Assembly: GCF_041431135.1 (NCBI RefSeq)
Contig: NZ_CP107799.1
Coordinates: 5,208,001 to 5,272,000 of the forward strand
Source: Streptomyces sp. NBC_00554
GTDB taxonomy: Bacteria; Actinomycetota; Actinomycetes; Streptomycetales; Streptomycetaceae
Direction of reading: 5' to 3'
Length of the DNA stretch: 64,000 bases
Shown piece after piece: positions 1 through 64,000 of the stretch. Positions within the stretch are counted from its first letter, which is position 1, and the number at the start of each line of letters is the position of its first letter. The notes under the pieces were generated by a model that was not told the DNA's origin, searched no databases, and was given only the letters and a program-made list of their open reading frames with translations. A program made the translations under genes and the position numbers.

Positions 1-1
1 G

Positions 2-295
2 CTCCTGCAGGGAGCGGCGCGCGAGGGGGTCTACACCGCGGAGACGGCATCGCGGCTTCGGCTGCTCGGCTGGTGGTTGCTGGTCGGGAGCCTGGTCGTC
101 GAGATCGTCGAGGCCAACGCCAGAGCGGCTGTGCTCGCGGCGCTGGCGAAGAGCGCGGACTTCTCGGCCGGGACCTGGCTGGACTTGTGGACGTTTCCCT
201 ACCTGGCCGTACTGACCGGTCTCGGGCTGCTGACCTTCGCGCGGATCACCCACGCGGGCGCGTCAATGCGCGAGGACCTTGAAGGGGTCGTCTGA
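2..295 (+). CDS. DUF2975-family membrane protein, C-terminal part
   Basis: The frame is open from the window edge to a TGA at 293-295, so the start lies upstream. The 97 visible residues hold two hydrophobic segments (about 22-36 and 60-78) and end in a short charged tail. DUF2975 proteins are small four-helix membrane proteins usually encoded just before a Cro/C1-type regulator, and that is the arrangement here: the stop overlaps the next start by one base (TGATG at 293-297). The pairing is the main support for the family name; the fragment alone would not be diagnostic. Function is unknown; in such pairs the membrane protein may sense something for the regulator (inference). Confidence 0.7.
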   Translation, partial: LLQGAAREGVYTAETASRLRLLGWWLLVGSLVVEIVEANARAAVLAALAKSADFSAGTWLDLWTFPYLAVLTGLGLLTFARITHAGASMREDLEGVV

Positions 296-555
296 TGGGC
301 GCCGACGACGACCACGAGGGCCATGACATCGAGGTGCACCTCGACAAACTCCTCAGCGAGCGCGGTATGACCGTCACCGAACTCGCCAGCCGCGTCGGCG
401 TGACCAACGTCAACCTGTCCGTCCTCAAGAACGGCCGCGCCAAGGCGATCCGGTTCACCACCCTCACCCGGATCTGCGAAGTCCTGCAGTGCCAGCCGGG
501 AGACCTGCTCAGCTACCGCCCCGGGTCGTCCTCCGAGAACCCGCGGAAATCCTGA
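295..555 (+). CDS. XRE-family (YozG-like) transcriptional regulator
   Basis: 86 residues, almost entirely one Cro/C1 helix-turn-helix. Helices can be followed from 'LDKLLSERGMTVTELASRVG' (about 17-36) through the recognition helix 'NVNLSVLKNGRAKAIRF' (39-55) to 'LTRICEVLQCQPGDLLSY' (58-75). The length and the QPGDLL ending are typical of YozG-like regulators that follow DUF2975 genes. The ATG at 295 overlaps the upstream stop, so the two genes are translationally coupled. It probably regulates its own operon. No operator can be assigned because the promoter lies outside the window. Confidence 0.9.
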   Translation: MGADDDHEGHDIEVHLDKLLSERGMTVTELASRVGVTNVNLSVLKNGRAKAIRFTTLTRICEVLQCQPGDLLSYRPGSSSENPRKS

Positions 556-617
556 CCTGCCCGCTCCGCCCACCCCGCACGACCAACTCGACGTGTTCCC
601 CTGAGAAGGAGACCCAG

Positions 618-722
618 ATGTTCAGTGTCATGGATACCGGTACGAAGATCGCGATCGCCGTCGTACTGGCCGTCATGATCACCGCGGCGATCGGCGTGGG
701 CCGGTGGCTCACCCGCCGCTGA
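618..722 (+). CDS. 34-residue single-pass membrane peptide
   Basis: An ATG at 618 is preceded by a good ribosome-binding site (GAAGGAG, 604-610, 7-base spacing) and followed by 34 codons to TGA at 720-722. The peptide has a polar start, a hydrophobic helix at about residues 9-27 (IAIAVVLAVMITAAIGVG) and a positive end (RWLTRR), so it should sit in the membrane with the C-terminus inside. It lies 62 bases after the XRE gene on the same strand and just before a strong terminator, so it is probably the last gene of that operon. Function unknown. Its size and charge pattern resemble small membrane regulators, but a small toxin is also possible. Confidence 0.6.
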   Translation: MFSVMDTGTKIAIAVVLAVMITAAIGVGRWLTRR

Positions 723-730
723 GACCCGTT

Positions 731-789
731 CGCCAGAGCCTCACGGGCACGACTCGAAGGGCCCCACCGTTCGCGGTGGGGCCCTTCGA
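731..789. repeat. Copy of the tRNA-Ser(GGA) 3' flank, inverted relative to 50405-50464
   Basis: Starting at CGCCAG (731) the sequence matches, almost base for base, the reverse complement of the segment directly downstream of tRNA-Ser(GGA) at 50.4 kb, including the last bases of the tRNA (CGCCA) and the whole terminator. I see one substitution and one missing C. No tRNA body precedes this copy. Confidence 0.75.
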
Positions 790-790
790 G
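753..790. terminator. Strong hairpin terminator, 17-bp stem with TTCG loop
   Basis: Arms 753-769 and 774-790 are perfectly complementary and enclose a TTCG tetraloop. There is no T-run, as is usual in Streptomyces. It ends the operon finishing at 722. Confidence 0.85.
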
Positions 791-878
791 GTTCCTCGCT
801 TCGGGTTGGGCCCTTCGGCGTTCGTTGCATCGTTCGATATCGTCGCTGCCGCCCATTTGCCCTGATCAGGAGCGGCGG

Positions 879-1796
879 GTGGAAACCGACTGCGACAGGC
901 CGGCGCCAGTGGACACGAGACCCGGATCGATAGCCGAAGACCCCGAGAGCGGGATGTTGATGATCCCCGCCAATGCCCCCGAGTTCTCGTTCGGTGTGGC
1001 GCTGCGGGCCGAAGGGGCCGACACCTATCGGGCGTTCGTCCGCGGCACTCTGTCGGAGGGCTGGGAGAAGGGGATCTTCATGGGGGCCGTCGCCGGGCGG
1101 TCGGAGAAGCAGCCGGTTCTGCCTGTCGTGGTGCAACTCGTCCCCCGTCCGGACAACGAGTACAACCCCAATGCGATCAGCGTGGCCGCTCCTCCGTCCC
1201 TGGGCGGTACGGACCATGAACGGCACTTGGGCTACATGTACGACCGGAACCTGGTGTCGCTCGGTGGCCCTCTTCGAGGCCTGGCTGCCGTCTCGGACCG
1301 TCCCGTCGGCTGTCATGCGCTGGTTGAGATCCGCGAAGTGGACGAACGCGGGGACGACTGGGAGGAGGAGTTCGGCGATTGCCTCCTCGTTCAGGGTGGG
1401 CGGCGGAGGTACGCGGTGGACTCGCTTCGCCTGCGGCTGCCGTGGTGGGAGGACCTCCAGGCCATGACGGTCGCGTATGCGAGGAGAGCCCGGCCGGACC
1501 TGATCATGCCGTTCATCGGCCACTGGACGTCGTACAGCGAGGGAGCCCGCGACGAACTCCTCGGCCGGACCGACCAGAAGGAGTTTTCCGTCACCCTCCG
1601 GGCCGAGAACGGCACGCTCCTGGCCTGCTACGAAGACCTGGAGCTGTCCGTCCTCGTGCCCTCCGGCCGGGACTTTTTCGACCGCACTCTGCGGCGGGTC
1701 CAGGAACTGGGCGGTACGGCCACAGCCCGTGCCGAGGAGCACCAGGGGGCGCTGAAGGTGTTCGTGGAGGACAACGCGCCGAGTGGCGAACACTGA
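879..1796 (+). CDS. HIRAN-like domain protein of unknown function
   Basis: 305 residues from a GTG at 879, chosen because AGGAG (868-872) lies six bases upstream; a later ATG at 954 has only a weak site. The most telling part is residues about 88-124: 'PRPDNEYNPNAISV' followed by 'HLGYMYDRN'. This fits the HIRAN pattern (N/D-x-Y/H-D/N-P-N-A-I/V ... G-Y-L/M). HIRAN domains bind DNA ends or accompany DNA-processing enzymes, but no helicase or nuclease domain is visible here. The C-terminal half is acidic and aromatic-rich and I recognise nothing in it. It stands alone between a terminator and a gene on the opposite strand. The HIRAN assignment is by eye. Confidence 0.75.
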   Translation: METDCDRPAPVDTRPGSIAEDPESGMLMIPANAPEFSFGVALRAEGADTYRAFVRGTLSEGWEKGIFMGAVAGRSEKQPVLPVVVQLVPRPDNEYNPNAISVAAPPSLGGTDHERHLGYMYDRNLVSLGGPLRGLAAVSDRPVGCHALVEIREVDERGDDWEEEFGDCLLVQGGRRRYAVDSLRLRLPWWEDLQAMTVAYARRARPDLIMPFIGHWTSYSEGARDELLGRTDQKEFSVTLRAENGTLLACYEDLELSVLVPSGRDFFDRTLRRVQELGGTATARAEEHQGALKVFVEDNAPSGEH

Positions 1797-1864
1797 CGGA
1801 CAACGACGAATGGAGATCACTCAATCGCAGCCCCACAGCTCCTGGACCAGCGAAAACCCAGCTC

Positions 1865-2494
1865 TCAGGGGCAGGCGCGCGCGAACGCGGCGGTGGGCAG
1901 CGGGGCCAGGGTTTCCTCCCACGCGATGTAGATCCCGAGCTCTTGCTCGAGGAAGCGGAGGAAGGCGATGTCGGGTACCTCCTCGCCTGTGTGGGTGAAG
2001 CCGGGCACCGTGGCTTGCGTCGCGGTGTGGCCCTGGCTCGGACTCTGCGGTTCGTAGTAGGCCAGTACCTCGCCGGCACGGGCGTAGCCGACTTGCTGCA
2101 TGCCCGCTCCGCTGCGGAACACGGTGTAGGCCCGCGTGCCGCGTGACAGCGCCTCCAGGCAGGACGTGGCGCGGCACGAGAAGTTCTCGATGGCGTATGC
2201 CCAGCCGGGGACGGCTCCGGCCCGGACGATCGCCTCCGGGCGGGACAGAAACCCTGCCTCTTCCAGCCGTGCCACGAGGCCTTCGTCCTCCCGGTCCAGG
2301 AATTCCAGATCGCTCGGATGGCCGTCCTCCGGCTGGAACTGCAGCTCCGCGACCGCGTCTTCGGTCAGCTCGTGGATGTGTGAGGGGTCCGCACCCATCC
2401 GCACCAGCAGCTCCTGCGGCGTAATGCCCTCGCACAGCGTGAAGGTGTAGCCGACGTCGTACACGCCGGCTATCCATCGCAGTCCATTTTCCAC
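1865..2494 (-). CDS. DUF6461-family protein
   Basis: 209 residues from a GTG at 2494, chosen because GGAGG lies about four bases upstream. The N-terminal pattern 'GYTFTLCEGITPQELLVRMG' and the middle segment 'GAVPGWAYAIENFSCRA' match the layout of DUF6461, an actinobacterial family of unknown role: a small beta-rich domain, a Trp-containing core and a C-terminal helix bundle (here 'FLRFLEQELGIYIAWEE'). No membrane segment or catalytic motif is seen. It follows the pentapeptide-repeat gene on the same strand after 71 bases that contain a small tandem repeat. Such genes are often found in variable loci; the role is open. Confidence 0.75.
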   Translation of the reverse strand: MENGLRWIAGVYDVGYTFTLCEGITPQELLVRMGADPSHIHELTEDAVAELQFQPEDGHPSDLEFLDREDEGLVARLEEAGFLSRPEAIVRAGAVPGWAYAIENFSCRATSCLEALSRGTRAYTVFRSGAGMQQVGYARAGEVLAYYEPQSPSQGHTATQATVPGFTHTGEEVPDIAFLRFLEQELGIYIAWEETLAPLPTAAFARACP

Positions 2495-2510
2495 TTCGCC
2501 TCCTCCCCGT

Positions 2511-2563
2511 CCACGGTGGACCAACCACGGTGGACCAACCACGTGCACCAACCACGTCGACCA
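2511..2563. repeat. Degenerate 14-bp tandem repeat, about four units
   Basis: Units start at 2511, 2525, 2539 and 2552 with consensus CCACGGTGGACCAA. The first two are identical, the third and fourth are shorter and diverged. The array fills the gap between the DUF6461 gene and the pentapeptide-repeat gene. Confidence 0.8.
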
Positions 2564-2565
2564 CT

Positions 2566-3783
2566 TCAGGACTTGGGGGTTTCCAGGTCCTCTCTCCAGC
2601 GGGCCTCGGCCTTGCAGTTCTTGATGTGGTTCTTGATTCGGCGGTCCGTCCTGAGTTCCTTGGGGAGACTCGTGTCGTCGTAGAGCTTCGAGTGGACGAG
2701 TTGTTCATACGTCAGTCCCTGGGCGCCCCTGAGGTCGGCTTCCTTGAGGTCCGCGTCGACGAGGTGGGCCATGCCGAGGTGGGCGCCTCTGAGGTCAGCC
2801 GCTCTGAGGATCACCTTGGTGAGGTCTACGGCCGTGAGGTTCGCGTTCATGAGTTGTGCGCCTGTGAAGTTGGCCGCTCTGAGGTGCGTGCTTCTGAAGT
2901 CCGCTCCCCTGAGGTCCGCCCCTACCAGCTGTGCGCCCGTGAGGTCCACCCTCACCAGGTTCATCGCCCTGAGGTCCACTCCTCCGAGGTCCACCCCTCT
3001 GAGGTCGACCCTGCTGAGGTCCACGTCCCTGAGGTCTGCCCCCTGGAGGTCCGCGTCTCGGAGGTCCGCTCCCCTGAGGCGTACCCCTGTGAGGTTCGTT
3101 CCCTTGAGGTCGGCTCCCCTGAGTCGGGCTCCTCGGAGGTCCGCACCCGTGAGGTCCACGTGCTGGAGGTTCGCGTGTTCCAGGTCGGCGTTGTGCCAGT
3201 CGATGCGTCTGAGGTCGGCGGTCGGTGTTCCGTCGGGGTCCGGGCGGCGCCCGAGTACGGTCAGGGCGGCCTGGACATCGACGGGCAACGGGTCGGCCGA
3301 GTCCTCCGGATCGCTGTCCTCGGGTTCCGGCTGGGCAGCCGGCATGAGTGCCTGTTTCTGCTCCGACGTAGGGGTGCGGATGAACGCCGCGAGGACCTCG
3401 ATGATCGTGACCTGGTCCTTCTCGCTGTCCTTCATGATGCGTTCGAGGCTGTAGATGCCGCCCAGGCGTTCGTGGAGGTTCTCGGAGCCGAGGAGCTTGA
3501 TGGCTTCCACGTAGCGGTCGGTGACCTGTTCCTCGCGGCTGAGTTCGTGGTTCTTGTGGGTGTACCAGAGGCCCAGGGCCGCGATGGCGCCGGCGGCGAT
3601 GGCGAGGAGGGCGGTGCGGAGACCGGTGATGATGATGCCCGCGGACGAGACGAGCTCGCCGTGCTTGTCGCGGATGTGGCGGCCTTCGAGGAGCCAGGGG
3701 CCCCAGATCAGAAGTGCGACGAAGAGGGCGGCTGTGGCCACACCTGCCACCCAAGCCCATTTCCGCTTGGTCTCCGGCTTCAT
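2566..3783 (-). CDS. Membrane-anchored pentapeptide-repeat protein
   Basis: 405 residues from ATG at 3783 (start tentative, no clear ribosome-binding site). Two membrane helices lie near the N-terminus (about 9-31 and 50-73), followed by a charged helical stretch ('YVEAIKLLGSENLHERLGG', about 91-109) and a long C-terminal run of A(D/N)LXX pentapeptides (about 190-370), which should form a right-handed quadrilateral beta-helix. Several actinobacterial proteins share this two-helix, linker and pentapeptide layout; some soluble pentapeptide proteins mimic DNA, but a membrane form is more likely a scaffold. The antisense strand is open over most of the gene, a by-product of the repeats. Role unknown. 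Confidence 0.85.
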   Translation of the reverse strand: MKPETKRKWAWVAGVATAALFVALLIWGPWLLEGRHIRDKHGELVSSAGIIITGLRTALLAIAAGAIAALGLWYTHKNHELSREEQVTDRYVEAIKLLGSENLHERLGGIYSLERIMKDSEKDQVTIIEVLAAFIRTPTSEQKQALMPAAQPEPEDSDPEDSADPLPVDVQAALTVLGRRPDPDGTPTADLRRIDWHNADLEHANLQHVDLTGADLRGARLRGADLKGTNLTGVRLRGADLRDADLQGADLRDVDLSRVDLRGVDLGGVDLRAMNLVRVDLTGAQLVGADLRGADFRSTHLRAANFTGAQLMNANLTAVDLTKVILRAADLRGAHLGMAHLVDADLKEADLRGAQGLTYEQLVHSKLYDDTSLPKELRTDRRIKNHIKNCKAEARWREDLETPKS

Positions 3784-3928
3784 GAGTGCATGATGTCCGG
3801 CCGCCGGGTGCGGGATGCACGTAACGGGCCTATTCAGTACCGGAGTTGACATGTGACGTGCCCGCTCCGCCGTCCCCGGCCATCGCACCCGGCCCGGGTT
3901 GTCAGTGGTGGCCTCTACGCTTTCGGTG

Positions 3929-4798
3929 ATGGCACAAATGTGGAGATGTACGGGGCTGCGGTGGGCCGGGGGTGGTCCCGGGCTCGTGTGGGACCGGGGG
4001 CGGAGCAGTGCGTTGACCTGGGGGAAGCGGGTCGCGTTCGCTGTGGTGGACGGGGGAGGGCGTACGTGTGTGGGGGCGCGGGGGAACGCGTGTCCCGTGA
4101 GTGCCGCGGTGTCCGGGCGGAGTGTCGGTGCCCGGTGCGAGGAGTGCGGGCGCCTCGACCGGGCCCATTCCGTCGCGGCGGACACCATCCCGGACGACCT
4201 TCGGCCCTACTCCGTCTATCTGGCCTGGTTCGGGCCCGGGATGGTCAAGGTCGGGATCACCGCCGTCGAGCGTGGCTCCGCTCGGCTCCTTGAGCAGGGA
4301 GCCGTTGTCTTCACCTGGCTGGGCAGAGGGCCGCTGATGGCCGCCCGGCGGAGCGAGGAGCTCTTGCGTACGGTCCTCGGCGTACCGGACCGGATTCCCT
4401 ACGACGCCAAGCGCGCCGTCCGGAGTGCACTGCCGGACGTGGAAGCCCGAGCCGCGGAGGTTCGTGAGCTGCACGCGCGGGCGGTACGGCTCGGCGGGTG
4501 GCCCGAGTCCCTGGAGCGCATGCCGTTCGAGGCGGTCGATCACGCCGGTGCCTTCGGGCTCGACGGGCTGCCGCCGGCCTGGGGTGTCGTCGGCGAGCTT
4601 GTCGCGGGGGGTGTGGTGAGCGGGGAACTGGTTGCCGCCGCCGGGCCCGATCTGCATCTGGCCACCGAGCGCGGGGTCGTCGTCCTCGATACGCGCCTGA
4701 TGACCGGATGGGAGCTGACCGCCGCCGACGCGGACGCCGGACTGACCGTGCCGGTACGGGAGTTGAGGGACACCGCCGTGCAGGACGGGCTCTTCTGA
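3929..4798 (+). CDS. DUF2797-domain protein
   Basis: 289 residues from the ATG at 3929; GTG/ATG alternatives a few codons away cannot be excluded because no strong ribosome-binding site is seen. The segment 'RCEECGRLDRAHSVAADT' followed by 'YSVYLAWFGPGMVKVGIT' is the hallmark of DUF2797. The family has a cysteine cluster (here CxxC plus two upstream cysteines, probably zinc-binding) and a fold reminiscent of GIY-YIG proteins around 'VYLAWFGPGMVKVGI'. The biochemical role is not known. It is divergent from the pentapeptide-repeat gene and seems to be a single-gene unit. Confidence 0.85.
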   Translation: MAQMWRCTGLRWAGGGPGLVWDRGRSSALTWGKRVAFAVVDGGGRTCVGARGNACPVSAAVSGRSVGARCEECGRLDRAHSVAADTIPDDLRPYSVYLAWFGPGMVKVGITAVERGSARLLEQGAVVFTWLGRGPLMAARRSEELLRTVLGVPDRIPYDAKRAVRSALPDVEARAAEVRELHARAVRLGGWPESLERMPFEAVDHAGAFGLDGLPPAWGVVGELVAGGVVSGELVAAAGPDLHLATERGVVVLDTRLMTGWELTAADADAGLTVPVRELRDTAVQDGLF

Positions 4799-4924
4799 AA
4801 CATCGGACGGGGGATCCGGGCGAGGGGCGGATGAAGGCCGCAATGGTCAAGACTTGGATCCCCTTTGGATCCCGTTCGACAAGGCGCTGGACGCCGGGGA
4901 ACGCCCGCCCCGAAAGTGGCTGAC

Positions 4925-5302
4925 ATGAGCGATCACGCCATTGCACCTGACGCCCCTGCATCTGCCGCCGCCCCCGTCACCGCCCACGAACCCCCGTACT
5001 ACGCCGTCGTGTTCACATCCCTGCGGACGGAAGGCGACAACGGCTACGGCGAGACCGCCCAGCGCATGGGCGAGCTGGTCAAGGAGATCCCCGGCTTCCT
5101 CGGGGAGGACTACGCGCGGACGCCCGGCGGGCTCGGGATCAGCGTCGCCTACTTCCGGGACGAGGCCGCCATCGAGGAGTGGCGGAACCACCAGGAGCAC
5201 CGGGCGGCGAAGAAGCACGGGCGCGACCACTGGTTCGAGCGCTACAGCATCCACATCTCAAAGGTCGAGCACAGCCATGGCTTCGAGCGCGCCCACCAGT
5301 GA
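4925..5302 (+). CDS. Antibiotic biosynthesis monooxygenase (ABM) family protein
   Basis: 125 residues from ATG at 4925. After a short Ala/Pro-rich start the protein is a single ferredoxin-like alpha/beta barrel: 'YYAVVFTSLRT', a helix, 'GFLGEDYAR', 'ISVAYFRDEAAIEEWRNHQEH' and 'WFERYSIHISKVE'. The Y-F-R-D-E-A-I-x-x-W-x-x-x-x-x-H pattern is typical of ABM proteins, which include cofactor-free quinone-forming oxygenases and haem-degrading enzymes as well as many uncharacterised stress proteins. There is no biosynthetic cluster around it, so a housekeeping role is more likely than antibiotic synthesis. Confidence 0.88.
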   Translation: MSDHAIAPDAPASAAAPVTAHEPPYYAVVFTSLRTEGDNGYGETAQRMGELVKEIPGFLGEDYARTPGGLGISVAYFRDEAAIEEWRNHQEHRAAKKHGRDHWFERYSIHISKVEHSHGFERAHQ

Positions 5303-5373
5303 CAGCCCGGTGCCCACCTCAGGACCTCTCTGACACCTCCCGATCACAGCGAGTGCTGAGCCCCGCCCAGGTG

Positions 5374-5406
5374 TTCCCTGAGAGGCGGCTGTGCGTTTCT
5401 CAGGAA
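5374..5406. promoter_or_regulatory. Inverted repeat upstream of the two-component operon
   Basis: TTCCCTGAGA (5374-5383) and TCTCAGGAA (5398-5406) form a near-perfect inverted repeat 14 bases apart, 54 bases before the preferred regulator start. It is well placed for autoregulation by the OmpR-type regulator, but this is inference. If translation begins at the GTG at 5391 (AGAGG five bases upstream) the repeat would overlap the start. Confidence 0.45.
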
Positions 5407-5459
5407 AATCACAGGTTCCAGAAAGGATGTTCTCAGCGGCGCCGAGCAATGTGTCGGCT

Positions 5460-6200
5460 ATGACCACGACCTCGCCCCAGGGGCGCACCGAACTGCTGAG
5501 GCCGGACGGGAGCCCCGTCCGAGTGCTTGTGGTGGACGACGAGCTGTCGATCACCGAGCTGCTGTCCATGGCCCTTCGCTATGAAGGCTGGCAGATCCGC
5601 AGCGCGGGTGACGGGACGGGAGCGATTCAGACCGCTCGCGACTTCCGGCCCGACGCCGTCGTCCTCGACATGATGCTGCCGGACATGGACGGGCTGACCG
5701 TCCTGGGGCGGCTCCGCCGCGAGCTGCCCGACGTACCGGTCCTCTTCCTGACGGCGAAGGACGCCGTCGAGGACCGTATCGCCGGGCTCACCGCAGGCGG
5801 CGACGACTACGTCACCAAGCCCTTCAGCCTCGAAGAGGTCGTGGCCCGGCTGCGCGGACTGATCCGCCGCTCCGGCGCCGCCGACCGCCGCAGCGACTCC
5901 GTGCTCGTCGTCGGGGACCTCACCCTCGACGAGGACAGCCACGAGGTCTCGCGGAGCGGCGAGGGCATCCACCTCACCGCCACCGAGTTCGAGCTGCTGC
6001 GCTTCCTGATGCGCAACCCGCGCCGGGTGCTCAGCAAGGCGCAGATACTCGACCGCGTGTGGTCGTACGACTTCGGTGGCCAGGCCAACGTCGTCGAGCT
6101 GTACATCTCGTATCTGCGCCGCAAGATCGACGCCGGTCGTGAGCCGATGATCCACACCCGGCGCGGTGCCGGTTATCTGATCAAGCCCGCGGCGTCATGA
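5460..6200 (+). CDS. OmpR/PhoB-family response regulator
   Basis: 246 residues from ATG 5460. The receiver domain starts at 'RVLVVDDELSITELL', with the phosphorylated Asp in 'AVVLDMMLPDMDG' (residue 70), the Thr of 'LFLTAK' and the Lys of 'YVTKPFSLEE'. The C-terminal winged helix runs from 'LTLDEDSHEVSR' to 'TRRGAGYLI'. It is the first gene of a four-gene operon and overlaps the kinase by ATGA. Start choice is open: GTG 5391 has a good ribosome-binding site but would put coding sequence over an inverted repeat; ATG 5427 is also in frame. The downstream glycosyltransferases suggest it senses an envelope condition. Confidence 0.95.
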   Translation: MTTTSPQGRTELLRPDGSPVRVLVVDDELSITELLSMALRYEGWQIRSAGDGTGAIQTARDFRPDAVVLDMMLPDMDGLTVLGRLRRELPDVPVLFLTAKDAVEDRIAGLTAGGDDYVTKPFSLEEVVARLRGLIRRSGAADRRSDSVLVVGDLTLDEDSHEVSRSGEGIHLTATEFELLRFLMRNPRRVLSKAQILDRVWSYDFGGQANVVELYISYLRRKIDAGREPMIHTRRGAGYLIKPAAS

Positions 6201-7816
6201 GCGGACGACGACGGCCGCGAGCGCAGAAGAGGCGACTTCGACAGCCGCGCACGCTGCGGACGCGGCTCGTCGTCTCGGCGGTGGCGCTCATCGCGGTGGT
6301 CTGTGCCGTGATCGGCACCGTGACGACCATCGCGCTGCAGAAGCATCTGTACGAGCAACTGGACGGCCAGCTGGGCGAGGCCTCCGCGCGCGCGACCGGC
6401 GGCCCCCTGAAGCCAGGGGGCGGCAACCCGGACAACACCCAGATCCCCGGGGCCATCGCCGACGCCAACTCCACGGACAACGAATTCGAGTTCCTCACCC
6501 GGGGGCCGAGCGCGGAGAACACGGTCGCCGCCGTCGTGGAGAACGGCGGGATCACCCAGGCGGTCATCTCCAAGGAGAAGACCGACAGCAGCGGCACCTT
6601 CAACGGGATGGACACCCCGGAGCTCACCGAGGCGCAGACGGCCGCCCTCGGCTCCGTGTCCAAGACCGGCGAGCACACCGTGGAGCTGCCCGGCCTCGGC
6701 GAGTACCGCGTCACGTACAAAGAGGGCAGCAAGGGCAACTTCTACGTCGCCATCCCCACCAAGTCCGTCACCAACACCATCAACACCCTCATCCTCGTCG
6801 AGGTGAGCGTCACCGGCGCCGGCCTTGTCGCCGCCGCCATCGCGGGCAGCGTGCTCGTCGGCGTCGCCCTGCGCCCCCTGCGCAAGGTCGCCTCCACCGC
6901 CACCCGCGTCTCCGAACTCCCCCTGCACAGCGGCGAAGTCACCCTGTACGAGCGGGTCCCCGAGTCCGAGGCCGACCCGCACACCGAGGTCGGCCAGGTC
7001 GGTGCGGCCCTCAACCGGATGCTCGACCACATCCACGGCGCCCTGCACGCGAGACAGCAGAGCGAGACGCGCGTACGCCAGTTCGTCGCGGACGCGAGCC
7101 ATGAGCTGCGTACGCCACTGGCGTCGATCCGCGGATACGCCGAGCTGACCAGACGCGGCAGGGAGGAGACCGGGCCCGACACCCGGCACGCGCTGGGCCG
7201 GATTGAATCCGAAGCCGGGCGCATGACCCTCCTGGTCGAGGACCTTCTGCTGCTCGCGCGGCTCGACGCCGGGCGGCCGCTGCAGTACGAGCAGACCGAC
7301 CTCGTACCGCTGGTCATCGACGCCGTGAGCGACGCCCGGGCGGCCGGGCGTGATCACAACTGGCGCCTGGAGCTGCCTGATGAGCCCGCGCTGGTCCTCG
7401 CGGACGCGGCACGGCTGCAGCAGGTCATGGTCAACCTGTTCGCGAATGCACGCACGCACACACCGCCGGGTACGACCGTCACCGCACGTGTCCACCAGCA
7501 AGGACCGTGGCTCTGCGTGGACGTGCAGGACGACGGCCAGGGCATTCCGCCGGACCTGCTCCCGCGCGTCTTCGAACGCTTCGCACGTGGAGATTCCTCG
7601 CGTTCCCGGTCCTCCGGTTCGACCGGTCTCGGGCTTGCCATCGTGCAGGCCGTCGCATCAGCGCATGGAGGTGCTGTGACCGTCGACAGTGTGCCCGGAC
7701 GTACTGTGTTCACCCTGCATCTGCCCGCGCTGCCCGTCCAAGCGGCTGTAACAAATTCGCAAACGTACTCACAGTCAGAGCACAGTGCCACCACATGGGC
7801 GCAACAGGGCGCTTGA
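6197..7816 (+). CDS. HAMP-containing sensor histidine kinase
   Basis: 539 residues. N-terminal membrane helix at about 26-48, an extracytoplasmic sensor region of about 150 residues without recognisable domain, a second helix around 195-220 and a HAMP linker. The HisKA box 'DASHELRTPLASIRGYAEL' puts the phosphorylated His at residue 302. ATP-binding boxes follow: N box around 'NLFANARTHT', G1 'DDGQGIPPDLL', F box 'FERFARGD' and G2 'GSTGLGLAIV'. It is translationally coupled to the regulator (ATGA at 6197) and forms a cognate pair with it. It continues 15 bases before the next start. Confidence 0.96.
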   Translation: MSGRRRPRAQKRRLRQPRTLRTRLVVSAVALIAVVCAVIGTVTTIALQKHLYEQLDGQLGEASARATGGPLKPGGGNPDNTQIPGAIADANSTDNEFEFLTRGPSAENTVAAVVENGGITQAVISKEKTDSSGTFNGMDTPELTEAQTAALGSVSKTGEHTVELPGLGEYRVTYKEGSKGNFYVAIPTKSVTNTINTLILVEVSVTGAGLVAAAIAGSVLVGVALRPLRKVASTATRVSELPLHSGEVTLYERVPESEADPHTEVGQVGAALNRMLDHIHGALHARQQSETRVRQFVADASHELRTPLASIRGYAELTRRGREETGPDTRHALGRIESEAGRMTLLVEDLLLLARLDAGRPLQYEQTDLVPLVIDAVSDARAAGRDHNWRLELPDEPALVLADAARLQQVMVNLFANARTHTPPGTTVTARVHQQGPWLCVDVQDDGQGIPPDLLPRVFERFARGDSSRSRSSGSTGLGLAIVQAVASAHGGAVTVDSVPGRTVFTLHLPALPVQAAVTNSQTYSQSEHSATTWAQQGA

Positions 7817-7830
7817 CAAGAGTCGTTGGC

Positions 7831-9378
7831 ATGCGAACCGATTCTTCTCCCGGCAACCTGCCGGCGCGGGAGCACCTCCCGGCCGGGTCCGCCGGTACGC
7901 CTGTCCTGGACGTAGTGATCCCCGTCTACAACGAGGAGAAGGACCTTCAGCCGTGTGTGATGAGACTGCACGAGCACCTCAAGCGCACCTTCCCGTACGA
8001 GTTCCGTATCACTGTCGCGGACAACGCCTCGACGGACACGACTCCGCAGGTCGCCGCACGGCTGGACGCCGAGATTCCGGAAGTACGGTCCTTCCGGCTG
8101 GAGCAGAAGGGCCGGGGCCGGGCGCTGCGCACGGTGTGGTCCGCCTCGGACGCCCCGATCCTCGCGTACATGGACGTGGACCTGTCCACCGACCTCAACG
8201 CCCTGCTGCCGCTGGTGGCGCCGCTGATCTCGGGTCACTCGGACCTCGCGATCGGCTCGCGGCTGGCCCGGAGCTCGCGCGTGGTGCGCGGTGCCAAGCG
8301 GGAGTTCATCAGCCGTACGTACAACCTGATCCTGCGCGGTTCGCTGCAGGCGCGCTTCACGGACGCCCAGTGCGGCTTCAAGGCGATCCGGCGTGATGTC
8401 GCCCAGGTGCTGCTGCCGCTGGTCGAGGACACCGGCTGGTTCTTCGACACCGAGATGCTGGTCCTCGCCGAGCGGGCCGGACTCCGGATCCACGAGGTGC
8501 CGGTCGACTGGGTCGACGACCCGAACTCGACCGTGCACATCGTCAAGACCGCGACGGACGACTTGAAGGGCGTGTGGCGCGTCGGACGTGCCCTCGCCAC
8601 CGGTTCGCTGCCGCTCGACCGGCTCGCCCGCCCCTTCGGGGACGACCCGCGCGACCGCGAACTGACCGACGTGCCCAAGGGCCTCGCCCGCCAGCTCGTC
8701 GGCTTCTGCGTGGTCGGCGCCCTGTCCACACTGTTCTACCTGCTGCTCTACAGCGGCTTCCGTACTTTCTCCGGCTCGCAGGTCGCCAACGCGCTCGCCC
8801 TGCTGGTCTCGGCCGTCGCCAACACGGCCGCCAACCGGCGCCTGACCTTCGGCGTACGCGGCCGGGGCGGCGCCATCCGCCACCAGGCGCAGGGCCTGGT
8901 CGTCTTCGGTATCGGACTCGCCCTCACCAGTGGTTCGCTCGCCGCCCTGAACGCGGCGACAACGGACCCCGGGCACTCCACGGAACTGGCGGTGCTCATC
9001 GCCGCCAACCTCGCGGCGACGGTCCTGCGGTTCCTGCTCTTCCGGGCCTGGGTCTTCCCCGACCGGCGCGACGAGCCCGCCTCCCCGGTCGGGGCGGTCC
9101 GCAACCCGGCCTCGCCCACCTACTCGACGGCGGGCCCGCAGCAGTACCAGGGACAGCCGCCGTACCCAGGACAGCCGCCGTACCCAGGACAGCCGCCGTA
9201 CCAAGGACAGCAGCAGTACCAGGGACACCAGCAGTACGAGCAGTTCCGCACAGAGCAGTTCCACACAGACCAGTTCCGCGCCGGTGAAGCCGCGGACCGC
9301 ACCTACGGCGACGCGACCATGCAGCTCGAAGCCGTGCGCCCGTACGACGACGATCCGAATCCGAGGAACGCACGATGA
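7831..9378 (+). CDS. Bifunctional GT2 glycosyltransferase / GtrA-like membrane protein
   Basis: 515 residues from ATG 7831; an in-frame ATG at 7795 would overlap the kinase by 22 bases. The N-terminal half is a family 2, DPM1-like transferase: 'DVVIPVYNEEKDLQ', 'VADNASTD', metal-binding 'YMDVDLSTD' and 'DAQCGFKAIRRD'. The second half ('LARQLVGFCVVGALSTLFYLLL' onwards) has four membrane helices typical of GtrA, which helps move polyprenyl-linked sugars across the membrane. The tail has about six QPPYxGQ repeats (9140-9240 in the DNA) of unknown role. It likely makes a polyprenyl-phosphate sugar used by the GT39 enzyme encoded next. Confidence 0.93.
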   Translation: MRTDSSPGNLPAREHLPAGSAGTPVLDVVIPVYNEEKDLQPCVMRLHEHLKRTFPYEFRITVADNASTDTTPQVAARLDAEIPEVRSFRLEQKGRGRALRTVWSASDAPILAYMDVDLSTDLNALLPLVAPLISGHSDLAIGSRLARSSRVVRGAKREFISRTYNLILRGSLQARFTDAQCGFKAIRRDVAQVLLPLVEDTGWFFDTEMLVLAERAGLRIHEVPVDWVDDPNSTVHIVKTATDDLKGVWRVGRALATGSLPLDRLARPFGDDPRDRELTDVPKGLARQLVGFCVVGALSTLFYLLLYSGFRTFSGSQVANALALLVSAVANTAANRRLTFGVRGRGGAIRHQAQGLVVFGIGLALTSGSLAALNAATTDPGHSTELAVLIAANLAATVLRFLLFRAWVFPDRRDEPASPVGAVRNPASPTYSTAGPQQYQGQPPYPGQPPYPGQPPYQGQQQYQGHQQYEQFRTEQFHTDQFRAGEAADRTYGDATMQLEAVRPYDDDPNPRNAR

Positions 9379-11600
9379 CGACCCAGTCCGATACGAGCTA
9401 TCAGGGGGGAGCGAATCCCCCCAGCAGTACCGTGGACCCCTCCGTGGGGCCGTCGGCCTCGACGGCTGTACACGAGCCGGTCGTGCCCGCCGCCTCCCCC
9501 GACTCCGGTGAGCCGAAGCAGCCCTTCGCGCGCCGCCTCTGGCGTGGCCGGCCCGAGGACCCGAGCTGGGCGCGCCCCGCGTTCCTCGGTCTGCTGGTCG
9601 TCACCGCGGTGCTGTACCTGTACAACCTGAGCGCCTCCGGCTACGCCAACTCCTTCTACTCCGCGGCGGTCCAGGCCGGCAGCGAGAGCTGGAAGGCCTT
9701 CTTCTTCGGCTCGCTGGACGCCTCCAACGCCATCACCGTCGACAAGCCCCCGGCCTCACTGTGGCCGATGGCGCTGTCGGTCAAGATCTTCGGCCTCAGC
9801 TCGTGGGCGATCCTCGTTCCCGAGGTGCTGATGGGCGTCGGCACGGTCGCCGTCCTGTACGCGGCCCTGCGCCGCCGCTTCAGCCCGGCAGCGGGCCTGA
9901 TCGCGGGCGCCGTGCTCGCGCTCACCCCCGTCGCCGCGCTGATGTTCCGGTTCAACAACCCGGACGCGATCCTCGCGCTGCTCATGACCGTCACGGTCTA
10001 CTGCGTGATCCGCGCCCTTGAGGACGGCCGTACGAAGTGGCTGGTCTGGGCGGGCGTCGCGGTCGGCTTCGCCTTCCTGTCGAAGACCCTCCAGGCCTTC
10101 CTGATCCTGCCGCCGCTCGCGATCCTGTACGCGGTCTGCGCGCCGGTGAAGCTGAAGAAGCGGTTCGTGCAGCTGGGCTGGTCGACGCTCGCGCTGCTCG
10201 TCTCCGGCGGCTGGTGGGTCGCGATCGTCGAGCTGTGGCCGGCGTCCTCGCGTCCCTACATCGGCGGCTCGCAGGACAACTCCTTCCTTGAACTGACCTT
10301 CGGCTACAACGGACTCGGCCGTATCAACGGCGAGGAGACCGGCAGTGTCGGCGGCGGAGGCGGCGCCGGTGGCACCGGGCAGTGGGGCGAGACCGGCTGG
10401 GACCGGATGTTCAACTCCGAGATCGGCAGCCAGATCTCGTGGCTGCTCCCGGCCGCGCTGATCCTGCTGGTCGCGGGCCTCGTCCTCACCCGCAAGGCCA
10501 AGCGGACCGACCTGACGCGCAGTTCGTTCCTCGCCTGGGGCGGCGCGCTGCTGATGACCACGCTGATCTTCAGCTACATGGCCGGCATCTTCCACCAGTA
10601 CTACACGATCGCCCTGGCTCCCTACATCGCCGCGGTGGTCGGCATGGGCGCCACGGTGCTGTGGGAGGAGCGCTCGAAGCTCTGGGCCTCGCTCACCCTC
10701 GCCGCCTCGGTCACCGCGACTGCGGCCTGGGGTTACGTCCTCCTCAACCGCACCCCCGACTACCTGCCCTGGCTCAAGTGGCTGGTCCTCATCGGCGGTC
10801 TGGTCGGCGCCCTCGGCCTGATCTTCGTGGCCAAGCTGGGCCGCCAACTGGCGCTCGCGGCAGTTGCGTTGAGCTTCGTGGCCTCGGTCGCGGGTCCGAC
10901 CGCGTACACCCTCAGCACGGTGAACACCGGGCACACCGGGTCCATCGTGACGGCCGGCCCGTCCGGCGCGAGCATGATGGGCGGCCGCGGTGGCGGCGGC
11001 GGTGGCATGGGCGGTGGCGGCGGCTTCCCGGGCGGCGGCGGCAACACGCAGCAGGGTGGCGGCAATGCCCAGCAGGGCGGCGGCATGGGCCAGCCCCCGA
11101 CAGGTGGCACCGGCGGCGGCTTCCCCGGCGGCGGCACGAACGGCAACACCCAGCAGAACGGCCAGGGCGGTACGACCGGCGGCCGGACGGGCGAAGGCGG
11201 CATGGGCGGTGGCGGCGGCGCCGCGGGTCTGCTCAACGGCGCGACCGTCACCGACGAGGCGAAGGCGCTCCTCGAGAAGAACGCCGACGACTACACCTGG
11301 GCGGCCGCGGCCATCGGCGCCCAGAACTCCGCGAGCTACCAGCTCGCCACCGGTGACCCGGTGATGGCGATCGGCGGCTTCAACGGCACCGACCCGTCGC
11401 CGACGCTGGCCCAGTTCAAGGAGTACGTGGCCGACGGCAAGATCCACTACTTCATCTCCAGTGGAACCGGCGGCGGCATGGGCGGCAGCAGCGAAGGCAC
11501 CTCCTCCCAGATCACCTCCTGGGTCGAGGCCAACTACACGAAGGTGACGGTCGGTTCGGCCACCTTCTACGACCTGACGCAGCCGACCAGCAGCAGCTGA
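9375..11600 (+). CDS. GT39 (PMT/ArnT-like) membrane glycosyltransferase with Gly-rich insert
   Basis: 741 residues overlapping the previous gene by ATGA. A cytoplasmic Pro/Ser-rich start (about 1-70) is followed by a dozen or so membrane helices; 'ASNAITVDKPPASLW' fits the first-loop signature of dolichyl-phosphate-mannose-type enzymes (acidic residue before KPP). After the last helix comes a striking Gly/Gln/Asn-rich linker (about 530-620) and a small extracytoplasmic C-terminal domain. It probably transfers a polyprenyl-linked sugar, made by the preceding enzyme, to an envelope acceptor. The acceptor is unknown. Two-component control of the operon suggests induction by an envelope signal. 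Confidence 0.92.
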   Translation: MTTQSDTSYQGGANPPSSTVDPSVGPSASTAVHEPVVPAASPDSGEPKQPFARRLWRGRPEDPSWARPAFLGLLVVTAVLYLYNLSASGYANSFYSAAVQAGSESWKAFFFGSLDASNAITVDKPPASLWPMALSVKIFGLSSWAILVPEVLMGVGTVAVLYAALRRRFSPAAGLIAGAVLALTPVAALMFRFNNPDAILALLMTVTVYCVIRALEDGRTKWLVWAGVAVGFAFLSKTLQAFLILPPLAILYAVCAPVKLKKRFVQLGWSTLALLVSGGWWVAIVELWPASSRPYIGGSQDNSFLELTFGYNGLGRINGEETGSVGGGGGAGGTGQWGETGWDRMFNSEIGSQISWLLPAALILLVAGLVLTRKAKRTDLTRSSFLAWGGALLMTTLIFSYMAGIFHQYYTIALAPYIAAVVGMGATVLWEERSKLWASLTLAASVTATAAWGYVLLNRTPDYLPWLKWLVLIGGLVGALGLIFVAKLGRQLALAAVALSFVASVAGPTAYTLSTVNTGHTGSIVTAGPSGASMMGGRGGGGGGMGGGGGFPGGGGNTQQGGGNAQQGGGMGQPPTGGTGGGFPGGGTNGNTQQNGQGGTTGGRTGEGGMGGGGGAAGLLNGATVTDEAKALLEKNADDYTWAAAAIGAQNSASYQLATGDPVMAIGGFNGTDPSPTLAQFKEYVADGKIHYFISSGTGGGMGGSSEGTSSQITSWVEANYTKVTVGSATFYDLTQPTSSS

Positions 11601-11660
11601 CGGTTTCCTCTCGGGGGCCTGACGGTTCCCTCTCAGGGGTCTGACGGTTCCTTCTCAGGG
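11597..11660. repeat. 22-bp tandem repeat, three units
   Basis: Three copies of CTGACGGTTYCYTCTCRGGG start at 11597, 11619 and 11641. The first overlaps the stop codon of the GT39 gene and the last runs into the terminator stem. Confidence 0.8.
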
Positions 11661-11699
11661 CGGTGGCCCGGGGCATTCGCTCCGGGCCACCGCCCTTTC
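11657..11699 (+). terminator. Terminator of the glycosyltransferase operon
   Basis: Stem 11657-11671 pairs perfectly with 11682-11696 (AGGGCGGTGGCCCGG and its complement), followed by TTT. Confidence 0.85.
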
Positions 11700-11719
11700 G
11701 TACGCCTGGAAAACAACCT

Positions 11720-11757
11720 TGTTGTACGCCGTACAGGAGCTGTTCTACGGTGTACAG
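11720..11757. promoter_or_regulatory. Tandem operator, probably for the TetR encoded downstream
   Basis: TGTTGTACGCCGTACAG (11720-11736) and TGTTCTACGGTGTACAG (11741-11757) are the same 17-bp motif, 14 of 17 bases identical, repeated 21 bp apart on the same face of the helix. The first contains the perfect half-sites GTAC-GCC-GTAC. They end two bases before the MFS ATG, where a repressor would block transcription or early elongation. Confidence 0.65.
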
Positions 11758-11758
11758 C

Positions 11759-13270
11759 ATGTCCCCCACCCAGACCACCACCGACACCCCCACCCAGGCC
11801 CACCAAGGACACCCCCAGCGCTGGCTCATCCTCGGTGTCATCTGCCTCGCCCAGCTCACCGTGCTGCTCGACAACACCGTGCTGAACGTCGCGATCCCCT
11901 CCCTCACCCGCGAACTCGGCGCGGGAACCGCCGACATCCAGTGGATGATCAACGCGTACTCCCTGGTGCAGTCCGGGCTGCTGCTCACGGCGGGCAGCGC
12001 GGCCGACCGCTACGGCCGCAAGAAGATGCTGGTCGCCGGACTCGTGCTGTTCGGGATCGGGTCGGTGGCGGCCGGACTCGCCGACTCCACGGGGCAGTTG
12101 ATCGCCGCGCGGGCGGGCATGGGTGTCGGCGGCGCGCTGCTGCTGACGACCACGCTCGCCGTCGCGATGCAGATCTTCACCCCCGACGAGCAGCCGAAGG
12201 CGATCGGCGTCTGGAGCGCTGTCAACGCGCTCGGCTTCGCGACGGGGCCGCTCCTCGGCGGGTTCATGCTGGACCACTTCTGGTGGGGCGCGATCTTCCT
12301 GGTCAATCTGCCGGTGGTGGCGCTGGGGATAGTCGCGGTGGTGGCCCTCGTACCGGAGTCGAAAAACCCGCGCGGGGACCGTCCTGACCTGCTCGGCGCG
12401 CTGCTCTCCACGATCGGTATGAGCGCGCTCGTGTACGCGATCATCTCCGGGCCCGAGCACGGCTGGGCGTCGGGGCGGGTGATGGCCACCGCGGTGGGCG
12501 CGGTGGCGGTGCTCGCCCTCTTCGCCCACTGGGAGAGCCGGATCCCGTACCCGATGCTCGATCTGCACTTCTTCCGCGACCGGCGCTTCACGGGAGCCGT
12601 CGCGGGCGCGGTGCTCATCACCTTCGGCATGGGCGGGGCGCTGTTCCTGCTGACCCAGCACCTCCAATTCGTCCTGGGATACGGGCCCTTGGAGGCCGGG
12701 CTGCGAACCGCGCCGCTCGCGCTCGCCGTCGTCGCCCTGAACTTCTCCGGCCTGTCGGCGAAGTGGACGGCGAAGCTCGGTACGCCGGTGTCGATCGCGC
12801 TCGGCATGGTGCTGATGTCGGGCGGGCTCGTCTCGATCGCGACGCTCACCGCGTACGGGTACGGCGGCACGCTGCTCGGGCTGCTGCTGATCGGCGTGGG
12901 GTGCGCCATCGCCAACCCCGCCATGGCGCACGCCATCATGAGCGCCATCCCCCGGGAGAAGGCGGGCGTCGGCGCGGGCATCAACGGCACGCTGGCCGAG
13001 TTCGGCAACGGCCTCGGCGTGGCCGTGCTCGGCGCGGTCCTCAACTCCCGTTTCGCGGCGCTCATTCCGGTGGCGGCGAGCTCACTGCCCGCGGCGCTCG
13101 CGTCCGCCGGCTCTGCGGACGAGCGGGGGCGGATCACCGACGCGTTCTCGTCGGGGCTCGAGACCAGCCAGCTGGTGGGTGCGGTCGCCGTACTTCTCGG
13201 GGGGCTGCTGGCGGCGGCGTTGCTGCGGCGGGCCGAGCGGGAAGACTCCGCGGTGGCGGTGTCCGCGTAA
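11759..13270 (+). CDS. MFS efflux transporter, DHA2 (14-helix) family
   Basis: 503 residues. About 14 membrane helices can be traced. Motif A-like 'GSAADRYGRKKM' lies between helices 2 and 3, motif C-like 'ALGFATGPLLGG' in helix 5, and the first helix carries 'LDNTVLNVAIPSL', the typical DHA2 signature for proton-driven drug export. ATG 11759 has no adjacent ribosome-binding site; AGGAG at 11735-11739 would suit the in-frame GTG at 11750 (ten-base spacing). The upstream operator repeats and the TetR gene 110 bases downstream suggest substrate-induced expression. The substrate is unknown. Confidence 0.93.
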   Translation: MSPTQTTTDTPTQAHQGHPQRWLILGVICLAQLTVLLDNTVLNVAIPSLTRELGAGTADIQWMINAYSLVQSGLLLTAGSAADRYGRKKMLVAGLVLFGIGSVAAGLADSTGQLIAARAGMGVGGALLLTTTLAVAMQIFTPDEQPKAIGVWSAVNALGFATGPLLGGFMLDHFWWGAIFLVNLPVVALGIVAVVALVPESKNPRGDRPDLLGALLSTIGMSALVYAIISGPEHGWASGRVMATAVGAVAVLALFAHWESRIPYPMLDLHFFRDRRFTGAVAGAVLITFGMGGALFLLTQHLQFVLGYGPLEAGLRTAPLALAVVALNFSGLSAKWTAKLGTPVSIALGMVLMSGGLVSIATLTAYGYGGTLLGLLLIGVGCAIANPAMAHAIMSAIPREKAGVGAGINGTLAEFGNGLGVAVLGAVLNSRFAALIPVAASSLPAALASAGSADERGRITDAFSSGLETSQLVGAVAVLLGGLLAAALLRRAEREDSAVAVSA

Positions 13271-13380
13271 CGCGGAGTGCTGGTGTCCGTCTGACGCACG
13301 ATTAGCATCATTCGAGAAGGGCGGACCGGTGAATTCCGGGCCCACTCTCTTGAAGTACCGAGTTCCGAGGAAGGTGCGCC

Positions 13381-14154
13381 ATGGTGAGGGCAGCCGACAG
13401 GGCCGAGCGGCCGGCGCGGACCAGTGTCTGGCTGGAGGGCAAGGCCGCCCGGGGCGGTTCGGCCCGGGGCGGCGGGCAGCCGTCGGGGCTCGACCGGGGC
13501 CGGATCACCGAGGTCACGGTGCGGCTGCTCGACGCGGAGGGGATGGCGAAGTTCTCCATGCGCCGGCTGGCCGCCGAGCTGAACGTCACCGCGATGTCCG
13601 TGTACTGGTACGTCGACACCAAGGACGACCTGCTCGAACTCGCCCTCGACGCGGTCTTCGGCGAACTGGAGCTGCCGGACGCGGAGTCGGGTGAGGACTG
13701 GCGCGACCAGCTGCGCTTTCTCGCCGGCGGCTACCGGGCCCTGCTGGTGCGCCACCCCTGGGTGTCCCCGCTCAGCGGCACCTTCCTGAACATCGGCCCG
13801 CACTCGATGGCCTTCTCGCTCCGCGTCCATGAGGTGATCCGCAGGACGGGCCTGCCCCCGCACGGACAGATGGGCGCCCTCTCGGCGGTCTTCCAGTTCG
13901 TCTACGGCTTCGGCACGATCGAGGGCCACTTCGTGCAGCGGTGCGCTTCCGCGGGGATGAGCCAGGACGAGTACTACCGCCAGGCCATGAGCACGATCGG
14001 CGAACAGCCCCAGTTCGCCGCGCACGTCGCCAGCTCCGCGGACCTGCTGGAGGCCCGCGGCGGCGACACGGTCGAGGAAATGCGCGAGCGAGACTTCACC
14101 TTCGCCCTGGAGACACTGATCGCGGGCATCGAGACGATGGTGCAGCGGGGCTGA
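13381..14154 (+). CDS. TetR-family repressor with TetR-type C-terminal domain
   Basis: 257 residues from ATG 13381, with AGGAAGG seven bases upstream. A Gly/Arg-rich leader precedes the DNA-binding domain: 'RGRITEVTVRLLDAEGMAKFSMRRLAAELNVTAMSVYWYVDTKDDLLELALD' is cut here into its key parts, with the recognition helix at 'TAMSVYWYV'. The C-terminal ligand domain has the spacing of the TetR/ActR class (for example 'LRFLAGGYRALLVRHPW'). It follows the efflux gene in the same direction and most likely represses it through the repeats at 11720-11757. Confidence 0.93.
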   Translation: MVRAADRAERPARTSVWLEGKAARGGSARGGGQPSGLDRGRITEVTVRLLDAEGMAKFSMRRLAAELNVTAMSVYWYVDTKDDLLELALDAVFGELELPDAESGEDWRDQLRFLAGGYRALLVRHPWVSPLSGTFLNIGPHSMAFSLRVHEVIRRTGLPPHGQMGALSAVFQFVYGFGTIEGHFVQRCASAGMSQDEYYRQAMSTIGEQPQFAAHVASSADLLEARGGDTVEEMRERDFTFALETLIAGIETMVQRG

Positions 14155-14165
14155 GGACTGGGTTT

Positions 14166-14336
14166 TCGCCCCCTCCGCCCCTACCCGTCCCGCACCAGCC
14201 TTTCGGCTGCGGGTGTGTGGGGGCTTGTCGCGCAGTTCCCCGCGCCCCTAAAGGGGCGCGGGGAACTGCGCAGTCTTTTAGCGGGGTCTGGGGGCGCAGC
14301 CCCCAGGAACGGGACGGGTAGGGGCGGAGGGGGCGA
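14166..14336. repeat. 171-bp compound palindromic element
   Basis: The outer arms 14166-14192 and 14310-14336 are a perfect 27-bp inverted repeat rich in CCCC/GGGG. Inside are a 19-bp perfect hairpin (14230-14248 with 14253-14271, TAAA loop) and a short hairpin (14288-14295 with 14299-14306). It sits between two convergent genes, so it can serve as a two-way terminator. Parts recur at 56719-56775. Confidence 0.85.
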
Positions 14337-14346
14337 GTAAACGCTC

Positions 14347-14817
14347 CTACTCCTGCGGAGCCAACCGCGCCGGGAACCCCCCGGTGGCGACCGGCCCCCA
14401 CCTCTCCGGCGTGACCCGGATGATCGACTTCCCCTGCTTGAGCATCGCCTCGCGATACTCGTCCCAGTCCGGATGCTCACCCGCGATGTTCCGGTAGTAC
14501 TCGACGAGCGGCTCGACGGAGTCGGGCGAGTCGATCACCTCGGCGTAGCCGTCGATCTGGACCCACGGCCCGTTCCACTCGTCGCTCAGCACGATCAGGC
14601 TGACCCGCTCGTCCCGCTTGGCGTTGCGGGTCTTGGCGCGCTCCGGGTACGTCGAGACGACGATGCGGCCGGAGTCGTCGACCCCGCAGGTCAGCGGGGA
14701 TCCCTGCGGGCTCCCGTCGGTGCGGCGGGTGAGCAGGATGGCGCGGTGCCGGGGACGTACGAAGTCCAGCAGTTCGTCGCGGGAGACAGAGGTGTTCGTC
14801 GCGGTGTTCGGTGCCAT
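14347..14817 (-). CDS. PPOX-class F420-dependent oxidoreductase family protein
   Basis: 156 residues from ATG 14817. It has the split-barrel flavin/F420-binding layout: 'AILLTRRTDGSPQGSPLTCGVDDSGRIVV' opens the barrel, 'TRNAKRDERVSLIVL' supplies a phosphate-binding Arg/Lys stretch and 'WVQIDGYAEVID' closes it. The C-terminal 'RVTPERWGP' is typical of the actinobacterial F420-binding subgroup. Members reduce varied small molecules or simply bind F420/haem; the substrate cannot be read from sequence. It is convergent with the TetR gene and followed by a palindromic terminator element. Confidence 0.85.
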   Translation of the reverse strand: MAPNTATNTSVSRDELLDFVRPRHRAILLTRRTDGSPQGSPLTCGVDDSGRIVVSTYPERAKTRNAKRDERVSLIVLSDEWNGPWVQIDGYAEVIDSPDSVEPLVEYYRNIAGEHPDWDEYREAMLKQGKSIIRVTPERWGPVATGGFPARLAPQE

Positions 14818-14866
14818 GGCTCGCAGCCTAGGGCCTGTGACGGCCACCTGCCTGTCCCTGCCGTTC

Positions 14867-15688
14867 CTACGCCTGTGGGAGTGTTTCGCCCTGCACGGCC
14901 TGGATGTCGAGTTCCACCTTCAGCGTCGTGCCGATGGCGGCGATGCCCGCCTGGACGACCTGGTTGTAGTTCATCGCGAAGTCCTCGCGGTGCAGGTCGG
15001 CGGTGGCGCGGAAGGCGGCGCGGGTGCCGCCCCAGGGGTCGGCGCCGGTGCCGAGGTAGGCCAGGTTCAGGTCGACCGGGCGTACGACGCCGTGCATGGT
15101 CAGTTCGCCGTGGACGGTCCAGCGGTCGGAGCCCGCGGGGGTGAGGCCCGTCGAGTTGTAGGTGATCTCGGGATACCTGACGACGTCCAGGAAGTCCGGG
15201 GACTTCAGGTGTTCGTCGCGCATCGCGTTGCCGGTGTCGATGGAGGACGCGTCGATCACGGCCTCGACGCGGGACTTGGCCGTCTCGTCCGGGGCGATCT
15301 CGATCCGGCCCCGGAATCCGGTGAAACGGCCGTGCACGCTGGAGATGCCCAGGTGCTGGGCCACGGCTCCGACGGACGAGTGTGCGGGGTCGATGGTCCA
15401 GGGGCCGGGCGGCGGCAGTTCGGTGCCGCCCTGGCGGGCGAGGGTCACATTGCCGGCATCGGCCCGTCCGCTCGCCGTGACGATGGCGCTGGAGGCCGCG
15501 GGTGCGTATCCGACCGCCGTGACGATCACTGTGTACGCGCCGGGAGCGAGCGGGGTCGTGTCGCGCACGGCTCCTTCGGTGTCCGCCTCGGCACGCAGCA
15601 CCTGTGCGCCGGTCATGTCGGTCAGCGTGACGACCGCGTGCGACACGGCCCATCCGTCCCGCGTACGAATCCTTGCGGTCAGTCCCAT
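14867..15688 (-). CDS. YceI-family protein with N-terminal carboxypeptidase-regulatory-like domain
   Basis: 273 residues from ATG 15688, with GGGAG eight bases upstream. Residues about 1-85 form a beta-sandwich of the carboxypeptidase-regulatory-like (CnaB-like) type: 'HAVVTLTDMTGAQVLRAEAD', 'PLAPGAYTVIVTAVGYAP'. Residues 95-273 are a YceI lipocalin-like barrel ('WTIDPAHSSVGAVAQHLGIS', 'HGRFTGFRGRIEI', 'SRVEAVIDASSIDTGNAMRD'), which in other YceI proteins binds isoprenoid lipids. No signal peptide is seen. It is downstream of the MFS gene whose tail carries three copies of the same kind of beta-sandwich, so the two proteins may act on related ligands. Confidence 0.9.
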   Translation of the reverse strand: MGLTARIRTRDGWAVSHAVVTLTDMTGAQVLRAEADTEGAVRDTTPLAPGAYTVIVTAVGYAPAASSAIVTASGRADAGNVTLARQGGTELPPPGPWTIDPAHSSVGAVAQHLGISSVHGRFTGFRGRIEIAPDETAKSRVEAVIDASSIDTGNAMRDEHLKSPDFLDVVRYPEITYNSTGLTPAGSDRWTVHGELTMHGVVRPVDLNLAYLGTGADPWGGTRAAFRATADLHREDFAMNYNQVVQAGIAAIGTTLKVELDIQAVQGETLPQA

Positions 15689-15743
15689 CCCGTTTTCTCC
15701 CTGCGAATTACCAAAAACAACTGCGAGTCGGTCAAAAAAGAGA

Positions 15744-15793
15744 CCGGCCCGTGAGGGCGCGCCTCCGCTCAGAGCGCGCGCCCCACGGGCCGG
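15744..15793 (-). terminator. Rho-independent terminator after the MFS-fusion gene
   Basis: Arms 15744-15753 and 15784-15793 (CCGGCCCGTG/CACGGGCCGG) with inner GC-rich pairing, followed on the minus strand by a T6 run (15734-15739). It probably separates the transporter from the YceI gene. Confidence 0.85.
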
Positions 15794-15800
15794 GGTCCGG

Positions 15801-18311
15801 TTACTCGCCGGGGTGGGCGAGTTCGATGTCGTGGGCGTCGACGCCGCGGCCGTTGACGGTGAGCGCGGTGGCCACCGGCGGGTAACCCGTCGCGATGACC
15901 GTGTACTCGCCGCTGTCCAGGTCGGTGAAGGCGTACGCCCCGTCCGTGCCGGTCCTGGCGGTGCCGACCACGTTCCCGGCCGCGTCGACCAGCGTGACCC
16001 GCGCGTCGCCGAGCGGCCCGCCCGGTGCCCGTACGACACCCTGGACCAGGGCGCCCGAGGCGAGTTCGACCTCGACCCGGGTCACCCCGGTGCCGCCGAC
16101 CTCGACGGGCAGGGCGACGGGCCGGTGCCCGGCGGCGTTGACCGCGACGGTCACCGAACCGGGGATCAGCTCGGCGAACGTGAACTCGCCCTGCTCACCG
16201 GTGGTTCCGGTGGCCAGCACGTCACCGCGCACGTCGGTCACGATGACCATGGCGTCCTTGACCGGGGTCCCGCCCTCGGAGGCCCGCACGACACCGCTCA
16301 GCCCGCTTGTGCCGCTCAGCAGGATGTCGTACGTGACCGGCTCGTCGTTCACGAGGACCGTCGAGGCCTGCGGCTGGAAACCGTCGGCGGAGGCGATCAG
16401 TACGTAACTGCCCACGCCGGGCGCGTCGACGGCGTAGGAGCCGTCGGCCTGCGCGACCGAGCGGCCCAGCTGCCGTCCCGCGAGCGAGATCAGCGTGACC
16501 GCGGCCTGCGGCACGGGCGCGCTTTCGGCGCCGCGGACGTGCCCGCGTACCGGAATACCGCTGGACATGGGGGTGCTCTCCCTCTCTGCGGCGACTGCCG
16601 CGACTGCCGCGACTGGTGCGGCCGCAAGCTGCTGGGTGGCTTCGGGGCTCGCCTCAGGCTGTGTGACGGCCCAGCTCGGGACCTTCTCTTCAGAGGCCGG
16701 AGCCTCCGCCTCGGCGGCCTGAGCCAGCGCGCCCGAGGTCCGCAGCGGGACCTCCTTGATGAACAGCATCACGAGGAAGGCGAGCAGGGCCGTGCAGGCG
16801 GCGATCAGGAAGACGTCCGCGATGCCGTGGCCGTACGCGCTCTCCATCACGGTGCGCAGCGGGCCAGGCAGCGTGTCCATGTCCGGGATGCTGCTGTCCG
16901 AGCCGGAACTGGCCGCGGCCGCTGCGTACTTGGGGTCGAGGCCCGCCAGGCCGTCCGTGGCGTAGTGGCTGATCCGGTTGGCCATCACCGCGCCCAGCGC
17001 GGAGACGCCGATCGCGCCGCCGAGGGAACGGAAGAACGTCACCGTGGAGCTGGCCGAGCCGAGGTCGGCCGGCGCCACCTGGTTCTGTGTGGACAGCACC
17101 AGGTTCTGCATGGTCATGCCGACGCCGAGGCCGAGGAGCGCCATGTAGACGGCGACGTGCCAGTAGGGCGTGTCGTACCGGATGGTGCCCAGCAGGCCAA
17201 GGCCCGCGGTGATCAGGACGCCGCCGCTGACCAGCCAGGCCTTCCACCTGCCGGTCTTGGTGATGATCTGGCCGGAGACGGTGGAGGCGACGAACAGGCC
17301 GCCGATCATCGGGATGGTCATGACGCCGGACATCGTCGGCGACTTGTCCCGGGCCAGCTGGAAGTACTGGCTGAAGAACACCGTGCCCGCGAACATCGCG
17401 ACACCCACGAAGAGCGAGGCGAGGGAGGAAAGGGTGATGGTGCGATTGCGGAACAGCCGCAGCGGGATGATCGGCTCGCTCGCCCTGGACTCGACGAGCA
17501 CGAACAGCAGACCGAGCACGATCGAGCCGCCGACCATCGCGTACGTCTGCCACGACACCCAGTCGTACTTGTCACCGGCGAAGGTGACCCAGACAAGGAG
17601 CAGCGAGACCGCGGCGGAGATGAAGAACGCGCCGCCCCAGTCGACCTTCACGTCACGCTTCACGACGGGCAGGTGCAGGGTCTTCTGCAGCACGATCAGC
17701 GCGATGACCGCGAACGGCACACCGACGTAGAAGCACCAGCGCCAGCCGAGCCACGAGGTGTCCGTGATGACACCGCCGAGCAGCGGGCCGCCGACGGTCG
17801 CGACCGCGAACGTCGCGCCGAGGTAGCCGGAGTAACGCCCGCGCTCACGCGGGGAGATCATCGCGGCCATCACGATCTGCGCCAGGGCGGACAGACCGCC
17901 GACGCCGATGCCCTGGACCACCCGGCAGGCGATGAGCATGCCGGGGTTCTGGGACAGACCCGCGGCGGCCGATCCCAGCACATAGATGACGAGGGCTATC
18001 TGTACGAGCGCCTTCTTGCTGTACAGGTCGGAGAGCTTGCCCCACAGGGGCGTGGTCGCGGTCATGGCCAGCAGCGAGGCGGTGACGACCCAGGTGTAGG
18101 CGGACTGGCCGCCGCCCAGATCGCCGATGATCTCGGGCAGGGCATTGGTGACGATCGTCGACGACAGGATCGCGACGAACATGCCGAGCAGCAGACCGGA
18201 GAGCGCCTCCATGATCTGCCGGTGCGTCATCGGAGCACCGTCGGAGGATCCGGAGGACCCACCTCCGTGCTTGGCGTGTGCCCGCACACCGGCTGGTGTG
18301 GTCGTTGCCAT
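15801..18311 (-). CDS. MFS (DHA2) drug transporter fused to three beta-sandwich repeats
   Basis: 836 residues from ATG 18311 (AAGGA upstream). Residues about 30-520 are a 14-helix exporter: 'LSGLLLGMFVAILSSTIVTN', motif A 'GKLSDLYSKKALVQ' and motif C 'GATFAVATVGGPLLGG'. An Ala/Glu-rich linker (about 525-580) leads to residues 582-836, three carboxypeptidase-regulatory-like repeats of about 80 residues, each with a 'V-x-G-x-V-x' opening and a 'G-x-Y/F-x-F/V ... L-x-x-G-x-Y/V-x-V' ending. This tail should be a chain of beta-sandwiches on whichever side the last helix ends. A second ATG with AGGGAG nine bases upstream falls exactly at the module boundary (16568). The MarR gene upstream likely represses it. 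Confidence 0.93.
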   Translation of the reverse strand: MATTTPAGVRAHAKHGGGSSGSSDGAPMTHRQIMEALSGLLLGMFVAILSSTIVTNALPEIIGDLGGGQSAYTWVVTASLLAMTATTPLWGKLSDLYSKKALVQIALVIYVLGSAAAGLSQNPGMLIACRVVQGIGVGGLSALAQIVMAAMISPRERGRYSGYLGATFAVATVGGPLLGGVITDTSWLGWRWCFYVGVPFAVIALIVLQKTLHLPVVKRDVKVDWGGAFFISAAVSLLLVWVTFAGDKYDWVSWQTYAMVGGSIVLGLLFVLVESRASEPIIPLRLFRNRTITLSSLASLFVGVAMFAGTVFFSQYFQLARDKSPTMSGVMTIPMIGGLFVASTVSGQIITKTGRWKAWLVSGGVLITAGLGLLGTIRYDTPYWHVAVYMALLGLGVGMTMQNLVLSTQNQVAPADLGSASSTVTFFRSLGGAIGVSALGAVMANRISHYATDGLAGLDPKYAAAAASSGSDSSIPDMDTLPGPLRTVMESAYGHGIADVFLIAACTALLAFLVMLFIKEVPLRTSGALAQAAEAEAPASEEKVPSWAVTQPEASPEATQQLAAAPVAAVAAVAAERESTPMSSGIPVRGHVRGAESAPVPQAAVTLISLAGRQLGRSVAQADGSYAVDAPGVGSYVLIASADGFQPQASTVLVNDEPVTYDILLSGTSGLSGVVRASEGGTPVKDAMVIVTDVRGDVLATGTTGEQGEFTFAELIPGSVTVAVNAAGHRPVALPVEVGGTGVTRVEVELASGALVQGVVRAPGGPLGDARVTLVDAAGNVVGTARTGTDGAYAFTDLDSGEYTVIATGYPPVATALTVNGRGVDAHDIELAHPGE

Positions 18312-18400
18312 GGGCTTCCTTCTCTTACGTACGGATTCGTGCATACGGGTGCGTATATGGCCGATGCGTATCTGCCGGATTCGTGTATGCGGATTCGTAC

Positions 18401-18901
18401 TTACGCGGGTGTACGGGTGGTCAGTTCTGTCGCATACGAGTGCGGGTGAGGGGGCCGATGAGGGGCGGCCGTACGGCACTCGCCGAAGCTCTCGCGCAGC
18501 CGGGTCATGAGCCGGGTGAGCTGTCCGACCTCGTCGTCGGACCAGTCGCTCAGGCGGTCGGCGAGGAGCCGTGACGTGCGCCGGGAGAGCTCGTCGAGCT
18601 GCTCATGGCCCGCGGCGGTGAGGCGCAGGATGCGCGAGCGCTTGTCGGCCGGGTCGGGGGACCGTTCGATCCAGCCCCGGTCCGCGACGTGCGCGACGTG
18701 CCGGCTGGTCACCGACATGTCCACGGAGAGCAGCTCGGCGAGCCTGCTCATCCGCATCTCGCCGTACCGGCCGAGCAGCGTCAGCACGGCGGCCGAGCCG
18801 CCGGGGCATTCGGGCGGCAGGATCCGCCCCATGTCCCTCTTCACGGCACCGATGGCAGAGAGCTGACGAGCCAACTCCTCGTACTGCGCCTGCTCCGCCA
18901 T
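18401..18901 (-). CDS. MarR-family transcriptional regulator
   Basis: 166 residues from ATG 18901, with GGAGG four bases upstream. The winged helix is clear: 'AAVLTLLGRYGEMRMSRLAELL', recognition helix 'DMSVTSRHVAHVADRGWIE' and wing 'RSPDPADKRSRILRLTAAG', with long dimerisation helices at both ends. It is 89 bases upstream of the MFS gene on the same strand and has two operator-like repeats over its own promoter, so a ligand-relieved autorepressor of the marR-MFS operon is likely. The spacer to the MFS gene holds degenerate repeats of GGATTCGTGYATRCGGG. Confidence 0.93.
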   Translation of the reverse strand: MAEQAQYEELARQLSAIGAVKRDMGRILPPECPGGSAAVLTLLGRYGEMRMSRLAELLSVDMSVTSRHVAHVADRGWIERSPDPADKRSRILRLTAAGHEQLDELSRRTSRLLADRLSDWSDDEVGQLTRLMTRLRESFGECRTAAPHRPPHPHSYATELTTRTPA

Positions 18902-18917
18902 CACACCTCCCGCATTC

Positions 18918-18960
18918 GTTGCTTAGGGCAACCATAAATATGTTGGTTGCCGCAGGCAAA
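18918..18960 (-). promoter_or_regulatory. marR promoter with two GTTGC-N5-GCAA operator sites
   Basis: On the minus strand TTGCCT (18959-18954) and TATGGT lie 17 bp apart as -35 and -10. Two copies of GTTGC-N5-GCAA(C/A) at 18918-18932 and 18946-18960 flank the -10 region 28 bp apart, and GGCAACCA/TGGTTGCC (18927-18951) links them. This fits a MarR autoregulatory site. Confidence 0.65.
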
Positions 18961-19135
18961 CTAAATCGGGGGTAAGGGGCTAAAAACTTGGCAAAGGCAA
19001 GTATTGGCGAACGTAAACTCGCAGGTCGGGAGGGTGGTCCCGGCCCCCGCGTGAGCTGTTCGGATCGCAGCGGAGGTCCCGGGGCGCAACCCCCGCACTT
19101 GGGCAACCGTCCCGCGTTCGCTAGTGTCCTGGCCC

Positions 19136-19339
19136 ATGGCAAACACCCAGGGCCCCGAGGGCAACTACGACCCCGCGGGAAGCACCCAGATGTTCCGCGC
19201 ATTCGTCGACGAGGCCCCCCAGGGCCGGCAACAGCAGCAGGTGGCCGCCCAGGCGGGTCCCCGCATCGGCCTGATCATCGGCGTCGTCCTCGCCGTGGTG
19301 GTTGTCGCGGCGGTGGCCTGGCTCGCACTTGGCAAGTAG
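19136..19339 (+). CDS. Small C-terminally anchored membrane protein
   Basis: 67 residues from ATG 19136. The N-terminal 40 residues are polar with a Gln run; residues about 43-65 are one hydrophobic helix (IGLIIGVVLAVVVVAAVAWLAL) ending in GK-stop. The layout, cytosolic head and C-terminal anchor, is common among conserved Streptomyces small proteins. It stands alone, divergent from marR. No function can be given. Confidence 0.7.
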   Translation: MANTQGPEGNYDPAGSTQMFRAFVDEAPQGRQQQQVAAQAGPRIGLIIGVVLAVVVVAAVAWLALGK

Positions 19340-19456
19340 CACGAGGGTCCACCGAGAGGCGCCGCGGCCACTTCCACCGGGGGCCGCGGCTCCCCCATGC
19401 CGGGCCGCAGCAGCTGCATCCGCCGGACTGCGGCAGCTACATCCACCGGACTTCGG

Positions 19457-20182
19457 CTACTTCCACTGGACGGCGACGTCCCGTGTCTCGATGTGCATGC
19501 CCAGCGGTACGCGCCACGCGTCGACGCACACCGTCCAGGTCTTCGTCCGCTCGGCGCCCGCGGCGATCGGCACGGGCAGCTCCTCGGCGGACTCGATCGT
19601 CGCCCAGTCGATCCCGAGCGCCCCGATGATGTGCGTCCCAAAGGTCACCGTGCCCGAACGCACCGCCGTACCCCCGGTGTTGCGGAAGACGACGGTCACC
19701 CGCTCACACCACCGCTGATCGGCGCTCTCGCGCTCGGGGGTGCCTACGGTGAGCGCGGCGGGCCCGGGTTCCACGGGGGTCTCAGGGGGTGCGCTGGTCG
19801 CCGTACCCGAGTCCGAGCCCGAACTCCCGCCCGTACTCCCGCCCGTACTCCCAGAGTCCACATCGCCCGGTGAAGTCGTACGTCCGCCACCGGGACCACC
19901 GGTCGAAGCCGCCGGCCCGCCGCTCCCACCGCTTGGAGTGGACGCGGCGACCGAAGTCCCGCTCCCCGCCGCACCCTTGGACGCCGAGAGCTTCTCCAGA
20001 GGGACCAACTCCACGTCCCCCGTGGGCGCCACGGCCGGGCCGGACGCGGGGCGCTGCACGGCGACGTAACCGCCCCCGCCGCCCCCGGCGCCACAGGCGA
20101 CGAGCACGCCCCCCAGACACACAACAGCCGCCGAGGCACCCGCGAGGGCACCTCGGCGACCACGTATCGACTGTCGGCGCAT
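19457..20182 (-). CDS. Probable secreted lipoprotein
   Basis: 241 residues. The N-terminus has Arg residues, a hydrophobic core and a lipobox 'VLVAC' (Cys about residue 30) followed by a Gly run, so it should be lipid-anchored outside the cell. A long Ser/Gly/Thr-rich linker (about 70-140) leads to a C-terminal domain of about 95 residues with two cysteines ('QRWCERVTVVF', 'TWTVCVDAW') that could pair, and a fold reminiscent of immunoglobulin-like cellulose-binding or DUF4352-type sandwiches. No enzyme motif is seen. It ends convergently with the small membrane gene. Confidence 0.8.
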   Translation of the reverse strand: MRRQSIRGRRGALAGASAAVVCLGGVLVACGAGGGGGGYVAVQRPASGPAVAPTGDVELVPLEKLSASKGAAGSGTSVAASTPSGGSGGPAASTGGPGGGRTTSPGDVDSGSTGGSTGGSSGSDSGTATSAPPETPVEPGPAALTVGTPERESADQRWCERVTVVFRNTGGTAVRSGTVTFGTHIIGALGIDWATIESAEELPVPIAAGAERTKTWTVCVDAWRVPLGMHIETRDVAVQWK

Positions 20183-20257
20183 CGCGTCAGTGTGGCTGAC
20201 GCTCCGTCAAATATGAACCCTCGGGCCGCCGCTGAACACTTCCCTCTGCCGGATCCC

Positions 20258-21172
20258 TCAGTCGGAGATGAGTCCTTCGCGCAGCTGCGTGAGCGTCCGC
20301 GTCAGGAGCCGGGAGACGTGCATCTGCGAGATGCCGACCTCCTCGCCGATCTGCGACTGGGTCATGTTCGCGAAGAAGCGGAGCATGATGATCCGGCGCT
20401 CGCGGGGCGGGAGTTTGGCGAGCAGCGGCTTGAGGGACTCGCGGTACTCGACGCCCTCCAGGGCGGTGTCCTCGTAGCCGAGGCGGTCCGCGAGGGAGCC
20501 CTCTCCGCCGTCGTCCTCGGGGGCGGGCGAGTCGAGGGACGACGCCGTGTACGCGTTGCCGACCGCGAGGCCGTCGACGACGTCTTCCTCGGACACGCCG
20601 AGCGCGACGGCGAGTTCGGCGACCGTCGGGGAGCGGTCGAGCCTCTGCGAGAGCTCGTCGCTGGTCTTGGTGAGGGCGAGCCGCAGCTCCTGGAGCCGGC
20701 GCGGGACGCGCACCGACCAGGACGTGTCGCGGAAGAACCGCTTGATCTCGCCGACGATCGTCGGCATCGCGAACGTCGGGAACTCCACGCCGCGTTCGCA
20801 GTCGAAGCGGTCGATCGCCTTGATCAGGCCGATCGTGCCGACCTGGACGATGTCCTCCATCGGCTCGTTGCGGGAGCGGAAGCGGGCCGCCGCGTACCGG
20901 ACGAGCGGGAGGTTGAGTTCGATGAGGGTGTCCCGGACATAGCCGCGCTCGGGGCTGTTCTCACCCAGTGCGGCGAGCCGCAGGAACAGGGAGCGGGACA
21001 GGGTGCGGGTGTCGATGGCTCCCGAGGTGACGGGTGCCCGGACGGCCTCGGCGGCCGGGACGGCCGGAGCGGCATCGGGGGCCGGAAGGGCCGGGACATC
21101 GTGAAGCGCGTCGGGCGCCGGTTCGCTCTTCGTGAGCGTGAGCACCTTCGAGCTGCCCTGGTCTGCGGACAT
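20258..21172 (-). CDS. sigN: SigB/SigF-family RNA polymerase sigma factor, SigN-like
   Basis: 304 residues. Region 2 is clear ('[20 protein letters not shown]', 'GTIGLIKAIDRFD'), region 3 runs from 'PTFAMPTIVGEIKRFFRDT', and region 4 ends in the helix-turn-helix '[21 protein letters not shown]'. The N-terminal 50 residues are Ala/Pro-rich. In S. coelicolor, as I recall, SigN and SigF are encoded side by side in this order upstream of tadA; the gene name rests on that synteny and on the SigF-specific sequence of the neighbour. A SigB-type promoter is visible upstream, which suggests control by itself or a related sigma. Likely role: development or stress. Confidence 0.85.
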   Translation of the reverse strand: MSADQGSSKVLTLTKSEPAPDALHDVPALPAPDAAPAVPAAEAVRAPVTSGAIDTRTLSRSLFLRLAALGENSPERGYVRDTLIELNLPLVRYAAARFRSRNEPMEDIVQVGTIGLIKAIDRFDCERGVEFPTFAMPTIVGEIKRFFRDTSWSVRVPRRLQELRLALTKTSDELSQRLDRSPTVAELAVALGVSEEDVVDGLAVGNAYTASSLDSPAPEDDGGEGSLADRLGYEDTALEGVEYRESLKPLLAKLPPRERRIIMLRFFANMTQSQIGEEVGISQMHVSRLLTRTLTQLREGLISD

Positions 21173-21240
21173 GCCACCCCCTTTGGGTCGCGGACGGTCG
21201 CGGCGGACGCTCCCGTCGGAGGAACGCAGCCTCCACCTGA

Positions 21241-21266
21241 ATACCGGAGGCGAGGCCGCGGCAAAC
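21241..21266 (-). promoter_or_regulatory. SigB/SigF-type promoter upstream of sigN
   Basis: On the minus strand GTTT (21266-21263) and CGGTAT (21246-21241) are 16 bases apart, close to the GTTT-N14-16-GGGTAY consensus of SigB-like sigma factors. It is 69 bases before the sigN start. Further upstream two copies of (C/G)ACATGTCG(G/A)CA at 21285-21296 and 21309-21320 lie 24 bp apart and may bind a regulator. Confidence 0.55.
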
Positions 21267-21416
21267 GCTCTAGCCGCAGAATGTCACATGTCGGCAACAC
21301 GCTGAAGTGACATGTCGACACAGAGGGGGTGAATAGGCCCTGGATAGAGGGGGTCTGACAGTTTTTCAGCGCCGAACAGCCGGAAAAGACGCCGGTGAGC
21401 GATTAGCTCTTACCGG

Positions 21417-22385
21417 TTACGCCTCGATCCTGTTTGCGGATCGAAGACGCGCGAAGCTACGGGCAAGCAGCCTTGACACATGCATCTGGGAGACTCCCAG
21501 TTCCGCGCTGATCTGTGACTGCGTCAAATTGCTGTAGTAGCGCAGCAGCAGGATTCGCTGTTCGCGCTCGGGCAGTTGTACGAGGAGGTGGCGTACGAGG
21601 TCGCGGTGTTCGACCCCGTCGAGGGCCGGGTCTTCGTAGCCGAGCCGGTCGAGCAGTCCGGGCAGCCCGTCACCCTCCTGGGCGGCTTCGAGGGAGGTCG
21701 CGTGGTACGAGCGTCCGGCCTCGATGCAGGACAGCACCTCCTCCTCGGAGATCCGCAGCCGCTCGGCGATCTCGGCGGTGGTGGGCGAACGCCCGAAGGC
21801 CGTGGTGAGGTCCTCCGTCGCGCTGTTCACCTGCACCCACAGCTCGTGCAGCCGACGCGGTACGTGGACGGTGCGCACGTTGTCGCGGAAGTACCGCTTG
21901 ATCTCCCCGACCACGGTCGGCATCGCGAAGGTCGGGAACTGCACGCCGCGGTCCGGGTCGAAGCGGTCGATCGCGTTGATCAGCCCGATCGTGCCTACCT
22001 GGACGACGTCCTCCATCGGCTCGTTGCGGCTGCGGAAGCGGGCGGCGGCGTACCGGACGAGCGGGAGGTTGGCCTCGATGAGCGCGCCGCGCACGCGGTT
22101 GTGCTCCTTGGTGCCCGCCTGGAGCCCCTTGAGCTGGCCGAAGAGCACCTGCGTGAGGGCCCGGGTGTCGGCACCGCGGCGCCGTTCCGGGGCGACTTCC
22201 TGGGGCGGGTCCTGCACGACCACGACTTCTTGCGGCGGTGTCTGCGGGAGTGCCTGAGGCGGCGCCTGCAGGGGTGCCTGGAGGTGGGCTTGGGGCTGGT
22301 CTTGCGGCTGGGCCTGGGGCGGTGCTTGCGGAAGTGCCTGTAGCGGGGCTTGGGGCGGTGCTTGAGGCGCAGTACTGGCCGGCAC
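21417..22385 (-). CDS. sigF: Sporulation sigma factor SigF
   Basis: 322 residues from GTG 22385, chosen because GGAG lies six bases upstream; GTG 22397 is also in frame. The body matches SigF as I remember it from S. coelicolor: '[17 protein letters not shown]', region 2 '[19 protein letters not shown]', region 3 '[18 protein letters not shown]' and region 4 '[20 protein letters not shown]'. SigF acts late in spore maturation. Residues 1-50 are an unusually long chain of PQAPLQ-like repeats encoded by a degenerate 12-18-bp repeat. No anti-sigma gene is adjacent, so control is probably transcriptional plus distant anti-sigma factors. Confidence 0.92.
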
Positions 22386-22529
22386 GGTCAACTCCACCTC
22401 TATGATCCGTCAGATCCATCAACTCATCCGTCAAAAGCGGTCATAGCATCACAAGACATGTGCACTGTGTGCAAGCACCGCATAACGCCGTGTTGAACGA
22501 GATTTAGGGAGAGTTGGGGCATAGGACGC

Positions 22530-22563
22530 AAAAGAGCCCCTCGCCGGTTGCGGCGAGAGGCTC
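22530..22563 (-). terminator. Rho-independent terminator of the Dabb gene
   Basis: On the minus strand GAGCCTCTCGCCG and CGGCGAGGGGCTC pair around a short loop and are followed by TTTT (22533-22530). Confidence 0.85.
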
Positions 22564-22577
22564 GGGGGCGCTACGGC

Positions 22578-22871
22578 TCAGAACGGATAGTCGGCGATCA
22601 CCCAGGTCGCGAACTCACGCCACAGCGCGACGCCCGCCTGGTGCGCCGGGTGCTCCAAGTACCGCTTCAGCGCCTCGGTGTCGTCGACGGCGGAGTTGAT
22701 CGCGAAGTCGTACGCGATGGGTCGGTCGGTGATGTTCCAGTCGCATTCCCAGAAGCGCAGCTCCGGGATCTGCTCGCCCAGCGCACGGAAGGCGGCGACG
22801 CCCTCGACGACGCGCGGGTCGTCACGCTCGACGCCCTCATTGAGCTTCAAGAGGACCAGATGGCGGATCAC
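22578..22871 (-). CDS. Dabb-family (stress-responsive A/B barrel) protein
   Basis: 97 residues from GTG 22871, chosen because GGGAG lies five bases upstream. The single domain fits the dimeric alpha/beta barrel family: 'IRHLVLLKLNEGV', the helix 'VVEGVAAFRALGEQIPEL', 'YDFAINSAVDDTEALKRYLEHPAHQAGV' (shown in part) and 'WVIADYPF'. The L-x-x-Y-x-x-H-P-x-H motif is typical. Most members have no known reaction; some are cyclases or decarboxylases. It is 25 bases behind the small membrane gene on the same strand and ends at a terminator. Confidence 0.9.
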   Translation of the reverse strand: MIRHLVLLKLNEGVERDDPRVVEGVAAFRALGEQIPELRFWECDWNITDRPIAYDFAINSAVDDTEALKRYLEHPAHQAGVALWREFATWVIADYPF

Positions 22872-22896
22872 GGGCACTCCCTGGTGGCGCGGTGGT

Positions 22897-23076
22897 TCAG
22901 TTCTGGGCCCCGTCGGCGATCCACGACATGAAGTCGCCGATGCCCCGAGCTGCGTTCGATATGCCCTCGAACCCTATCTGGACGTAGTCGGCCGCCTTGG
23001 CCGGATCCGTGATGATCACGTAGACCACGAAGACCACGAGTACATAGACGCCTATCTTCTTTGAATTCACCGCCAT
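22897..23076 (-). CDS. 59-residue single-helix membrane protein
   Basis: An ATG at 23076 with GGGAGG six bases upstream opens 59 codons to TGA at 22897-22899. The peptide starts MAVNSKK, has a hydrophobic helix at residues 8-22 (IGVYVLVVFVVYVII) and an amphipathic tail ('DPAKAADYVQIGFEGISNAA', 'GIGDFMSWIADG'). Coding bias and the ribosome-binding site support it. It is co-transcribed with the Dabb gene. Similar tails occur in small proteins linked to sporulation loci, but I cannot assign a function. Confidence 0.8.
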   Translation of the reverse strand: MAVNSKKIGVYVLVVFVVYVIITDPAKAADYVQIGFEGISNAARGIGDFMSWIADGAQN

Positions 23077-23412
23077 CGCGGCCTCCCCTGTGATTGCTGC
23101 GCCCGGTGGGCGGCCGCCTGTTGACGGCGGCGAGTGTAACCTTCACGCCCCCTTTAAGGACCAACGGCCCGCTGGTCGAGGCCTTTTGCCGGGCCCTGCG
23201 GGCGCCCCGGGGGCGCACGATGGACAGTGCGCCCCGGCGGATCCGACAGGAGACCGCGGGGCCGGGACGGACCCCACTGCGGGGTCCACGCCGCAGGCTT
23301 CCCCCGAGACAGCGGCGCGGACCCGAGGGTCCCTCCCCATCGGGGGAGCGGCTTGCCCCCGAAAGCCGCTTCCCCCGGCCACTTCCTCCGTCATTTCCTC
23401 CCACGCACGCAC

Positions 23413-23442
23413 GAAGGGCCCCGTCTCTCGACGGGGCCCTTC
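23413..23442 (-). terminator. Terminator downstream of tRNA-Ser(CGA)
   Basis: GAAGGGCCCCGT (23413-23424) pairs perfectly with ACGGGGCCCTTC (23431-23442). It lies five bases past the tRNA 3' end. Confidence 0.85.
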
Positions 23443-23447
23443 TCAAG

Positions 23448-23532
23448 CGGTAGCGGAGGGATTTGAACCCTCGGTGACTTGCGCCACACTCGCTTTCGAG
23501 GCGAGCTCCTTCGGCCGCTCGGACACGCTACC
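23448..23532 (-). tRNA. tRNA-Ser (anticodon CGA)
   Basis: On the minus strand the acceptor stem GGTAGCG pairs with CGCTACC, the discriminator is G, the anticodon loop reads CTCGAAA (CGA), the long variable arm is of the serine type and the T arm contains GGTTCAAATCC. The 3' CCA is not encoded. Confidence 0.97.
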
Positions 23533-23619
23533 GAGAGAGACCTTACCCCAAGGTGGGGCGTGGTCAGAAATCCGTTTCCCGTACTCCCGGGACTCGGCGG
23601 GCACGGTCGGCGGGCAGGG

Positions 23620-24111
23620 TCAGCGGGCGCGGAAGAAGTCGGTGAGGACGCGCGCGCAGTCGTCCGCGAGGACGCCCTCGATCACCTCGGGCCGGTGGTT
23701 GAGACGGCGGTCGCGTACGAGGTCCCAGAGGGAGCCGGCCGCGCCCGCCTTCTCGTCGCGGGCGCCGTAGACCACCCGGTCCACCCGGGACTGCACGAGC
23801 GCGCCCGCGCACATGATGCAGGGCTCCAGGGTGACGACGAGCGTGCACCCGGACAGCCGCCACTCGCCCAGCTTGGCGGCGGCCCTGCGGAGCGCGAGAA
23901 CCTCGGCGTGCGCCGTCGGATCGCCGGTCGCCTCGCGCTCGTTGTGCCCGGTCGCGAGCACCGTCGTACCGTCCGTGGACAGCACGACGGCGCCGACGGG
24001 AACATCCCCGCCCCGGACAGCCAGCTGGGCCTCGTCCAGGGCGAGCCGCATCGCGGCCCGCCAGCGGTCGCGTACCGGATCGGGTTGTGGAGTTTCCTTG
24101 GCTGTGCTCAC
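23620..24111 (-). CDS. tadA: tRNA adenosine(34) deaminase
   Basis: 163 residues. It is a zinc cytidine/adenosine deaminase-fold enzyme: H-A-E at residues 68-70 (His ligand and catalytic Glu) and P-C-x-x-C with the zinc cysteines at 98 and 101. 'GDVPVGAVVL' and the helix after 'DPTAHAEVLALRRAA' are typical. TadA converts A34 to inosine in tRNA-Arg(ACG) and is essential. It is downstream of, and 22 bases from, the TadA-associated gene on the same strand, and a tRNA-Ser gene follows. Confidence 0.95.
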   Translation of the reverse strand: MSTAKETPQPDPVRDRWRAAMRLALDEAQLAVRGGDVPVGAVVLSTDGTTVLATGHNEREATGDPTAHAEVLALRRAAAKLGEWRLSGCTLVVTLEPCIMCAGALVQSRVDRVVYGARDEKAGAAGSLWDLVRDRRLNHRPEVIEGVLADDCARVLTDFFRAR

Positions 24112-24133
24112 CCGGGGAACCTAGCGGAGGAAC

Positions 24134-24676
24134 CTAACGGACGGTCTCAAGGACCTCAGCCGCTCCCAGGGCGTCGGCGATCGTGCTGAGCGCGTCGCCT
24201 TCGTCCAGGGCGAGCAGTTCCTTCTCGCTCACACCGAGGTCGGCGAGGATGTCGCGGTCCCCGACGGGGCTGTGCGACACGGCCTCGCCGGAGGCGGCGG
24301 CTTCCTCGTCCTCCTCGTCGGAGTCCTCGGGTTCACCGTCCTCCGTGCCGTCCAGGTCCAGGGAGTCGAGGTCGGCGACATCGTCGTCGCCGGGCTCCCT
24401 TCCGAGCAGCTCGTCGGTGAGCAGGATCTCGCCGTACGAACTGCGGGCAGCCGCGGCGGCGTCCGAGACGTAGATACGAGGGTCCTCCTCGCCGTCCAGG
24501 CGGAGGACGCCGAACCACGCGTCCTCCTGCTCGATGAGTACGAGTACCGTGTCGGCCTCCTCCGAGGCTTCACGGGCCAGATCCGTCAGATCCGACAGGG
24601 TCTCCACATCGTCCAGCTCTGTGTCGCTCGCTTCCCACCCGTCTTCGGTGCGCGCGAGCAGTGCGGCGAAGTACAC
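24134..24676 (-). CDS. tRNA adenosine deaminase-associated protein
   Basis: 180 residues from GTG 24676, chosen for GGGAG seven to eight bases upstream. The N-terminus 'YFAALLARTEDGWEASDTEL' and 'LVLIEQEDAWFGVLRLDG' mark the actinobacterial family named for its constant place next to tadA. A very acidic low-complexity segment (about 100-140) separates this domain from a short helical C-terminus ('LADLGVSEKELLAL', 'TIADALGAAEVL'). The biochemical role is unknown; gene order suggests a TadA partner or an unrelated conserved neighbour. Confidence 0.88.
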   Translation of the reverse strand: MYFAALLARTEDGWEASDTELDDVETLSDLTDLAREASEEADTVLVLIEQEDAWFGVLRLDGEEDPRIYVSDAAAAARSSYGEILLTDELLGREPGDDDVADLDSLDLDGTEDGEPEDSDEEDEEAAASGEAVSHSPVGDRDILADLGVSEKELLALDEGDALSTIADALGAAEVLETVR

Positions 24677-25055
24677 CGTGACTCTCCCACTGTCATAGGC
24701 GTGCCGGTTGGGGGTCCCCCCGGCGGAGGCTGTGGGCGGGGAGCGTTTCTCCGAGCCCCACCCACTCGGAATCGTGGCAGAAACAGAGCCTTCAGGGGAC
24801 GTCTTCGGCCTGCTGTGTCTGCCTCTTTTGATCGCTAACAGCGGATCGTACGCGGCCGTCGGCACCACGTACGCACCTCCCCGCCTCACGGCGTGGGCGG
24901 CGCGCGGGCGGGTTACCTGCGGATGTCGCGCACCCGCACGGCGTGGCTGCCGGTGAATGGTGCGCAAGCACATGGTGCGGCTGCCGGTGAAGGGCGCGCA
25001 AGCACCTTGCGGGGCCCTCGGCGGATGCTGTGCGCGCGTGGCCGGTGGCTACCGG
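24677..25055. other. 379-bp intergenic region with a short direct repeat
   Basis: No convincing gene on either strand. Two related ~36-bp segments (24934-24968 and 24966-25003) share CGGCTGCCGGTGAA and GCGCAAGCAC. The rest probably holds the promoter of the tadA operon on the left and the 3' end of the small gene on the right. Confidence 0.6.
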
Positions 25056-25253
25056 CTACCAGCGGAACGTGCGCATGCGCATGGCGTGGCGCAGGCGCGC
25101 GGTCTTGGCGCGGCGGGGCTGGACGCGGTCGCGCAGTTCGCGCGCCTCGGCCAGGTCGCGGAGGAACTGGGCGCGGCGCCTGCGGCGCTCGGCGTCCGTC
25201 TCCGGCCGCTCGGGAAACTCCTCTTCCACGTCTCGCACAGGCACACCACCCAA
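25056..25253 (-). CDS. Conserved 65-residue basic protein
   Basis: The peptide has an acidic start ('PVRDVEEEFPERPETD'), then a dense Arg/Ala helix ('AERRRRRAQFLRDLAEAREL') and a basic end ('RVQPRRAKTARLRHAMRMR', then TFRW). This composition, very strong coding bias and the position next to upp fit a small actinobacterial conserved gene. I chose TTG 25253 because GGGAGGG lies seven bases upstream; GTG 25244 and GTG 25238 are alternatives. The helix could bind nucleic acid or ribosomes (inference only). Confidence 0.72.
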   Translation of the reverse strand: MGGVPVRDVEEEFPERPETDAERRRRRAQFLRDLAEARELRDRVQPRRAKTARLRHAMRMRTFRW

Positions 25254-25376
25254 GGTCCGTCCCTCCCACTTTCCCCCTGATGAGCGGTTTGATGCCAGCG
25301 GACGGGTGACGGGGAACGCCGGACCGTACCCGGCGGGACAGTGGCGGGCGCCCGGAGCCCGGTTACTGTTGTGGAC

Positions 25377-26012
25377 ATGCGTCTCCACGTCGTCGACCAC
25401 CCCCTGGTCGCCCATAAGCTCACCACTCTGCGCGACCTTCGCACCGACTCCGCGACCTTCCGGCGGCTCGCCGACGAGCTGGTCACCCTGCTCGCCTACG
25501 AGGCCACCCGGGACGTGCGCACGGAGCAGGTCGACATCGTGACCCCGGTCTCCCCGACCACCGGCGTCAAGCTCTCCTACCCGCGCCCCCTCGTCGTCCC
25601 GATCCTGCGGGCGGGCCTCGGCATGCTCGACGGCATGGTGCGGCTGCTGCCGACCGCCGAGGTGGGCTTCCTGGGCATGGTGCGCGACGAGGAGACGCTC
25701 CAGGCGTCCACGTACGCGACCCGCATGCCGGACGACCTCTCCGGCCGCCAGGTGTACGTCCTCGACCCGATGCTGGCCACCGGCGGCACCCTCGTCGCGG
25801 CGATCCACGAGCTGATCAAGCGCGGCGCCGACGACGTCACCGCCGTGGTGCTCCTCGCCGCCCCCGAGGGCGTCGAGCTCATGGAGCGCGAGCTGGCGGG
25901 CACGCCGGTGACGGTCGTGACCGCGTCGGTGGATGAGCGGCTCAACGAGCACGGCTACATCGTGCCGGGCCTCGGGGACGCGGGGGACCGGATGTACGGG
26001 GCTGCCGAGTAG
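25377..26012 (+). CDS. upp: Uracil phosphoribosyltransferase
   Basis: 211 residues from ATG 25377. It converts uracil and PRPP to UMP in pyrimidine salvage. Visible signatures are '[13 protein letters not shown]' at the start, '[14 protein letters not shown]' (uracil and flexible-loop region), '[12 protein letters not shown]', the PRPP loop '[14 protein letters not shown]' and the C-terminal '[15 protein letters not shown]'. Length is standard for the family. It appears to be a single-gene unit, with a hairpin shared with the convergent gene after it. Confidence 0.97.
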
Positions 26013-26029
26013 GGACGTACGGGCTTACG

Positions 26030-26055
26030 TACGTAGGCACCTACGGGCCTACGTA
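26030..26055. terminator. Bidirectional hairpin between upp and the LytR_C gene
   Basis: TACGTAGGC (26030-26038) pairs with GCCTACGTA (26047-26055) around an eight-base loop. It lies between two convergent genes and is embedded in repeated TACG units. Confidence 0.7.
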
Positions 26056-26065
26056 CGCAGGGACT

Positions 26066-26740
26066 TCAGCAGCTGTTCTTCGTGGCGGAGGGCGTCGGCT
26101 GGGGCTGGGCCAGGACGGCCAGCGCCTTGGCGGCGTCCTCCTTCGTTGTCAGGTTCTTGAAGCCGGTGCCGATGATCAGGTCGACCTGGTCGGCCTTCGC
26201 GCGGCCGTCGGTCTTCAGCTGGGCGCCGGAGAGCTGGGTGTTGAGCACCGGCAGCGCGGCCTGGGCGGCCGTCTTCGCGCCGAGCAGTATCCCCGCGCCC
26301 TCGACCTTCTTGTCGTACGTGTCCGTCGCGTTGCCCACGTCGCCGATCCGGAAGCCACGTTTCTTCAGCTCGTCGGCGGTCTCCTTGGCGAGCCCGCTGC
26401 GGGGCGTGGCGTTGAAGACGTTGACGGTGATCTGGCCGGGCTTGGGGAGGGCCTTGGCCTTGGCTGCGGTGGAGGTCGTCGACGTCGCGGAAGCGGTGGC
26501 CGAAGGGCTTGCCTTCGACGTGCAGTCCGCCTTCGGGCCCGCCGCCGCGGCCTTGTCGCCGCCGCCCGTGAAGACGTCGATGAGCTGGAGGGTTCCCCAC
26601 CCGATCAGCCCGAGCGCGGTGACGGAGGCGAGGACCAGGAACGCGAGCCTGCGACGCCCCCGGGGTCGGCGCATCCGCGGGTATTTGTCCCCCGTGATCC
26701 GGTACTGGCCGCCCATGCCAGGGGGAGTGAGCATGCTCAT
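26066..26740 (-). CDS. LytR C-terminal-domain membrane protein
   Basis: 224 residues. A short cytosolic start with basic residues (MRRPRGRRR) is followed by one membrane helix (about 32-52), a Ser/Thr/Ala-rich linker and a LytR_C domain: 'GQITVNVFNATPRSGLAKET' , 'LKKRGFRIGDVGNA' and 'GAKTAAQAALPVL' then 'VDLIIGTGFKNL'. LytR_C domains often follow LCP wall-polymer ligases but also occur alone, as here, and face the cell wall. It probably takes part in envelope assembly. ATG 26734 is an equal start candidate. Confidence 0.9.
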   Translation of the reverse strand: MSMLTPPGMGGQYRITGDKYPRMRRPRGRRRLAFLVLASVTALGLIGWGTLQLIDVFTGGGDKAAAAGPKADCTSKASPSATASATSTTSTAAKAKALPKPGQITVNVFNATPRSGLAKETADELKKRGFRIGDVGNATDTYDKKVEGAGILLGAKTAAQAALPVLNTQLSGAQLKTDGRAKADQVDLIIGTGFKNLTTKEDAAKALAVLAQPQPTPSATKNSC

Positions 26741-26900
26741 GGGCGCAGCGTAGTGCGCCGCGGCGACGATAACTACTAGATGATCATTGTCCCGCGCTCA
26801 GTCCAACCCGAAAGGGTCAACAAAGCGGTGCCGGACCGGGTGCCGGTTCCGATTCGGTCCGGTTGTCCGTCCCGATTCGGGCCGGGTGCCGGGCCGGGTG

Positions 26901-27197
26901 TCAGCCCAGTTCCAGGACGCGCGCGTGCAGCACCTGGCGCTGCTGGAGCGCCGCGCGGACGGCGCGGTGCAGGCCGTCCTCCAGGTACAGGTCGCCCTGC
27001 CACTTCACGACGTGCGCGAAGAGGTCGCCGTAGAACGTGGAGTCCTCGGCGAGCAGCGTTTCCAGGTCGAGCTGGCCCTTGGTCGTCACCAGCTGATCGA
27101 GGCGGACCGGGCGCGGCGCGACATCCGCCCACTGCCGGGTGCTTTCCCGGCCGTGGTCGGGGTACGGCCGGCCGTTTCCGATGCGCTTGAAGATCAC
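26901..27197 (-). CDS. Conserved actinobacterial protein, VapB-like annotation in relatives
   Basis: 98 residues beginning MIFKRIGNGRPYPDHGRES. The sequence is of a strongly conserved actinobacterial family that, as I recall, is often labelled a VapB-type antitoxin. Features are 'VRLDQLVTTKGQLDLETLL', 'AEDSTFYGDLFAHVVKWQG' and a terminal helix 'DGLHRAVRAALQQRQVLHAR'. No PIN-domain toxin is adjacent, so the antitoxin label is doubtful; conservation at a fixed place suggests a housekeeping role. It is divergent from the HerA-like ATPase. Confidence 0.82.
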   Translation of the reverse strand: MIFKRIGNGRPYPDHGRESTRQWADVAPRPVRLDQLVTTKGQLDLETLLAEDSTFYGDLFAHVVKWQGDLYLEDGLHRAVRAALQQRQVLHARVLELG

Positions 27198-27302
27198 ACG
27201 GAAAGCCTACCGGTCAAGACGTTCCGGGCGCAGCCTTGGCGGCGGAGTGCGACGCTGGAAAAGACGCCTTAAATCAGGGCAAACCGGGAACAGGGGCCTG
27301 AT

Positions 27303-29000
27303 ATGAGTGACAGCGAGACCGTACCTGCGGCCACTGCCGGGACCACGTCCGCGGCCGCCGCTGCTCAGACGGCGGGGAGCGCTCCCGCGACGGGCGGCAA
27401 CTCCCCCGAGGTGATCGGCAGCGCCGTCGCTCTCCCCAAGGAAGTCCTGGAGATCGCCTCCGGGTATGCCTTCTCGGGGCCCGCCCTCGATCTCGGTGCC
27501 CTGCTCTGGGACGCGCGGTGCCTGCCGGACGTACAGATCCGCATCCCGCTTCCGATGCTGAACCGGCACGGTCTCGTCGCCGGCGCCACCGGTACCGGCA
27601 AGACCAAGACCCTCCAGCTCGTCGCCGAGCAGCTGTCGGCGCAGGGTGTGCCCGTTTTTCTCGCCGACATCAAGGGCGATGTCTCCGGGATCTCCGCGCC
27701 CGGTGTCCCGAACGACAAGGTTCAGGGGCGGGCCGCCGATGTGCATCAGGAGTGGGTGGCGACCGGGTTTCCGAGTGAGTTCTATGCGCTTGGAGGGATG
27801 GGGCACGGCATCCCCGTACGGGCCACGATCACGAGCTTCGGGCCGGTGCTGCTTTCCAAGGTGCTCCAGCTGAACCAGACCCAGGAGCAGTCGCTCGGGC
27901 TGATCTTCCATTACGCCGACCAGAAGGGCCTGGAGCTCGTCGATCTGAAGGACCTTCGCGCGGTCGTCACCTTTCTGACCTCGGACGAGGGCAAGGCGGA
28001 GCTGAAGGGGATCGGCGGGCTCTCGACCGCGACGGCGGGGGTGATCCTGCGGTCCCTCACCGCCTTCGAGGCGCAGGGCATGAGCCCCTTCTTCGGGGAG
28101 CCGGAGTTCAACACGGGTGAGCTGTTGCGGGTGGCGGGGGACGGGCGGGGTGTTGTGTCCGTGCTGGAGCTGCCTGAGGTGCAGGACAAGCCGCAGCTCT
28201 TCTCGACGTTTTTGATGTGGCTGCTTGCCGATCTGTTTCACGACCTTCCTGAGGTCGGCGACTCCGAGAAGCCGAAGCTCGTGTTCTTTTTCGACGAGGC
28301 CCACCTTCTTTTCAACGATGCGTCGAAGGCCTTCCTGGACTCCATCACGCAGACCGTCCGCCTCATTCGCTCGAAAGGGGTCGGCGTCTTCTTCGTGACG
28401 CAGACCCCGAAGGACGTCCCCGCCGATGTTCTCGGCCAGCTCGGCAACCGCGTCCAGCACGCGTTGCGGGCCTTCACACCGGACGACCAGAAGGCGCTGA
28501 AGGCCACGGTGAAGACCTTCCCGAATTCGCCGTACGACCTTGAGGAGGTCCTCACCGGGCTCGGCACCGGCGAGGCCGTGATCACCGTACTGAGCGAGAA
28601 GGGTGCGCCCACGCCGGTCGCGGTGACTCGGCTGCGGGCGCCGGAGTCGCTGATGGGGCCCGTCGACGCGGGGGCGCTCGACGCGGCCGTGAAGGGGTCG
28701 TCGTTGTACGGGCGGTATGCGCAGGCGGTGGATCGTGAGTCCGCGTACGAGAAGCTCACGGTGGCGGAGGCTGCGCGTGCGTCTGCGGCGGCGGGGCAGT
28801 CTGCCTCGCGTGAGCCGGCGGCTCCCGGAGCCGCGTCGGCGCCCGCCAAGGGGCGGGGTAAGGCTCCCAAGGAGGATGCCTCCGTTGTCGAGCAGGTCGT
28901 TGGCAGCGGCATGTTCAAGTCGCTTGCGCGGTCGGTGGGGACGCAGATCGGGCGGGAGATCACTCGGTCGTTGTTCGGGACGGCTCGGCGTAAGCGGTAG
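27303..29000 (+). CDS. HerA-like (DUF853) ATPase
   Basis: 565 residues from ATG 27303. FtsK/HerA-type P-loop ATPase: an Ala-rich leader, Walker A 'GATGTGKTKTL' at about 94-104, 'VPVFLADIKGDVSGI', Walker B 'FFFDEAHLLF' and arginine-finger region 'FVTQTPKDVPADVLGQLGNRVQHALRAFTPDDQ' (given in part). A Lys/Arg-rich tail ('RSVGTQIGREITRSLFG', 'TARRKR') may bind nucleic acid. HerA proteins pump DNA, in archaea with NurA; bacterial DUF853 members lack a known partner, and no NurA-like gene is adjacent. It is followed by a terminator. Confidence 0.93.
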   Translation: MSDSETVPAATAGTTSAAAAAQTAGSAPATGGNSPEVIGSAVALPKEVLEIASGYAFSGPALDLGALLWDARCLPDVQIRIPLPMLNRHGLVAGATGTGKTKTLQLVAEQLSAQGVPVFLADIKGDVSGISAPGVPNDKVQGRAADVHQEWVATGFPSEFYALGGMGHGIPVRATITSFGPVLLSKVLQLNQTQEQSLGLIFHYADQKGLELVDLKDLRAVVTFLTSDEGKAELKGIGGLSTATAGVILRSLTAFEAQGMSPFFGEPEFNTGELLRVAGDGRGVVSVLELPEVQDKPQLFSTFLMWLLADLFHDLPEVGDSEKPKLVFFFDEAHLLFNDASKAFLDSITQTVRLIRSKGVGVFFVTQTPKDVPADVLGQLGNRVQHALRAFTPDDQKALKATVKTFPNSPYDLEEVLTGLGTGEAVITVLSEKGAPTPVAVTRLRAPESLMGPVDAGALDAAVKGSSLYGRYAQAVDRESAYEKLTVAEAARASAAAGQSASREPAAPGAASAPAKGRGKAPKEDASVVEQVVGSGMFKSLARSVGTQIGREITRSLFGTARRKR

Positions 29001-29026
29001 GGCTGCCGGCCCGGGTCGCCGTGCGG

Positions 29027-29053
29027 GGTGGCCGCCCCGGGAGGGCGGCCACC
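29027..29053. terminator. Hairpin terminator after the HerA-like gene
   Basis: GGTGGCCGCCC (29027-29037) and GGGCGGCCACC (29043-29053) pair perfectly around five bases, followed by TTT on the plus strand. It also ends the small minus-strand gene that starts at 29210. Confidence 0.85.
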
Positions 29054-29060
29054 TTTCTGG

Positions 29061-29210
29061 TTAGTCGGTTCCGGTCTTCTTCGGGGCAGGAACCTCGGAA
29101 CTCAGTGGTTTCTGGTCGGCCGGGCCTCGGCGGGGTTCCGGCTTGGGTGCGTTGCGTACGGCGTCTGCGCGCAGCAGGGCGCGCAGGACCGCGTACGGGT
29201 CCTTGGGCAT
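29061..29210 (-). CDS. 49-residue conserved protein
   Basis: ATG 29210 with AAGGA seven bases upstream opens 49 codons to TAA 29063-29061. The peptide is a short helix ('MPKDPYAVLRALLRADAVRN') followed by a Pro/Lys-rich tail ('PKPEPRRGPADQKPLSSEV', ending KKTGTD). Coding bias is strong and the design, one amphipathic helix with a disordered basic tail, is plausible for a protein- or RNA-binding accessory. It is 51 bases downstream of the secreted-protein gene, so they may be co-transcribed. Function unknown. Confidence 0.65.
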   Translation of the reverse strand: MPKDPYAVLRALLRADAVRNAPKPEPRRGPADQKPLSSEVPAPKKTGTD

Positions 29211-29261
29211 GGGGGTGTCCTTGTGGTCGCTGGTGAGTTACGGGTCCGGAGGCCGGGTCCG

Positions 29262-29564
29262 TCAGCAGCGCAGGACCATGCAGCGCAGCGCGTGCAGGGT
29301 GGGCGAGGGGGTCGGCGGGGCGGGTGCGGGGGCGGTGTGCGGCCTCGGGTCCGGGTGCTCCGACCTGGCACGGGGTGCTGGGCGCAGGGGGGTTACGGGG
29401 CGGTGTCCCTGGCGGGCGGGTGGGCGCAGGGCCGTGTCGAGTACGTCGTGTTCGGTGGCCGGGGCCTCCGTGGTGACCGTGGTGGGGGTCGCGGTGAGCG
29501 CGGCGGGGTGCGGGGTGGTCGCGAGGATCGCGACGACCAGGAGGACCAGCACCCGTAGCTTCAT
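29262..29564 (-). CDS. Small secreted Pro/Arg-rich protein
   Basis: 100 residues. The N-terminus (MKLRVLVLLVVAILATTPHP) is a good signal peptide with probable cleavage near residue 23. The mature part is Pro/Arg/Thr-rich and ends in 'LHALRCMVLRC', with two cysteines near the very end. No fold is recognised. It is probably secreted; the terminal cysteines might form a disulphide loop. It shares strand and probably transcript with the 49-residue gene. Confidence 0.6.
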   Translation of the reverse strand: MKLRVLVLLVVAILATTPHPAALTATPTTVTTEAPATEHDVLDTALRPPARQGHRPVTPLRPAPRARSEHPDPRPHTAPAPAPPTPSPTLHALRCMVLRC

Positions 29565-29682
29565 GTCACGTCATGTCCCCGTCGGGGGCCGGTGGTTCAT
29601 CTGGTGGGGGTGAGATCCGCCCTCTTGGCGTATGGGGCGGGCGTGGAGTTGACGGCGTGCGGTGCGTGTGTGCGTTGGGGCG

Positions 29683-30279
29683 TCAGGCGGTGCGGGGGAC
29701 GTAGTGGGCGCGGTTGCGGATCCGGAACGCGGTGATGATCTCGGTGATGCCGACCGCGAGGAGCCAGCAGCCGCCCACCAGGGTGAGGACCGCGACCGAC
29801 TCGAAGGGCGACACGATCAGGACGATCCCGGCGAGGAAGCTCACGATGCCCAGGAAGATCTGCCAGCCACGGGCCGGTGCGCCCGGGTCGGAGGCGGCGG
29901 CCAGGGTCTGGGTGATCCCGCGGAACAGCCAGCCGATGCCGATCCACAGGGCGAGTAGCAGGATCGACTGCATCGCGCCTCGGAAGCAGAACAGGCCCAG
30001 CAGAATGGACAGGGTGCCGCTGATGAAGGCCATCACCCGGAGAGACGTCGCCACGTGTGTGCCGAAGGCGGCGACCAGTTGCAGCACGCCGCTGAAGAGC
30101 AGGTAGAGGCCGAAGAGGACGCCTGCCGCCCGGAGTGAGGCGCCCGGCCAGACCAGCACCATGACGCCCAGCGCGAGGGCCGCGATTCCGGCTACCAGGA
30201 CCGCTTGCCAGGCGCTGCGGGTGAGGAGGTGCAGGGGGCCTTCGAGGGGGGTGGGGGGCGCGTCTCTTTCCTCGGTCAT
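29683..30279 (-). CDS. HdeD-family membrane protein (DUF308)
   Basis: 198 residues with six membrane helices in three pairs of about 55 residues each: 'AWQAVLVAGIAALALGVMVL', 'GVLFGLYLLFSGVLQLVAAF', 'VMAFISGTLSILLGLFCF', 'SILLLALWIGIGWLFRGI', 'FLGIVSFLAGIVLIVSPF' and 'LVGGCWLLAVGITEIITAF'. The repeated GxxxLxxGxxxLxxP pattern is the HdeD/DUF308 signature. In enteric bacteria HdeD helps survive acid; in actinomycetes the role is unknown. It ends in a basic tail. The region upstream holds an inverted-repeat element. Confidence 0.92.
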   Translation of the reverse strand: MTEERDAPPTPLEGPLHLLTRSAWQAVLVAGIAALALGVMVLVWPGASLRAAGVLFGLYLLFSGVLQLVAAFGTHVATSLRVMAFISGTLSILLGLFCFRGAMQSILLLALWIGIGWLFRGITQTLAAASDPGAPARGWQIFLGIVSFLAGIVLIVSPFESVAVLTLVGGCWLLAVGITEIITAFRIRNRAHYVPRTA

Positions 30280-30418
30280 GTCTCATGCTCGCGACGGCTT
30301 GAGGGGGCTTGCCACCGGGGTGGTCCGAGTGGTGTACGCGGCGGGCGCTGGCGGTGGACGCGGCGGGTGCTGCCGGTGGACGCCGCGGGTGCTGCCGGTG
30401 GGTGGGTCGGGGGCGCGC

Positions 30419-30510
30419 CGGTACATCCGCCCGCATCCGAACGGATCGACTGTGGGTGATTGGTGAACCTGTGTTCCGGATCCGTTCGGATGCGGGCATT
30501 TGATGTACCG
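30419..30510. repeat. Inverted-repeat element, copy 1
   Basis: Arms 30419-30447 and 30479-30510 pair over about 28 bp with one asymmetry: the left arm reads GTACATCCGCCCG, the right arm (as its complement) GTACATCAAATGCCCG. The loop is about 31 bases. The same ends with the same asymmetry occur at 57305-57419 in the opposite orientation. It lies between the HdeD and HhH-GPD genes, next to GGTGCTGCCGGTGGACGC repeats. Confidence 0.8.
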
Positions 30511-30559
30511 ACACGCCCCCTTCCGTCGTCGGCCGGCTGCGGGGGCGTGGGGGCGTGCG

Positions 30560-31153
30560 TTATTTGCCGGAAGCCTTTGCTGCCTTTGCCGCTGCCTTCA
30601 TCTCCTGTTTGTGGGCTCGGACCTTGGTCAGGGAGTCGGGGCCCGTGATGTCGGCCACTGAGCGGAAGGAGTTCTGTTCGCCGTAGGGGCCCGCGGACTC
30701 GCGCCAGCCCTTGGGGTGTACGCCGAGTTGTTTGCCCAGGAGGGCCAGGAAGATCTGGGCCTTCTGGGGGCCGAAGCCGGGGAGATCCTTGAGGCGTTGG
30801 AGGAGTTCGTCGCCTGTGGTGGCGTCTTTCCAGACGGTGGCGGCGTCTCCGTCGTAGTGCTCCACGAGGTACTGGCACAGCTGCTGGATGCGCTTGGCCA
30901 TGGAGCCGGGGTAGCGGTGTACGGCCGGCTTGGTGGAGAGGATGGTGGCGAAGGCCTCCGGGGCGTACGTGGCGATCTCGTGGGCGTCCAGGTCGTCCCG
31001 GCCCATGCGCTGGGCGATCGTGTACGGGCCCGCGAACGCCCACTCCATCGGAACCTGCTGGTCCAGGAGCATCCCGACGAGGGCGGCGAGCGGACTGCGT
31101 CCGAGGAGTTCGTCGGCTTCGGGCTGCTGGGCCAGGTGAAGGGTCGCGTCCAT
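30560..31153 (-). CDS. HhH-GPD family base-excision-repair-like protein
   Basis: 197 residues from ATG 31153. The middle has the helix-hairpin-helix 'LKDLPGFGPQKAQIFLALLG', as in endonuclease III and MutY relatives, preceded by 'LVGMLLDQQVPMEWAFAGPY', which resembles their first helices. The catalytic Lys/Asp arrangement of EndoIII and the iron-sulphur cysteines are not evident, matching a small actinobacterial HhH-GPD family of undefined activity. The C-terminus is Lys/Ala-rich. It may process damaged bases or only bind DNA. It stands alone, divergent from the acylase gene. Confidence 0.88.
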   Translation of the reverse strand: MDATLHLAQQPEADELLGRSPLAALVGMLLDQQVPMEWAFAGPYTIAQRMGRDDLDAHEIATYAPEAFATILSTKPAVHRYPGSMAKRIQQLCQYLVEHYDGDAATVWKDATTGDELLQRLKDLPGFGPQKAQIFLALLGKQLGVHPKGWRESAGPYGEQNSFRSVADITGPDSLTKVRAHKQEMKAAAKAAKASGK

Positions 31154-31294
31154 GGACCGATGATCCCGCTTACGGGGGCAGGTCGCGCGCCAGTAGCCCA
31201 GTGTGTGCATCCGTCGGCAGGACCGCGCCCTCCCAGCCGTGCCCCTGGTTCATGCCGTCTCCGCCCCTCCCGTACGATTTCTCCCCAAGGGAAG

Positions 31295-31313
31295 TTAGGT
31301 TAGCCTAACCTGG
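31295..31313 (+). promoter_or_regulatory. Iron box (IdeR/DmdR-type operator)
   Basis: TTAGGTTAGCCTAACCTGG matches 17 of 19 bases of the actinobacterial iron-box consensus TTAGGTTAGSCTAACCTAA, with perfect symmetry over 15 bases. It ends 18 bases before the acylase start, so iron-bound DmdR would repress the acylase-acetyltransferase operon. Confidence 0.88.
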
Positions 31314-31331
31314 AGTTAGTGGGGATTTGCC

Positions 31332-33422
31332 GTGACCGTCGAGATCTACCGTGACGCCTGGGGAATCCCGCACCTGCGTGCCGACAGCGCACTCGAACTC
31401 GCCCGCGCCCAGGGCCGTATCACCGCCGTGGACCGGGCCTGGCAGCTGGAGGTCGAGCGGCACCGCTCCCAGGGCACGTCCGCCGCGTTCCTCGGTGCCG
31501 AGGCCGTCGCCTGGGACCGGTTCGCTCGCCAGGCCCGCCTCGACGACACCGCCAGACGCTGTTTCGCCGCCCTGGAGAGACGCGATCCCGAGACCGCCGC
31601 GTGGGTCGTCTCGTACGTGGACGGCGTCAACGAAGGGCTGGGGGATGGGCTTGGGGCCGGTGGGCGGCGGGCGCCTGAGTTTGCGGAGAGCGGGCTTGTT
31701 CCCGGGCGTTGGGAGCCCTGGACTCCGCTCGGTGTCTGGCTTGCCACGCACATCCTTTTTGCAGGGTTCCCGGCCAAGCTTTGGCGCGAGGAGGTCGTGC
31801 GGCGGCTCGGTGTCGAGGCCGTGGGGCTCTTCGCCACCGACGGGACCGGTACCTCCGGCAGCAACGGCTGGCTGGTGAGTGGCGCGCGTACGGTCACCGG
31901 GCACGCGGTCATCGGTGGCGACCCCCACCGGTTCATCGAGGACCCCGGCGTCTATCAGCAGATCCATCTGGCCTGCCCCGAGTTCGACGTCGTCGGCCTC
32001 GCCGTTCCCGGCGTCCCGGGCATCGCGCACTTCGCCCACACCGGCCATGTCGCCTGGGCGATCACTAACGCCATGGCCGACTATCAGGACCTCTACCGGG
32101 AGCGGTTGCGGGTGGTCGGCTCCTCGTCGTCCGTCGAGGCGCTCGGGGCCGATGGTGAGTGGCGGGTCGCGGCTCGGCATGTGGAGCGGGTGGAGGTGGC
32201 CGGGGGTGAGTCCGTCGAGGTCGAGGTGATCGAGACGGAGCGGGGGCCCGTGGTCATCGGGGGAGCTGGTGAGGATGAGGTCATCAGTCTTCGTTATCCG
32301 CCTCGCGTTTCCGAAGATCTTGGTTTCAGTGCGCTGCTTCCGCTTCTTCGGGCTCGTGAAGTCGCCGATGTGGACCGGGCGTTCGACCTCTGGGCCGAGC
32401 CCGTGAACGTCGTCCAGGCCGCGGACACGGCGGGCGGGTTGCTGCACCGGGTCGCGGGACGCGTGCCCGTGCGGAGTGAGCGCAATCGGACGAGGGTCGT
32501 CGACGCCTGGGAGGAGGGGAGGGAGTGGCAGGGCTGGCATGCGATGCCCCGGGTGGGTGTGAGTGGGATTGCTGTCATGGCCAATCAGCGGGGGCTGGCG
32601 GAGGAGCTTGGGGTTGAGTTCGCTGCGCCGCATCGGGCCGCGCGTATTCGCGAACTTCTTGTGTCCCGGGCTGAGTGGGCTGCCTCTGATATCGCTGCCA
32701 TTCATGTGGACACTCATCTCGCCTCGGCTGCCGTCCTGTTGGGGCATCTCGAGGGTGGGGGTGGTCAGCGGCTGAGTCCGGAGGGGGGTGCGTTGCGGGA
32801 TCAACTGCTCGCCTGGGATCGGCGGATGGATGCCGGCAGTGTCTCCGCTGGGGTGTACGCGGCGGTTCGTAGCGCTGTTGTGCGGCGGCTTGCGGCGGAG
32901 CCGGCGCTCGCCGTTCTTGCCGAGCCGCCTGCGTATCCGGAGGTCTTTCTTCCCTGGCTCGCTCTCACTCCGCGTATCGGCTTTGCCCTCGAAAACCTTT
33001 TGGGGGTCGAGGAGTTGTACGGCATCGATCGCACCGCGCTTGTCTGTGCTGCGGTCGAGGAGGTGGCCGCCGGCTGGACGCCGCGTGCCTGGGGGGACAC
33101 GCACCGGCTCGCGCCCTGGCGGGCGCTCGCGGGGAGTGCCTACGACGAACCTGGGCTCTCGGGTGACCACGACTGCGTGCTGTGCACCTCGGCGGTGCCC
33201 GGGGTGACCGACCTCGCCGCGCGCGGTCCTGCCGCCCGTTACGTATGGGATCTGGCCGACCGGGACCGGAGTCTCTGGGTGGTGCCGCTCGGTGCCGACG
33301 GTGTTCCGGGGGCCGCCCACCATCGTGACCAACTCCCTTTGTGGGTCGAGGGAGTTCTCGCCCCGGTCATCACGGACTGGGACAAGCTGGCCCAGGGGAA
33401 CAAGGAGAACCATGACCACTGA
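31332..33422 (+). CDS. Penicillin-acylase-family Ntn hydrolase, iron-regulated
   Basis: 696 residues from GTG 31332. The precursor layout of penicillin/acyl-homoserine-lactone acylases is clear: an alpha chain start 'EIYRDAWGIPHLRADSALEL', the autocatalytic site G-S-N-G-W with nucleophile Ser at about 177, then 'HFAHTGHVAWAITNAMADYQDLY' (shown to mark the usual oxyanion region) and a C-terminal 'WALT/WEPW'-type barrel closing at 'PLWVEGVL'. There is no signal peptide, so it works in the cytosol. It overlaps the acetyltransferase gene by 11 bases and lies behind an iron box, which points to acyl-group removal or exchange on a siderophore rather than beta-lactams. Confidence 0.9.
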   Translation: MTVEIYRDAWGIPHLRADSALELARAQGRITAVDRAWQLEVERHRSQGTSAAFLGAEAVAWDRFARQARLDDTARRCFAALERRDPETAAWVVSYVDGVNEGLGDGLGAGGRRAPEFAESGLVPGRWEPWTPLGVWLATHILFAGFPAKLWREEVVRRLGVEAVGLFATDGTGTSGSNGWLVSGARTVTGHAVIGGDPHRFIEDPGVYQQIHLACPEFDVVGLAVPGVPGIAHFAHTGHVAWAITNAMADYQDLYRERLRVVGSSSSVEALGADGEWRVAARHVERVEVAGGESVEVEVIETERGPVVIGGAGEDEVISLRYPPRVSEDLGFSALLPLLRAREVADVDRAFDLWAEPVNVVQAADTAGGLLHRVAGRVPVRSERNRTRVVDAWEEGREWQGWHAMPRVGVSGIAVMANQRGLAEELGVEFAAPHRAARIRELLVSRAEWAASDIAAIHVDTHLASAAVLLGHLEGGGGQRLSPEGGALRDQLLAWDRRMDAGSVSAGVYAAVRSAVVRRLAAEPALAVLAEPPAYPEVFLPWLALTPRIGFALENLLGVEELYGIDRTALVCAAVEEVAAGWTPRAWGDTHRLAPWRALAGSAYDEPGLSGDHDCVLCTSAVPGVTDLAARGPAARYVWDLADRDRSLWVVPLGADGVPGAAHHRDQLPLWVEGVLAPVITDWDKLAQGNKENHDH

Positions 33423-34032
33423 GTCGTACGCACCCGCCCGCGTCGCCCTTCACGAGCAGGTCATCGACGGGGTCGGGACCGTCCGCATCCTGCGCGTCGA
33501 CCCGCACGCCGACCTGGATGTCATCCACGGCTGGGTGAGTGAGGAGCGGGCCAGGTTCTGGGGCATGAACGGGCTCAGCAGGGAGCAGGTGCTGGAGACC
33601 TACGTCCATCTGGACTCGCTCGACACCCACCATGCCTTCCTCGCGGTCAAGGACGGTGAACCGGCCGCGCTCTTCCAGTCGTACGAGCCCGAGGCCGACC
33701 GTGTCAGCGAGTGCTACGACGTCGAGGAGGGGGATATTGGGATCCATCTGCTGATCGGGCCCCCTGGGCCCGGCGGGGGGCGGCTGCCGGGCTGGTCGGC
33801 CGCGCTGCTGACCGCGTTCACCACGTTCGTGCTGGTCGGCCTGGACCGGCGGCGGGTCGTCGTCGAGCCCGACGCGCGCAACACGAAGGCCATCTCCCGG
33901 CTGACCCGGCAGGGATTCGTCCCGGGGCCGGAGATCGTGTTGCCCGAGATCGATCTGCCCGAGGTGTACCTGCCCGAGAAGCGTGCCCGGCTCGCCTTCC
34001 TGACGCGAGAGACGCTCTTGGGGAGGGCTTGA
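33412..34032 (+). CDS. AlcB/IucB-type GNAT acetyltransferase
   Basis: 206 residues from ATG 33412 with AAGGAG five bases upstream. Sequence follows the siderophore-biosynthesis acetyltransferase family (Acetyltransf_8): 'DLDVIHGWVSEERARFWGMN', 'YEPEADRVSECYDVEEGDIG', 'IHLLIGPP', 'RRVVVEPDARNTKAISRLTR' and 'GFVPGPEIVLPE'. These enzymes acylate N6-hydroxylysine or hydroxydiamines, as in aerobactin, rhizobactin or desferrioxamine assembly. No siderophore synthetase, hydroxylase or decarboxylase is nearby, so it is an orphan, probably changing the acyl group of a siderophore made elsewhere together with the acylase. Confidence 0.9.
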   Translation: MTTESYAPARVALHEQVIDGVGTVRILRVDPHADLDVIHGWVSEERARFWGMNGLSREQVLETYVHLDSLDTHHAFLAVKDGEPAALFQSYEPEADRVSECYDVEEGDIGIHLLIGPPGPGGGRLPGWSAALLTAFTTFVLVGLDRRRVVVEPDARNTKAISRLTRQGFVPGPEIVLPEIDLPEVYLPEKRARLAFLTRETLLGRA

Positions 34033-34109
34033 AGCGGGGCGGGTGAGCACTGCGTCGCTTTCGTCCGTACGTATCCGAGACTGAGCGAATGCGGATACGG
34101 AGACGGTAC

Positions 34110-35906
34110 GTGAGCGGACAGCGAGCGCGACGGCACATCGTCCGGGGACTGGCGCTGCTGGGTACCGTGCTGGTCCTGGTGCTTTTCGGCGGGGTGGGCG
34201 GTGCGTCCGCGCACGCCGCCCTGACCGGCACCGATCCGCAGGACGGCAGCGTGGTGAAGGAGGCGCCCACGCAGATCACGCTGACGTTCACCGAGTCCGT
34301 CGGCCTCCTCGACGACTCCTTCCGCGTGATCACCCCGGAAAACCGGCGCGTCCACACGGGCAAACCGGCGCACGTCGGGGACCGCGCCAACACCGCTTCG
34401 GTGAGCCTGCCGGACGGCATGGGCACCGGCACCTTCACCGTGGCCTGGCGGGTCGTATCGGCGGACAGCCACCCGGTCTCCGGCGCCTTCACCTTCTCCA
34501 TCGGCAAACCCTCCGCGACCGCCGCCGCCCTGCCCACCGCATCCGCCGAGGACACCGTCGCGGGCAACCTCTACGACATCACCCGCTACATCGCGTACGG
34601 CGGTCTCGCCGTACTCATCGGCGCTGCCGTCTTCGTCCTGGCCTGCGGATACCCGGGCAGCGTGCACCGCCTGCTGCTGGCCGGCTGGTGGACGCTGCTC
34701 GTCTCCACCCTCGCCCTGCTCCTCCTGCGCGGCCCGTACGAACGGGGCAGCGGGCTCTCCGCAGCCATCGATCCGGCCGTCCTGCGCGAGACGCTGACGA
34801 GCAGGCCCGGCATCGCGCTGGTGGCACGGCTGGTGCTGCTGGGCGCGGTGGCCTTCTATCCCGTACGAGCACGGGAGCGCGGGCGGGTCGTGGGGGCACT
34901 GGGCGGGCTGCTCGCCCTCGGCCTCGCGGTCACCTGGGCCGCCGCCGACCACGCCTCCGCCGGGATCCAGGTCCCCGTGGCGATGGTCTCCTCCGTACTG
35001 CACCTGCTCGCCATGGCCGTCTGGCTCGGCGGCCTGACCGCCCTGCTCACCGCGCTCTACCGCCCGGCCGAACCGGTCCCGGCGGCCGTCGTCACCCGCT
35101 TCTCCCGGCTCGCCCTCACCTCGGTCGCCGTCCTCGCCGTCACCGGCGTCTACCAGTCCTGGCGCGGCCTCGGCTCCTGGGACGCCCTGACGTCCACGTC
35201 GTACGGCCGCCTTCTCGTCGTCAAGCTGTGCGCGGTGCTGCTTCTGCTGGTGGGGGCCGGGTATTCGCGGCGCTGGACGGGGCGGCTGGCCGTGACCGCC
35301 GTGACGGCCCCGGTGGTGGTGCGGGAGCGGGTGCCGGAAGTGGTCGGGGCGCCGGGGGTGCCGGGTGACTCCAAGGACGTACGAGCCGATGTGGCGGGGG
35401 AGGCGGTGGCCGAGGCCGGTCCGTATCGGCGGGGGCTGCGGCGGTCCGTGCTTGCCGAGGTCAGCGTCGGGATCGTGGTCCTCGTGGTCACTACCTTGCT
35501 GACCGGTACGCAGTCGGGGCGGGCGGCCACCGAGTCGGCGGCCGCGGTCAGCGCGGCGGAGCAGCCCACCGGGTCTTCGACGCTGATTCCCTTCGACGTC
35601 GGTACGCCCGGGGGGCGCGGCAAGGTCCAGATCGAGCTGGCGCCCGGCCGGGTGGGCGAGAACTCCGTGCAGGCCGTGATCTTCGGGCCCGACGGCGGGA
35701 TCGCCACCGTCCCCGAACTGCGCCTGACATTCTCGCTGCCGAAGCAGGACGTCGGCCCGATCGACGCCCAGCTCACGGACAAGGGCGGCTACTGGGCCAC
35801 CGACGGCCTCACCCTTCCGCTGGCCGGCACCTGGACGATGAAGGCCACGGTGCGGACGACTGACATCGACCAGGTCACGGTGTCGAAGACCGTGAACATC
35901 GGCTAG
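34110..35906 (+). CDS. CopC-CopD fusion, copper uptake/resistance
   Basis: 598 residues from GTG 34110 with GGAG seven bases upstream; ATG 34089 is possible but has no site. A signal sequence ends at 'GGASAHAAL', leaving a His at the mature N-terminus, as in CopC copper sites; the second ligand is in 'VSADSHPVSGAF'. Residues about 150-400 are eight membrane helices of the CopD type, with 'AMAVWLGGLTALL' in the conserved core. After an Ala/Glu-rich loop and another helix comes an extracytoplasmic sandwich of YtkA/FixH type ('GKVQIELAPGRVGENSVQ' to 'WTMKATVRTTD'). It likely carries copper across the membrane. It may share context with the iron-regulated pair but has its own start region. Confidence 0.92.
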   Translation: MSGQRARRHIVRGLALLGTVLVLVLFGGVGGASAHAALTGTDPQDGSVVKEAPTQITLTFTESVGLLDDSFRVITPENRRVHTGKPAHVGDRANTASVSLPDGMGTGTFTVAWRVVSADSHPVSGAFTFSIGKPSATAAALPTASAEDTVAGNLYDITRYIAYGGLAVLIGAAVFVLACGYPGSVHRLLLAGWWTLLVSTLALLLLRGPYERGSGLSAAIDPAVLRETLTSRPGIALVARLVLLGAVAFYPVRARERGRVVGALGGLLALGLAVTWAAADHASAGIQVPVAMVSSVLHLLAMAVWLGGLTALLTALYRPAEPVPAAVVTRFSRLALTSVAVLAVTGVYQSWRGLGSWDALTSTSYGRLLVVKLCAVLLLLVGAGYSRRWTGRLAVTAVTAPVVVRERVPEVVGAPGVPGDSKDVRADVAGEAVAEAGPYRRGLRRSVLAEVSVGIVVLVVTTLLTGTQSGRAATESAAAVSAAEQPTGSSTLIPFDVGTPGGRGKVQIELAPGRVGENSVQAVIFGPDGGIATVPELRLTFSLPKQDVGPIDAQLTDKGGYWATDGLTLPLAGTWTMKATVRTTDIDQVTVSKTVNIG

Positions 35907-35920
35907 TACTGGTCCGCCGC

Positions 35921-36847
35921 TCACTTCTCAGGGGTCAGGTCGGTGATCGACCGGATCTCCTCGGGGGTCAGTTCGAGGTCCTGTGCGGCGAGGTTCTCCT
36001 GGACGTGCTTGATGCTGGTGGTGCCGGGAATCGGCATGACCGCGGGTGAGCGGGCGAGCAGCCAGGCGAGTGCGATCTGGGAGACCGTCGCGTCGTACCG
36101 GGCGGCGATGGGGCCGAGGACGTGTCGGACCGTTTCCGGGCCGTCGGTGTCCGTGGGGGTGCCGGGCCGGGTGAGGGAGACCGGCTGCCAGGGGACGAAG
36201 ACGGCGCCGGCTTCGACGGTCGCGTCGAGCAGAGCGGCCTCGTGGCGGTCGACGACGTTGAAGTGGGCGGTCACGGCCGTGATTTCGGTGATCTCTCGCG
36301 CCGCACGGAGTTGTTCGGTGGTGACGTTCGACAGGCCGATGTGCCGGATCACGCCCTGTCGGCGCAGCTCGGCGAGGGTGCCGACCTGGTCCTCGAACGA
36401 GGCGTCCTGCGCCCAGCCGCTGTGCAGGTAGTACAGGTCGATCCGCTCGACGCCGAGGCGCCGCGCGCTCAAGTGGGCGCACTGGCGGAGGTAGTTGGCG
36501 TTGCCGACCGCGTCGATCGAGGAGAGGTCGAGGCCACCGCGTACGAAGCCGCCCTTGGTGGCGATCACCAGGTCCTCGGGGTAGGGGTGGAGCGCTTCGC
36601 GGATCAGTAGTTCGTTGGTGTGCGGGCCGTAGACGTCGGCGGTGTCGATCAGGGTCACGCCCGCCTCGACCGCCTCGCGCAGGAGCGTGATCCCGCTGTC
36701 GCGGTCGGGGTACTCGCCCCAGAGGTGGGTGCCGGTGAGGCGCATCGCACCGTAGCCGACGCGGCCGGTTCTGAGGTCGCCGCCGAGGGTGATGGGTGCG
36801 TGGCCTGGCGTGTGTCCCGTTGTGTGTTCTGGCGTGTGTTCTGTCAT
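35921..36847 (-). CDS. Aldo/keto reductase
   Basis: 308 residues from ATG 36847. A TIM-barrel NADPH oxidoreductase: 'RVGYGAMRLTG', active-site Asp/Tyr in 'TLIDTADVYGPHTNELLI', Lys in 'DLVIATKGGF', His in 'YYLHSGWAQ' and the cofactor phosphate site 'MPIPGTTSIKHVQENL'. The first 17 residues are TPxHTxGHTPGH-type repeats from a short DNA repeat. It probably reduces aldehydes or ketones of unknown identity. It is divergent from an XRE/MmyB regulator gene, a common Streptomyces pairing in which the regulator controls the reductase. Confidence 0.94.
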   Translation of the reverse strand: MTEHTPEHTTGHTPGHAPITLGGDLRTGRVGYGAMRLTGTHLWGEYPDRDSGITLLREAVEAGVTLIDTADVYGPHTNELLIREALHPYPEDLVIATKGGFVRGGLDLSSIDAVGNANYLRQCAHLSARRLGVERIDLYYLHSGWAQDASFEDQVGTLAELRRQGVIRHIGLSNVTTEQLRAAREITEITAVTAHFNVVDRHEAALLDATVEAGAVFVPWQPVSLTRPGTPTDTDGPETVRHVLGPIAARYDATVSQIALAWLLARSPAVMPIPGTTSIKHVQENLAAQDLELTPEEIRSITDLTPEK

Positions 36848-36948
36848 GCGTCCACCGTTGTGCCGTGGGGGTGGGGGGTGCCAGGGAGGGTGCTGCCTAT
36901 GCGGATCAGTACCAGGCACGGGGGCGGGGTACGGCGGACACTGGAGGT

Positions 36949-37914
36949 ATGGAGCAGCATGGTGGCGCATCTTCCGGCGGCCGGTCCGGTGGTCCTTCCA
37001 CTGGTCCTTCCACTGGTCCGTCCAGTGGTCTGTCCAGTGGTCTGTCCGGCGGCAACGAGCTGGGCGACTTCCTGCGTGCCCGCCGTGCCGCGCTCGATCC
37101 GCGCCGGGCGGGTGTGCCGGACGACGGGCGGCTGCGCCGGGTGCCGGGCCTGCGCCGGGAGGAGCTGGCCCAGCTCGCGCACGTGAGCATCGACTACGTC
37201 GTACGGCTGGAGCAGGGCCGGACCCGCCGGGCGTCCCGCCCGGTCCTCGACGCGCTCGCGGACGCGCTGGAGCTCGCCCCGGACGAGCGCGCGTACCTCT
37301 TCGCCGTGGCCGATGTGACGCAGGCCGCCCCCGCGCGGCAGCCGGCCGGGGCGGGGGCACCTCCCGGGGGGAGGGTCGGCCGGCCGCTGCTGCAACTGCT
37401 CGACGGCATGCGCGACATCCCCGCGATGGTTCTGAACCGCCGTATGGACGTGCTGGCCTGGAACAAGGCGGCCACCGCCCTGCTGACCGACTTCGGCGCG
37501 CTGCCCCCGGCCGAGCGGAACCTGATCCGGCTGACCTTCCTCGACGACGCCTTCCGGGCCCTGTACGCGGACTGGCCGCGCGCGGCTCGTGAGTGCGTGG
37601 CGGTGCTGCGGATGGAGGCGGGCCGGCACCCCGAGGACCAGGCGCTGGCCGCGCTGGTGGGCGAACTGAGCGTGCGGGACCCGGACTTCAGGAACTGGTG
37701 GGGCAGCCACCTGGTGCGCGGCCCCCGGCAGCTCACCAAGACCTACCACCACCCGGTCGCGGGCCCACTCACCCTCGACGTCCAGCAGCTCTCCGTCGAC
37801 ACCCAGCCCGACCAGCGGCTCGTCGCCTACACCGCTCCGCCCGACTCCCCGTCCCAGGAGGCCCTGCGCTTCCTCCTCCAGTGGTCGGCCCGCAGCGCCG
37901 CCGGAACCAACTGA
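36949..37914 (+). CDS. XRE-family regulator with MmyB-like ligand-binding domain
   Basis: 321 residues from ATG 36949 (GGAGG only one base upstream, so the start is a little uncertain). A Gly/Ser/Pro leader made of PSTG/LSSG repeats (from a 12-bp DNA repeat at 36990-37045) precedes a helix-turn-helix: 'LRREELAQLAHVSIDYVVRL', 'EQGRTRRASRPVLDALADAL'. The rest is MmyB-like: 'PAMVLNRRMDVLAWNKAATA', 'FRNWWGSHLVRG', 'KTYHHPVAGPLTLDVQQL', a domain thought to bind small hydrophobic ligands. It shares the 101-bp gap with the aldo/keto reductase and probably represses both. Confidence 0.94.
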   Translation: MEQHGGASSGGRSGGPSTGPSTGPSSGLSSGLSGGNELGDFLRARRAALDPRRAGVPDDGRLRRVPGLRREELAQLAHVSIDYVVRLEQGRTRRASRPVLDALADALELAPDERAYLFAVADVTQAAPARQPAGAGAPPGGRVGRPLLQLLDGMRDIPAMVLNRRMDVLAWNKAATALLTDFGALPPAERNLIRLTFLDDAFRALYADWPRAARECVAVLRMEAGRHPEDQALAALVGELSVRDPDFRNWWGSHLVRGPRQLTKTYHHPVAGPLTLDVQQLSVDTQPDQRLVAYTAPPDSPSQEALRFLLQWSARSAAGTN

Positions 37915-38120
37915 CCGGGGCCGCAAGGGTCTTGACCGCCTTGGCCGCATGAACCGTCAAGCCGTACGGCATGTGACGGCATGCAACCTAAGTTTCACGG
38001 TTGAAAGCTGTGAGTCACCACCGGGCTACTTGCCGCTCCCCGAGGCCGGGCACAGCATGAGGCGACTGATTCGCGGGCGGTCCGCGCACAGGGCCTTGAC
38101 CTGCGAAGAGTCGATCCGTC

Positions 38121-38216
38121 GTGTCTGCGAACGGCCTGTTCGCCGTGTCTGCGGACGGTCCGTCCGATGTGTCTGCGGACGGTCTGTCCGATGTGTCTGC
38201 GGACGGCCCGCCCGTC
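38121..38216. repeat. 24-bp minisatellite, four units, upstream of the esterase
   Basis: Units at 38121, 38145, 38169 and 38193 share GTGTCTGCGGACGGTCYGTC with 2-6 changes each; more diverged units run on to about 38265. It fills most of the 366-bp gap between the regulator and esterase genes. The plus strand is open across the array with eight-residue RRVCGRSV-like repeats, but no gene is supported. Confidence 0.85.
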
Positions 38217-38280
38217 CTGCACGTGAATGGCCCGCCCGTTGCGCACGAGAACGGCCCACCCCCCTCGATCGGGAGACCCT

Positions 38281-39990
38281 GTGAGCTTACGAAACGTCCC
38301 TTCCCCGAACCCCGCTGCCGTCCCGGCGCTCGGCCGCCGCGGTTTCCTCGGCCGTACCGCCGGTGTCGCAGCCGGCGCAGCGCTCCTGGGCGGTGTGGAA
38401 ACCGGCCCCGCCTCGGCCGCTTCCCGCACCGTCGGCAGCGACGCCGGGCCGCCGGTGCGTACGGAGTCCGGCCTGGTGACCGGTGTTCAGGCCGCACTCG
38501 ACGGCGTCACCGTCTACAAGGGAATCCCCTACGCGGCCTCCACCGCCGGGGAGAACCGCTGGCGCGCGCCGCGCCTCGCACCGTCCTGGAAGGGCATCCG
38601 CAAGGCGGACACCTGGGGTGCGGCATGCCCGCAGCCCGTCTCGGGCATAGCCGCCGACAAGGTGCCCCCGCTGAGCGAGGACTGCCTGAACCTCAACATC
38701 TGGACGGGCGAGGCGAGTTCGCGTGCGCGCCGCCCGGTCTTCGTGTGGATCTACGGTGGGCGCAACACCGCCATGTGGGCCTCGCAGCCGGTGTACGACG
38801 GTGCCAACCTGGCGGACAAAGGCGTGGTCGTCGTCACCTTCAACCACCGCGTCGGCGCCTTCGGTAACCTCGCCCACCCCGGCCTGAGCGCCGAGTCCGG
38901 ACACGGCGGCTCCGGCAACTGGGGTGTGCTGGACACGGTGGCGGCGCTGAAGTGGATCCGGCGGAACATCGCCGCGTTCGGCGGGGACCCGGACCGGGTG
39001 ACCATCGGCGGCTGGTCGCACGGCTCGTCGTTCGTCAACATCTCGATGATCTCCCGGCTGCCCCGGGGCCTGTACCACCGGGCTCTGCTGGCCGCCGGGG
39101 TGCAGTACACCAAGGACCCGGCGCTCGGCCATGTGGCGGGCGGCTACAGGACGCTGGCCGCCGCCGAGGCCAACGGCACCGCGTTCGCGGCGTACATGGG
39201 CGCCTCCTCGACGGACGGACTGCGGGCGCTGTCCGCGGCCGAGATCGTGTCCAAGGTCTACGCGGACGACGCTCCGTCCGCCGGCACCGACTTCGGCAAC
39301 GTCCTCGACGGGTACGTACTGCCGACCTCGTACACCGAGGCCATGGAGTCCGGCGCCGAGGCCGATGTGCCGGTCCTCACCGGCAACAACAAGGACGAGA
39401 ACGGTGCGTCGCCCAACCTGAAGATGACGGTCGCCCAGTTCCAGGCGTACGCCGAGTCCGAATTCGCCGACCGGGCACCGGAGTTCCTCGCCCTCTACCC
39501 GGCCGCCACCGACGAGGAGGCGGCGGAGCAGTACAACAACTACGCGCGCGACGAGGAACGCGTCTCGACCTTCCTGTGGGGCACGCAGTTCAAGGAGACC
39601 GCCGCGAACAGGAGCCCGGTCTACAACTACTGGTGGACGCACGTCCCACCGGGCTCCGACACCACCAACCCGATCGAGCCCGCGAACGGCGCGGGCGCCT
39701 ACCACGGCGCCGAGAAGTACTACCTCTTCGGGAACCTCTACGGCACCGACCGCCCGTGGACGGAAGCGGACCACGCCATCGCCGACACCACGTCCTCGTA
39801 CGTGGCCAACTTCTGCGCCACCGGCAACCCCAACGGCCGCCACTCCCTGCCGGCGTGGCCTGCCCTGCGTACGTCGAAGCCGTTGTCGATGGAGCTCGGG
39901 GACGGCTTCGCCCCCGTTCCGGCGGCGGACAGCGACGCCAAGTACGCCTTTCTGAAGGACTACTTGGAGTCGCGGCCGACGGAGTACTGA
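38281..39990 (+). CDS. Tat-exported type-B carboxylesterase
   Basis: 569 residues from GTG 38281 (GGGAGA five bases upstream). The N-terminus has a twin-arginine signal, 'GRRGFLGRTAGVAAGAALLG', cleaved near 'ASA'. The alpha/beta-hydrolase shows the family framework 'YKGIPYAAS', 'SEDCLNLNIWTG', 'GNWGVLDTVAALKWIRRNI' and 'FGGDPDRVTIGGWSHGSS'. The nucleophile elbow is G-W-S-H-G instead of the usual G-E-S-A-G; the acid in 'NKDENG' and the His in 'GAYHGAEKYY' are present, so the triad looks intact. The oxyanion strand reads 'WIYGGRNTAMW', lacking one glycine of GGG. It likely cleaves esters outside the cell. Confidence 0.93.
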   Translation: MSLRNVPSPNPAAVPALGRRGFLGRTAGVAAGAALLGGVETGPASAASRTVGSDAGPPVRTESGLVTGVQAALDGVTVYKGIPYAASTAGENRWRAPRLAPSWKGIRKADTWGAACPQPVSGIAADKVPPLSEDCLNLNIWTGEASSRARRPVFVWIYGGRNTAMWASQPVYDGANLADKGVVVVTFNHRVGAFGNLAHPGLSAESGHGGSGNWGVLDTVAALKWIRRNIAAFGGDPDRVTIGGWSHGSSFVNISMISRLPRGLYHRALLAAGVQYTKDPALGHVAGGYRTLAAAEANGTAFAAYMGASSTDGLRALSAAEIVSKVYADDAPSAGTDFGNVLDGYVLPTSYTEAMESGAEADVPVLTGNNKDENGASPNLKMTVAQFQAYAESEFADRAPEFLALYPAATDEEAAEQYNNYARDEERVSTFLWGTQFKETAANRSPVYNYWWTHVPPGSDTTNPIEPANGAGAYHGAEKYYLFGNLYGTDRPWTEADHAIADTTSSYVANFCATGNPNGRHSLPAWPALRTSKPLSMELGDGFAPVPAADSDAKYAFLKDYLESRPTEY

Positions 39991-39998
39991 CCCGTCGT

Positions 39999-41297
39999 TC
40001 AGTTCCCTGTGTGGGCGCGCAGCCTTCGCCTGAGGGCGCCCAGTGTGCGGCGCGCCTTGGAGACGGTCGCGCCGGCGAGGTCGCCGGCGGTGTGTACGGC
40101 CGCGCTCAGGAAAGCGGTGGCGGGCTGCCTGGGTGTGGTTCCGCCGTCGCGCGCGTCCAGGAGTTCCTGGAAGAGGGCGGCACACTGTGCGGCGATCGGC
40201 TCGGGGTCGTACCGCATGCCCTTCGACAGGGCTTCCCGGCCCATGAGTTGGCGCCGTTCCGGGTCGTCGATCAGTTCCAGGAGCGCTTTGGCCAGGGCGT
40301 CGATGTCGCCGGGCGGCACCAGCAGGCCGTCCACCCCGTGGGTGATGATCTCGCGCGGGCCGTGCGGGCAGTCGGTGCTCACCACGGGCAGACCCACCCG
40401 CATGGCCTCGACGATGGCCATGCCGAAGGACTCCATCCGTGAGGACAGCACCAGGATCGACGCCTTGGCCATCTCCGGTTCGACGGGGGTGACGTTGCCC
40501 AGGAAGGTGATGCTGTCGGTGAGCCCCAACTTCTTCACCAGTGATTTCAGTTCGCGGTCCTGCGGCCCGATGCCGCAGATCCGCAGTCCCCAGTCCGGGC
40601 GCTCGGCCACGACCTGTGCGAAGGCCCCGATCAGGTCCTGGTAGCGCTTCACCGGAGCGGTCCGGCCGACCGCGATGATCTGCGGGGCGGAGCCGTCGGA
40701 GGGGGCGATGCCCGGATCGGGGATGCTGTTGGGGAGGGTGGAAATCCGTACGCCCGGCAGCCACATCCGCCTGCGGTACGCCTCGGCATCGGCGTGGGTG
40801 GTGGTGGTCACCGCGTCGAGCCGGCGGTACACGCGGCGCAGCGTGAGGTTGAGCTGGGACGGGTGGGCGTCGAGCGACAGGTGTTCCTGGCCGACCTTTA
40901 TGACGTGGGCCGGGGCCTGGCGGGCGATGTGCACGTTGAGTCCGGGGCGGGTGCCGACGACGACGTCGGTATCCAGTTCGGCGAGGAATTCGCCGATTCG
41001 CCGGTCCGTCAAAGCGCTGTACTGGTGATGCCGGTGGTCGCTGCGGGGGAAGTCGTCGGCGGGGAGCTCGAATTCAGGGTGTTCGCCGTCATATCCGGGG
41101 CTCTTCTTGTCGGTGTCGACGAGATGCCGGAGGTGTACGCGTTTGTCATAGGTGAAGCGGGGGATTTTGCGATGCCGAAAGACCGACACCACCTCCACCT
41201 CGTGACCCAACTCGGCAAGCGCGCCTGAGAGGTTGCAGGTCGTGCGGATCGTCCCGCCGACGCCGTAACCGTTGTGGATCAGAAAAGTGACGCGCAT
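39999..41297 (-). CDS. GT4-family glycosyltransferase
   Basis: 432 residues from ATG 41297. GT-B fold: N-terminal 'FLIHNGYGVGGTIRTTCNLS' with the Gly-rich acceptor loop, 'GTRPGLNVHIARQAP', and C-terminal donor domain 'IIAVGRTAPVKRYQDLI', 'ICGIGPQDRELKSL', 'SSRMESFGMAIVEAM' with E-x7-E, and 'GLPVVSTDCPHGPREII'. The tail (about 385-432) is basic and Ala-rich. This type resembles enzymes that extend wall or capsular glycans, including poly(glycerol-phosphate) glucosyltransferases. No other biosynthetic gene is adjacent. It converges with the esterase gene with eight bases between stops. Confidence 0.93.
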   Translation of the reverse strand: MRVTFLIHNGYGVGGTIRTTCNLSGALAELGHEVEVVSVFRHRKIPRFTYDKRVHLRHLVDTDKKSPGYDGEHPEFELPADDFPRSDHRHHQYSALTDRRIGEFLAELDTDVVVGTRPGLNVHIARQAPAHVIKVGQEHLSLDAHPSQLNLTLRRVYRRLDAVTTTTHADAEAYRRRMWLPGVRISTLPNSIPDPGIAPSDGSAPQIIAVGRTAPVKRYQDLIGAFAQVVAERPDWGLRICGIGPQDRELKSLVKKLGLTDSITFLGNVTPVEPEMAKASILVLSSRMESFGMAIVEAMRVGLPVVSTDCPHGPREIITHGVDGLLVPPGDIDALAKALLELIDDPERRQLMGREALSKGMRYDPEPIAAQCAALFQELLDARDGGTTPRQPATAFLSAAVHTAGDLAGATVSKARRTLGALRRRLRAHTGN

Positions 41298-41383
41298 ACG
41301 CGTAGTTCCCCCGTTGAATCCGTGCTCCCCGCAGGCTTCACGCCCGCCCCCGAACGTTGGATCTTAGCGCGGCCTGTGGGGTA

Positions 41384-41473
41384 TCTGTTCGTGAGCGATC
41401 TGCCCGCGAATGTTCTGCCCTCGAATGTTCTGTTCGTGAGTTTTCTGTTCTTGAGGGTTCTGTTCTTGAGGGT
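41384..41473. repeat. 15-bp minisatellite, six units
   Basis: Units start at 41384, 41399, 41414, 41429, 41444 and 41459 with consensus TCTGTTCKYGARKGT; the last two are identical. On the minus strand they encode five-residue NRTLK-like repeats in an open stretch of 78 codons (41515-41279) that runs into the glycosyltransferase start in another frame. Confidence 0.85.
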
Positions 41474-41553
41474 TCTGAAAGGGGCAGGTCTCGCCGGGGG
41501 AGAGTCGGTGAGCACATCCCGGGTTCGCTGGACATCCGGTGCCCAGTCGGCGC

Positions 41554-42510
41554 CTAATGCTCCGGCTTTTCGCGTTCGGACAGCGGCGGAAGGTTCCGTC
41601 GTGGTGTCCCGACCGGCTCGGTGTCCGGCGCGATTTCACCGCGGACGCGACGCCAGCCTGCCCGGGCTCGCGGATGGTAGCGGCGGTCGTGCGGTACGAG
41701 CTTGAACACAGAGTTGATCACCTGGCAGGCCCTGCGATGCCGCCGGGCGTCGCGCCCCGACCAGGTGAAGCCGAGCAGGTCGCGGACCTCCCCGTCGTAC
41801 AGCCCGACGGTGAACCAGACGAAGGTCCGCCCGATCAGCGCGCCGACCGGGCGCCACACCGCGTTCGGCAGCCACGGCAGAAACGGCGGCCTCGCGATCC
41901 CGGCTATGTCGAGTACGTCCCGGGTGGCCTTGTTGTCCTCCAGGACCTCCGCGCACATGTGCTTCCAGTAGAGCTGGAAGTCCTCCCAGCTCTCCGGCAC
42001 CGGCCGCATACTCATGCCGTACATCCGGTACCACTGCACATGCTCGTCGAACAGCCGGCGCTTCTCCGCCTCACCGATGCCACCCGCGAAGTGCTCCGCG
42101 ATCAGGATCGTGCTGACGAAGAACGTGGAGTGCGCCCAGTAGTAGGTGTCAGGGTCCAGCGCGTGGTACCGGCGGCCCTGGGCATCGACACCCCTTATCC
42201 GGTCGTGGTAGCCGCGCACCTCGAGCGCGGTCCGCCGTGCGCGCGGGCCGTCGTAGACGACTCCACTGATGGGATAGAGCGAGCGGAACAGCCGCTGCCA
42301 GCGCTCCTCGAAGAACCGCGAGTGCTCTTCGACGCCTGCGCCCAGCCCGGGATGCATGTTCTGCATCGACCCCGCCCACAACGCGGTGAGGATCCCGCGC
42401 CAGTCACCGAGATACTTCCAGGTCAGCGACTCAGGCCCGAGCGGCTCGGGCGCCTCGTCCCCTAACTCCCTTTCCCCATCCGGCATTTGACTGATCGCGT
42501 CCATGCTCAT
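41554..42510 (-). CDS. MpaB-type (DUF2236) oxygenase family protein
   Basis: 318 residues from ATG 42510 (ATG 42504 also possible; upstream GTG starts weak). Family features: 'WKYLGDWRGILTALWAGSMQ', 'RTALEVRGYHDRIRGVDAQG', 'LDPDTYYWAHSTFFVSTIL' with the conserved H near the helix centre, 'WYRMYGMSMRPVPESWEDF' and 'GLYDGEVRDLLGFTWSGRDA'. DUF2236 includes latex-clearing-protein-like haem oxygenases and the fungal MpaB. A conserved Arg/His pair that would hold haem (R of EVRGYH, H of YWAHS) is present. Substrate unknown. It lies divergently from nothing obvious; the 256 bp upstream of the GT4 gene separate them. Confidence 0.88.
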   Translation of the reverse strand: MSMDAISQMPDGERELGDEAPEPLGPESLTWKYLGDWRGILTALWAGSMQNMHPGLGAGVEEHSRFFEERWQRLFRSLYPISGVVYDGPRARRTALEVRGYHDRIRGVDAQGRRYHALDPDTYYWAHSTFFVSTILIAEHFAGGIGEAEKRRLFDEHVQWYRMYGMSMRPVPESWEDFQLYWKHMCAEVLEDNKATRDVLDIAGIARPPFLPWLPNAVWRPVGALIGRTFVWFTVGLYDGEVRDLLGFTWSGRDARRHRRACQVINSVFKLVPHDRRYHPRARAGWRRVRGEIAPDTEPVGTPRRNLPPLSEREKPEH

Positions 42511-42717
42511 GCTCAGACCATGCCCGTCCGTGACGGATTCCGGAAGCTTGTGCGGCGCCATGGCAGGTCGGTGCTGGCAGTTGCGACCGCTGGTGACATC
42601 GGTGTCCGGTTGTGCGGCCGCCCGGGCCTCGGGGCGGATCGGCCAGAGGGAGAACGTCGAAGGGACGGAAAGCGAGCCGGGTCTTCCCGTGCCGACCTGG
42701 AGCGGACGCCCTCGGGG

Positions 42718-43002
42718 CTACAGACCACGAAGCGCCTGATAGAGATCGTCGTAGGCGCTCCAGCAGTCGATACTGCCGTCGTCGTTCAGACTGCCCATGT
42801 ACCAGTCGTCGTCGTTGACCGGCTTCACCAGACACAGCCCATGGAACCCCAAGACGATCTCGGGGCAGAGCCGTTCATCCTGCGCCGGCCAGCCCAGCCA
42901 CATCACTACGCGATCGGTGTCGAGAGCCATGGCCTCCTGATCGCCGGAGACCTTGCGGATCTCCTCCAGAGTCCACCCTGCCGGTAGCTGCCCGCCTGCC
43001 AT
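42718..43002 (-). CDS. Hypothetical protein, 94 residues, acidic
   Basis: 94 residues starting 'MAGGQLPAGWTLEEIRKVSG'. It is acidic with several Trp residues ('DRVVMWLGWPAQDERL', 'DDDWYMGSLNDDGSIDCW') and ends in a short helix ('AYDDLYQALRGL'). The size, acidity and Trp/Asp content resemble small immunity or SMI1/Imm-like proteins, but no family can be named. It is the first gene of the 42.7-50.3 kb island and on the same strand as the STAND NTPase gene, 110 bases downstream of it. No toxin gene is visible. Confidence 0.7.
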   Translation of the reverse strand: MAGGQLPAGWTLEEIRKVSGDQEAMALDTDRVVMWLGWPAQDERLCPEIVLGFHGLCLVKPVNDDDWYMGSLNDDGSIDCWSAYDDLYQALRGL

Positions 43003-43111
43003 CCAACGATGATGCCAGCCGTTGCGGTAGCCGAGTCCGGCGTTGCTGATGTCGGTTGCGGATGTGAGGGGCGTTCTGGTCCGTAGCTCTATGCGGAACG
43101 GTTGCTTGGGG

Positions 43112-45445
43112 TCATTCCGGTTGGTCGGGAGGGGCTGAGGGGTGCTGAAGGTCAGGGGTTGTTGCTGGGTTTGCTGTATCTGGTTGCTCTACGGTCTCGG
43201 CGGCTTTGCGGGCGTGGGCGAGGTTGTTGCGGCTGGTCAGGGTGTTGGGGTGGGTGTCTCCGAGGACCTGTTTGCGTTGGATGAGGGTGGCCTCCAGCAG
43301 GGGGATGGCGCGGTCCAGGTCCCCCGCCGCGTAGTAGGCGTAGGCGAGGTTGTTGCGGCTGTGCAGGGTGTTGGGGTGGGTGTCGCCGAGGACCTGCTCG
43401 TACTGGGTGAGGGTGGCCTCGTACAGGGGGATGGCGCGGTCCAGGTCCCCCGCCGACTCGTAGGCGCTGGCGAGGCTGTTGCGGCTGTGCAGGGTGTTGG
43501 GGTGGGTGTCGCCGAGGACCTGCTCGTACTGGGTGAGGGTGGCCTCGTACAGGGGGATGGCGCGGTCCAGGTCCCCCGCCGCGTAGTAGGCGTAGGCGAG
43601 GTTGTTGCGGCTGTGCAGGGTGTTGGGGTGGGTGTCGCCGAGGACCTGCTCGTACTGGGTGAGGGTGGCCTCGTACAGGGGGATGGCGCGGTCCAGGTCC
43701 CCCGCCGACTCGTAGGCGCTGGCGAGGTTGTTGCGGCTTTGCAGGGTGTTGGGGTGGGTGTCACCGAGGACCTGCTCGAACTGGGCGACGGTGGCCTCCA
43801 GCAGGGGGACGGCGCGGTCCAGGTCCCCCGCCGCGTAGTAGGCGGCGGCGAGGTTGTTGCGGCTTTGCAGGGTGTCGGGGTGGGTGTCACCGAGGACCTG
43901 CACGTCCTGGGCGACGGTGGCCTCCAGCAGGGGGACGGCATGAGTAAGGTCCCCCGCCTCAGAGTAGGCGAGCGCGAGGTTGTTGCGGCTGGTCAGAGTG
44001 TGGGGGTGCGTGTCGCCGAGCACCTGCTCGTAGTGGACGAGGGCGGCCGTGCGCAGGGGGATGCTGTGGGCGTCGCGTCCCTCGCGATACAGATATTGCG
44101 CGGTGGCGTGATAGGCGTATGCGGTTTCGATTGATGCCGGGCTGTGGGGTGGTGTTGTTACGGCGAGGGCGATCACGTGGGGGAGGAGTCGTTCCCACTG
44201 TGGGGCGTTCGTGTCCTGGGTGGGGACGGCCTGCCGAATGAGGTGCTCGGTGTCTTGCCGGCCGGGTGGGTGTTCGTCCGGCCCGGCAGCGGGGCGGTGG
44301 CGCAGGACGGCCTGGACGAGGCGGTGGACGCTGACGCTCTGTCGGTCGGCGCTGAAAGAGATCATGTTGTAGGAATGCAGCACTCCCAGGGCTTCCCCGA
44401 GCGTGCGAGTGTCGGGACTCAGCGGGGCAAGCAGGGTGCGGGGGATGTCATCGGGTGCGAGCCAGGCCATCGCGTCGAGCAGGGTGACCGCCTGCGGATT
44501 GCGGTGTTCGACGGCGGTCAGCGTGTGGCGCCAGATGCGGGCGATGGTGCGCTCGGGATCGATACCGCCCACGGCGGTGTCCATGACCTGCCCCAGCAGG
44601 GTCCGGTAGTCGGCGAGAGAAGTTCCGGTCTCGAAGAGATAGGCGCCCGCCTGTTCCAGGGCCAGGGGCAGGTATCCGAGTTCGGCAGCGAGTGCGTCGG
44701 CCTCCTCGCGCTGGTGCGGGGAAGGCGTCTGCCCCTCTCCCAGGGCGAGGGTGCACAGCAGACTCACGGCGGCGTCGGCATCGAGCAGGCCCAGTGGCAT
44801 GGTGGGGGCGATCGCGTGCCAGCCGGTCCCGGTGCGGCTCGTGGCCAGATGGTGGCCGTCGGGGAGGGTGCCGAGGTAGTGGCGCAGGTCATCGGGGTGT
44901 TCGACGTTGTCGAAGACGAGCAGCCAGCCGGGGTGCCACTGCAGCCACAGGATGGCCCAGGCCGCCCGCTCCGGCACGTCCGCCGTGGGAGCCCACTGCG
45001 GGCACAGCCGCATAGCGAGGGAAGCCAGACCGGTGACGATCTGCTCGCTGGTGGCGGCGTTGAGCCACCACACCAGTGTGTAAGCCTGCCGGTGGAGGTG
45101 GGCGTAGTGCAGGGCGAGGGTGCTCTTGCCGATCCCACCCAGCCCGTGGATCGCCCGCATCGCGGACACCTGGGTAACCGCCGCCTCCCCCTCATCGGTC
45201 AGCAGCCGGCGCAGCCGGGCGAGTTCGTCCTCGCGCCCGACGAACACCCCGGACGCCGACCCGGGAAGATTCGCCGCTCCCGGCGGCGCATCCACATCCC
45301 TGGCCCAGCGCACCGCCTCGGCCGGCAGCATCACCACCCGCGCACCGTCACCGGTGATGGCCACCCCGACATCGCCGCCCACCCCAATGGACCCCGCACC
45401 AGACGCCTGAACACCACTGCCCCCGGGGGCAGAACGGTCGGTCAT
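43112..45445 (-). CDS. STAND NTPase: NB-ARC ATPase with C-terminal kinesin-light-chain-type TPRs
   Basis: 777 residues from ATG 45445, overlapping the upstream gene by ATGA. Residues 1-40 carry a Gly/Thr-rich tag (ASG 14-16, TGD 31-33). 'FVGREDELARLRRLL' (68-82) opens the NTPase; Walker A is GLGGIGKST (101-109), Walker B 'WLLVFDNVE', sensor 'HHLATSRTG', and 'GYLPLALEQAGAYL' is the NB-ARC GLPLAL box. A winged-helix stretch follows ('LAPDDIPRTLLAPLS'). From about 467 there are seven 42-residue TPR repeats (E-Q-V-L-G-D-T-H-P-x-T-L-x-S-R-N-N-L-A), some nearly identical in DNA. Such STAND proteins oligomerise when the repeat domain senses a trigger; bacterial relatives act in phage defence. No toxic effector domain is fused here, which makes the coupled small protein interesting. 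Confidence 0.92.
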   Translation of the reverse strand: MTDRSAPGGSGVQASGAGSIGVGGDVGVAITGDGARVVMLPAEAVRWARDVDAPPGAANLPGSASGVFVGREDELARLRRLLTDEGEAAVTQVSAMRAIHGLGGIGKSTLALHYAHLHRQAYTLVWWLNAATSEQIVTGLASLAMRLCPQWAPTADVPERAAWAILWLQWHPGWLLVFDNVEHPDDLRHYLGTLPDGHHLATSRTGTGWHAIAPTMPLGLLDADAAVSLLCTLALGEGQTPSPHQREEADALAAELGYLPLALEQAGAYLFETGTSLADYRTLLGQVMDTAVGGIDPERTIARIWRHTLTAVEHRNPQAVTLLDAMAWLAPDDIPRTLLAPLSPDTRTLGEALGVLHSYNMISFSADRQSVSVHRLVQAVLRHRPAAGPDEHPPGRQDTEHLIRQAVPTQDTNAPQWERLLPHVIALAVTTPPHSPASIETAYAYHATAQYLYREGRDAHSIPLRTAALVHYEQVLGDTHPHTLTSRNNLALAYSEAGDLTHAVPLLEATVAQDVQVLGDTHPDTLQSRNNLAAAYYAAGDLDRAVPLLEATVAQFEQVLGDTHPNTLQSRNNLASAYESAGDLDRAIPLYEATLTQYEQVLGDTHPNTLHSRNNLAYAYYAAGDLDRAIPLYEATLTQYEQVLGDTHPNTLHSRNSLASAYESAGDLDRAIPLYEATLTQYEQVLGDTHPNTLHSRNNLAYAYYAAGDLDRAIPLLEATLIQRKQVLGDTHPNTLTSRNNLAHARKAAETVEQPDTANPATTPDLQHPSAPPDQPE
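43210..44040. repeat. 126-bp coding repeat array (TPR units), with 252-bp higher-order period
   Basis: The segment TGTCGCCGAGGACCTG recurs every 126 bp (43255, 43381, 43507, 43633, 43759, 43885, 44011, with small changes). Alternate units carry GCGTAGTAGG or GACTCGTAGG, so the period of best identity is 252 bp over 43300-43750. Confidence 0.9.
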
Positions 45446-45861
45446 GGCCTGATCGTCGCGTTGTCACCGGTGACAGCGGTACGGATGGTCTTGGCGGCGA
45501 TGGACCGCTCACCGGACGCCGTCACATTCACCGTCTCCCCGCCGACGGGGAGGATCCGGGCCAGCTCGGCCAGCAACTCGGCGTCCTCCCGCAAGGCCCG
45601 CTTGATCTGCTGACGCAGCGCGGCCGCCGCATCCTCATCACCGGGCGCTTCGGCCGTGTCCTGAACCGCAGCCTCCAACTCCGCCCGGCCCTGCACATCA
45701 CGACGGCGCCACACCGCCTGCAGCATGCGCCGCCCCAGATTCGCGGTGGCATCCACGGCCGCGTCCTCGGCACGGGCGAAGACCGCCACCCCGTACGCAC
45801 CCACCGCAGTCGTCAGATACGGACCCGCCTGCCCGACCAACTGCACGATCTCAGCACTCAC
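45442..45861 (-). CDS. Small partner protein of the STAND NTPase
   Basis: 139 residues, overlapping the NTPase start by ATGA. Residues 1-50 are a mostly hydrophobic/amphipathic helix pair ('VQLVGQAGPYLTTAVGAYGV', 'AVDATANLGRRMLQAVWRR'). Residues 55-105 form an acidic helical region ('DEDAAAALRQQIKRALRED'). The C-terminal 30 residues carry V-x-V-T-A-S-G-x-x-S-I ... V-T-G-D-x-A-T-I, the same tag as the NTPase N-terminus. Nothing catalytic is visible. I infer an adaptor or effector that joins the NTPase through the shared tag; the N-terminal helices could act on the membrane. I know no named family. Confidence 0.85.
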   Translation of the reverse strand: MSAEIVQLVGQAGPYLTTAVGAYGVAVFARAEDAAVDATANLGRRMLQAVWRRRDVQGRAELEAAVQDTAEAPGDEDAAAALRQQIKRALREDAELLAELARILPVGGETVNVTASGERSIAAKTIRTAVTGDNATIRP

Positions 45862-46046
45862 TTGATCCCCCGACCACTGGCGGCCGACCTCTTGCCGCTC
45901 CGAAGGACCAGCGTAGAAACACCGCCCCCTTCACGAAACCAAAACGCCCGAACCGGGCGCGACGGTTCCCCAGGCTTGTCACAGACGACCGACTCGGTGG
46001 CTTGTCGCTGAAACCCAGTTCTGCGGTCGGTCCTGGCTGCGTCAGC

Positions 46047-46583
46047 ATGTACGGCAGTAATGATCCTGAGGCGTTGTGGAGGGACCTGGTGTACGCGGGA
46101 CGCGAGCCGAGACTGATCTTGCTGTGCGGACTTCCTGGTTCCGGGAAGACAACGCTGGCCAAGCGCATGGCGAGCGAGATTCCGGCGGTGCGTCTGTGCC
46201 CGGACGAATGGATGGCGGATCTCGGCATCGACTTGTTTGATGCGCAAACGCGCGACCTGCTGGAGAGGCGCTTTTCCCAGCATGCCCAGGAGCTGTTGAA
46301 GCTCGGACAGAGCGTGATCCTTGAGTTCGGCTTCTGGTCCCGCTCTGAGCGGGATGAGAAGCGACTCGGGGCGCGCGCACTCGGAGTTCCCGTCGAACTG
46401 CACTACCTTGCGGCGCCGATTGATGAACTGTGCCGCCGCCTCGATACCCGCAACGGGGAGGGCAAGCGGGGGACGGCCCCGATCACTCGCGAGATGCTTG
46501 AGGAGTACGCAGAGCTCTTCGAGGCCCCGAGCAGCGATGAACTCAGCCTGTTCGACGAACCGTCTCCGAGACGGAAGGGGTGA
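46047..46583 (+). CDS. P-loop kinase, AAA_33/zeta-like
   Basis: 178 residues from ATG 46047 (no clear ribosome-binding site; upstream in-frame starts exist). Walker A 'LILLCGLPGSGKTTLAKRMA', then 'RLCPDEWMADLGIDLFDAQT' with the acidic residue expected to bind substrate, 'SVILEFGFWSRSERDEKRLG' as second acidic strand, and 'LHYLAAPIDELCRRLDTRN' as the lid region. This is the ATP-dependent small-molecule kinase fold shared by zeta toxins, chloramphenicol phosphotransferase and polynucleotide kinase-like enzymes. No antitoxin gene is adjacent. It is divergent from the STAND operon with 185 bp between. Confidence 0.88.
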   Translation: MYGSNDPEALWRDLVYAGREPRLILLCGLPGSGKTTLAKRMASEIPAVRLCPDEWMADLGIDLFDAQTRDLLERRFSQHAQELLKLGQSVILEFGFWSRSERDEKRLGARALGVPVELHYLAAPIDELCRRLDTRNGEGKRGTAPITREMLEEYAELFEAPSSDELSLFDEPSPRRKG

Positions 46584-46758
46584 CTGCGCCCGTCCGCTTC
46601 CGGATGAGGCCGAGCCCTTATGCCACGAGTCCAGGTCGTCTCCCCCGATCGTGGTCGCCTACACGCTTTCCGACTTGGGGTCTCGCTAGAACGGTCGTGA
46701 ACGGGGCTCAATGAGAAGGAAATTGAGACAGGCCGACCCGTTCGTACTTGTTCGTTGG

Positions 46759-47073
46759 CTAGGGCTCGTTGCTGACTGACGTGGCCCAGTCGCGGAACAG
46801 GCGCAGTACTTCCCCGAGGTTGAGCGGGCCGCAGGACGCCTCAAAGACGTCGTCCGACACCTTCGCCATCACCCAGTCGGAGTCGCTGCGTTGTACGTCC
46901 GTTCTCAGGCAGGGACGACCGGACAGCGCCGTCTCCTCGAGATCGATGCGTACTGTCCAGCCTGGGTTGTCGAGCGTTTCGATCCGAACGCCCCATTCGT
47001 GTTCCCAGTCGCCGTCGCACTGGGCTTGGTACCACTGCTCCAGCCAACCGAGTTCTTCGCCGGTATCTGCCAT
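46759..47073 (-). CDS. Imm53-family immunity protein
   Basis: 104 residues from ATG 47073. 'LGWLEQWYQAQCDGDWEHEW', 'GVRIETLDNPGWTVRIDLEE' and 'FEASCGPLNLGEVLRLFRDW' match the Imm53 family of polymorphic-toxin immunity proteins closely: an N-terminal helix with W-x-x-x-Q-C-x-G-x-W-E, a beta-sheet with DNPGW and a C-terminal helix. Imm53 genes usually lie next to toxins of contact-dependent or Rhs/WXG systems. No such toxin or fragment is visible here, so it is an orphan. It is divergent from the Shedu-like gene. Confidence 0.9.
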   Translation of the reverse strand: MADTGEELGWLEQWYQAQCDGDWEHEWGVRIETLDNPGWTVRIDLEETALSGRPCLRTDVQRSDSDWVMAKVSDDVFEASCGPLNLGEVLRLFRDWATSVSNEP

Positions 47074-47262
47074 GACGGCAGATCGTACGACGTCGTGATC
47101 TGGCTCGTACGGGCGTATATGCGTCTGACCCCTCAGCTTGCGAAGCGACGGCGCTCGCGGTGCATCGCCGCTGTCACCGGCGTTGATTACATCTCTACTG
47201 ATACATGCTCTCGGGAGCGGCGTACGCCAGGGACCACGCGGGACTCCTGCCAAGCGTGGTTG

Positions 47263-48267
47263 TCAGTGCGCGGCCTTGCCGCCTATGCCGGAGGCGAACT
47301 GTTCCTCGACATTCTGGAGAACTACTACGACGACGAGGCCCGACAGCGCAGCGAGAGACACATGCGCAGGATGGCCGCCATGGGCGCTGACAGGGCGGTC
47401 GCCGCTCTGGACGTCCTGTGCCGCGACAAGCCCGACGCAAGCGCCGCTGACGCCCGTGACCTGTTCCGCGGCATAGCCCAGTCCGTCGACCACCTGGGCC
47501 TCGGGGACGGCGAGGGAGGGATCCGGCTCTCCACCAAGGAGGCGAGGCGACTCCAGGAATACGGGCACATGGAAATGGTTCTCCGCAACCTGCCTCGGCC
47601 CGCCTCCGCCGAGGCCGCACGGATGATGAGCGACATCCTGGCCGACGTCGATGCGGGCATGCTGGCCCAGTTGCTCGAACTGAGGGCCAGGCAGGTCGGC
47701 TTGGCTGCCCTGCGTACCGCGGTGGAGGCCCCGGACAGCTCCGAGAGCACCCTCCATGCCTGTCTGAAGAACCAGGAGTGGATCTTCGGCGGGGCCTACG
47801 TGGCCGAGCTGGCACGCCGGCAGTACACCCCGGACACCATCCTCGACATCCCTCTCCTGCGCGGCGACGGCTCGCTCCATTTGGTGGAACTCAAGCGCGC
47901 CAACATCAAGGACCTGGTCATACGACGCTCCGGCCACCTCATGCTGGGCGACCCGGCGCATCGAGCGGTCTCTCAGGCGCAGAACTACCTACGGGCCATG
48001 GACGAGAACCGCCCGAGCATCCTGGCCGAACACGGAGTCGACACCCGCCGGGCGTCGGCGACGGTCGTGATCGGACACCCGCGGTACGTGACCGGGGACG
48101 TCACGTCCCAGGAGATCGCGGAGACGCTGCGAACCTACAACACGCACCAGGCGCGCATAGAAGTGATCACGTACGAGACCCTGCTGGATTCGGCCTCCCG
48201 CATGCTGGCCCTGTCATCGGCACGGCAGGACGCAGACCCCGACCTGGCGGAGGAGCCCGCCGCATGA
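47263..48267 (+). CDS. Shedu-type (DUF4263) nuclease
   Basis: 334 residues from GTG 47263. I chose this start because third-position GC falls sharply before it and the reverse-strand Imm53 gene starts at 47073; ATG 47119 is an alternative. Residues 1-160 are helical without known domain. From 'LKNQEWIFGGAYVAELARR' the Shedu/DUF4263 nuclease core follows: D195 in 'DIPLLRGDG', E209-x-K211 in 'HLVELKRAN' (PD-(D/E)xK site), then 'HRAVSQAQNYLRAMDENRP' with the conserved Q, and 'ASATVVIGHP'. Shedu proteins are anti-phage nucleases with variable N-terminal sensors. It overlaps the next gene by ATGA. Confidence 0.85.
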   Translation, partial: SVRGLAAYAGGELFLDILENYYDDEARQRSERHMRRMAAMGADRAVAALDVLCRDKPDASAADARDLFRGIAQSVDHLGLGDGEGGIRLSTKEARRLQEYGHMEMVLRNLPRPASAEAARMMSDILADVDAGMLAQLLELRARQVGLAALRTAVEAPDSSESTLHACLKNQEWIFGGAYVAELARRQYTPDTILDIPLLRGDGSLHLVELKRANIKDLVIRRSGHLMLGDPAHRAVSQAQNYLRAMDENRPSILAEHGVDTRRASATVVIGHPRYVTGDVTSQEIAETLRTYNTHQARIEVITYETLLDSASRMLALSSARQDADPDLAEEPAA

Positions 48268-48587
48268 CCGACACACCACCCGCGATCGAACCGCTCCTGG
48301 CCCGCTTGTGCGGCGGTGAGATCACCGACAAGGACTACGTCGGATATTTCATGAACGAGCACGGAGAGGAACTCGTGTTCGCCCAGCGTCGGGGCGAGAA
48401 CACCGCCCGGCTCTGGCACAGCGACGCGGACTGGGAGATGTACCGCGTCGGCGACCACTCCATCCGGCTCGACGGCCCGATGGACGGGATGATCACCGTC
48501 GCCGACCTGATCATCAACCGCGAGGAGGCGACATGGCTGTCCTCCTGCCTCGCCGCCTCCCGCCACCTACGGCAGAGACGGACCTGA
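48264..48587 (+). CDS. Unknown 107-residue partner of the Shedu-type nuclease
   Basis: ATG 48264 overlaps the nuclease stop (ATGA), so the two are translationally coupled. The protein is acidic and compact: 'PLLARLCGGEITDKDYVGYF', 'EELVFAQRRGENTARLWHSD', 'WEMYRVGDHSIRLDGPMDGM', then a C-terminal helix 'IINREEATWLSSCLAAS'. The strand-rich middle and terminal helix resemble small immunity or inhibitor proteins, but I recognise no family. Known Shedu loci are usually single genes, so this is unusual. Candidate roles: inhibitor that keeps the nuclease off, or cofactor. Confidence 0.8.
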   Translation: MTDTPPAIEPLLARLCGGEITDKDYVGYFMNEHGEELVFAQRRGENTARLWHSDADWEMYRVGDHSIRLDGPMDGMITVADLIINREEATWLSSCLAASRHLRQRRT

Positions 48588-48715
48588 CCTCCGGGGCGAG
48601 GCCCCGACGGAGGGGCCTGGCTCAACGGTCACGGCGCGGTCCAGTCGGGCCTGGATGCTTTCCCCGCGGTTCCCCGCTCGGTCTGGTGCGGTGGCGAGCG
48701 GTGCGTGGTCGGGTG

Positions 48716-49039
48716 TCAGCAACGGGGATGGACGGTTGCCGTTCCGTACGGTGTGCCGCTGTCGGGGTGCTCGTGGGGTAGAGGGGCACGCACGGACCGT
48801 GTGGAGCGCTCGTCGCATGCGCCGATCTCCTGGAAGTTCCGGCGGCCATCTCGGAGGCTGAGCCCGCGGTTCGGGCCGCTTCGGATCTCGTCCGCGTCGT
48901 GCTCGTCCTGGCCGTCGTCCTCCCAGAAACAGACATGGCAGATCTCGTACGCTCCGCGCTCGGCAAGGGTGATGAAGCCGCAACAGGGACAGCGGTACGG
49001 CCCGCCTGCGGCTGCCCCCTGAGCGTTGATGAAGGTCAC
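48716..49039 (-). CDS. CPCC-family cysteine-rich protein
   Basis: 107 residues from GTG 49039 with AAGGA eight bases upstream. 'YRCPCCGFITLAERGAYEIC' and 'HVCFWEDDGQDEHDADEI' form the CPCC signature: C-P-C-C-G and C-x-V-C-F-W-E-D-D, together probably binding one zinc. The C-terminal part has 'GPNRGLSLRDGRRNFQEIGA'. The family is common in bacterial variable regions and in toxin-immunity lists, but its activity is unknown. It converges with the Shedu operon. Confidence 0.87.
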   Translation of the reverse strand: MTFINAQGAAAGGPYRCPCCGFITLAERGAYEICHVCFWEDDGQDEHDADEIRSGPNRGLSLRDGRRNFQEIGACDERSTRSVRAPLPHEHPDSGTPYGTATVHPRC

Positions 49040-49634
49040 GGCCGCAATCCTTGTTCACCGGTACGGATGGGTCACGGCGTTTCCTCGGCAGTGGCTTGAT
49101 CGACAGAGACCGCGTCACGCCGGGCCGCTCTCCAAACGGCCGTAGTGCATTAAGGCGCATGCTTTCCAACTGTGTTGGTGGGCTGTTGGGGTGTGTGCGG
49201 GGGCGTTCACTTGGGTTCATGGGCGGTCGGCCGTCGGCATCGCAACGACTCGGGTCCCGGCCCCGAAGCGATCGAGCGGACGGATCAGCGGGGGCGCGAG
49301 GCGCTGGAACATGATGCGTCGGCCGCGCCCGGGCGTCTCATTGAGGTCGAACAGGTGCCCGTGCCTCCACGGGGCGCTTCGTTCTCGGCGTCCCGAAGAT
49401 GTGCTGCTGCCTGTTGATCGACAAGAGCGGGAAAACACCTACCGGTTTTGGCTGACTGAGTCTGCGGTCCCCTGGCTAGGGCGACGGTGCCTACCAGACC
49501 ATCACCTGACGGCGGCGCCCCTCTGGCAAGGCACTTAGTCACGGCGTCAGCCCCTCGAACTGCCGACGCCGCGACGGAATGCCGACCCGGCGGATTCACC
49601 GCCGACGACACGGACCCACCCGGCGCAGGGCGGC
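49040..49634. other. 595-bp region without a clear gene, possible degraded coding sequence
   Basis: Codon bias is weak in all frames. On the minus strand a stretch around 49400-49217 reads plausibly as protein ('HGHLFDLNETPGRGRRIMFQ', 'RLAPPLIRPLDRFGAGTRVV'), but it lacks a credible start and neighbouring domains, so it may be the end of a decayed gene. I see no insertion-sequence ends. Confidence 0.45.
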
Positions 49635-50279
49635 TCAGTCTTCGCGTCCAACACCGCGATCGGGTGCGCTCATGTCGCCCGCCCGGGGCGTGCCGTCGGC
49701 GAGCCCGTAGCGCAGGTACACGGTGCCCTTCGGGCTGGCTACCGGCGGTTCGAGGAGTGTGACGTTCGTGGGCACCGCGCCACCGTCGAACACCTTCTTC
49801 CCGACGCCGAGCATGATCGGGTGCACCCAGAGGTCGAGACGGTCGAAGAGCTTCTCGCGCAGGAGGGTCTGCACCAGGTTCAGGCTCCCGACGACCTTCA
49901 CGTGCTCGTGCTTGTCACGGATCTCGCGCACCGCGCCGGCCAGGTCCGGGCCGAGTTGCGTCGACCCGGCCCACGAGAGGTCGGGCCTGCCGCGGGAGGC
50001 CACGTACTTCGGGACGCTGTTGAAGAGCGTGGCGATCTTGTTGTCCTCCCCGCCCTCCTGGTGCGGCCAGTAGGCGGCGAAGATGTCATACGTCCGCCGG
50101 CCGAGCAGGAGAGCGTCCGTGCCCTCGTACGCGGCACCGACCTGCGCCCCGGCGACCTCGTCCAGCAGGGGTGCCTGCCAGCCGCCGAACGGGAACCCCA
50201 CCGGGTCCTCGTCGGGGCCGCCGGGCGCCTGCCCGACGAGGTCGAGGGTTGCAAACATCTCGACGTGGATGAGGCCCAT
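49635..50279 (-). CDS. Dihydrofolate-reductase-family (RibD C-terminal-like) protein
   Basis: 214 residues from ATG 50279 with GGGAG six bases upstream. 'IHVEMFATLDLVGQAPGGPD' opens the fold; 'DALLLGRRTYDIFAAYWPHQ' with the G-R-x-T-Y cofactor motif, 'YVASRGRPDLSWAGSTQLGP', 'VVGSLNLVQTLLREKLFD' and 'DLWVHPIMLGVGKKVFDGG' follow the RibD_C/DHFR pattern. Such stand-alone proteins are NADPH-dependent reductases of unknown substrate, very common in Streptomyces, and not true dihydrofolate reductases. It is the last gene before tRNA-Ser(GGA). Confidence 0.9.
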   Translation of the reverse strand: MGLIHVEMFATLDLVGQAPGGPDEDPVGFPFGGWQAPLLDEVAGAQVGAAYEGTDALLLGRRTYDIFAAYWPHQEGGEDNKIATLFNSVPKYVASRGRPDLSWAGSTQLGPDLAGAVREIRDKHEHVKVVGSLNLVQTLLREKLFDRLDLWVHPIMLGVGKKVFDGGAVPTNVTLLEPPVASPKGTVYLRYGLADGTPRAGDMSAPDRGVGRED

Positions 50280-50404
50280 GCCGTACTCCCGATGAGTTGG
50301 TTGTCCCGGTCGGAAGGTAGACCTGCGGGCGCCGCCAGACTCATCGGTGCGACGGCATCCAACCCCACCCATCCACCCATTTACGGAACATGAGACCGAC
50401 AACG

Positions 50405-50464
50405 TCGAAGGGCCCCACCGCGAACGGTGGGGCCCTTCGAGTCGTGCCCGGTGAGGCACTGGCG
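50405..50464. repeat. tRNA-Ser(GGA) 3' flank and terminator, repeated at 731-789
   Basis: The hairpin TCGAAGGGCCCCACCG/CGGTGGGGCCCTTCGA (50405-50440) terminates the tRNA. Together with the next 24 bases, which reach into the tRNA 3' end, it matches 731-789 in inverted orientation. Confidence 0.8.
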
Positions 50465-50547
50465 GAGGATACGAGATTCGAACTCGTGAGGGGTTGCCCC
50501 CAACACGCTTTCCAAGCGTGCGCCCTAGGCCACTAGGCGAATCCTCC
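50460..50547 (-). tRNA. tRNA-Ser (anticodon GGA)
   Basis: On the minus strand the acceptor GGAGGAT pairs with ATCCTCC, discriminator G, and CCA is encoded (50462-50460). The anticodon loop is TTGGAAA (GGA), the long variable arm is serine-type and the T arm contains GTTCGAATC. Confidence 0.97.
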
Positions 50548-50619
50548 GCGGCAAACAATACAAGACGTTGAGGAGTGCTCGCGAACTCGTTCCCCCCGCT
50601 CAGATCCTGTACCCTGTGC

Positions 50620-50710
50620 GGAGCCCCTCACGTGGCGCTATCTGACTGAACTCCCCCAGGGCCGGAAGGCAGCAAGGGTAGGTTGGCTCTGGCGGGTGCG
50701 TGGGGGGCGC
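50620..50710 (+). ncRNA. ffs: Signal recognition particle RNA, small bacterial type
   Basis: The SRP RNA tip GGCCGGAAGGCAGCAAGG (50661-50678) is intact, with the closing stem around it. The ends GCCCCTCACG (near 50623) and CGTGGGGGGC (to 50708) pair. It lies just upstream of dnaX, the usual place in Streptomyces. Confidence 0.93.
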
Positions 50711-50758
50711 TTGCGTTTGCGGTCCGGGTTGTCAGTGGGCGCCTATAACCTCGTATGC

Positions 50759-53110
50759 GTGTCGTCTCTCGCGCTGTACCGCCGTTATCGCCCGGAGTCG
50801 TTCGCCGAGGTCATCGGGCAGGAGCATGTAACCGACCCGTTGCAGCAGGCGCTGCGGAACAACCGGGTCAATCACGCGTACCTGTTCAGCGGCCCGCGCG
50901 GGTGCGGGAAGACCACCAGCGCGCGGATTCTGGCCCGCTGCCTCAACTGCGAGCAGGGGCCGACGCCGACCCCGTGCGGAGAGTGCCAGTCGTGCCGGGA
51001 CCTGGCCAGGAACGGGCCGGGTTCGATCGACGTCATCGAGATCGACGCCGCGTCCCACGGTGGTGTCGACGACGCCCGTGACCTGCGAGAGAAGGCTTTC
51101 TTCGGGCCCGCCGGCAGTCGGTACAAGATCTACATCATCGACGAGGCCCACATGGTCACGTCGGCCGGCTTCAACGCGCTGCTGAAGGTCGTCGAAGAGC
51201 CACCCGAGCATCTGAAGTTCATCTTCGCCACCACCGAACCCGAGAAGGTCATCGGGACGATCCGGTCGCGTACCCACCACTACCCGTTCCGGCTCGTGCC
51301 GCCGGGAACCCTCCGGGAGTACCTGGGCGAGGTCTGCGGGCATGAGGGCATTCCTGTCGAGGACGGGGTGCTGCCGCTGGTCGTACGGGCCGGTGCCGGG
51401 TCCGTGCGTGACTCCATGTCCGTCATGGACCAGCTGCTCGCGGGGGCGGGCGACGCCGGTGTGACATACGCCATGGCCACCTCGCTGCTCGGGTACACGG
51501 ACGCGTCGCTGCTCGATTCGGTTGTCGAGGCCTTCGCCGCGGGGGACGGCGCCGTGGCCTTCGAGATCGTGGACCGGGTCATCGAGGGCGGCAATGATCC
51601 TCGACGGTTCGTTGCCGACCTGCTGGAGCGGCTGCGGGATCTGGTGATCCTGGCCGCCGTGCCGGACGCCGCGGAGAAGGGGCTCATCGACGCCCCTGTC
51701 GACGTGGTGGAGCGGATGCAGGCCCAGGCGGGCGTTTTCGGCGCCGCCGAGCTGAGCCGTTCCGCCGATCTCGTCAACGAAGGCCTGACGGAGATGCGTG
51801 GCGCCACCTCGCCGCGACTCCAGCTCGAACTCATCTGCGCGCGCGTGCTGCTTCCCGCCGCGTACGGGGACGAGCGATCCGTCATGGCCCGCCTGGACCG
51901 TATTGAGCGCGGCGTGAACTTCTCCGGTGGCGGGGGCGGACCTGCCATGGGGTACGTGCCTGGGGCCGATCAGCATGGCTATGGGCATGGGCCTGCGCAC
52001 AGTGGGACGGGGGGTTCGCCGGCCGCCCCGACCGGTCAGGCGGCTCCAGCGGCTGCAGTGGCTGCACAAGGACAGGCGGTTCCACCAGGCGGTGGGGTCG
52101 CGGCGGCTCGGGCCGCCGCGCGCGCGGCGGGACCTGGGCCAGCCCCCGACTCCGCTGCCCCGGTCGCTCCTCCCACGGCCGCTCCGGTCGCTCCTCCAGC
52201 GACTCCTGCACCTCCTGTGACTCCGGCGCCTCCTGTGGCTGAGCAGCAGCCGCAACCGCAAGCTCCGGCCACGCCCGCACCCGCGCCCGCCGCTTCCCCT
52301 GCACCCCCCGGTCCGTCGGGCGCCGCGCCCGGCGCCTGGCCCACCGCGACGGCCGCGGGCAGCGGCCGCCGTCCCGGCGGTTGGCCCACGGCCGCACCCA
52401 CGGGCGGCGGCGGCCAGCCACCAGCCACGCCCTCGGCCCCGGCACCATCGGCTTCGGCACCCGCCCCGGCTCCTGCCGCCGCCTCACCGGCAGCCCAGGC
52501 TCCCCCGAGCGGCGGCCCCGACCCCCGCCTGCTGTGGCCGAACATCCTGGAGGCGGTGAAGAACCGTCGCCGGTTCACCTGGATCCTGCTCAGCCAGAAC
52601 GCGCAGGTGACCGGGTTCGACGGTACGACTCTGCAGATCGGCTTCGTCAACGCGGGCGCCCGGGACAACTTCGCGAGCAGCGGCAGCGAGGAGGTGCTGC
52701 GGCAGGCGCTGTCCGAGCAGTTCAACGTCCAGTGGAAGATCGACGCGATCGTCGACACCTCGGGTGGCTCCGGTGGTCCGGGCGGCTCGGCGCCGCCCGC
52801 TCCGGCCGGTCCAGGATTCGGCGGCGGTTACGGCGGGGCACAGACGGCCCCCCACTCCGCACCCCAACAGCAGTCGGCCCCGGCATCGCGCCCCGCCGCG
52901 TCGCCGGGCCAGTCAATGAGCCACGCCCCGGCCGCGCCCGCCCCGGCACCCAATTCGGCTCCCGCCGCCCCCGAACCACCTCCGGTCGCCCCCGAGGACG
53001 ACATTCCCGAGGACGACGACCCCGACCTCGTCGAGTCCGCCCTCTCGGGCTACGACCTGATCGTCCGCGAACTGGGCGCGACGGTGGTGGAGGAGTTCTC
53101 GAACGAGTAG
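50759..53110 (+). CDS. dnaX: DNA polymerase III subunit gamma/tau
   Basis: 783 residues from GTG 50759 ('SSLALYRRYRPESFAEVIGQ'). The clamp-loader ATPase has Walker A GPRGCGKT (45-52), zinc cysteines C61, C64, C73, C76 and C79 in 'CLNCEQGPTPTPCGECQSC', Walker B 'IYIIDEAHMV' and sensor 'FIFATTEPEKV'. From about 400 to 590 is a long Pro/Ala/Gln-rich linker, then a tau-like C-terminal domain ('NILEAVKNRRRFTWILLSQN'). A TATAAC at 50744-50749, 10 bases before the start, suggests a very short or absent leader. It forms the beta-clamp loader core. Confidence 0.96.
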   Translation: MSSLALYRRYRPESFAEVIGQEHVTDPLQQALRNNRVNHAYLFSGPRGCGKTTSARILARCLNCEQGPTPTPCGECQSCRDLARNGPGSIDVIEIDAASHGGVDDARDLREKAFFGPAGSRYKIYIIDEAHMVTSAGFNALLKVVEEPPEHLKFIFATTEPEKVIGTIRSRTHHYPFRLVPPGTLREYLGEVCGHEGIPVEDGVLPLVVRAGAGSVRDSMSVMDQLLAGAGDAGVTYAMATSLLGYTDASLLDSVVEAFAAGDGAVAFEIVDRVIEGGNDPRRFVADLLERLRDLVILAAVPDAAEKGLIDAPVDVVERMQAQAGVFGAAELSRSADLVNEGLTEMRGATSPRLQLELICARVLLPAAYGDERSVMARLDRIERGVNFSGGGGGPAMGYVPGADQHGYGHGPAHSGTGGSPAAPTGQAAPAAAVAAQGQAVPPGGGVAAARAAARAAGPGPAPDSAAPVAPPTAAPVAPPATPAPPVTPAPPVAEQQPQPQAPATPAPAPAASPAPPGPSGAAPGAWPTATAAGSGRRPGGWPTAAPTGGGGQPPATPSAPAPSASAPAPAPAAASPAAQAPPSGGPDPRLLWPNILEAVKNRRRFTWILLSQNAQVTGFDGTTLQIGFVNAGARDNFASSGSEEVLRQALSEQFNVQWKIDAIVDTSGGSGGPGGSAPPAPAGPGFGGGYGGAQTAPHSAPQQQSAPASRPAASPGQSMSHAPAAPAPAPNSAPAAPEPPPVAPEDDIPEDDDPDLVESALSGYDLIVRELGATVVEEFSNE

Positions 53111-53241
53111 CGCGGGGATGGCGAGAGGGGTCCCATCCGGTGGCCCACTTTGGAGGATCTGGAGGATCCCACCATTCCTCCAGGCCCCCCGCTTCGGAAG
53201 CCCCCACAAAGGCACCCTCCTCCGGCGGTTAGGCTGACCCC

Positions 53242-54495
53242 GTGAAGGTCCTTGTCATCGGTAGCGGCGCCCGCGAACACGCCCTGTGCCGTTCCCTGTC
53301 CCTCGACCCCGACGTCACCGCCCTGTACTGCGCCCCCGGGAACGCAGGCATCGCGGAGGTGGCCGAGCTGCACCCGGTCGACGCCCTCGACGGCGCCGCC
53401 GTGGCTGCGCTGGCGGCCGAGCTCGGTGCCGAGCTGGTGATCGTGGGCCCGGAGGCCCCGCTTGTCGCGGGGGTCGCCGATGCCGTGCGCGCGGCGGGCA
53501 TCCCGGTCTTCGGCCCCTCCAAGGAGGCGGCGGAGCTGGAGGGCTCCAAGGCTTTTGCCAAGGATGTGATGGCGGGGGCGGGCGTCCCGACGGCGCGCTC
53601 GTACGTCTGCACGACACCCGACGAGGTCGAGGAGGCGCTCGACGCCTTCGGTGCCCCGTACGTCGTGAAGGACGACGGGCTCGCGGCCGGCAAGGGAGTC
53701 GTCGTGACCGACGACCTCGCGAAGGCCCGCGACCACGCCAACGCCTGCGACCGCGTCGTCATCGAGGAGTTCCTCGACGGCCCCGAGGTCTCCCTCTTCG
53801 CGATCACGGACGGCGAGACCGTGGTCCCGCTGCAGCCCGCCCAGGACTTCAAGCGCGCGCTGGACGGCGACGAGGGCCCGAACACCGGCGGCATGGGTGC
53901 GTACTCGCCCCTGCCCTGGGCGGACCCGAAGCTCGTCGAGGAGGTCATGCAGACAGTCCTCCAGCCGACCGTCGACGAACTGCGCCGCCGCGGTACCCCG
54001 TTCTCCGGCCTTCTTTACGCGGGTCTGGCGATCACCAGCCGAGGCGTACGGGTCATCGAGTTCAACGCCCGTTTCGGCGACCCCGAGACCCAGGTGGTCC
54101 TAGCCCGACTGAAGACCCCTCTCTCCGGCGTGCTCCTGGCTGCGGCGAACGGCACGCTCGCCGACCTGGAACCCCTGCGCTGGAGCGACGCCGCTGCCGT
54201 CACCGTGGTCGTCGCCTCGCACAACTACCCGGACACCCCGCGCACCGGCGACCCGATCACCGGGCTCGACGAGGTGGCGGCCCAGGACGCCCCGTACGCG
54301 TACGTCCTGCACGCAGGGACGAAGCGCGACGGCGACGCGGTCGTCAGCGCGGGCGGCCGTGTGCTCTCCGTCACGGCGACCGGCACCGACCTGACCGAGG
54401 CCCGCGAGCGCGCGTACGCGGCGGTCGCCCGCATCGGCCTCGACGGTTCGCAGCACCGCACGGACATCGCAGCGAAGGCGGCGGCAGAGGCGTAG
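53242..54495 (+). CDS. purD: Phosphoribosylamine-glycine ligase
   Basis: 417 residues from GTG 53242. ATP-grasp enzyme of purine synthesis step 2, joining glycine to phosphoribosylamine. Signatures are 'KVLVIGSGAREHALCRSLS', 'VIVGPEAPLVAGVADAVRAA', 'FGPSKEAAELEGSKAF', 'YVVKDDGLAAGKGVVV', 'DEGPNTGGMGAYSPLPWA' and 'FNARFGDPETQ'. Length is normal. Synteny with purC, two genes on, is typical of Streptomyces. A hairpin follows at 54566-54595. Confidence 0.97.
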   Translation: MKVLVIGSGAREHALCRSLSLDPDVTALYCAPGNAGIAEVAELHPVDALDGAAVAALAAELGAELVIVGPEAPLVAGVADAVRAAGIPVFGPSKEAAELEGSKAFAKDVMAGAGVPTARSYVCTTPDEVEEALDAFGAPYVVKDDGLAAGKGVVVTDDLAKARDHANACDRVVIEEFLDGPEVSLFAITDGETVVPLQPAQDFKRALDGDEGPNTGGMGAYSPLPWADPKLVEEVMQTVLQPTVDELRRRGTPFSGLLYAGLAITSRGVRVIEFNARFGDPETQVVLARLKTPLSGVLLAAANGTLADLEPLRWSDAAAVTVVVASHNYPDTPRTGDPITGLDEVAAQDAPYAYVLHAGTKRDGDAVVSAGGRVLSVTATGTDLTEARERAYAAVARIGLDGSQHRTDIAAKAAAEA

Positions 54496-54565
54496 AACCT
54501 GGTCAACAAGGTGACGCCCCAATGACCGGCCACGAGTCGGCTGGCAGGCCGCCAACAGCCCCCTG

Positions 54566-54595
54566 GGCCCCGGATTCCGTACGGAATCCGGGGCC
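54566..54595 (+). terminator. Hairpin terminator after purD
   Basis: GGCCCCGGATTCCGT (54566-54580) and ACGGAATCCGGGGCC (54581-54595) are perfectly complementary with almost no loop. Confidence 0.8.
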
Positions 54596-54761
54596 TGATC
54601 ATTGCCCACCGTCATCCACCTTTCCCCAAAGCCATTCCATCGAGTGACCGATGCCCCATCCGGCTGACGGGGGCCGGGGCCCCAACTAGGGTGCGGCGAA
54701 AGCGTTCCGGCACTTGGCCCACCGGCATTGCGATGTCGGTGGCGGGTGCCACAGTGGGGGA

Positions 54762-54845
54762 GTGAGCAACGCCAGGACATCCGCCGGCGCGGGCTGCGAC
54801 ACAGCCCGGGCGGGGCGGACCGTAGGGGGTGAGGTCCGGTCGTGA
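54762..54845 (+). CDS. Possible 27-residue leader ORF before the membrane-protein gene
   Basis: GTG 54762, with a GGGGGA stretch (54754-54760) close upstream, opens 27 codons whose TGA (54843-54845) overlaps the next GTG (GTGA). Peptide: MSNARTSAGAGCDTARAGRT and a short tail. The overlap suggests translational coupling, but the peptide is basic and low-complexity and chance is not excluded. Confidence 0.3.
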   Translation: MSNARTSAGAGCDTARAGRTVGGEVRS

Positions 54846-56686
54846 CCGGTATGGGTGTGGAGGTGGGCGCGCAGTCTGCGCGCTCCCAGGCTCTCGCCGT
54901 GCTGCGTATCCGCAGCAGGGCGCTGGCCGTCGCCCTGCTGCCCGCGGCCGTCGCCGTGGTGCTGCTGGCCGGCGGCTCCACCGGCCACATCACCGGCCCG
55001 GGCTGGGACACCACCCGCTGGATAGTGACCGCCCTCGCCGTCCTGGTTCTCCTCGCCGCCGCGGGCATCGCGCTCGTCGTCGCCCGCGCCCGGCCGGCCA
55101 TGAGTCCCACGGTCGCCATCGCCGAGGAGTCGGCGCCCGACCTCTACCGCATGGTCCGCGACCTGGCCGACCGTCTCGACGTCCCGGCCCCTTCGGCGAT
55201 AGCGCTCACCCCGGACTGCGACAGCTGGCTGGAGGACCGCACCCACCTGGCGCACGGCCGCCCGCCGCCCGGCGACAGGGACGAAACGGAAGGCCTGCAA
55301 GGCCTGCGCGGCGTACGCGGGCTGTCTTCGCGCCCGCGCCGGGCCCCCTCCGCCCCCGTCCTCGTCATCGGCTCCCCCTTCCTGTGGTGGATGCGCGTCG
55401 GGGAACTGCGCGCGGTCCTGGCCCCGGTCGTCGCCGGTACGGGCCCGTCGGCGCACCCCGACATAGCCGCGGCCCGTCGTTTCGTACGGGGCCTGGACGC
55501 GGCCGTGGCCGTGACCTCGGCGCCCACGCGCGGTCCGCTGACCCGCACGGTGCTGGGCGGCGCCGGCTGGGTGACCCGCCTCCTGCTGCGCAGCTGTCGG
55601 GGCCATGCGGCCGAAATGGAGCGAGGCGTGGCGGCCGCCGCGGCCGAGCGTGCACAGGCTGTGGACTACGGCCTGCGGATCGTCGCGCAGGAACAGGTGG
55701 GACTGGCGTACGCGGGCTGGGACCGGCTTCTGACCCGTGTCGCGCTGCCCGCGTGGCGGATGGGTCGCTGGCCGTCCCGGCTGGACGCGGGTGTCGTCGC
55801 GGCCCTCACCGAGCTGTCCCGCCGCGACCGCCTCGCCGAGGGGTTCACCTCACGGCTGGGCGAGCGCCCCGCCTGCGACCTGCTCGAAGAGCCCGGCACG
55901 GTGGACGAGGCGGCCTCGCTCCTCGCCGCCCGCCTCTTCCACGGCGGTCCCGCCGAGCCCGGGCCCGACTGGGCACCCGTGGACTGGCTGGAGTACCCGG
56001 ACGAGGTCGTCGACCGTAAGTGGCGTGCCGACGCGGCGCGCCTCCACCGGGTCCTCGACGCGCTGGGCGTACGGCACTCCACGGATCCGGCGGCGCCGGG
56101 CTCGGGTGGTCCCACGCTGGCGCGGGTGTTGGACCACCTGATGGCGTCGCCGGACGACGACAGGCACGTACCGGGTCCGGACGCGGATGCCGGCGTACTC
56201 GCCACCAATCGCGGGGGCGCGTATGAGGAGATGGGCATAGGCCTGGACGAGGACGACGCGGAACTCGTCCTCGGGAACGAGCGGACGGCTGCCCTTGCGG
56301 CGGGGCTCAGTGCGGAGCTGGCGCGTGAGGAGGCGGCGGCGCCGGACCTGGCGTCGGCGTCGGCCGGGGGCGCGGAGCCGGGGCCCGACCGGGCTCTCTG
56401 GGACGACGGGCTGCTTCCCCTCTTTCCGCTTCAGCCGCCGCGGAGCGGGCGGGAGCTGCTGGCCGACCATGTGACGGCCATGGTGTGCTGCGCCGCGATG
56501 GACACGGCGGGGGCCGCGCCGGGGCTCGACTGGCTCGACGGCCCGTCCCTCCTCGTCGACGGCGTACGTGCCGCCGATCTGGCCCCCCGAGTCCTCACCC
56601 TCGTCGAATCCGGCGACCCCACCCCCCTCCGCGACTGGCTCCGCCACCTCGGCGTCCGCCCAGAGAAACCGGTCCGCCTGGTCTGA
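54842..56686 (+). CDS. Membrane protein with degenerate M48 peptidase-like region
   Basis: 614 residues from GTG 54842. Two N-terminal membrane helices (about 30-44 and 61-80) precede a long cytoplasmic part. 'PDLYRMVRDLADRLDVPAPSAIAL' and 'VLVIGSPFLWWMRVGELRAVLAPVVAG' (key bases at 187-199) follow the M48 metallopeptidase layout, but the zinc motif H-E-x-x-H at the expected spot reads A-P-V-V-A, so it cannot bind zinc as M48 enzymes do. The rest is helical with an acidic stretch near 470 and ends PEKPVRLV. A pseudo-peptidase scaffold is likely. It lies between purD and purC at the position of a conserved Streptomyces membrane protein. Confidence 0.85.
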   Translation: MTGMGVEVGAQSARSQALAVLRIRSRALAVALLPAAVAVVLLAGGSTGHITGPGWDTTRWIVTALAVLVLLAAAGIALVVARARPAMSPTVAIAEESAPDLYRMVRDLADRLDVPAPSAIALTPDCDSWLEDRTHLAHGRPPPGDRDETEGLQGLRGVRGLSSRPRRAPSAPVLVIGSPFLWWMRVGELRAVLAPVVAGTGPSAHPDIAAARRFVRGLDAAVAVTSAPTRGPLTRTVLGGAGWVTRLLLRSCRGHAAEMERGVAAAAAERAQAVDYGLRIVAQEQVGLAYAGWDRLLTRVALPAWRMGRWPSRLDAGVVAALTELSRRDRLAEGFTSRLGERPACDLLEEPGTVDEAASLLAARLFHGGPAEPGPDWAPVDWLEYPDEVVDRKWRADAARLHRVLDALGVRHSTDPAAPGSGGPTLARVLDHLMASPDDDRHVPGPDADAGVLATNRGGAYEEMGIGLDEDDAELVLGNERTAALAAGLSAELAREEAAAPDLASASAGGAEPGPDRALWDDGLLPLFPLQPPRSGRELLADHVTAMVCCAAMDTAGAAPGLDWLDGPSLLVDGVRAADLAPRVLTLVESGDPTPLRDWLRHLGVRPEKPVRLV

Positions 56687-56718
56687 CAGCGACCGCCAAC
56701 GGGCGTGGGCCAAGCGTT

Positions 56719-57187
56719 TTTCGCCCCCTCCGCCCCTACCCGACCCTTGCTCCTGGGGGCTCCGCCCCCAGACCCCCGCTCGCCCGAAGGGCTCGTCCTC
56801 AAACGCCGGACGGGCTGAAAGATCTCCCCTGGCCCGGGGCTGAAATGCGCAGCCCCCGCGGGTGGGTGGGGGATTGGGACGGCACTACCTTGTCCTCAAA
56901 CGCTGGACGGGCTGAAGGATCTGTCCCCCGGCCCGGGGCTGAAATGCGCAGCCCCCGCGGGTGGGTGGGGGATCGGGACGGCGCCACCTCGCCCTCAAAC
57001 GCTGGACGGGCTGAAAGATCTGTCCCCCGGCCGGGCTGAAAAGTGCGGCCTCCCGCGGGTGGGTGGGGGATCGGGACGGCACTACCTCGTCCTCAAACGC
57101 TGGACGGGCTGAAGGGTCTCCCCCGGCCAGGCTGAAAGGTGCGGCCCCCACGGGTAGGTGGGGGATCGGGACGGCAGTAGCTCGCCC
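56719..57187. repeat. Repeat cluster: palindrome fragment plus four ~98-bp tandem units
   Basis: 56719-56775 repeats the outer arm and small hairpin of the element at 14166-14336. Four tandem units start at 56797, 56894, 56993 and 57091, each beginning CCTCAAACGCYGGACGGGCTGAA and containing GCGGGTGGGTGGGGGATCGG; unit length is 97-99 bp and the last one decays near 57187. No gene fits the region. Confidence 0.85.
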
Positions 57188-57304
57188 TTAGGCGGCGGAC
57201 GGTTGACCACCCACCGCCCGCCCGCCGCCCGGCCGAGAACGCACCCGCCCCGCACCCCCACACCCCCGGCCGCCCACGCGCCCGCAGCCACATACGCACG
57301 GAAG

Positions 57305-57419
57305 GGGCCGGGGGCCGGTACATCAAATGCCCGTCGCGTACGTTCGCGTCACCGGACGCTTCCCTGCTCGGCCAAGGTCTGATCCGTCGGCGACGGGCGG
57401 ATGTACCGGCCCCCGGCCC
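57305..57419. repeat. Inverted-repeat element, copy 2
   Basis: Arms 57305-57337 and 57390-57419 pair over GGGCCGGGGGCCGGTACATC and CCCGTCGC. One arm reads GTACATCAAATGCCCG, the other (complemented) GTACATCCGCCCG, the same asymmetry as copy 1 at 30419-30510 but inverted. The loop is unrelated. It sits about 180 bases before the DMFase-like gene. Confidence 0.8.
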
Positions 57420-57595
57420 CGACCCACCCACCCAACCGCGGGCGACACGGCACCCCAGGCGGAGCCCCCCGTTCCACTCCCGCCAATTCGCGACGAACGG
57501 TGACGATGTGCGTGCGTAATGTGATGTGCTGGGACCGATCGCGCACACGGCAAGGGCTTATGAGGACGACGGGGGCAACAGGGAGGGGAGCAGGC

Positions 57596-59116
57596 ATGGG
57601 GTCGGAGCAGATTCGCCGCTGGGAGTCGGGAGCACTCGCCCACGCCGTCACGGACCCCTTCGGGCAGGGCCCCGTCCCCTGGCTCCGCGGTGATGAGCAG
57701 TACTTCGACGACACCGGCCACGTCGTCCCCTGGTACATCGACCACGCCCCCGGCGCCACCCAGCTCCACGACACCGGACGCGATCGCAAGGCAGGAACCA
57801 AGGGAGCCATCCCCCACCCCCGAGCCGGAGGCCCCCGCTCCGCCGACGACGTCCACCGCCAGATCAAGGGTTTCACCTCCACCGGCGCGGCCGCCCCCGG
57901 CGAGGCCATCGACTTCCACATCACGGTGGACCCGCCCCAGGAATTCAGCGTCGACATCTACCGCATCGGCCACTACGGCGGCGACGGCGCGTCAAAGATC
58001 ACCACCAGCCCCCGCCTCTCCGGCATCGTCCAGCCCCCGCCGCTCACCGCCGACCGCACCGTCTCCTGCCACCACTGGTGGCTCTCCTGGCGCCTGCAGA
58101 TCCCGAGCTACTGGAACATCGGCGCGTACGTCGCCGTACTCACCACCGTCGACGGCTACCGCTCCCACGTCCCCTTCACGGTCCGCGACGACCACCCCGC
58201 CGACCTGCTCCTCCTGCTCCCCGACATCACCTGGCAGGCGTACAACCTCTACCCGGAGGACGGCCACACGGGGGCCAGCCTCTACCACGCCTGGGACGAG
58301 AACGGCCGCCTGCTCGGCGAGGCCGACGCCGCGACGACGGTCTCCTTCGACCGCCCGTACGCGGGCGCGGGCCTCCCCCTCCACGTGGGCCACGCCTACG
58401 ATTTCATCCGCTGGGCCGAGCGCTACGGCTACGACCTCGCCTACGCCGACGCCCGCGACCTGCACGCCGGCCGGGTCGACCCCACCCGCTACCGGGGCCT
58501 GGTCTTCCCGGGCCACGACGAGTACTGGTCGACGACGATGCGCCGCACCACGGAGCTCGCCCGCGAGCACGGCACCTCGCTCGTCTTCCTCTCCGCCAAC
58601 ACCATGTACTGGCAAGTGGAGTTGGGCCCTTCCCCGTCCGGCGTCTCCGACCGCCTGCTCACCTGCCTCAAGCGCAGGGGCCCCGGAAAACCGGCCCTGT
58701 GGCGTGAAATCGACCGCCCGGAACAGCAACTCATCGGCATCCAGTACGCGGGCAGAGTCCCCGACCCCCACCCCCTGGTCGTCCGCAACGCCGACCACTG
58801 GCTCTGGGAGGCGACCGGCGCACACGAGGGCGACGAGCTCACCGGCATGGTCGCGGGCGAGGCCGACCGCTACTTCCCCCGCACCCCGCTCCCCGAGCAC
58901 CAGGGTCGCATCCTCCTGGCCCACTCCCCGTACGCCGACAGCGAGGGCACCCTCCGCCACCAGGAGACCTCCCTCTACCGCGCCCCGTCCGGCGCCCTGG
59001 TCTTCGCCTCCGGAACCTTCGCCTGGTCCCCGGCCCTGGACCGCCCCGGCCACGTGGACCCCCGCATCCAGCGAGCCACGGCGAACCTCCTGGACCGCAT
59101 CTGCAAACACGACTGA
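57596..59116 (+). CDS. N,N-dimethylformamidase large-subunit-like protein
   Basis: 506 residues from ATG 57596 (GGGGAG five bases upstream; ATG 57560 also in frame). 'GFTSTGAAAPGEAIDFHITV' and 'SVDIYRIGHYGGDGASKI' form an N-terminal beta-sandwich; 'DITWQAYNLYPEDGHTGASL', 'VSFDRPYAGAG', 'YDLAYADARDLHAG' and 'GLVFPGHDEYWSTTMRRTTE' follow the C-terminal half of the DMFase beta-subunit family, with a glutamine-amidotransferase-like fold. The iron-ligating residues of true DMFase cannot be confirmed by eye and no small subunit is nearby, so activity on formamides is doubtful. It is conserved between purD and purC. Confidence 0.88.
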   Translation: MGSEQIRRWESGALAHAVTDPFGQGPVPWLRGDEQYFDDTGHVVPWYIDHAPGATQLHDTGRDRKAGTKGAIPHPRAGGPRSADDVHRQIKGFTSTGAAAPGEAIDFHITVDPPQEFSVDIYRIGHYGGDGASKITTSPRLSGIVQPPPLTADRTVSCHHWWLSWRLQIPSYWNIGAYVAVLTTVDGYRSHVPFTVRDDHPADLLLLLPDITWQAYNLYPEDGHTGASLYHAWDENGRLLGEADAATTVSFDRPYAGAGLPLHVGHAYDFIRWAERYGYDLAYADARDLHAGRVDPTRYRGLVFPGHDEYWSTTMRRTTELAREHGTSLVFLSANTMYWQVELGPSPSGVSDRLLTCLKRRGPGKPALWREIDRPEQQLIGIQYAGRVPDPHPLVVRNADHWLWEATGAHEGDELTGMVAGEADRYFPRTPLPEHQGRILLAHSPYADSEGTLRHQETSLYRAPSGALVFASGTFAWSPALDRPGHVDPRIQRATANLLDRICKHD

Positions 59117-59269
59117 CACCACGACGGCAGCCCGACCGCACCACGACCCCAGCACCACTGAAACCGCCCCACCCGCACCGCACGCCCCACCCACCAGGCA
59201 CCCCTGGCCAAAGCCACTCCCCGCATACGGGAGAATCGAGCCAATTGGACAGAACCACGGGGAGGAACC

Positions 59270-60169
59270 GTGTCCGGATTCGTTGAAAAGCCCGAGCCGC
59301 TCCAGGTTCCGGGTCTGGTGCATCTGCACACCGGCAAGGTGCGCGACCTGTACCAGAACGAGGCGGGCGACCTCGTGATGGTCGCCAGCGACCGCATCTC
59401 CGCATTCGACTGGGTGCTGCCCACCGAGATCCCCGACAAGGGCCGCACACTCACCCAGCTCTCCCTGTGGTGGTTCGACCAGCTCGCCGACCTGGTCCCC
59501 AACCACGTGCTGAGCACCGAACTCCCGAAGGGCGCCCCCGCCGACTGGGAGGGCCGCACTCTGATCTGCAAGTCGCTCCGCATGACCCCGGTCGAGTGCG
59601 TCGCCCGCGGCTACCTCACCGGCTCGGGCCTCGCCGAGTACAAGCAGACCCGCACGGTCTGCGGCCTCGCCCTCCCCGAGGGCCTGACCGACGGCTCCGA
59701 ACTCCCCGCGCCGATCTTCACGCCCGCCACCAAGGCCGAGGTCGGCGAGCACGACGAGAACGTGTCGTACGAGGAGGTCGCCCGCCAGGTCGGCGCCGAG
59801 ACCGCGGCACAGCTGAGGCAGACGACCCTCGCCGTCTACAGCCGCGCCCGCGACATCGCCCGCGACCGGGGGATCATCCTGGCGGACACCAAGTTCGAGT
59901 TCGGCTTCGAGGGCGAGAACCTGATCCTCGCCGACGAGGTGCTGACCCCGGACTCGTCCCGCTTCTGGCCGGCCGAGCAGTGGGAGCCGGGCCACGCGCA
60001 GCCGTCGTACGACAAGCAGTTCGTGCGCGACTGGCTGACCTCCGCCGAGTCAGGCTGGGACCGGGCGAGCGAGCAGCCCCCGCCCGCGCTGCCGCAGCAC
60101 ATCGTGGATGTGACCCGCGCCAAGTACATCGAGGCGTACGAGCGCCTGACGGGTACGAGCTGGTCGTAG
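59270..60169 (+). CDS. purC: SAICAR synthetase
   Basis: 299 residues from GTG 59270 with GGGGAGGAA upstream. It ligates aspartate to CAIR in purine synthesis. Signatures: 'HLHTGKVRDLYQNEAGDLVM', 'DRISAFDWVLPTEIPDKG', 'TPVECVARGYLTGSGLAEY', 'ILADTKFEFGFEGENLILAD' and 'TPDSSRFWPAEQW'. This is the longer PurC type (about 300 residues) usual in actinomycetes. A strong hairpin and tRNA-Gly follow. Confidence 0.97.
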   Translation: MSGFVEKPEPLQVPGLVHLHTGKVRDLYQNEAGDLVMVASDRISAFDWVLPTEIPDKGRTLTQLSLWWFDQLADLVPNHVLSTELPKGAPADWEGRTLICKSLRMTPVECVARGYLTGSGLAEYKQTRTVCGLALPEGLTDGSELPAPIFTPATKAEVGEHDENVSYEEVARQVGAETAAQLRQTTLAVYSRARDIARDRGIILADTKFEFGFEGENLILADEVLTPDSSRFWPAEQWEPGHAQPSYDKQFVRDWLTSAESGWDRASEQPPPALPQHIVDVTRAKYIEAYERLTGTSWS

Positions 60170-60176
60170 CGCACGG

Positions 60177-60207
60177 CAAAGGCCCCGGTCGATGACCGGG
60201 GCCTTTG
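60177..60207 (+). terminator. Hairpin terminator after purC
   Basis: CAAAGGCCCCGGTC (60177-60190) and GACCGGGGCCTTTG (60194-60207) are complementary, loop GAT, followed by TCTTCT. It can also end tRNA-Gly on the other strand. Confidence 0.85.
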
Positions 60208-60214
60208 TCTTCTC

Positions 60215-60290
60215 TGGAGCGGACGACCAGGTTCGAACTGGCGACCTCAACCTTGGCAAGGTTGCGCTCTACCAACTGAGCTACGTCCGC
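60215..60290 (-). tRNA. tRNA-Gly (anticodon GCC)
   Basis: On the minus strand GCGGACG pairs with CGTCCGC, D arm GTAGCTCAGTTGG, anticodon loop TTGCCAA (GCC), T arm GTTCGAACC, discriminator T and encoded CCA (60217-60215). Confidence 0.97.
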
Positions 60291-60313
60291 GCTGCGCCGT
60301 GGCGCGAGAGCAA

Positions 60314-60933
60314 CTATACCCAACCTCGCTCCCGAGCGAGACGCACCGCCGTGTGACGGTTCTCGGCCCCGAGTTTGGTCGCGGCGGACGACAGATAGTT
60401 CCGTACGGTCCCCTGGGACAGCGCGGCGCGCTCGGCGATCTCCGCGACGGGCGCCCCGTCGGCGGCGAATTCGAGCACCTCGGCCTCGCGCGCGGTCAGC
60501 GGAGAATCCCCGGCGGAGATCGCGTCGGCGGCCAACTCCGGGTCCACATAACGGTTTCCCGCGTGCACCGTACGAATGATCTCCGCGAGCCGCTGTGCGC
60601 TGACCGTCTTGGGGACGAACCCGCGCACACCCGCCGCAAGCGCCCGCTTCAGATGCCCGGGCCGCCCGTGACTCGTCACGATCAGCACCTGGCAACCGGG
60701 CAGTTCGGCCCGCAGCGATGTGGCCACCCTCACACCGTCGGCCCCCGGCATCTGAAGATCCAGCACGGCGACATCAGGCATGTGCGCCCGCGCCATCGCC
60801 AGCGCCTCGGGCCCGGTCGCCGCCTCGGCCACCACGACCAGGTCGTCCTCAAGACCGAGCAGCGCGGCAAGCGCTCCCCGGATCAGATGTTCGTCATCGG
60901 CGAGCAGAAGACGTACGGGAGAAGCGGCAGGTC

Positions 60934-60937
<4 letters not shown>
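60314..60937 (-). CDS. NarL/FixJ-family response regulator
   Basis: 207 residues from ATG 60937. Receiver: 'RLLLADDEHLIRGALAALLG', phosphorylated Asp60 in 'AVLDLQMPGADG', Lys in 'GFVPKTVSAQ'. LuxR helix-turn-helix: 'LTAREAEVLEFAADGAPVAE', 'LSQGTVRNYLSSAATKLGAE'. It overlaps the upstream kinase gene stop by ATGA and belongs to the cassette ABC ATPase, permease, kinase, regulator, a DesR/LiaR-like arrangement in which the regulator usually controls the exporter. Confidence 0.95.
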
Positions 60938-62295
<1,358 letters not shown>

Positions 62296-62315
62296 GCTCC
62301 CGCCCCCGCTGTCTC

Positions 62316-63122
62316 TCACCGCCGCGGCTCCCACCGGAACCACCGTCCTACAGCAAACACCGCGACGACGGTCCAGGCCACCGCCGTGGCGAAGGCGCCC
62401 AGGGCTTCGTACGCGGAGAGGTCACCGGTCCAGCCGCCGCGTATCAGCGTGATCACCGGGGTCAGCGGCAGCAGTTCGCAGGCCCAGGCCAAATTGTCGG
62501 GCATGAACTCGAGGGGGATGAAGGTGCCCGATCCGACCAGGGAGACCAGCACCAGCGGCATGGCGGCCACCTGGGCGCCCTCCACGCTCTTGCTGAAGAT
62601 CGCGGTGAGCGCAGCGAGCGGTGGCCACATCGCCAGGCCCAACAGCAGTCCCAGGACGGCGAGTTGAGGTGCCTGCGGCGTCCCGACGTCCAGGAGTACG
62701 GCGCACGCGGCCGTCAGGACCAGGCACTGCGCGAGCCCTATCGCCACCGACGGAAGGGCGGCCCCCGCGAGGATCTCCGCGTCCCGCAGCTCCCCGGTGC
62801 GCAGCCGCTTGAGGACGAGTTCCTCGCGCCGGGCCGCGTACACGCTGACCAGCGAGCTGTAGACCGCGAAGAGGAGCGAGAAGCCGATGGCGGAGGGCAG
62901 GATGACCGAGCCCGCTGAGAGCCCCGCGCTCTTCAGATCCATCTGCTCGACCGTCGAGCTGAGACTGAACGGCATCACCAGCGGCACGAACAGCGCGGCG
63001 AAGAGCGTCGCCTTCGTGCGCCCCAGGAGTGTGAGCTCGGCGCGCGCGAGGGCGGCCATCCGCCCCACCGCCGTGGTGGTCGCTTCCTTACCGGTCGTAC
63101 TCGTCACAGCCACCGCGCTCAC
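62316..63122 (-). CDS. ABC-2 type transporter permease
   Basis: 268 residues from GTG 63122, overlapping the ATPase stop by GTGA. Six membrane helices of the ABC2_membrane type: 'TLFAALFVPLVMPFSLS', 'VILPSAIGFSLLFAVYSSLV', 'VAIGLAQCLVLTAACAVLL', 'LAVLGLLLGLAMWPPLAALT', 'AAMPLVLVSLVGSGTFIPLEF' and a last helix. The cytoplasmic 'YAARREELVLKRLRTGELRD' between helices 2 and 3 is conserved in this family. With the ATPase it forms an exporter, probably for a peptide, lipid or drug. Confidence 0.95.
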   Translation of the reverse strand: MSAVAVTSTTGKEATTTAVGRMAALARAELTLLGRTKATLFAALFVPLVMPFSLSSTVEQMDLKSAGLSAGSVILPSAIGFSLLFAVYSSLVSVYAARREELVLKRLRTGELRDAEILAGAALPSVAIGLAQCLVLTAACAVLLDVGTPQAPQLAVLGLLLGLAMWPPLAALTAIFSKSVEGAQVAAMPLVLVSLVGSGTFIPLEFMPDNLAWACELLPLTPVITLIRGGWTGDLSAYEALGAFATAVAWTVVAVFAVGRWFRWEPRR

Positions 63123-64000
63123 GCCACCGTCTCCTTGTCCCTACGGGCGGCCTCCGACGAGGCCGCCTCCTCCCGCGCGATCCGCAGGAACGCCTCCTCC
63201 AGCGAGGCGGACCGCACATCGAGCCCCCGCAGCTCGATCCCGGTCCGTTCGGCCCACAACAGCAGTGCGGTGGCGGCCCGTTGCAGCTCGTGCGTGCGCA
63301 GTCGGACGGTGCGTCCCTCCACCTCGTGCCCGGTGATGCCGAGCGAGGCGAGCGGGGGCAGATCCCCCAGGAAGTAGCCGTCGGGGAGTTCGAAGGCGAT
63401 CCGGGACGGCTGGGAGGCGGTCACCTGGGCCGGGGTGCCGGTGGCGGCGATGCGTCCCTCGTGGAGGATCGCGAGCCGGTCTGCGAGTTCCTCCGCCTCT
63501 TCCAGGTAGTGGGTGGTCAGCAGCACCGTCGTACCTCCGTCGCGCAGCTCCCGTACCAACTCCCAGGTGCTCCGGCGTCCTTCGGCGTCGAGTCCGGTCG
63601 TCGGCTCGTCGAGGAAGAGGACCTCGGGGCGGCCGAGGAGCGCGAGTGCCAGGTCCAGGCGCCGCTTCTCGCCCCCGGACAACTGCTTCACCCGTACGCC
63701 GGACCGCCTCGCGAGCCCGACCATGTCCAGGGCCTCCGCCGTGGGGCGCGCTCCGCTCGTGCAGCCCGCCCACATCCGTACGGTCTCCGCGACCGTCAGC
63801 TCGGAGGGGAAACCGCCCTCCTGAAGCATCACGCCGATCCGGGGCCGTACGACCGCGCGCTCCTCGTAGGGATCGTGCCCGAGGACCCGCACCCGCCCGT
63901 CCGCCGGGGGTGCGAGGCCTTCGAGGAGCTCGACCGTGCTGGTCTTGCCGGCCCCGTTCGTGCCCAGCAGCGCGAAGAGCTCACCGTGGCCCACGGAGAA
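63119..64000 (-). CDS. ABC transporter ATP-binding protein, N-terminus outside window
   Basis: The frame is open to the window end; about 293 residues are visible and roughly 20-30 are missing. Walker A 'LLGTNGAGKTSTVELL', Q loop 'GVMLQEGGFPSELTVAETV', signature 'VKQLSGGEKRRLDLAL', Walker B 'VLFLDEPTTGLDAEGRRS' and switch His 'VLLTTHYLEEAEELAD' are intact. The C-terminal domain of about 90 residues is that of drug-export (DrrA/CcmA-like) ATPases. First gene of the ABC-kinase-regulator operon in view. Confidence 0.96.
   Translation of the reverse strand, partial: FSVGHGELFALLGTNGAGKTSTVELLEGLAPPADGRVRVLGHDPYEERAVVRPRIGVMLQEGGFPSELTVAETVRMWAGCTSGARPTAEALDMVGLARRSGVRVKQLSGGEKRRLDLALALLGRPEVLFLDEPTTGLDAEGRRSTWELVRELRDGGTTVLLTTHYLEEAEELADRLAILHEGRIAATGTPAQVTASQPSRIAFELPDGYFLGDLPPLASLGITGHEVEGRTVRLRTHELQRAATALLLWAERTGIELRGLDVRSASLEEAFLRIAREEAASSEAARRDKETVA

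Follow-up and report, generated by a model that had tools for sequence, protein, structure and literature searches.

Genes at the locus

The analysed window is a stretch of 64,000 nt from the chromosome of Streptomyces sp. NBC_00554, and all coordinates for this strain are positions within it. The genes and features considered here are the following:

43112-45445, minus strand: NLR-like TPR protein (profile match to NF040586)
45442-45861, minus strand: 139-aa protein, encoded upstream of and overlapping the NLR-like TPR gene (identified from the sequence)
46002-46583, plus strand: small P-loop kinase (Pfam AAA_33, weak similarity to zeta toxins), adjoining the Imm53 gene
46759-47074, minus strand: Imm53 immunity protein (PF15580, 117.7 bits)
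47263-48267, plus strand: SduA (Shedu) nuclease ORF, 5′-truncated (PF14082, PADLOC PDLC00401 and comparison with locus L067 of the same-species genome G307)
47270-47280, strand not given: approximate deletion junction (alignment to G307; 239 bp absent)
48264-48267, plus strand: ATGA overlap of the partner start codon and the nuclease stop codon (identified from the sequence)
48264-48587, plus strand: 107-aa partner protein (ORF, homologues and model), homologous to the C-terminal domain of DUF4365 fusions

The Imm53 gene, located just upstream of the truncated sduA, is an orphan with no recognised toxin gene adjoining it. Sequence similarity links the N-terminus of the NLR-like TPR protein (ASGAGSIGVGGDVGVAITGDGA) with the C-terminus of the overlapping 139-aa protein (ASGERSIAAKTIRTAVTGDNA), and the two genes look like a receptor-effector pair of the bacterial amyloid-signalling (BASS) type. 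Positions 43211-44063 comprise a 126-bp tandem repeat that corresponds to TPR units. It is present in 6.8 copies in strain NBC_00554 and in 5.6 copies in G307; the number of TPR repeats, therefore, varies within the species.

Identification of the nuclease

The ORF ends with a TGA codon at positions 48265-48267. The only start codons close to its 5′ end are TTG at 47260 and GTG at 47266; residues of this copy are numbered here from position 47263 (residue 1). The earlier note had assigned it to Shedu (DUF4263) on account of D195, E209-x-K211 and a later Q, an assignment to be given up if no DUF4263 hit was obtained. Profile searches revealed a match to the full SduA_C domain (PF14082) with an E value of 4e-15 and 56.8 bits (cut-off 27), and a match to the PADLOC SduA profile PDLC00401 with an E value of 5e-128. 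The catalytic residues D195, E209, K211 and Q240 are all present, together with Q238, and the columns equivalent to these four are invariant across 39 relatives. The ORF is a Shedu (SduA/DUF4263) nuclease, and its family assignment is secure. The first structural matches of a model of the full-length SduA from the same species were solved Shedu proteins, i.e. 8ps5 (E 5e-7), 8ps4, 8ti9 (TM 0.71, normalised by target length) and 8ti8.

The partner protein

The stop codon of the nuclease gene indeed overlaps the start codon of a second gene, as had been read from the sequence: the ATG at 48264 lies within ATGA and opens a frame of 107 codons. To call the encoded protein acidic is fair, given its 18 acidic and 12 basic residues. 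Its description as a member of no recognised family also holds, with no match obtained in Pfam, NCBIfam, PADLOC, PHROGs or PDB sequences. The AlphaFold model, made with 27 natural relatives (pLDDT 84.5, pTM 0.78), predicts seven strands between an N-terminal and a C-terminal helix. This secondary structure is compatible with the seven-stranded sandwich and closing C-terminal helix of a PH domain, and PH, PTB and FERM domains were the best structural matches, albeit weak ones, with Z values of at most 4.8 and a Foldseek E value of 0.1. Since these Z values are below 5, the predicted fold says little about function, and the term PH-like as applied to the model is a description and not a statement of family membership. 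Invariant positions of the partner include D24, V26, F39, G44, A48, W57, E88, W91 and C95; no catalytic motif was recognisable. The structural matches included no Imm-type fold, which leaves room for families that are not listed there, and a comparison with a viral fold library gave no significant match. The idea that the partner is a phage- or plasmid-borne anti-Shedu protein was rejected because no relative occurred in viral contigs or in phage or plasmid records.

Distribution and evolution of the gene pair

The survey of 393 Streptomyces genomes with profiles for SduA_C and for the partner detected the former in 67 and the latter in 34 genomes. The partner is located immediately 3′ of SduA in 15 of 17 close orthologues, the NBC_00554 copy included; in the other two, the partner has been lost (G318) or the 3′ end of SduA has been rearranged (G369). 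Elsewhere in the genus, G062 carries a deleted partner in divergent orientation beside SduA, and in G067 a weak partner remnant adjoins a broken SduA.

When 84,980 species genomes were searched with the partner alignment, 80 loci were obtained; the classification is ours, and some of the loci belong to the same genomes as those of the Streptomyces survey. SduA is encoded directly upstream and on the same strand in 42 of them, all from Streptomyces, Kitasatospora and Actinomadura, and a 4-nt overlap (ATGA or GTGA) joins the two genes in 39 of these 42. In two Lentzea loci, SduA and the partner are divergent, with start codons about 26 bp apart. Apart from the associations with other nucleases described below, the remaining loci are three orphans without an identified nuclease nearby (L190, L191, and L195) and two fragments or contig edges. 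The flanking genes differ across the three loci that were inspected, while the pair is retained. In four strains (L106, L185, L186, and L187), the partner is lost or broken although SduA looks intact, draft-assembly errors being possible in these cases. The partner, therefore, may not be strictly required.

In a broad phylum sample, the partner domain was found in 1 of 396 genomes; it is rare outside its pockets. No conserved coupled small ORF was recognised beside the partner-less SduA copies. The earlier note had proposed a two-gene variant of Shedu, to be doubted if the partner occurred in this strain only. The neighbourhood survey, with its 42 same-strand loci, reveals a real conserved partner in many genomes, and the proposal was right in that a DUF4263 nuclease is coupled to a conserved small protein. 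The inhibitor, cofactor or immunity function that the note also suggested for this protein is a putative one.

Phylogenetic analysis of 39 SduA proteins, with midpoint rooting, placed the partnered copies in a single clade with a support of 100/100 and 11 partner-less copies in a second one; the divergent and downstream arrangements appear as sister groups. One branch separates the DUF4365-fused from the stand-alone forms in the tree of 77 partner domains, which is based on a short alignment and leaves many forks without resolution. Median Ka/Ks values of 0.19 for the partner and 0.16 for the nuclease indicate purifying selection on both genes. The acidic C-terminal tail of SduA was considered as a docking site for the partner and dropped, since this tail is absent in the divergently arranged pairs.

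Association with other nucleases

About 30 of the 80 loci, all of them actinobacterial, encode a domain homologous to the partner as a C-terminal fusion to DUF4365, another PD-(D/E)XK nuclease. The D...QxK motif of DUF4365 is intact in the fusions where it was inspected. In short-Argonaute DUF4365-APAZ proteins, DUF4365 is the part that degrades DNA, and it is activated by target recognition (PMC10810196). The fusions resemble these proteins (TmuRE-Ago; PMC10810196) in that a DUF4365 PD-(D/E)XK domain is followed by a C-terminal accessory domain. They differ in the nature of the latter, which is homologous to the Shedu partner; an APAZ domain was not matched in any of the fusions tested. In one Phytohabitans locus (L188:4925-6303), a stand-alone partner is divergent from a DUF6615 protein, identified with an E value of 1e-5, just over the cut-off. 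DUF6615 is possibly a third nuclease family that uses the partner domain.

Two further arrangements were observed. In one Streptomyces genome, about 340 bp separate an SduA-partner pair from a DUF4365-partner fusion gene on the opposite strand (L077:6204-8267; also L174). At L223:5482-8214, the reading frame of a DUF4365-partner protein runs on through a DsbH/DUF255 thioredoxin-like protein, and the resulting open frame of 911 residues is either a true fusion or the product of a lost stop codon.

Truncation of the nuclease gene in strain NBC_00554

The earlier note had not recognised that the nuclease ORF is incomplete at its 5′ end. The profile PDLC00401 aligns to the NBC_00554 nuclease only from position 75 of its 404 positions. 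The genome of G307 is syntenic on both sides of the locus (L067), with 93-98% identity, and contains a complete sduA of 405 codons with a GTG start. Relative to G307, NBC_00554 lacks 239 bp that comprise the native GTG start codon and about 76 codons. The first four helices predicted for the N-terminal helical domain fall within the lost segment. A complete N-terminal regulatory domain ahead of the nuclease, a feature of Shedu type I, is absent from the NBC_00554 copy; the full-length relatives have the missing residues. The partner gene is intact in sequence, and its protein is identical to that of G307.

As a result of the 5′ deletion, the nuclease is probably inactive or no longer properly regulated. 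The NBC_00554 copy is likely to be a decaying remnant, which would leave the strain without a functional system irrespective of the role that the pair plays in other genomes. The existence of the full-length gene in a genome of the same species, the loss of four predicted helices and the retention of this region in all other intact SduA copies point in this direction, as does similar decay of sduA in L146 and L159, where the partner is kept and the nuclease is broken. On the other hand, the core frame is open, with a complete set of catalytic residues and no second lesion, and the GTG at 47266 or the TTG at 47260 could serve as a replacement, though non-native, start. An assembly error is also possible. 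Decay of the gene would concern this strain and is compatible with the two-gene Shedu variant as the best explanation of the pair.

Putative function of the partner

On balance, we lean towards a two-gene variant of Shedu in which the partner acts as a non-catalytic regulatory or targeting subunit. SduA would contribute an N-terminal helical domain and the PD-(D/E)XK nuclease core, and the 107-residue protein would be a small non-catalytic subunit whose synthesis is tied to that of SduA through stop-start coupling. The partner most likely binds SduA and controls the timing or the target of nuclease activity: it could either restrain SduA until a phage trigger appears or aid in target recognition. 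What the data show is the family of the nuclease, the coupling, the conservation of the pair, the fusion of the partner domain to a second nuclease family and the predicted fold; physical binding, the regulatory role and an anti-phage function of the pair are inferred.

Short gene overlaps are common in actinobacterial operons, and the small gene could, in principle, be a hitch-hiker functionally unlinked to SduA, the overlap reflecting compact gene packing only. We regard this as highly improbable, given that the association persists through rearrangement to the divergent orientation, spans three families and stays constant amid varying flanks in the three loci inspected, and that a second nuclease carries the partner domain as a fusion. 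An immunity protein or antitoxin, which would neutralise a self-toxic nuclease and whose constant production the overlap would guarantee, deserves more attention, yet we consider it unlikely. The tight stop-start coupling, the toxicity reported for heterologous Shedu expression (PMC12904381) and the occurrence of orphan partner copies, as is usual with immunity genes, agree with such a role. A permanent fusion to DUF4365 in about 30 loci is, however, ill-suited to a removable antitoxin, SduA is intact beside a broken partner in the four strains named above, and the partner is lost about as frequently as the nuclease. A regulatory or targeting subunit appears to fit better than a strict antitoxin because the domain is fused to DUF4365 with an intact active site and because strains exist with an intact SduA and a broken partner.

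A domain that occurs in trans to Shedu and in cis to DUF4365 would most simply be such a regulatory or targeting subunit. More tentatively, the 107-residue protein may represent a new small domain that different PD-(D/E)XK defence nucleases share as an exchangeable sensor or gate: Shedu and perhaps DUF6615 would receive it in trans, and DUF4365 would carry it in cis.

Relation to known Shedu systems

The nuclease shares with the characterised Shedu proteins, E. coli SduA (8ps4/8ps5) and B. cereus Shedu (8ti8/8ti9), the SduA_C domain, the PD-(D/E)XK residues and the predicted nuclease fold, as well as the N-terminal helical region, which is here found in the full-length relatives. The difference lies in the number of genes. 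Types I and II of Shedu are called single-protein systems in a review (PMC12409362), whereas here a second coupled gene is kept across a subclade; with this gene conserved in 42 loci, the description of Shedu as a single-gene system does not apply. The PADLOC Shedu models match the nuclease alone and not the partner. Judged by its gene content, the locus is to be regarded as a variant of Shedu rather than as standard Shedu.

Shedu nucleases possess diverse N-terminal regulatory domains, end-sensing and a relief of autoinhibition have been described for EcSduA, and further specificity determinants are suspected (PMC12904381). As far as the account in PMC12249575 goes, the short protein beside Sofic is an example of a small regulator encoded next to a toxic defence effector. 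The likeness to our pair is that of a small gene adjoining a potentially toxic defence protein; the effector itself, a Fic AMPylase, is unrelated.

Self/non-self control of Shedu is only partly explained, and the conserved partner, whose domain also sits on an unrelated nuclease family, qualifies directly as a candidate for the part of this control that is missing. Shedu constructs from actinobacteria cloned without the downstream gene may, accordingly, be incomplete. If the partner is an exchangeable sensor, one module for trigger recognition would be common to several nuclease systems.
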